Virus record (IMG/VR): IMGVR_UViG_3300029911_001887
Span: 1 to 20,143 of that record
Length of the DNA: 20,143 bases
Direction: 5' to 3' (one strand)
Origin: a virus
Shown: positions 1 to 20,143 of the stretch, piece by piece
How the letters are laid out: every line of letters begins with the position of its first letter
Position numbering within the stretch: the first letter of the stretch is position 1
Program-made: the position numbers and the translations under genes
Notes under the pieces: model-generated
What the model was told of the DNA's origin: nothing
Databases searched by the model: none
Seen by the model: only the letters and a program-made list of their open reading frames with translations

Positions 1-237
1 ATGGCGACCGAACATGAAATTACAATGGAGCCGGTGCATCACGCCTTCTGTAATCACTACCTGGACCGGGAATGCGACTGCGGGCTGGATGCCCTTCGCG
101 TTCGGGTCGCGAGTCTGGAGGAACTGGAGTATGCCGCACTGGAAGTGCAGAAGCTGCACCAGGATCCGCCCGATTACTGCGCCACCTGGACGCCGTGCCA
201 GTGCCCGATCTGCACCCATCTCCGCAACCGCAAGTAG
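1..237 (+). CDS. Small cysteine-rich protein, possible zinc-binding
   Basis: This is a 78-residue protein with no family I recognise. It has two cysteine clusters: Cys17, Cys25 and Cys27 near the N-terminus, and Cys60, Cys66, Cys68 and Cys71 near the C-terminus in a CxCxxC arrangement, with several histidines nearby. The spacing suggests metal binding or a small zinc finger, but that is inference. The middle (about residues 29-53) is a likely amphipathic helix. The ATG lies exactly at the window edge, so its ribosome-binding site cannot be seen and an upstream start cannot be excluded. The gene ends 15 bases before a strong terminator hairpin, so it appears to close an upstream transcription unit rather than belong to the lysis genes that follow. 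Confidence 0.6.
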   Translation: MATEHEITMEPVHHAFCNHYLDRECDCGLDALRVRVASLEELEYAALEVQKLHQDPPDYCATWTPCQCPICTHLRNRK

Positions 238-252
238 TCCTGTTCTCGGATC

Positions 253-277
253 GGCCCCCGTCACCGGGGGCCTTTTT
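253..277 (+). terminator. Rho-independent terminator
   Basis: An 8-bp perfect stem (GGCCCCCG / CGGGGGCC) with a TCAC loop is followed at once by TTTTT. It closes the transcription unit of the small cysteine-rich gene before the lysis cassette. The same hairpin, slightly diverged, recurs after the lysis cassette at 2909-2930. Confidence 0.87.
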
Positions 278-314
278 ATGCCCTTTCCGTCGTCATCCCA
301 TGACGACACCCGGC
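254..314 (+). repeat. Direct repeat copy 1: terminator plus palindrome cassette
   Basis: This is one of two copies of a roughly 60-bp intergenic cassette; the other is at 2911-2972. Aligned by eye, both read G-rich hairpin, 17-18 variable bases, the identical 19-base palindrome, three variable bases, then CGGC, with a single one-base length difference. The conserved parts (the hairpin, the TGCCCT-like stretch and the palindrome) mark it as a true duplication and not two unrelated hairpins. The two copies bracket the lysis cassette and tRNA-like element. Confidence 0.75.
289..307. promoter_or_regulatory. 19-bp palindromic operator candidate, copy 1
   Basis: The perfect inverted repeat GTCGTCA-TCCCA-TGACGAC has 7-bp arms and a 5-base spacer. 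It lies 45 bases upstream of the endolysin start and just after a terminator. An identical copy lies 49 bases before the first head gene. The symmetry and position fit a dimeric regulator site controlling late promoters. An RNA hairpin in the leader is the alternative. No confident -35/-10 pair is visible beside it. Confidence 0.5.
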
Positions 315-351
315 CGACCTCCTCCCCGCATTCTGGGACCGGAGGCTATCC

Positions 352-846
352 GTGGCCCAACTGGAACCCGCGCTGCAGTTCCTGCTCCCTCACGAGGGAG
401 GCTGGTCCAACCGTCGCAACGATCGAGGCGGCCCAACCATGCATGGCATTACCCTGGCGGTGGCCCAGCACTACGGGATCATGACCGAGGACGCGCTACG
501 GGCCATCTCGGACGCAGACGTGGAGCGGATCTACCGAGCCGAGTTCTGGCGATTTGATGGGATCCAGAGCCAGGCCGTTGCCTCAAAAATCATGGATCTG
601 TGCGTCAACTTCGGTGGGGGAACCGAGGTCCGCATGGTCCAGCACATCCTGGGTGTAGACGCCGATGGCGCGTACGGCCCTGCTACAGAGGCGGCCGTCA
701 ATGCCCAGGACCCTGATTGCCTCATCCAGAAAATCTGCGACGCCTCGGTGGCGCGCTACAACGAGATCGAGGCCGCACACCCAGAGGATGAGGAGTTTCT
801 GGCCGGCTGGCTGGTGCGCGCCAGGGCGGTGCCGAATGCCGCTTGA
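352..846 (+). CDS. Endolysin, GH108-type muramidase with C-terminal PG-binding domain
   Basis: This 164-residue protein cuts host peptidoglycan at the end of infection. The N-terminus carries the GH108 (Glyco_hydro_108) signature HEGGWSN (residues 14-20), with Glu15 as the expected catalytic acid, followed by a DRGGPTMHGIT stretch (24-34). The C-terminal half (about residues 95-160), with a VDADGAYGPATEAAVN-like segment, matches the PG_binding_3 domain that usually follows GH108. The length is typical of this phage lysozyme class. The start is GTG, chosen because GGAGG ends 6 bases upstream. No signal peptide is seen, so export should depend on a holin. It is the first gene of the lysis cassette, and the next gene overlaps its end. 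Confidence 0.92.
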   Translation: MAQLEPALQFLLPHEGGWSNRRNDRGGPTMHGITLAVAQHYGIMTEDALRAISDADVERIYRAEFWRFDGIQSQAVASKIMDLCVNFGGGTEVRMVQHILGVDADGAYGPATEAAVNAQDPDCLIQKICDASVARYNEIEAAHPEDEEFLAGWLVRARAVPNAA

Positions 847-1162
847 ATGTGCGACTGCGCCATCTGCAACCCCTATGGCTATGACCTCCCAGGCGCGGAC
901 TGGCAGGTTCGAGGATCTGATCCGGCAGGACCGACCGCAGGATCCGAAGCGCTGGGCGCTGGTTCGCGGGACCCAGACGGTGATGGTGGGATTCCTGATG
1001 CTTTGCGGGGCGGCTGCGTACCAGATCCTCAAGGGCAATGACCATGACATCAAACAGGGCGTCGGCGTGGTGCTGGTGTCTCTGGCGACGTTGCTTGTGG
1101 GTGGGACCGTTGCGGCCCACTTCAAGCGGGATGACCAACTTCCTCAAGGGGATCAGCAATGA
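836..1162 (+). CDS. Two-TM membrane protein, holin candidate
   Basis: This is a 108-residue protein with a polar, charged N-terminal segment and two hydrophobic helices (about residues 46-63 and 75-95), ending in a charged tail. That layout and its place directly after the endolysin fit a class II-like phage holin, which forms the membrane lesion that releases the endolysin. The family is not recognised by sequence. I chose the ATG at 836, preceded by AGGGCGG and overlapping the endolysin stop by 11 bases. The ATGs at 875 and 881 are in the same frame and give 95 or 93 residues without losing the TM helices, but have no obvious ribosome-binding site. The start is therefore uncertain. Confidence 0.68.
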   Translation: MPLECATAPSATPMAMTSQARTGRFEDLIRQDRPQDPKRWALVRGTQTVMVGFLMLCGAAAYQILKGNDHDIKQGVGVVLVSLATLLVGGTVAAHFKRDDQLPQGDQQ

Positions 1163-1362
1163 GCCATGACAAAAACGGCACCCTCATCCAGGCCGGTGAC
1201 ATCGTCACCTTGGAACTGGAGGTCAAATCCATCTCTGGAGATGAGAATTTCTGCTGCCTCGAGGCGGAGACCACCCTGGTGATGCCCGGCAACGGTCTGA
1301 AGAACCAGATCCACGCCCTGAGCACCAAGCAGGTCCTCCTGACCGAGAAGGCGCCCCAGTGA
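1159..1362 (+). CDS. Small beta-rich hypothetical protein of the lysis cassette
   Basis: This 67-residue protein has no TM helix or signal peptide. Its alternating hydrophobic pattern suggests a small beta barrel, and the opening segment (GTLIQAGDIVTLELEVKSI) resembles SH3/KOW-like folds. I do not recognise a named family. Its ATG overlaps the previous stop by 4 bases (ATGA) and it is preceded by AAGGGG, so it is translationally coupled to the holin candidate. The next gene begins inside its stop codon, which fixes it as part of one operon. Two adjacent cysteines (FCCLE) are its only notable residues. Confidence 0.65.
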   Translation: MSHDKNGTLIQAGDIVTLELEVKSISGDENFCCLEAETTLVMPGNGLKNQIHALSTKQVLLTEKAPQ

Positions 1363-2030
1363 TCGGCAAGGGCTACCTCATCGGCGCCGCCGGCCTCGCC
1401 CTGGTGCTGGCCGGCATCTTCATGTACCGGGACCACAGCCAGGGCAAACGGGACCAAGCGCACATCCAGCAGGCCAACGTGGACCAGGGGGCGTCCCAGG
1501 CCGCCGCCAAACAGGGGGATCAGCATGCCGCAGCCGCCCAGGAAATCGCCCCGGCCATCGCCACCGACGATCAAAACGTTTCCCGCCTGCAGGCTCAAGT
1601 GGCGCGGCTGCGGGCGGCCGCTCCTCGCCCCCCTGGTCCCGATCCCCTGCCTGGAATGCCCGACCCTGAGCCTGCGTCGGTTCCTCCTGAGCTGGATCTG
1701 GCGAAGGATGCCCTGATCGCCGCCCAAGCCAAGGACATCACCGACCTGAAGGCCCAGAACCTGCAGCTCACCCTGGCCGACCAGGATCACCGGCAGGCCT
1801 TCGTCCAGGATGACGCCGCGGTGGGCGAGCTGCGCCAGGCCATCCATCCCACATACCGGCGGGCCGCCGGGCTGCTCTATGCCCCAGGCCAGTCGGCCGT
1901 GGGCGTCATCGTGGAGCAGGACATCGCCCGGGTGCGGGTGGTGGGCGAGCTGATCCAGCAGGGCCTGCCGGCAATGGCCGGGGGCAAATCCCAAACCCTG
2001 GCGCTTGTTGGCGCCGCCATCACCTTCTGA
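1359..2030 (+). CDS. Spanin-like (Rz-type) membrane-anchored coiled-coil protein
   Basis: This 223-residue protein starts with one N-terminal hydrophobic helix (about residues 5-23) after a short positive stretch. Long helical, Ala/Gln-rich segments follow (about 30-85 and 110-150), broken by a Pro-rich hinge (about 88-110), with a globular C-terminal part. This is the arrangement of an inner-membrane spanin (Rz), which spans the periplasm and fuses the inner and outer membranes in the last step of lysis. The assignment rests on architecture and position, not recognised homology. No embedded or overlapping outer-membrane lipoprotein partner (Rz1) with a lipobox was found. The GTG start overlaps the previous stop by 4 bases, with GAGAAGG upstream. 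Confidence 0.7.
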   Translation: MIGKGYLIGAAGLALVLAGIFMYRDHSQGKRDQAHIQQANVDQGASQAAAKQGDQHAAAAQEIAPAIATDDQNVSRLQAQVARLRAAAPRPPGPDPLPGMPDPEPASVPPELDLAKDALIAAQAKDITDLKAQNLQLTLADQDHRQAFVQDDAAVGELRQAIHPTYRRAAGLLYAPGQSAVGVIVEQDIARVRVVGELIQQGLPAMAGGKSQTLALVGAAITF

Positions 2031-2040
2031 GGAAACCATC

Positions 2041-2403
2041 ATGCCTGAAATCATCAGTTCCAACCTGATCCACATCATCTGGGCTCTCGTCGCCCTGGCG
2101 GCGCTGTTCCTGGGCCACTACTGGTCCAACCTCAAGGCCGATGCCGCGAAGGGGGCGGCCATCGCCGAAGCGGACGCCAAGAAGATCAAGGCAGCCGCGG
2201 AGGTTCTGGGCGATGGGGTTGAGTCCTTCCTGGCCAAGGTCTCCACCCGGGTGAAGGCTGACTTCGAAGCCGACAAAGCCAAGGCGGATGCCGAAGCTGC
2301 CAAGGCCTTGGCCGAAGCCCAGAAGTTCGAAGCTGCCGTTGAAGCTGCTGTGGCTGCCAAGACCGCCGCTTCCGCCGCGGCCCCGGCCGCCCCCGTGGTT
2401 TGA
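2041..2403 (+). CDS. Single-TM, alanine-rich helical protein
   Basis: This is a 120-residue protein with one N-terminal membrane helix (about residues 8-28). A long, highly charged Ala/Lys/Glu helix follows (about 30-105), ending in an Ala/Pro tail. The likely topology is N-terminal anchor with a periplasmic or cytoplasmic helical rod. A longer in-frame ORF begins at 2005, but that start lies inside the previous gene. TGAGGA sits 6-7 bases before the ATG at 2041, so the shorter form is preferred. It sits in the lysis cassette beside two other single-TM coiled-coil proteins and could be an accessory holin, antiholin or spanin part. The actual role is unknown. Confidence 0.75.
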   Translation: MPEIISSNLIHIIWALVALAALFLGHYWSNLKADAAKGAAIAEADAKKIKAAAEVLGDGVESFLAKVSTRVKADFEADKAKADAEAAKALAEAQKFEAAVEAAVAAKTAASAAAPAAPVV

Positions 2404-2408
2404 TTTAG

Positions 2409-2759
2409 ATGACGCCCCAGCTGATCCTCGGCTATTGCACCCTCATCCTGGCGATCATCGGCGGGATCTGGGGGATCATCCGGCTGCTTCTGCTCCGGGA
2501 CCGAAAAAACCTGGAGGACCAACAGCGAACCATGTGGGAAAAGCTGGACGCCATGCGCAAGGAACTCTCTGCGGCTCAGCAGGAGTTGGGAATTCTCCGG
2601 GAGCGCGTCCGGGCCCTTCCGGACCAGAAGGAGTTCTCCGCCCAGCTTCAGGCCCAGGAGGAGAAGCTGGACCGCAAGCTTCAGGCCTTGGCCCAGCAGA
2701 TCCAGGAGTCCTTCGTCCAGGCCACACAGAGGTTCCGCTGCCCCCACGATCCCGGCTGA
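2409..2759 (+). CDS. Single-TM coiled-coil protein (DUF2730-like architecture)
   Basis: This 116-residue protein has an N-terminal hydrophobic helix (about residues 4-28), then a basic RDRK stop-transfer segment. A long coiled coil rich in Gln, Glu, Leu and Lys follows (about 32-108). The layout resembles the Mu gp25/DUF2730 class found near phage lysis genes, but that is similarity of shape only. It starts 5 bases after the previous stop with a weak ribosome-binding site, so coupling to the upstream gene is likely. It is the last protein gene of the lysis cassette, followed by the tRNA-like element and a terminator. Confidence 0.73.
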   Translation: MTPQLILGYCTLILAIIGGIWGIIRLLLLRDRKNLEDQQRTMWEKLDAMRKELSAAQQELGILRERVRALPDQKEFSAQLQAQEEKLDRKLQALAQQIQESFVQATQRFRCPHDPG

Positions 2760-2779
2760 CGCGCCCATGACCATGATCC

Positions 2780-2883
2780 GCTGGGGTGTCGGAGTGGATT
2801 AACGATGACACCTGCAAGACGGGGGCGGTGGGGCAGGAAACCCAATACCGTCAGCGCCATGGGTTCGAATCCCATCCCCAGCA
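2780..2883 (+). tRNA. tRNA-like element, non-canonical; amino acid not assignable
   Basis: The ends are textbook tRNA. A perfect 7-bp acceptor stem (GCTGGGG / CCCCAGC) is followed by discriminator A. A 5-bp T stem (ATGGG / CCCAT) holds the loop TTCGAAT. The 5' part TGTCGGAGTGGATTAACGA looks like a class II (serine-type) D arm. The middle does not fold normally. CTGCAAG would give anticodon GCA, but its flanks do not pair. At 104 nt it is much longer than a normal tRNA. An alternative cloverleaf uses TGTC/GACA (2787-2790 / 2807-2810) and CCTGC/GCAGG (2811-2815 / 2833-2837) with a 17-base G-rich loop. CCA is not encoded. It fills the gap between the last lysis gene and a terminator. It may be a phage tRNA, a degenerate tRNA or a tRNA mimic. 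Confidence 0.5.
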
Positions 2884-2908
2884 CCTTTTCAACGAATGAT
2901 CACCCCCC

Positions 2909-2930
2909 AAGCCCCCCTCACCGGGGGCTT
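2909..2930 (+). terminator. Terminator hairpin after lysis cassette
   Basis: A perfect 8-bp stem (AAGCCCCC / GGGGGCTT) with a CTCACC loop is followed by CCTCTTGCC, a weak U-tract. It is homologous to the hairpin at 253-277, where the U-tract is intact, so termination here may be leaky and allow read-through into the head genes. Confidence 0.62.
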
Positions 2931-2972
2931 CCTCTTGCCCTAAATCGTCGTCATCCCATGACGACAGTCGGC
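2911..2972 (+). repeat. Direct repeat copy 2: terminator plus palindrome cassette
   Basis: This is the second copy of the cassette at 254-314. It has the same hairpin core, the same spacing to the palindrome within one base, an identical palindrome and a following CGGC. It separates the lysis unit from the head-tail unit. Confidence 0.75.
2947..2965. promoter_or_regulatory. 19-bp palindromic operator candidate, copy 2
   Basis: This is the identical GTCGTCA-TCCCA-TGACGAC inverted repeat, 49 bases upstream of the first structural gene. The region after it (CCGCAT, then GGAGG) also parallels copy 1, suggesting a shared leader for the lysis and head-tail transcripts. A standard promoter cannot be identified with confidence. 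Confidence 0.5.
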
Positions 2973-3013
2973 TTTTGAATCCGCCGCATCCTCCATCGTG
3001 GAGGTAGGGGCAA

Positions 3014-3586
3014 ATGGCGTATAACCCCATGGGATGGCCGGATAGCTCTAAGAACGTAGAGCCCACGGAAATCTGTGCGGGGGATTCTGTCATCTGGAAC
3101 CAGGCGGTGGAGGGCTATTCCTCTGGCCAGAACTGGGTCCTGACTTACTACCTGCAGATGATGGGCCAGCCGGTCGTGAGCATCCCGACCACGGCGGACC
3201 CGGACGGCATGAGCTTCGACGTCAACGTGCCGGACACCACCACGGCCAGCTGGGCGCCCGGGCAGTACGCCTGGAAGGCTGTCATCAGCGGCACCGGCCC
3301 AAACGCCGGCCAGCGGTTCACCGTGGCCTGGGCGGAGCTGGTGGTCCGGCCGGACCCCACGCAGACCTATGACAGCCGGTCCCACTTCCGGAAGTGCTAT
3401 GAAGCCGTCACGGCGGTGATCGAGGGCCGGATGTCCGATCCGATCACCCGCTACAAGATCGGCGACACCGAGGCTTTCAAGCTCGCCCACATCGACCTGA
3501 TCAAGCTCCAGGCCTTCTATGCCGCCCGGTTGCGCACCGAGGCCGGGCGCCCGCTCATTACCGTTCACCCCGTGGTGCTCCATTGA
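3014..3586 (+). CDS. Head-connector candidate: Ig-like domain fused to gpW-like domain
   Basis: This 190-residue protein appears to have two parts. Residues about 1-118 are beta-rich, with GDSVIWNQ and SWAPGQYAWKAVISG-type strands and an Ig-like look. Residues about 122-185 are helical, with a charged beta-turn segment (ITRYKIGDTEAFKLAHIDL) and a terminal Arg/Glu-rich helix. The second part resembles lambda gpW in size and pattern; gpW is the head-completion protein that stabilises DNA and prepares the head for tail joining. The position just before the portal also fits gpW. A strong GGAGG lies 9 bases upstream of the ATG. The next gene starts inside its stop codon. Domain calls are by eye and need a profile search. 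Confidence 0.68.
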   Translation: MAYNPMGWPDSSKNVEPTEICAGDSVIWNQAVEGYSSGQNWVLTYYLQMMGQPVVSIPTTADPDGMSFDVNVPDTTTASWAPGQYAWKAVISGTGPNAGQRFTVAWAELVVRPDPTQTYDSRSHFRKCYEAVTAVIEGRMSDPITRYKIGDTEAFKLAHIDLIKLQAFYAARLRTEAGRPLITVHPVVLH

Positions 3587-5166
3587 ACCCGCTACGCTGG
3601 ATTGGCATCGGCCGCAAGGCCACCAGTGAGGATCCCGCCACGGTGGCCACCATCGCCACCCTGGTCAACCATGCCCGGCATGAAGGATTCCAGCGCGGCC
3701 AGCAGGCCTATATGGGCTATGCCGGTGGGAACGTCAATTCTCGGACCGTCAATTTCAGCGTGGCCCTGGAGAGCGCGAACAAAGAAGTCAAACGGGACAT
3801 CCGGGCGCTCCGGGCCCACAGCCGCACCCTGGCCCGGGACAACGGGTTCATGGTCCGCTACCTGGGCCTATGCTGCACCAACATCCTCGGGCCTTACGGC
3901 ATCGCCTTCGACAGCGTCATCACCGGCAATTCCGACAAGCCCAAGAAGGCCTGGAACAAGGCCATCAAGGACGCCTGGAAGCTCTGGGGCAAGGACGCCA
4001 CGGTGGACGGCATGGCCTGGACCGACTTCGAACACCTGGTGCTCACCACGGTGGTCACGGATGGAGAGGCCTTCGTGCGCAAGGTGCCGGGCTTCCCCAA
4101 TGCCTTCGGCTTCGCACTCGAACTGATCGACGCGGACAGGGTGGATTGGACCTGGAACGTCGCGCCGGCCCAGGGCCAGAACGAAGTGATCATGGGCGTC
4201 GAAATCGACAAGTGGGGCCGGCGGGTCGCCTACTGGGTCTGGACCGCGCACCCCACCGACCTGGCCCTGGACCGCAAGCGCGTCCGGATCCCCGCCAGCG
4301 AGATCATCCACATTGGCCGGGCGGACCGCACGCGCCGCACCCGGTTCAACCCCTGGGCCACCGGAGTCATGACCTTCCTGAACCTGGTGGGCCGCTACTG
4401 GAATTCCGAAATCGTGGCTGCCAACTGGGAGGCGGACCGCCTCGGGTTCCTGACCTCCGAACTCGGCACCATGGACCCCTCGGATGGCGGTGAGGAGCTG
4501 GCCGACCCGACCACCCTGCAGGTGCAGAGCGACGTGGCCCAGTTCGTGGGCCTCCCCGCCGGCGTGAAGGCCGAGTTCCCGGCCATCCAGCACCCCAGCA
4601 CGGCATTCGACCCTTTCAGCAAAGCCCTGCTCCGTGGAATCTCCGTGGGCCTGGGTGTGGCCTACCACTCCCTCACCGGGGACGTGGGCGCCGCGAACTA
4701 CAGTTCCGCCCGGGTGGCCCTGCTGGACGAACGCGACAACTGGCGCAAGCACCAGGGCTGGTTCGTGCGGGGCTTCCACGACAAGATTTTCCCCGACTGG
4801 CTGGATATGGCCGTCCTCTCACGCCAGGTGGACATTCCCGTCACCGACCCGGGCAAGCTCTGCGCCCCCCAGTGGTATCCCCGCGGCTGGCAGTGGATCG
4901 ACCCCCAGAAGGATACCGACGCCAGCAAAGCGGCAATCGCCGGGGGCTTCACCACCCTGCAGGCGGTCTGTGCCGAGCAGGGCGATGACTGGGAGGAAAT
5001 CCTCGTCCAGCGGTCCCTGGAGCAGGCGCGTGCCAAGGAGCTCGGCCTGTTCCTGGACTACACCACCAAGGGAATGATGCCGCCCCAGGAGGCCGCCGCA
5101 GATGCGCCGGCGTCCGCAGAGGCAGCCACCGAAAAAGATGGCACCGCAGGAGGCCAGAATGGCTAA
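3583..5166 (+). CDS. Phage portal protein, lambda family
   Basis: This is a 527-residue protein, the usual length for lambda gpB-type portals. The portal forms the dodecameric ring at one head vertex through which DNA enters and leaves. Recognisable features include the N-terminal NFSVALESANKEVKRDI segment with RDNGFMVRYLGL (about residues 85-96). The ANYSSARVALLDERDNW motif (about 371-387) is highly characteristic of this family. A Pro/Ala-rich tail ends the protein. The TTG start overlaps the previous stop in a TTGA arrangement, so it is probably translationally coupled. Its stop overlaps the next gene by 8 bases. No terminase genes lie beside it, which is unusual for a lambda-type head module. 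Confidence 0.95.
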   Translation: MNPLRWIGIGRKATSEDPATVATIATLVNHARHEGFQRGQQAYMGYAGGNVNSRTVNFSVALESANKEVKRDIRALRAHSRTLARDNGFMVRYLGLCCTNILGPYGIAFDSVITGNSDKPKKAWNKAIKDAWKLWGKDATVDGMAWTDFEHLVLTTVVTDGEAFVRKVPGFPNAFGFALELIDADRVDWTWNVAPAQGQNEVIMGVEIDKWGRRVAYWVWTAHPTDLALDRKRVRIPASEIIHIGRADRTRRTRFNPWATGVMTFLNLVGRYWNSEIVAANWEADRLGFLTSELGTMDPSDGGEELADPTTLQVQSDVAQFVGLPAGVKAEFPAIQHPSTAFDPFSKALLRGISVGLGVAYHSLTGDVGAANYSSARVALLDERDNWRKHQGWFVRGFHDKIFPDWLDMAVLSRQVDIPVTDPGKLCAPQWYPRGWQWIDPQKDTDASKAAIAGGFTTLQAVCAEQGDDWEEILVQRSLEQARAKELGLFLDYTTKGMMPPQEAAADAPASAEAATEKDGTAGGQNG

Positions 5167-7138
5167 CCGTCAGTCCAACCGCCGCGATGCGGCCGACCCC
5201 AAGGAACCCCACCAGCGGAGCCTCCGGTTCGAGCGGGGCGGCCTCGACCTGGAAACCCGCACGGTCCCGGTCTCTGTGTCCTCCGACACCTCGGAAATCC
5301 TCCGCTACGTGTCCGGGTACGGATACGGATACGAAATTCTGGACCACTCGAGCGGCAAGAGCATCGACCTGTCCCGGTTCAAGGGCGACAACGGCGGCCC
5401 GGCCCTGTTCAATCACAACCGGGACACGATCATCGGCCGGTTCATGCCGAGCATGGTCAAGGACGGTGTTCTCCGGGGAACCCTACGCTTCGCCAAGAAC
5501 CCGGACGGCGAGCGGGCCATGGCTGATGTGGCTGACGGGATCCTCACGGACACCTCCATCAACTATGACTACGACTCGGACGACGTGGTCCAGGTGACCC
5601 CGGACGACAAGCGGGACTATCCCACCTACCGAATCATGCTCTGGGCCCTCAACGAGATTTCCCTTGTCACCGTCCCGGCAGACCCCGTTGTGGGTGTGGG
5701 CCGGAACCATCAATCCACCACCCCCCCGGCCGTCCCGGCCGGCACCACGAGAGAGGAGGGTCTCATGACCCCCGAAGAGATCGCGGCTGCCCTGAAGGCG
5801 GCCCAGGAACTGCGCACCTCCATCCCCGGCCTCATGACCGCCGAGCGCGCCGCCGAGCGCACCGCTGTCATCCAACTCCGCAACCTGGCGGTGCGCTACG
5901 GCATCGGCAAGGAGGTCGATGAATTCCTGACCTCCGCCCAGACCGTGGACCAGGTCAAGGAGCGGGTGTTCGCTCTGCTGCAGGAGCGCGGCCCCCAGGC
6001 CATGCCGCCCCCGAAGGCCACCTCCGAGGACCTGGGCCTCACCGAGGACGAGCAGAAGCGGTTCTCCGTGGGCCGCGCCATCCGCGCCCTGGTCAGCCGG
6101 GACTTCTCCAAGGCGGGGTTCGAGGTGGAAGTCTCCAAGGCCATGTCCCAGCGGCTCAATAAGGACACCCCGGGCTTCTTCGTTCCCAACGATTTCAAGG
6201 TCCGCAACCAGCGCGTGACCACTGCCAACGTCCTGCAGACCATCGTTCCGGCCCAGGGCGGCGCCGCGGTGTTCACCGAATACGCCGGCTGGCTGCAGCT
6301 CCTCCGCAACCGCACCCGGGTGTTCCAGATGGGCGCCCAGTTGTTCGCCGGCCTCCGGTCGAACTACTCCTTCGTCCGCCAGACCGCCGCGGCCCAGACC
6401 TACTGGATCTCGGAAAACTCCGGCGCGGATGTGACCGACAGCACCATCGCCATCCAGAACGTGACCATGAAGCCCCACATCCTCAAGGGCATGCTCAGTT
6501 TCACCGCGGAGCAGCTGGCCCAGGCCGAGGAGATGTTCGACGCCCTGTGCAACCAGGAACTGCTGAAGGTTCACTCGATCGAGATTGACCGCGTGGCCCT
6601 GAACGGTTCCGGCGCCTCCGGGCAGCCCACCGGCGTCCTGAACCAGGCGGGCATCGGTGCCGTGGCCATGGGCACCAACGGCCTGAGCCTCGCCACCCTG
6701 GGCGTCCAGCCCTTCATCGACCTGGAAACCGCCGTGGCCACGGCCAACGCGGACCTGGGCAACCTGGCCTACCTGACCGATGTGGCCATCCGGGGTGAGT
6801 GCAAGAAGACCCTGGAGTTCATCGGCGTCAACGGTTCCAACCGAATCTGGCAGAACACCGACCAGAAGGACGGCTCCGGCACCGTGAACGGCTACTATGC
6901 CGCGGCCACCAACAACCTTCCGAACAACCTGGTCAAGGGCACCTCCAACAACTGCCGGGCGACCATCTTCGCCAACTGGGCGGACCTCTACATCGGCGAG
7001 TGGGGCGGCGGCCTGGAACTGGTGATCGACCCGTACACTCTGGCCGGCCAGGACATCACCCGCGTCATCAGCCGCCAGCTGATCGACGTGGCCCTGGGCC
7101 ACCCCGGGTCCTTCTCCGCGATCAAGGACCTGCTGTAA
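5159..7138 (+). CDS. Prohead protease-major capsid protein fusion (HK97 fold)
   Basis: This 659-residue protein joins two head proteins. Residues about 20-185 are an HK97-type prohead protease (S78-like). His86 in LFNHNRD and Ser133 in TDTSINY are the expected catalytic residues. Residues about 200-300 form a helical, scaffold-like region. Residues about 300-659 are the HK97-fold major capsid protein, with a TTANVLQTIVPAQGGAAVF strand region and a long C-terminal domain ending RVISRQLIDVALGHPGSFSAIKDLL-like. The protease would release the capsid by self-cleavage during head maturation. The ATG at 5159 has AGGAGG 5 bases upstream; the in-frame ATG at 5102 lies inside the portal gene and lacks such a site. 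A second strong start lies inside the gene at Met203. Confidence 0.93.
   Translation: MANRQSNRRDAADPKEPHQRSLRFERGGLDLETRTVPVSVSSDTSEILRYVSGYGYGYEILDHSSGKSIDLSRFKGDNGGPALFNHNRDTIIGRFMPSMVKDGVLRGTLRFAKNPDGERAMADVADGILTDTSINYDYDSDDVVQVTPDDKRDYPTYRIMLWALNEISLVTVPADPVVGVGRNHQSTTPPAVPAGTTREEGLMTPEEIAAALKAAQELRTSIPGLMTAERAAERTAVIQLRNLAVRYGIGKEVDEFLTSAQTVDQVKERVFALLQERGPQAMPPPKATSEDLGLTEDEQKRFSVGRAIRALVSRDFSKAGFEVEVSKAMSQRLNKDTPGFFVPNDFKVRNQRVTTANVLQTIVPAQGGAAVFTEYAGWLQLLRNRTRVFQMGAQLFAGLRSNYSFVRQTAAAQTYWISENSGADVTDSTIAIQNVTMKPHILKGMLSFTAEQLAQAEEMFDALCNQELLKVHSIEIDRVALNGSGASGQPTGVLNQAGIGAVAMGTNGLSLATLGVQPFIDLETAVATANADLGNLAYLTDVAIRGECKKTLEFIGVNGSNRIWQNTDQKDGSGTVNGYYAAATNNLPNNLVKGTSNNCRATIFANWADLYIGEWGGGLELVIDPYTLAGQDITRVISRQLIDVALGHPGSFSAIKDLL
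5754..5767 (+). promoter_or_regulatory. Internal ribosome-binding site and in-frame start for free capsid protein
   Basis: AGGAGGG (5754-5760) is followed after TCTC by ATG at 5765, in frame with the fusion gene (Met203). It is one of the strongest Shine-Dalgarno sites in the window. It falls exactly in the Pro-rich linker between protease and capsid domains. Initiation here would give a 457-residue capsid precursor that includes the scaffold-like helix region but lacks the protease. Confidence 0.65.
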
Positions 7139-7145
7139 GCCAACC

Positions 7146-7169
7146 GGGGCGGGGCTTCGGCTCCGCCCC
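7146..7169 (+). other. 10-bp GC hairpin with TTCG tetraloop after the capsid gene
   Basis: GGGGCGGGGC-TTCG-GCTCCGCCCC forms ten pairs, one of them G-T, closed by a highly stable TTCG tetraloop. It starts 7 bases after the capsid stop. There is no immediate T-run; ATTTTT comes only about 20 bases later. It is therefore more likely an mRNA-stabilising or attenuating hairpin than a full terminator, in line with the need for abundant capsid message. Confidence 0.6.
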
Positions 7170-7209
7170 ATTCCTCCCTTCCTGACCCTTCCATTTTTCT
7201 GAGGACACC

Positions 7210-7389
7210 ATGCAAATCCGGAACATCTTCGGCACCATGCTCCCGCCCGCGCCCGGCGAGACCGAGCCCGTGGAACTCAAGTGTGGCTCCATCGTCACCC
7301 TGGACGACGCCACGGCCCAGGGCCTGGTGGACGCCGGCCGGGCTGAGGTCTATCCCGCCCAGGCTCCCGCCGCCCCCCCGGCCAAGTAA
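7210..7389 (+). CDS. Small Pro/Ala-tailed structural-operon protein
   Basis: This 59-residue protein lies between the capsid and head-tail connector genes. The ATG has CTGAGGA upstream and the stop is 3 bases before the next gene. A short beta/helix core (about residues 20-48, with IVTLDDATAQGLVDAGRAEV) is followed by a Pro/Ala-rich tail. The core pattern, a strand, then a helix with an AAQ/TAQ-x-L step, then a Gly and a final strand, resembles that of the 80-residue protein at 8093-8335. The function is unknown. Its position matches the small proteins often found between capsid and connector in lambda-like phages. Confidence 0.72.
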   Translation: MQIRNIFGTMLPPAPGETEPVELKCGSIVTLDDATAQGLVDAGRAEVYPAQAPAAPPAK

Positions 7390-7392
7390 CTC

Positions 7393-7683
7393 ATGAACCC
7401 CTCCCAGGACATCCGCGCCATGCTGGTCGACTTCGGCCAGTCAGTAACGTTGACCGGCGGCGCGGTCGTCCTGGGGATCCCGGGCATGGCCTCCATTCAG
7501 GACTCCCTGGGCGGCGAGGCCATCGTTTCCGGCCGGACCCGCACCCTGAAGTTCTGCGCGGCGGATGTGCCGGCCTTGGCCGAGGGCAACACCCTCACCT
7601 GGGGCGGCACTCTCTGGCGCATCAATTCCACCCACTACCTCGCTGAGGGATTCGTCCTTCAGGTGTTCCTGGGGGCGCCTTGA
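7393..7683 (+). CDS. Head-tail attachment protein, lambda FII-like
   Basis: This 96-residue, mostly beta protein occupies the position of lambda gpFII between capsid and minor tail protein U. The pattern (FGQSVTLTGG near residues 14-23, then VSGRTRTLKFCAADVPALAEGNTL, then GTLWRI) matches phage attachment proteins. In these a short loop precedes a strand that reads 'nominal value is allowed only after this step'. FII-like proteins sit at the head-tail joint and form the surface to which the finished tail binds. The ribosome-binding site is weak and the gene begins 3 bases after the upstream stop, so coupling is likely. The stop overlaps the next TTG start by 4 bases. Confidence 0.72.
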   Translation: MNPSQDIRAMLVDFGQSVTLTGGAVVLGIPGMASIQDSLGGEAIVSGRTRTLKFCAADVPALAEGNTLTWGGTLWRINSTHYLAEGFVLQVFLGAP

Positions 7684-8096
7684 GCAGCATCCAGTTCCAG
7701 ATCCGCGCCGCGGCCGCCCCGCTTCTGCTGGCGGCCACCGGCCTCACCAACCTGTTCAAGTCTCCCCGGCGCAACCTGGGCACGGCTGAACTCCCGGCCC
7801 TGTGCCTGTTCTCCCACGGGGACAAGCCCTTGAACATGGACGATGACCAGACCCAGCCGCACGAACGGGTCTACACCCTGCGCGTGGAGATCCGGGTGGC
7901 GAACCGCCCGGAGGATGACGCCACGGACCCCATGGCCATCCAGGTGCGCCGGGCCATGCTCGCCGACGACACCCTGGGCGGCCTGGTCCGCCGGATCGTC
8001 TGGATCGACCAGCAGTGGGACGGATCCGAGGACGACAACCCTCTGGCCGGGACCGCCCTGGACTTCAACTGCCACTACCTCTGGAGGCCCGAATGA
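7680..8096 (+). CDS. Minor tail protein U-like tail terminator
   Basis: This is a 138-residue protein, close to lambda gpU (about 130 residues) in length and gene order. gpU-type proteins cap the tail tube, stop its growth and contribute to the joint with the head. The N-terminus is an amphipathic helix (about residues 1-30), followed by beta strands (AELPALCLFSHGDK, then ERVYTLRVEIRVANR) and a helix with MAIQVRRAMLADD. This matches the U/tail-terminator pattern. The start is TTG, coupled by a TTGA overlap to the previous gene, with GGGGG upstream. The next gene begins at an ATGA overlap. The assignment rests on pattern and order. Confidence 0.75.
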   Translation: MSSIQFQIRAAAAPLLLAATGLTNLFKSPRRNLGTAELPALCLFSHGDKPLNMDDDQTQPHERVYTLRVEIRVANRPEDDATDPMAIQVRRAMLADDTLGGLVRRIVWIDQQWDGSEDDNPLAGTALDFNCHYLWRPE

Positions 8097-8335
8097 AGGC
8101 GACCAGCACCACCTGCAATGCGGTCTTCCCGGACCTCGGCCTGTCCCTCCCCGCCGGCATCCCCACGGAAATCCCCGACAGCGCCGCCGCCCAGGTCCTC
8201 GCCGTCCCGGGTGTGGTGGTCGAAGCCACCGAACCGGCCCCTGCTCCTGATCCCCCGGCGCCAGTCGCCGAGACCCCCACCCCTGACACCCCGGCAGCCG
8301 CCCCTAAGGCCCCCGCCGCCCCTGAGGAGAAATAA
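8093..8335 (+). CDS. Small protein with Pro/Ala-rich C-terminal tail
   Basis: This is an 80-residue protein with no recognised family. Residues about 1-45 form a compact domain (VFPDLGLSLPAGIPTEIPDS, then AAQVLAVPGVVVEA). The last 35 residues are a low-complexity Pro/Ala stretch with Glu, Thr and Lys. The ATG overlaps the previous stop (ATGA) and has GGAGG upstream; an in-frame ATG at 8015 lies inside the previous gene and is rejected. It stands directly before the tail tube gene. The same fold pattern and same style of tail appear in the protein at 7210-7389, so the two may be distant paralogues. Confidence 0.72.
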   Translation: MKATSTTCNAVFPDLGLSLPAGIPTEIPDSAAAQVLAVPGVVVEATEPAPAPDPPAPVAETPTPDTPAAAPKAPAAPEEK

Positions 8336-8337
8336 CC

Positions 8338-9288
8338 ATGGGCACCAACTTCGGCGGCATGGCTGCCGCAAACGCCAACTGGTTCCGGCCCGGAGCCGGG
8401 AAGCTGTTCATCCTGCCCTATCCCAACCCCAGCCAAGAGGTGGGTAAGGTCACCGTCACCGTTCCTGGCACCACCTTCGTCCAAGGCGCCCTCTGCACCT
8501 TCGCCGGTGGTGGATCCAGCGTCATCCGGCAGGCCCAGGGCTTCGCCAACGTGGCCGGGGGCATCATCACCAGTATCACCATCACCGACCCGGGCGCGGG
8601 CTACACCACGGTTCCTACCTGCACGGCCGCCGGGGGCACCGGCGCGACCCTGACCCCGGCCCTGGGCCTCGCCACCGGGCCCCTGATCTGGCTGGCGCCC
8701 CCGGCATCCCCGGCGTTCAGCGACTACCAGGCCGGATGGCTCCAGCGGCTCTACCTGGATCCCACCAGCTGCCAGACCCTGAACCCGCTCATCACACCCT
8801 GGGGCTTCCTCACGGCGGACGGGCTCAAGGTCAAATTCGACCAGGAAGACCTGAAGGTCAACCCGAACGATGGCCCCGAGTTCATCCTGGCCGCCCAGGA
8901 CCTGCTGGTCTCCGGCGAGTTCACCTTCCTGGACGTGAACATTGACCACTTGGTGGATGGTCTGTCCACCCCGGCCGGGAACATCACCGTCATCGCGGGA
9001 AGCGCGGGCAAGGCGGGCCGGACCAGGATCGGGATGGGATCCGAGCGGGCCCTGAACAAGTACCTCCTTATCTACCGGCAGCCCAGCACCGTCTACCCGG
9101 GCGATTTCGACCACCTGGTGATCCCCCGGGCGACCATCAATATCAGCGCGGAGATGGCATTCAGCAAGAGCAAGGCTGTGGACCTGAAGGTCTCCTTCAG
9201 TGCTCAGCCGGAAACCAGCCTCACCAGCCCGTTCAACGGCGAGTACTGCACCTCGCTGTGGGACATGGCCACCGCGCCGCGGCAGTAA
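8338..9288 (+). CDS. Major tail tube protein with inserted beta domain
   Basis: This 316-residue protein is called as the tail tube subunit. It follows the U-like gene and precedes the G/T chaperones, the lambda V position, and has a strong GAGGAG before the ATG. Residues about 1-37 and 113-316 look like one tube domain, with strands such as GLKVKFDQEDLKVNPN and FSKSKAVDLKVSFSAQPE. Between them (about 38-112) lies a segment of a different style, with SITITDPGAGYTTVPTCTAA then GGTGATLTPAL. This is the GxGYT...PT...GGxGTGA motif seen in surface beta repeats of phage and adhesin proteins. Such a domain would decorate the outside of the tail tube. The functional call is by context. Confidence 0.78.
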   Translation: MGTNFGGMAAANANWFRPGAGKLFILPYPNPSQEVGKVTVTVPGTTFVQGALCTFAGGGSSVIRQAQGFANVAGGIITSITITDPGAGYTTVPTCTAAGGTGATLTPALGLATGPLIWLAPPASPAFSDYQAGWLQRLYLDPTSCQTLNPLITPWGFLTADGLKVKFDQEDLKVNPNDGPEFILAAQDLLVSGEFTFLDVNIDHLVDGLSTPAGNITVIAGSAGKAGRTRIGMGSERALNKYLLIYRQPSTVYPGDFDHLVIPRATINISAEMAFSKSKAVDLKVSFSAQPETSLTSPFNGEYCTSLWDMATAPRQ

Positions 9289-9298
9289 GGGAGAGACG

Positions 9299-9712
9299 AT
9301 GCAGAGCACCCGCAGGTTTGAAATGGGGCTCCCGCTGTTCGGCGGGCTTGACCTGGGCCTCATCATGGGCGCCCAGGTCAAGCTCAAGAGCGGCGATTTC
9401 CAGGGCCTCTCAGCCATGGTGGAGACGCTGGGGAAGGCCGGGGCCCTCCACACCATCCGGAAGCTGGCCGCCATCTGGACGGCCTCCAAGATCGAGTTGA
9501 AGGAGGCGGAATCGAACCCGGCGATCATGGCCGAGTTGGAGGACCGGGCAGCTGCTGCGCCGTTCGCGGAATCCTTCAAGGCCGCCATGGATTTTCAATC
9601 AGCTCTGTGGGAACGGCTGGGAGTTACCCCCGACTCTTCGGACGCCACAGGGGGCAAGAAGACCAAGGGGAAACAGGCCCAGGACTCGGCCGCTTCCCCC
9701 TCCGGCGCCTGA
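9299..9712 (+). CDS. Tail assembly chaperone, lambda G-like
   Basis: This 137-residue, largely helical protein sits between tail tube and tape measure, where nearly all siphoviruses encode the tail assembly chaperone. It binds the tape measure protein and recruits tube subunits. The fold is one short beta/loop N-terminus (RRFEMGLPLFGGLDLG), then helices about residues 30-100, then a low-complexity Lys/Gln/Ser tail (about 115-137). The ATG at 9299 has GGGAGA upstream; an earlier in-frame ATG at 9200 lies inside the tube gene and is rejected. The end of the gene overlaps a -1 frame ORF, giving the usual G and G-T pair. Confidence 0.82.
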   Translation: MQSTRRFEMGLPLFGGLDLGLIMGAQVKLKSGDFQGLSAMVETLGKAGALHTIRKLAAIWTASKIELKEAESNPAIMAELEDRAAAAPFAESFKAAMDFQSALWERLGVTPDSSDATGGKKTKGKQAQDSAASPSGA

Positions 9713-9906
9713 TCGCATCGAAGGTGGGGGGCTGGGAGCAGGCGGCCCGGCTCCCCATCATCGACGCCCTGGCCATCGCGGACCGTGACCTTCGGGAGCA
9801 GGCCCGGGAAGCCCTTCGGCATGCCCAGGTCTGCTGGCACAGCGCCCTCCCGATCTACGCCAACGGCGGCACACCACCGGACCCACCCGAACTGACCGAA
9901 GACTGA
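9607..9906 (+). CDS. T domain ORF, expressed as G-T fusion by -1 frameshift
   Basis: This ORF lies in the -1 frame relative to the G-like gene and overlaps its last 35 codons. It has no convincing start of its own: the ATG at 9607 is inside the G-coding helix region and has no ribosome-binding site. It is therefore expected only as a G-T fusion of about 202 residues. The T-specific part runs from near 9673 to the stop at 9904-9906. It is helical (WEQAARLPIIDALAIADRD, then REQAREALRHAQVCWH) with a Pro-rich acidic end. In lambda the T domain binds the tube protein while G binds the tape measure. The tape measure gene follows 13 bases later. Confidence 0.75.
   Translation: MGTAGSYPRLFGRHRGQEDQGETGPGLGRFPLRRLIASKVGGWEQAARLPIIDALAIADRDLREQAREALRHAQVCWHSALPIYANGGTPPDPPELTED
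9667..9673 (+). promoter_or_regulatory. Candidate -1 frameshift slippery site GGGGAAA
   Basis: In the zero frame the codons are GGG AAA, preceded by G. After a one-base backward slip the P-site codon re-pairs perfectly (GGG to GGG). The A-site codon AAA moves to GAA, a first-position mismatch. This is a weaker match to X-XXY-YYZ than the lambda site but the best in the overlap between the two reading frames (9607-9712). Confidence 0.55.
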
Positions 9907-9919
9907 ATGAGGACGCGCC

Positions 9920-12256
9920 ATGGCCAATGAGATGAAGATCACCATCACCGGAGATGCTTCATCGGCCATGGCGGTCCTCGATCAGTTCCAGGCCAAGATG
10001 TTCGCCTCTGTGGACGAGATGACTGGAGGTTTCGGGAAGCTGGCCGCCGGCATCGGCGGGGTGGCCGGGATCGCCGGGGCCCTGGCCGGGAAGGTCATGG
10101 AGGGGTTCAAGGCCGTTGGGGAGTTCGCCCCGGAAGCCAGCGCCCAAGTCAACGAACTTGCCAGGACGTTCGAGGGGCTCCAGTTCCAGACCGGTGAGGG
10201 ACTGCATAACCTGAACGTGTTCGACGCCACCATGAAGCTCACGGGCGGCACCATCGAGCAGTTGAGCGGGTGGCTCACCGGCGTCACCCGGGCCATGAAG
10301 TCAAATTCCGAGGTGTTCATCGCCAACGGCGTGGCCGCCTCCCAGGCCGCGCTCATGCACATGCAACCGATCGAGGTGATGCGGGGCGCCCTGGCGGTGA
10401 TCGAGGGCGAGACCGACCAGACCAAAAGGCTGATCCTGGCCCAGGAGATGCTGGGCCGCGGGGCCATCGAGGAGCTGCCCCAGATGCGGCGGTTCTTCGA
10501 GAACATCGGTGAAGGCACGGAAGCCCTGGAAAAATATGGCATAGCGATTGATGACAGTGGCATTGAGCGCATGAAGCGGATGGAGAAGGAAGCCGGTCTG
10601 CTCAACATCCAGATGGATGCGCTGAAGCGGGGGGTTGCGGAGAACTACGAGCCCTGGGACAAGTTCTTCGCGATGATGAACAGCAACCTGCTGAAATTCG
10701 CATCGTATGCGCTCCAGGCCGTCAATGGCGCGGGGTCTGTGCTCAAGTTCATTATGGACCCGACTGAAGCCATCAACGAGATGATGGCAAAAGAAGGTGC
10801 TGGAATTCTCGCCAAATCCCCCGAGGGCCAGCGTGAGCAAATGCGCGGCGTTGGTCATGCCGGTGATGGCCAACACGCCCAGACCAAAGAGGAAATTGAA
10901 GCGGCAAAGGCCGCCGCAAAGAAGGCCCAGGAGGAATCCAGGAAGGCAGCCGCCGCCGCGGCCCGGGAGAAGAAGGAGGACCTGGAGGTGAACAACAACC
11001 TCCAGGAGCAGACCAACCGCCTCAATGCGGAGGACATCAAGACCATCGGCGCCAGCACCATCGCCTTGAAGAAGGAGCGGGATGAGAAGGAGGCCCTGGC
11101 CAAGCTGAACGAGGAATATCATAAGATCGACCTGGAACTGGCCAAGTCCCCCACGGCGGCGAACCAGGCGCAGGCCCAGGAAGCGAACATCGCTGCGCAC
11201 AAGGCCTACATGGACCGGATGCTGCAGATCAAGCGGGAATCCGATGCCGCCCAGCTGGCTGAGGATGCCGCCACCAAGGACGCCTTGGATGCCGCGAACA
11301 AGAAGGCCCTCGAGGACCTCCGGAAGTCCCTGGCCCAGCAGAGTGAGATCCAGGGCAAGATGACCCGGGGTGAGATCGAGGAAAAGCTCAAGGCCGAAAC
11401 CGCCAAGGGTGGACCGCAGGCCCACGCTGCGCTGCAGTACATGGTTGAAGCGCACTGGAACGGTACGGCCGCCGGTGGGGCCCTGGCCGGGATGCATGAC
11501 TTCGTGGCTCAGGGCGACAACCTGTTCAACTCGTTCCGGTCCACCACCCTACAGGCCATGACGGGTATCCAGGATGGCGTGGCCCACAGCATCGAGGGCA
11601 TCCTGGAGCACACCGAGTCGGGCGCCCAGGCCATGAAGGCGTTTGGCAAGAGCGTTGAGACCTCCGTCATTGGGGCCCTGGCCAAGATGGCCGCCCAGTA
11701 CCTGATGACGGCCGCCGCCGGCGCCGCGTTCAGCACGGCATCCATGGCCGGCGCAATGCTCCAGGAAACCGCCGCCGAATCCCTGGCCACCGCTGAGATC
11801 TGGGCCGCATGGGCTCCCCTTTCTCTGGTGGGCGGCGAGGCCGCGGCGCTGGCGGAGATCGCGATCATGACCGGAAGCATTGCGGCCGCCTCCAAGGTGG
11901 CCTCCGGCACCGGCGGGAAGTTCGCGACGGGCGGCCTGATCGACACCCCCACTCTGGCCCTGATGGGCGAGGCGGGCCCGGAGCTCGTGGCGCCGGAACA
12001 TGACTTCAAGGACTGGGCCAACGCCCATCAAAACCTGGGCTACAACCTCGCCAGCCATGCGAATCAGGTTTCCCGCCTCGGTGCCCAGGCCGGTAGCTAT
12101 GGCCGCGCTGGACTGGCGCAGAACGGCGGCGCGATGCCGTCCCATGTCGCGATCGACGCTCGAGGCGCGATCTTCGCCAGCACCACCGAAGGTCAGCGCG
12201 CCATCGACAAGATGGTCAACAGCAGCAATCAGCGGATCGGGAGGGCCACCGGATGA
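9920..12256 (+). CDS. Tail tape measure protein
   Basis: This 778-residue protein is stretched inside the tail tube, sets tail length and is later ejected. The evidence starts with its position after the G-T chaperone. A hydrophobic Gly/Ala segment lies near the N-terminus (about residues 38-58). A long charged coiled coil follows (about 315-500; AAKAAAKKAQEESRKAAAAA). A hydrophobic region lies at about 585-665. The C-terminal motif FATGGLIDTPTLALMGEAG then PELVAPE (about 668-694) is highly typical of tape measures. By the usual scaling of about 0.15 nm per residue the tail would be near 115 nm; this is an estimate. The ATG has GAGGA upstream. Its stop overlaps the next gene by 4 bases. Confidence 0.92.
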   Translation: MANEMKITITGDASSAMAVLDQFQAKMFASVDEMTGGFGKLAAGIGGVAGIAGALAGKVMEGFKAVGEFAPEASAQVNELARTFEGLQFQTGEGLHNLNVFDATMKLTGGTIEQLSGWLTGVTRAMKSNSEVFIANGVAASQAALMHMQPIEVMRGALAVIEGETDQTKRLILAQEMLGRGAIEELPQMRRFFENIGEGTEALEKYGIAIDDSGIERMKRMEKEAGLLNIQMDALKRGVAENYEPWDKFFAMMNSNLLKFASYALQAVNGAGSVLKFIMDPTEAINEMMAKEGAGILAKSPEGQREQMRGVGHAGDGQHAQTKEEIEAAKAAAKKAQEESRKAAAAAAREKKEDLEVNNNLQEQTNRLNAEDIKTIGASTIALKKERDEKEALAKLNEEYHKIDLELAKSPTAANQAQAQEANIAAHKAYMDRMLQIKRESDAAQLAEDAATKDALDAANKKALEDLRKSLAQQSEIQGKMTRGEIEEKLKAETAKGGPQAHAALQYMVEAHWNGTAAGGALAGMHDFVAQGDNLFNSFRSTTLQAMTGIQDGVAHSIEGILEHTESGAQAMKAFGKSVETSVIGALAKMAAQYLMTAAAGAAFSTASMAGAMLQETAAESLATAEIWAAWAPLSLVGGEAAALAEIAIMTGSIAAASKVASGTGGKFATGGLIDTPTLALMGEAGPELVAPEHDFKDWANAHQNLGYNLASHANQVSRLGAQAGSYGRAGLAQNGGAMPSHVAIDARGAIFASTTEGQRAIDKMVNSSNQRIGRATG

Positions 12257-12738
12257 CCTTTATCAAGCCGGGCACCCCCCGCATCGCACTCTTGAACATC
12301 AACCGAAGCTGGGCCGGAGGCTATGCCTCGGTCAACTACCTGCCTTCTCCCAACGCGGAAGACGGGGTCAGCTTCGAGTGGATTGAGAAGCGGGTGACCG
12401 TGCCGCTCATTGACGGATCCGAGGCGACCCGCCGGCTTGGGTGGATCCCCGAACTGGTTTTGAAATGGTCGGTATACAACGATTTGATGTCAATGAATGG
12501 CTATCAGATCGGTTCTGCCAATGGATGCCAGCTGGATTTTCCGTCCCTGCTGGCCCTGCTGGATAACCCGGTCGGGTCGCTATTTGTAAGCCCTGGACCG
12601 ACCTACGGCGGGTTCATTGCCGAGACGGTAACCATCGGCGCCATGGGTATCAAGAAGGGCCTGCCCGTCGCCAAGGACGTGGCGATCACGTTCCGGGCCG
12701 GAACAATCTATTCCCGCAAAGTTCTGGGGGCCTTCTGA
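12253..12738 (+). CDS. Distal tail / minor tail protein candidate
   Basis: This 161-residue, mainly beta protein lies between the tape measure and the giant hub protein, the place of distal tail (Dit) or lambda M-like minor tail proteins. These form the ring joining tail tube to tip. No family motif is certain. Visible strands include FEWIEKRVTVPLIDGSEATR, LGWIPELVLKWSVYND and a C-terminal AKDVAITFRAGTIYSRKVLG. The ATG overlaps the tape measure stop (ATGA) with GGGAGG upstream, and the next gene overlaps its stop by one base, so it is tightly coupled to both. Lambda has several genes here (M, L, K, I); this phage has one, so it may combine roles. Confidence 0.65.
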   Translation: MTFIKPGTPRIALLNINRSWAGGYASVNYLPSPNAEDGVSFEWIEKRVTVPLIDGSEATRRLGWIPELVLKWSVYNDLMSMNGYQIGSANGCQLDFPSLLALLDNPVGSLFVSPGPTYGGFIAETVTIGAMGIKKGLPVAKDVAITFRAGTIYSRKVLGAF

Positions 12739-15700
12739 TGGCCAGGACCATAACCTGCAACCTCTGGCAGAATCCTGGCACCACCACCCCGGGCGCCCTG
12801 AAGGTGGTCTCTGGCCAGATTTTCGAACTGGCCGAAATCAACCAGGAGGTGGACGGCGAGGGCAATCTCAGCAAGGTCAAGCCTGGCACTCTCACCACCA
12901 AGGTGGGCGATCCAGACGGTTCGATCTGGACCTTCATCCTGAACTCCCTGGCGTCCACCGATGTCAACAATAAGCCCGAGCTGCTGCCGCCCTGGTTCGA
13001 ACTCTACGCCGACAGCACCAGGCTGTTCCTTGGCACCGTGGACCCGTCGACCCTGAAAAATCGGCAGGCGGCCGATGACTATTCCATCGAGATGAAGGTG
13101 GTGGACTGGTCCATGCAACTGGCCAATTCATACCTCGGGAGCCCGTCCGCGCCCCAGTGGGAAGGCGGCACGAACTATCCCGCCAACACCCTGATCCTCA
13201 ACGGTTCCAATCTCTACTTGTCCATTGTGGGCGGGGTGAGCAGCACCACGAGCAACGGCCCGACCGGAATCACCTCGGGATCCCTTTGGACCCCCTCCAC
13301 CACCTATTCAGAGGGCAACCAGGTCATCAACGGGGCGATGGGATACCAGTGCGTCACGGCGGGCACCTCAATGGCCGCAGGACCCGCAGGGACGGGGTCT
13401 TCCATTTCTGATGGAACCGTCACCTGGGAATACACCGGTGTGGCAACGACCGGAGGGGTTCCCTGGTCCGATTCCACAGCCTATATCGTGGGGAATCAGG
13501 TCATCAACGGTGGCAGCGCCTATCAGTGCACTGTGGGTGGAATCTCCGCGTCTGCTGGCCCAACGGGCGCCGGATCGGCCATCACGGACGGGACCGCAAT
13601 CTGGGAATACACCGGCCCTGCGGCCGTGGACGGGACCGTCACCTGGAGCTACGTTCCGCCCTCCTGGCAGCGGCCAGTCCCGATTCAGGCATCCAACGGA
13701 GCAGCCGTCACCCAAAAGGGGTTTTCATTCACCTATGGGAGTTCGATAAACAATTTCACACAGTTGAGCCGCCCGGGCCTGTCGACAGGGCTCCATCCGA
13801 ACGACGTGTATTTTCCGGATCCCCAGGGGGCATGGGCCACTCAATCGCAGGTGCTCACCTGTGATTATCCGGTGTTCATGGCGGACATAAATATTCCCGG
13901 CGAGGCCCCCGTTCAAACGGCACATGCGGATTTTTACCCCTACGGAGGGTCCCAAACGTCCGTCTGGTGGGAACCCGATGGGAGTTTCGGCGACGGGTAT
14001 TGGATATTCACATGGACGTTACCCACCTCTATCCCGGATCTATTCTTACCCTCCTTGCAGTTCCCCCCGGGCACCATCGCCCAGGCCGCGCTTGACCCTC
14101 TGGGCCAGCAGTACATGGTTGGCGGGATCGCCCCAACCGGGGACACCGGGTTCCCCGCGAACACCTGGAACCTCGTGAGTCAGCTATCCGGTGGCATACA
14201 GGTGTGGTCCGCCCCGCCCTCGCTCTACCCGAAATCTGGCACCCCTGGCACCATCACCGACAGCAAAGACCAGACCGTGCTGCAATATTGCCCGGCGGAC
14301 CCGGCTTATGACCAGACCACGAACCCGGCCTATTCAGGTCCTTACAACTGCGCGACCCTCAATCCAACGCCCTGGCCGGCCATCTCTTTCATCCCTCAAT
14401 ATGGGCAACTCTCCAATCTCAACTGGGCTCCGGGCAACTGGGCGGCGAATTTCTCCCTTGCCAATCCTTCCTCGCAGGATGTGGAGTTCTGGACCGTGAT
14501 GGTCGGGATCACCGCTGCGCAGAACTACATCGACCTGGATCACGTCAACGGCATCGTCCTCGGTGACGGGCTGCAAGCCACTGGGGGATCCTCCTGGACG
14601 GTCGCAGGCGTGGATCCGATCCTTAACCGGATCACCACCATCGAATCCATCTCTTCCCTGGATCCGGGCACCCACATCTACTGGACCACCGACAGCCAGT
14701 TGGAAATGGTGATGGAGGATCCGCGCATTGTTTTGCAGAAGGCCGTGGCTCCCTTCACGGTGGACCTCTCCCAATTTGTTGCGCCCCAGACCAAGGAGCC
14801 GATGTTCTCCTTCCTGCCGAGCCGGGGGCTGGCTAAATCGGCACTCGACAGCCCCCTGTATGCCATCGGTGACATCGAACCGACCCTGAACGGGATCAAG
14901 CCCAGCGTGGGCGCGATCTGGATCAACCCCGCCACCGGCGCCCGGATGCCTTCCTACAGCTGGACAGGAAACCCCGATGACGGTTGGCAGGGCCCCGCGT
15001 CGGTGCCCTACGCGCCCAATGCGGACTGGACCTGCCAGCTACTCACTCCGCCGGCGAGCCTGATGCCGTACGAAGTCTTTGCCTTCAACCCATGGCAGAG
15101 GCTCCGCAACCGGGCCTACGCGGATCTGTACCGGCGCGAGAGCAACGGCCTTATGCAGATCACCACTGCGTCTGGCCTCATCCTGGCCAACGCGGATTAC
15201 GTGTCCATCGTGAGCGTCCAACAGCCCTTGACCTCCGAGATCACGTTTACCTATGTCCAGAACGGGCAGACCTACTCCGGGACCACGACCAGCTCGGCCA
15301 GTGGGTATGTCGCTAATTTTGCCTTTTGGACCACCGTGGGGGCCAACGTCGCCGGGCCCCTCGTAGCCTATGACTACGTGGGAATGCAGCGTTTCGTGTT
15401 CAATGCCACGGCAGATGGAAGCCTCCAGGTGACTCCCTGGACCGGCTCGACCTGGGGCGCCCCGGTGGGCTACTCCTGGCCCGGCGGAAAGACCATTCAG
15501 AGCGCAATCGCCATGGCCGGGAACATCCTGGCCTATGCCAATACCACCATTTACTCGGGCACCGTCAACGGGAGCCCCTGGCAGTCGGCGTCCACCTCTG
15601 CTGACCACCTGGAACTCTGGGGGCTCTCGGGCGGGCTCGTCGCATCGCTCTCCCTGGCCAACTACCCCGCGCTCATTGGGGGAACGCTCGTCACCACCCC

Positions 15701-18035
15701 CTACGGTTTTTACCTCGTCGGCTCCGCATCCCTGGCCCAGGTGAGCTACGCGCAGGCCTTCTCAGCCACCGGATCCATTGCAGCGGGGATCCTCGATGTG
15801 ACAGCATCAACCGGCGTCATCGTGGCGGGGATGCCCGTGAGCGGGGCCAGCCTCAGCGGGCTCACGATCACCCAGCAGATCAGCGGTGTTCCAGGTGGAG
15901 CTGGGCTGTACCAACTCAGCTCCACCACCGGCACCATCGCCAGCGAGGCCCTGACCATCGGTGGCCTGTGGGTGAGCGTGTGCTACCTCGTGGACCAGGT
16001 CAGCTTCCTGTTCGCCAATACCCTCATTGCCAGGACGGCCAACGAGATCGTGATTCTTGGCCGGCAGGATGTCGGGACCGGGACCAGCGCCACCACCAGC
16101 ACCTGGCTGTTCCGGATCCATCCCCCGACCGGCAACTCCACCCTGGACGGTTCGGTCATGCTGTCCGAGCAGATCAGCAATGGCTGCCCATCCACGGTCG
16201 GCGCCATCAGCGACCCGTCCAAGCCCGGGCGCGTCATCGGCCACCTGGGGGGCAGTCTCTGGCAGCTGGACACGGTGCGACCGTTCTGTATTTCGAGGTT
16301 CAAGCCGTCCGGCATGACGGCCATGGAATTGATCGAGCACATCTGCCAGACATTCAACGCGATCGCCACGCCGGATGCCAACGGGGTCCTGCACATCGTC
16401 AGTCGGATCGGCAACCCATTCCCGACCCCCCTCACGGTGGACATGGTCTCGATGGATACCACCCTGTGTTGGCCGGAATTCAGCTCCATCGTGCGGATCA
16501 CCCCGACCGGCGACACCAGCGGGACCATCTATAGCGACGCCTTCGGGCAGCGGGGCGGCGGCCTGTTGACGGTGGGGACGCACCCGCTCTGCTACACCCT
16601 GAGCGACTGTGCGGCAATGGCCAGCGCATGGATCGATTGGTTCGGTATCCCGCGCCAGGTGCAAGAGCAGGAGTGGTTTTATACGGACGCCAATTCCGCC
16701 GCCCCCTGGGAAGGAATCCAGTTGTTCACCTCGTTGATGTTCAACGGAGGAAACCCTGGCTACCTGATGAGCCTTTCCCAGGACATCGTCAACGGAGGTG
16801 CCAAGGCCAAGCTGCTGGGCCTGGGGGCTCTGGGCTGGAACATCCCGGGCACCATCCTTGAGTCGAACAAGGTCTACAACCTAAAAACCGTGGTTACCGG
16901 AAACGGGATAGCGACAGCTATCAGCCACGCTGAAATACAGGTCAGAGACCTTACCGACAGGACCAACGACACGTTCGCAACCTACGCAATTGTCCCGGAC
17001 TCCATTCTTGCGACCATTGCAGCCCCAGACGGCAGCACTCCAGTGCCGTATTCCTTAATTGGGATGTATCGCCAGGGTGGGGCCTTTTTTCTCACCGTGG
17101 TCACATCCTCGGTAGGGAGCTATCTGGAGAATAGCCGGTCCTCTCCTACTGGTATTACCCTTTATAAACTAATTGCAATTGACTCCAGCAATAACGGAAC
17201 CTTTAGCCTGGAGAGCAGCAATATACTCAATATGGGGTCCACGGAAAGCCTTATTGGTGCAGAGAGTGGGTTGTATAATGGGTCGTCTTCCATGTCCGAA
17301 TACAGCAATGGAATATTCAATGGCCATATTAATGATACCCTTACAACGATTAATGGACCTTACACTGTTGTCGAGAATAGGAACATTACATCCACAATGT
17401 TCATGAGCCCTTATGGTCCTTCCGGTTCAATCTCTCCGACTTGTTCTGAGTCATATAACCCGGTTATTCATAATGGGTACAATAATCTCATGCAAAACCT
17501 TTCAGGGAGTTATGGCGACTCTCTCGGGAACACGGCCGGCGTAAATCCTAGCGCGACAGGATATGTAAACAATGGCGTAGTGCGTTCTCTCGTTAGCGGA
17601 ACCCTAGTCGGCCTGACCACAGTGGCATTCTTTCTACCCTACACCTACAACCAATATGGCAATTACGGGGTGGCTTTTTATGCCCTGGAGACCTACGACG
17701 GAGTTTATCAAACCACGCTAGGTCCTGGATCCTCCAGTGCCATGGCCTACGTGGACAACCTCGGCGTCCAGCGGCTCCTGGCATTCCCGCTCACCAACGG
17801 CCTGGACACCTTGGTTGGGGTCTGGGGCGCTAACCGGGCTGGGGTCTACCAGATCGCCGGTACCACTGGCCTCACATATTCCGATTTCTACATCGTGAAG
17901 GCCGGCGCGCTCTCCACTAAATACTCGATTTTCGCGCAGGTGCTCCCCAACGGGAGCGTCGCCCACATTGAAGGCGTCGAACAGCCCACGCCAGTTCTTT
18001 GGATCGATAACGCTGCGGCCATGAGCCTCAATTAG
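12738..18035 (+). CDS. Giant tail hub/tip protein with receptor-recognition insertions
   Basis: This 1765-residue protein is the largest gene here. Residues about 1-140 (TLTTKVGDPDGSIWTFIL to EMKVVDWSMQLANSYLG) and about 1190-1375 (FKPSGMTAMELIEHICQTFN, SRIGNPF, then SAWIDWFGIPRQVQEQEW) look like the split parts of a tail hub, the platform at the tail tip. Between them are large beta insertions. These include near-identical binding repeats at about 141-293 and a GSIAAGILDVTASTGVI-type phage domain at about 1012-1077. The C-terminal third (about 1378-1640) is Asn/Ser/Tyr/Gly-rich, with lower G+C, and probably contacts the host. The ATG overlaps the previous stop by one base. The function is assigned from position and patterns; a K/I/J-like combination is possible. 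Confidence 0.72.
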   Translation: MARTITCNLWQNPGTTTPGALKVVSGQIFELAEINQEVDGEGNLSKVKPGTLTTKVGDPDGSIWTFILNSLASTDVNNKPELLPPWFELYADSTRLFLGTVDPSTLKNRQAADDYSIEMKVVDWSMQLANSYLGSPSAPQWEGGTNYPANTLILNGSNLYLSIVGGVSSTTSNGPTGITSGSLWTPSTTYSEGNQVINGAMGYQCVTAGTSMAAGPAGTGSSISDGTVTWEYTGVATTGGVPWSDSTAYIVGNQVINGGSAYQCTVGGISASAGPTGAGSAITDGTAIWEYTGPAAVDGTVTWSYVPPSWQRPVPIQASNGAAVTQKGFSFTYGSSINNFTQLSRPGLSTGLHPNDVYFPDPQGAWATQSQVLTCDYPVFMADINIPGEAPVQTAHADFYPYGGSQTSVWWEPDGSFGDGYWIFTWTLPTSIPDLFLPSLQFPPGTIAQAALDPLGQQYMVGGIAPTGDTGFPANTWNLVSQLSGGIQVWSAPPSLYPKSGTPGTITDSKDQTVLQYCPADPAYDQTTNPAYSGPYNCATLNPTPWPAISFIPQYGQLSNLNWAPGNWAANFSLANPSSQDVEFWTVMVGITAAQNYIDLDHVNGIVLGDGLQATGGSSWTVAGVDPILNRITTIESISSLDPGTHIYWTTDSQLEMVMEDPRIVLQKAVAPFTVDLSQFVAPQTKEPMFSFLPSRGLAKSALDSPLYAIGDIEPTLNGIKPSVGAIWINPATGARMPSYSWTGNPDDGWQGPASVPYAPNADWTCQLLTPPASLMPYEVFAFNPWQRLRNRAYADLYRRESNGLMQITTASGLILANADYVSIVSVQQPLTSEITFTYVQNGQTYSGTTTSSASGYVANFAFWTTVGANVAGPLVAYDYVGMQRFVFNATADGSLQVTPWTGSTWGAPVGYSWPGGKTIQSAIAMAGNILAYANTTIYSGTVNGSPWQSASTSADHLELWGLSGGLVASLSLANYPALIGGTLVTTPYGFYLVGSASLAQVSYAQAFSATGSIAAGILDVTASTGVIVAGMPVSGASLSGLTITQQISGVPGGAGLYQLSSTTGTIASEALTIGGLWVSVCYLVDQVSFLFANTLIARTANEIVILGRQDVGTGTSATTSTWLFRIHPPTGNSTLDGSVMLSEQISNGCPSTVGAISDPSKPGRVIGHLGGSLWQLDTVRPFCISRFKPSGMTAMELIEHICQTFNAIATPDANGVLHIVSRIGNPFPTPLTVDMVSMDTTLCWPEFSSIVRITPTGDTSGTIYSDAFGQRGGGLLTVGTHPLCYTLSDCAAMASAWIDWFGIPRQVQEQEWFYTDANSAAPWEGIQLFTSLMFNGGNPGYLMSLSQDIVNGGAKAKLLGLGALGWNIPGTILESNKVYNLKTVVTGNGIATAISHAEIQVRDLTDRTNDTFATYAIVPDSILATIAAPDGSTPVPYSLIGMYRQGGAFFLTVVTSSVGSYLENSRSSPTGITLYKLIAIDSSNNGTFSLESSNILNMGSTESLIGAESGLYNGSSSMSEYSNGIFNGHINDTLTTINGPYTVVENRNITSTMFMSPYGPSGSISPTCSESYNPVIHNGYNNLMQNLSGSYGDSLGNTAGVNPSATGYVNNGVVRSLVSGTLVGLTTVAFFLPYTYNQYGNYGVAFYALETYDGVYQTTLGPGSSSAMAYVDNLGVQRLLAFPLTNGLDTLVGVWGANRAGVYQIAGTTGLTYSDFYIVKAGALSTKYSIFAQVLPNGSVAHIEGVEQPTPVLWIDNAAAMSLN
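13287..13614 (+). repeat. Tandem ~50-residue repeats within the tail hub gene
   Basis: Two clear copies (13287-13440 and 13464-13614, residues 184-234 and 243-293) share the order W-x-x-S-T-x-Y, GNQVING, Y-Q-C, A-G-P-x-G-x-G-S, I-x-DGT, W-E-Y-T-G. A diverged first copy lies just upstream (about residues 141-184, with NGPTG and SLW). The pattern resembles short carbohydrate-binding repeats of phage tail proteins. A final partial unit ends in DGTVTWSY. Confidence 0.75.
16870..17640 (+). other. A+T-rich island within the tail hub gene
   Basis: Base composition drops sharply here inside one open frame. A hand count of 17161-17520 gives about 41% G+C against well over 60% in the flanking code. 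Codons such as ATA, AAT, TAT and TTA, rare elsewhere in the window, become common. The encoded protein is rich in Asn, Ser, Tyr, Gly and Ile. This fits a recently acquired host-recognition segment. Confidence 0.7.
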
Positions 18036-18045
18036 GAGCCAGCCA

Positions 18046-19572
18046 GTGGCTACCAGCCAAAAATACATCAAGGGCGGCATCTCGATCAACTGTGACGTTT
18101 CCCTCTACCCAGCGCCGGGAATCCAGGCGTCCTGGCCGATTCCGAATTTCCCAGCGGTCCAGGCCGCGCCGCATGTCCTCTCCACAGTGGCCATCTCTGG
18201 CCAGGGTGCCCAGGGCCTCCAAGTAGCGACCTCGGCTGCCTTGCCGGGAGGCCCCACTGCGGTGTGGACCCTCCACCACCAGTCCTACCAGGGAACCGCC
18301 CCTGCCACGCTCCCCGCCGCCGATGTCACCCCCTTGACCGTGATCCCGGGAGCCGCCCAGCAGGTATTGGCGACCCTCAACTATCCCCTGGCTGATGCAA
18401 CCCACATCGTCTGGCTCCAAAGCGTGGAGGCCGGGGTCACAACCGTCTATCCGCCCCAGTCCATCACCACGGCCGCGGATCCCACTCAAGGTGGCATTTC
18501 CTCTGCCGGAGGGGCAGCTTCCGCTGCTGGGGCTGTCGCAGCAGAAGCTCTTGCAGCCGCAGAAGCAAACGCCGCCGCCCTGACGGCCCTGGGGTTCACC
18601 GGCCTGGGCACGGCGACTCCCCTGATGGATTCTGGGACCGGTGGTGACGGGGCCTCAACGCTGGGTGCGCGCCAAGACCATTACCATCCCACCGATACCA
18701 GCCGTGCATCGACGGCAGCGTTCGGGGCCTCGGGAACAACCCATGCCGCTGGCCTGGTCCCCGACCCTGGCCCCACGGCAGGAACTACCCGGTTCTTGCG
18801 GGAAGATGGGGGCTTCGCGGTCCCGCCCTCATCCGGTGGAAGCTCAACCGTTTTCGTGGGGTCAGGCCCGCTTCATGCCGCCGGTCTGGTCCCTGATCCT
18901 GGGGTAACGGCAGGAACCACCCGCTACCTCCGCGAAGACGGAAACTTCGCGGTTCCTCCCTCTGGCGGAGGGCTCCCTTGGATTTCCATCACCCTTACGC
19001 CACCAAACCCTTCGGCTTTCACATGGGTCAACCAGGCCGCCAATGGAGGAGCCACGGCAACCCTCCAAATTGGTCAATCTACAATGTATTTCCCTTCATC
19101 CAGCGGCAACAGCATTTCCATAATGAAATCTGCCTACTCTGGGGCTAAAAGGTGCGTCCTATCCCTTTGTTTGGTCGGCCTTCCGAACACGGGGGCTACG
19201 AGCGCGGGAATCTATGTCGGTGATGGAAGTGGCAAGTTGATTGAGTTCACAATCATCAACTACGGCAGCACAACGCAAGATACGACATTCTTCGCATACC
19301 AATGGAATAGTCCGACTTCCCCCAACGCCCAGTTGTATGGCGGTCTAGCTCTCCCCCCTTGCCCGGGGCCGATGTTCCTTTCCGTTTACGATGACGGCAC
19401 CAATCTCAATTTTCAGGTCTCCGTCGACGGTGGGCAAAACTGGGACACCCTTTTCCAGCAAGCTCGAGCTGCCTTCCTGACCGCTGGGCCCAACAGCTTC
19501 GGGTGGGGGATGCGAACGGAAGGAGTGGGCAAGCACGTCCGGGCCAACTTTCTCCATTGGAGTGTGTCATGA
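18046..19572 (+). CDS. Tail fibre protein with neck repeats and lectin-like C-terminus
   Basis: This 508-residue protein follows the hub gene. The N-terminus (about residues 1-145) is a beta-rich attachment region. An Ala-rich helix (about 150-185) suggests a trimer stem. Then come motifs typical of phage fibres: GARQDHYHPTDTSRAS (about 208-223) and two copies of HAAGLVPDPG-x-TAGTTR then LREDG-x-FAVPP (residues about 233-262 and 277-306). The last 190 residues resemble a lectin-like jelly roll, with WISITLTPPNP, FLSVYDDGTNLNFQVSVDGG and a closing NFLHWSVS. It probably binds a host surface glycan. The start is GTG with TAGGAG 6-7 bases upstream. A small downstream gene begins 22 bases after its stop. 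Confidence 0.85.
   Translation: MATSQKYIKGGISINCDVSLYPAPGIQASWPIPNFPAVQAAPHVLSTVAISGQGAQGLQVATSAALPGGPTAVWTLHHQSYQGTAPATLPAADVTPLTVIPGAAQQVLATLNYPLADATHIVWLQSVEAGVTTVYPPQSITTAADPTQGGISSAGGAASAAGAVAAEALAAAEANAAALTALGFTGLGTATPLMDSGTGGDGASTLGARQDHYHPTDTSRASTAAFGASGTTHAAGLVPDPGPTAGTTRFLREDGGFAVPPSSGGSSTVFVGSGPLHAAGLVPDPGVTAGTTRYLREDGNFAVPPSGGGLPWISITLTPPNPSAFTWVNQAANGGATATLQIGQSTMYFPSSSGNSISIMKSAYSGAKRCVLSLCLVGLPNTGATSAGIYVGDGSGKLIEFTIINYGSTTQDTTFFAYQWNSPTSPNAQLYGGLALPPCPGPMFLSVYDDGTNLNFQVSVDGGQNWDTLFQQARAAFLTAGPNSFGWGMRTEGVGKHVRANFLHWSVS
18742..18962 (+). repeat. Duplicated fibre neck motif
   Basis: Two 89-base copies (18742-18830 and 18874-18962) are separated by a short Gly/Ser-rich spacer. 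They share the protein order HAAGLVPDPG, TAGTTR, LREDG, FAVPP. DNA identity is high, with mostly third-position changes, showing an old in-frame duplication kept by protein selection. Confidence 0.8.
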
Positions 19573-19594
19573 CCACCACCTGCAGGGAGCCTTG

Positions 19595-19762
19595 ATGCCC
19601 AAACGCTCCACTGAACGCACCCCGCCGGCCGCCCGGGAGGTCCTGCGCCAGGCCCGGGTCGCCGAGCGCCTGGCGGCCCGGATCCGCGAGTCCGACCGCC
19701 TGGCGCAGGACTGGGCCGCCACCCTGGACCCCCGGCAGCGGGAGCAGCTGCAGCCGCACTGA
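19595..19762 (+). CDS. Small basic helical hypothetical protein
   Basis: This 55-residue protein is rich in Arg, Ala, Glu and Gln, and is predicted by eye to be one or two amphipathic helices (AAREVLRQARVAERLAARIR, then LAQDWAATLDPRQREQ). There is no TM segment or known motif. The ATG at 19595 has AGGGAG 7 bases upstream. A GTG 33 bases earlier in the same frame overlaps the tail fibre stop and has no such site. It is the last gene of the rightward operon, followed after 17 bases by a strong terminator. It could be a small regulatory or assembly protein; no function is assigned. Confidence 0.6.
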   Translation: MPKRSTERTPPAAREVLRQARVAERLAARIRESDRLAQDWAATLDPRQREQLQPH

Positions 19763-19779
19763 AACGACAGCACCCAAGC

Positions 19780-19815
19780 AACGGCCCCGGCGCTCATGGC
19801 GATCCGGGGCCGTTT
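19780..19815. terminator. Bidirectional terminator between convergent genes
   Basis: A perfect 11-bp stem (AACGGCCCCGG / CCGGGGCCGTT) surrounds a 13-base loop. T residues follow on the + strand and the AA/TT ends serve the opposite strand. It lies between the end of the rightward structural operon and the end of the leftward membrane protein gene, so it can stop transcription from both sides. Confidence 0.8.
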
Positions 19816-19843
19816 GCTGCCGGTTTCCACAGCGGATGTGGAT

Positions 19844-20143
19844 TCACTTCCTGTCGAGGGCACTGCTGAGCAGATCCAGGTTCAGGCCTACGGCTTCCCG
19901 CGCTGGTGGGTTCGCCGCCATAGCTTCCCGGATATTTGCCCTCCGCCTGGCCTCCTTGGCCTCCTCCAGCGCCAGGAGGTTTGCTAACCCCGACAGAAAC
20001 AGGTAGGGGATCACGACCCCAGCCAGCGAGAACAGGGCCGCTGCGGCCTGCTGTGGGGCGCCCTGGGCGTTCATGTAGGAGGCCAGCCCACCGATGGCCA
20101 TGATTCCAGAGAAGATGATGTACAGGATCCAGGCGACCTTCAT
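19844..20143 (-). CDS. Two-TM membrane protein transcribed against the operon
   Basis: This is a 99-residue protein on the opposite strand. It has two hydrophobic helices (about residues 4-24 and 33-58) joined by a short polar loop (NAQGAPQQ), then a charged helical cytoplasmic tail (EEAKEARRRANIREAMA) and a short C-terminus. The family is not recognised. The ATG is exactly at the window end, so its ribosome-binding site and promoter are outside the view. Opposite orientation to the late genes is typical of cargo genes ('morons') expressed from a prophage, for example superinfection-exclusion proteins. It could equally be the first bacterial gene beyond a prophage edge. Confidence 0.72.
   Translation of the reverse strand: MKVAWILYIIFSGIMAIGGLASYMNAQGAPQQAAAALFSLAGVVIPYLFLSGLANLLALEEAKEARRRANIREAMAANPPAREAVGLNLDLLSSALDRK

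Follow-up and report, generated by a model that had tools for sequence, protein, structure and literature searches.

A family of phage RNAs with a tRNA-like upper half and a predicted pseudoknot in place of the anticodon stem

Phage tRNAs have been linked to host defences that target tRNA (PMC10264068, PMC11455837). Imitation of tRNA by other RNAs is also described; PMC12282133 cites tRNA mimicry for the Y RNAs of bacteria, and, in the intergenic IRES of dicistroviruses, pseudoknot I mimics the pairing of a codon with an anticodon (PMC3517527). Here we analysed a 20,143-base phage record from IMG/VR (the window, i.e. the whole stretch of DNA at its full length), in which an earlier note, made from the letters alone, had pointed out a tRNA-like RNA with perfect ends and an unusual core. 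That note had left a tRNA mimic, a novel class II tRNA and a decaying tRNA side by side; our results support the mimic and speak against both a class II decoding tRNA and decay. No description of the RNA was found in the open-access PMC literature; an earlier description may exist elsewhere, and the family to which the RNA belongs is apparently undescribed.

The locus and its relatives

The window encodes endolysin, head-tail joining, portal, capsid/protease and tape-measure proteins. The 104-base RNA locus (2780-2883, plus strand, as are its parts and the downstream hairpin given below) is flanked by an ORF at 2409-2759 on one side and, on the other, by the gene for head-tail joining at 3014. 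The Rfam tRNA model (RF00005) spanned exactly 2780-2883 with 35.2 bits (gathering score 29), leaving 43 bases of the core unaligned, and ARAGORN called no tRNA in the window. Neither the tRNA-Sec model (RF01852) nor the YrlA model (RF02553) matched the window, and neither a match to the tmRNA model (RF00023) nor a tag reading frame was found in it. The minimum-energy fold of the RNA contained one of the helices described below (P3b) and was only moderately better than that of shuffled sequences (z -1.90). A terminator-like hairpin with a weak T run lies downstream of the RNA (2913-2927), and taken alone is not above shuffled expectation. Elsewhere in the window, ORFs 9200-9712 and 9607-9906 overlap just upstream of the tape-measure gene, the usual site of the frameshifted tail chaperone pair; the sequence GGGGAAAC at 9667-9674 is not in the phase expected for a frameshift.

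A distant BLAST match from the window (69% over 107 bases, E = 0.03) was obtained with Sinorhizobium phages phiM12, phiM7, phiM19 and phiN3, in which the matching stretch is intergenic and unannotated. BLAST with phiM12 and window queries gave further matches, at sites that had gone unrecognised, in Vibrio phage V6Aob and Agrobacterium phages OLIVR1-3. Each of these matches was weak singly, and the non-tRNA core was common to all of them. IMG/VR was scanned with patterns, each of which omitted a different part of the RNA. A first, narrow scan returned known members only. Pattern 1 comprised the end of the D loop, TGA, ATAC and the T arm, and pattern 2 the same elements without TGA; of the further patterns, one left out the T arm and acceptor and another the D arm. 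The scan that specified neither T arm nor acceptor gave four members, all carrying both, and the scan free of the D arm gave at least 40 members bearing a D arm, three ordinary tRNAs having been removed. The architecture thus recurs in at least about 79 loci of otherwise different and unrelated phages (34 scored with the model described below, the 4 and at least 40 from the two scans, and E. coli phage mEp390), a count which includes a few near-identical copies from related contigs, and is thus far beyond a chance resemblance. Its carriers are the Sinorhizobium phiM12 group, Agrobacterium OLIVR1-3, Vibrio V6Aob, E. coli phage mEp390 and huge phages, with complete or partial genomes reaching 607 kb.

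A covariance model (R1) built on 17 members scored the first subtype at 70-98 bits, with 70-83 bits for members outside the model-building set and at most 57 bits for phage tRNA-Ser; E-values of the model are rough. Some members carry extra hairpins in the D loop, are 115-142 nt long and score 47-67 bits. Since these scores overlap those of tRNA-Ser, membership is decided here by the pseudoknot together with the GUG/NAUAC motif. In the 15 records searched whole there was exactly one strong match per record. The RNA was annotated in none of the carrier records examined, and Rfam models run over the family yielded weak tRNA matches only.

BLAST against plasmids returned nothing. The first-subtype pattern, which fits 25 of 30 first-subtype members and does not fit the subtypes with D-loop insertions, gave eight matches in 84,980 bacterial and archaeal genomes, none of them a member. 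The pattern free of the D arm gave two matches in 398 + 398 genomes, one an ordinary tRNA-Ser (L295) and the other a D-loop-insertion member in a bacterial genome of the sampled phylum (L294; strand CGCGC-UAGA, loop GCGCG-ACA, 37 bits). Therefore, the family is carried chiefly by phages and seldom occurs in the sampled host genomes.

Several other tRNA-like RNAs were seen in the course of these searches. Two borderline relatives (L138 5984-6094 and L140 4947-5059; 48-54 bits) have a different and larger core, with AUUAGU/ACUAAU complementarity in L140. Overlong tRNA-like matches scoring well below the family occur in tRNA arrays of L135 (360-477, 597-721 and 843-976), and likewise, with low scores, of L139 (5777-5875 and 6321-6445) and L156 (8028-8144); these may be further odd tRNA-like RNAs. 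Streptomyces phage Satis (L168, about 305-427) carries an unannotated tRNA-like RNA in which the acceptor is paired 7/7 and the anticodon position is taken up by a very long loop.

Architecture of the RNA

In the 17-member alignment, 95.5% of cells were paired in the proposed helices and both sides changed in 17 of 22 pairs. The covariation score was 0.882, as compared to 0.200 ± 0.024 for shuffled alignments and at most 0.18 when the partners were slid. As judged by this comparison of sequences, the upper half of a class II tRNA (acceptor, D arm, T arm and C48) is shown to be retained by selection and the anticodon arm to be lacking; the variable region has expanded to form a bulged hairpin (P3a-P3b-NAU-P3c), and the loop of this hairpin pairs with the strand leaving the D stem, so that a pseudoknot helix replaces the anticodon stem. 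Conservation of the D loop, TGA, ATAC and the T arm is partly circular because the scan patterns demanded these elements. Not circular are the pseudoknot, P3c, the pairing of the D stem and acceptor, C48 and, in the first two scans, GUG; the D arm was also present in members recovered by the pattern that does not specify it.

The 7-bp acceptor and the T arm with TTCGAAT, both described as perfect in the earlier note, were confirmed in the sequence. The acceptor strands GCTGGGG (2780-2786) and CCCCAGC, the latter followed by base 73, an A (together 2876-2883), pair 7/7, with covariation in all seven pairs of the helix. The T arm ATGGG TTCGAAT CCCAT (2859-2875) was recognised by Rfam, with 98.8% of its cells paired. 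The pairing of acceptor and T arm is conserved in the relatives, and these helices covary across phages; a few members have mismatches in the acceptor stem. Equivalents of U8 and G9 follow the acceptor (2787-2788), column 8 of the alignment being invariant and column 9 nearly so. The D arm, TCG / GAGTGGATTAA / CGA (2789-2805), also recognised by Rfam, is of the 3-bp class II type, its helix being paired in 100% of cells with covariation in 3/3 pairs. The T stem is preceded by CC (2857-2858), of which the last is equivalent to C48; C was present here in 19/19 non-redundant members, which is consistent with a retained Levitt pair. The RNA had been called serine-like, and this holds for the class II type of its D arm and fails for the serine identity elements (G73 and fixed acceptor pairs), which are not conserved. 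Base 73 was A in 12/19 members and the 1:72 pair varied, so that charging by one particular synthetase is not indicated, and serine-specific charging in particular is ruled against.

The absence of a standard anticodon stem held throughout the family, since the 5-bp stem was missing in 18/18 members (2-4 chance pairs), as compared to 5/5 pairs in two phage tRNA-Ser controls. The core is instead built on a hairpin with a conserved bulge. Helix P3b pairs GGCGGT (2824-2829) with ACCGTC (2847-2852), was paired in 94.1% of cells and covaries; it ends in G-U/A-C, and its G-C and U-A pairs adjoining the bulge are near invariant. On its 3' side follows a bulge of three bases, NAU in the aligned members and AAT in the window (2844-2846), and then P3c (GGG, 2830-2832, with CCC, 2841-2843), which was paired in 98.0% of cells with covariation. 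GUG on the 5' side and the C before the bulge were near invariant, though absent from the first two scan patterns. An outer stem, P3a, beside the T arm is supported by a swap test of the kind given below for the pseudoknot, with a score of 167 against 105 ± 14 (0/100,000); the window copy is without it. P3c is closed by a loop of 5-10 bases, in the window GCAGGAAA (2833-2840).

Almost all members have, directly downstream of the D stem, a strand complementary to this loop. In the window its first five bases (2833-2837) pair with CCTGC (2811-2815), and the pairs differ from member to member: CCUGC/GCAGG in the window, CCAGA/UCUGG in V6Aob, and in other phages GUUCAGC/GCUGAAC (L132), UUCUGGU/ACCAGAA (L097), ACUAGG/CCUAGU (L155), CACUGG/CCAGUG (L236) and GGUAAC/GUUACC (L201). 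When loops were swapped among 26 non-redundant members, the score with own loops was 330, as compared to 180 ± 16 with swapped loops (0/50,000); an earlier loop-swap test gave own-loop complementarity of 237 against 129 ± 14 (0/100,000). A few members (L130, L196, L092 and L251) have just three pseudoknot pairs, which are weak individually. The pseudoknot strand is followed by an A-rich linker, AAGA in the window (2816-2819) and UAGA/AAGA-like in the family, within which the triplets vary. Of the alternative cloverleaf put forward earlier, CCTGC/GCAGG is thus retained, as a pseudoknot, and TGTC/GACA is not conserved (55.9% of cells paired, no excess over shuffles). The pseudoknot that had been suggested between GACGG and CCGTC fared no better, with 35.3% of cells paired and likewise no excess over shuffles; the bases CCGTC (2848-2852) are part of P3b and not a partner of the loop. 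Since the gap between the D stem and the pseudoknot is short and the linker is only about 4 bases long, the NAU bulge would be the point at which the hairpin has to turn back. We infer that the pseudoknot helix would lie roughly at the position of the anticodon stem, with the hairpin in place of the class II variable arm.

Genomic neighbours and 3' ends

In large phages, the RNA is often located within tRNA arrays: a gap of 6 nt separates it from the preceding tRNA-Gly in V6Aob and from the following tRNA-Ser in L121, tRNA-Leu precedes it by 4 nt in L149, and in L126, a 607-kb phage, it lies among four tRNA-Ser genes. In several small phages it stands by itself, close to genes for lysis or packaging; its neighbours in OLIVR1, L148 and L155 are replication or tRNA-modification genes. 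No neighbouring gene common to the carriers was found in the surroundings of the members. The copy in L148 (region 1830-4850) lies between two ORFs whose matches to a single DNA polymerase profile (phrog_17) cover neighbouring halves of it, 474-826 and 832-1234; on these matches, the pair is a split polymerase gene. Another carrier, L131, also encodes GOLLD RNA and tmRNA (11170-11586 and 12471-12843).

CCA is encoded in 13 of the 64 listed members, including phiM12, and T runs occur close downstream in some members. In mEp390 the RNA ends with A-CCA, and a hairpin bearing a long T run comes next. No CCA is encoded in L117 and OLIVR1, and in V6Aob it is one base out of register, although the neighbouring tRNAs encode CCA.

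Proposed function and comparison with described RNAs

We propose that the locus is the gene for a non-decoding tRNA-like RNA of a widespread, unannotated phage family. Its transcript, with a predicted length of about 104 nt for the window and about 125 nt for mEp390, would be trimmed by the enzymes with which the host matures its tRNAs (RNase P, 3' nucleases and CCA addition); tRNA biology leads one to expect that RNase P would process such an RNA, that CCA would be added to it and that it could not decode. The matured RNA would keep the tRNA elbow and a CCA end, read no codons and act in trans, and would occupy or sponge a host factor that recognises the acceptor or elbow of class II tRNAs, the likeliest candidates being a toxin or defence enzyme that targets tRNA ends, or some other enzyme that binds tRNA. 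This reading as a whole, a family gene for a tRNA mimic that matures like tRNA and occupies a tRNA-binding factor, is in our judgement probably correct. A decoy is preferred because of the link already drawn between phage tRNAs and tRNA-targeting defences, and because the sequence of the acceptor varies while its pairing is kept.

A decoding class II (serine-type) tRNA with an unusual presentation of the anticodon, or a tRNA with a small intron, would account for the tRNA-like D arm, T arm and acceptor, for the score above the Rfam gathering threshold and for the position among tRNA-Ser genes in L126. It is nevertheless very unlikely, since the anticodon stem is missing from all members compared, the linker triplets vary and the serine identity bases are not kept; an intron is argued against by a core which is a conserved pseudoknot and not a removable insertion. 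A decaying tRNA or a chance fold would fit the single sequence, which resembles a tRNA with a ruined core and folds only moderately better than its shuffles, but phages unrelated to one another share this core, with compensatory changes in it. Decay is excluded by this conserved, covarying core, and the probability that we give to decay or chance together is negligible. It is hardly more plausible that the RNA is a phage Y RNA of the YrlA kind, a partner of the Ro60/Rsr (TROVE) protein. TROVE is encoded in 4/19 carrier records, but also in 4/35 control records (one carrier among the 35), all four of them large phages, and the complete records of phiM12, V6Aob and OLIVR1 are without it. Moreover, the YrlA model was over its cut-off in 0/17 records, and two carriers with a TROVE gene (G001 and G006) have, as in the control phages, a separate YrlA-like RNA beside it. 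A role as Ro60 partner is thus contradicted by TROVE in the controls and by the separate YrlA-like RNAs of TROVE phages. These large phages, with TROVE and a YrlA-like RNA match within about 1-1.2 kb, carry phage-borne Ro60-Y RNA loci (MH576962.1 85923-87086; MN988523.1 138168-140025; ON529852.1 197740-199118; and, in the two carriers, G001 245866-247757 and G006 142113-143868).

The gene order around some copies would suit a late-operon or packaging RNA acting with terminase or portal. Head-tail joining and portal genes lie downstream in the window, the RNA is placed between terminase and portal in L118 and between head morphogenesis and scaffold genes in L103, it is beside the terminase small subunit in L125 and near head/packaging genes in L097, and in mEp390 it follows the lysis cassette, with terminase at the other end of the genome. 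We regard such a role as improbable, since it leaves the intact tRNA elbow unexplained and does not fit the copies within tRNA arrays of large phages or beside the replication and tRNA-modification genes of OLIVR1, L148 and L155. Action on the ribosome, in which the pseudoknot helix would imitate a codon-anticodon helix and block or reprogram a tRNA site, draws on the place of this helix at the anticodon stem and on the viral IRES precedent; a fixed anticodon-like triplet is absent, and we consider it unlikely. Equally doubtful is the wider version in which the tRNA upper half and the pseudoknot helix together would imitate a codon-engaged tRNA, a ready-made tRNA-mRNA mimic that may block or redirect the ribosome or a tRNA-sensing defence.

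With dozens of unrelated phages carrying it, a tRNA imitation unable to translate appears to be a widely shared phage tool of putative use, and the retention of a mimic lacking the decoding end would imply that phages repeatedly need to engage the machinery that binds tRNA, without translation. The family is a concrete lead for RNA-based anti-defence or host take-over, and a whole RNA family in phage genomes that tRNA scanners have overlooked. With its encoded CCA and its own terminator-like hairpin, the mEp390 copy makes the function open to testing in E. coli.

Among described RNAs, class II phage tRNA-Ser (RF00005) shares with the family the acceptor, the 3-bp D stem with its GAGnGGnTTAA loop, the T arm with TTCGAAT, U8, C48 and the location in tRNA arrays, whereas the family is without an anticodon arm and its variable region has become a bulged hairpin, the loop of which is pseudoknotted below the D stem. 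tmRNA (RF00023) likewise combines a tRNA upper half with a non-decoding body containing a pseudoknot; the family differs in its length of about 104 nt, its real D stem, its single pseudoknot and the lack of a tag reading frame. Y RNA/YrlA (RF02553) has tRNA mimicry and occurrence in phages in common with the family, the ends of which, however, form a tRNA acceptor and not a Ro60-binding stem. T4 species 1 RNA (rnaC) resembles the family as a stable phage RNA that lies within a tRNA cluster and has a perfect T arm, but is 139 nt long and without the GUG/NAUAC hairpin. T4 rnaC and rnaD were rejected as members, rnaC scoring only 22 bits with R1. In rnaC (L158 909-1047), the 3' part combines the T arm with a 7-bp pairing like that of an acceptor (CGGAACG/CGTTTCG), and the loop of a hairpin in it, CGTCAA, is complementary to an upstream TTGACG; rnaC is possibly a distant analogue of the family. 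GOLLD and ROOL (PMC12286853) are comparable as structured RNAs of phages that lie near tRNA islands and have no known function; they differ in being large and cage-forming and in lacking a tRNA upper half.
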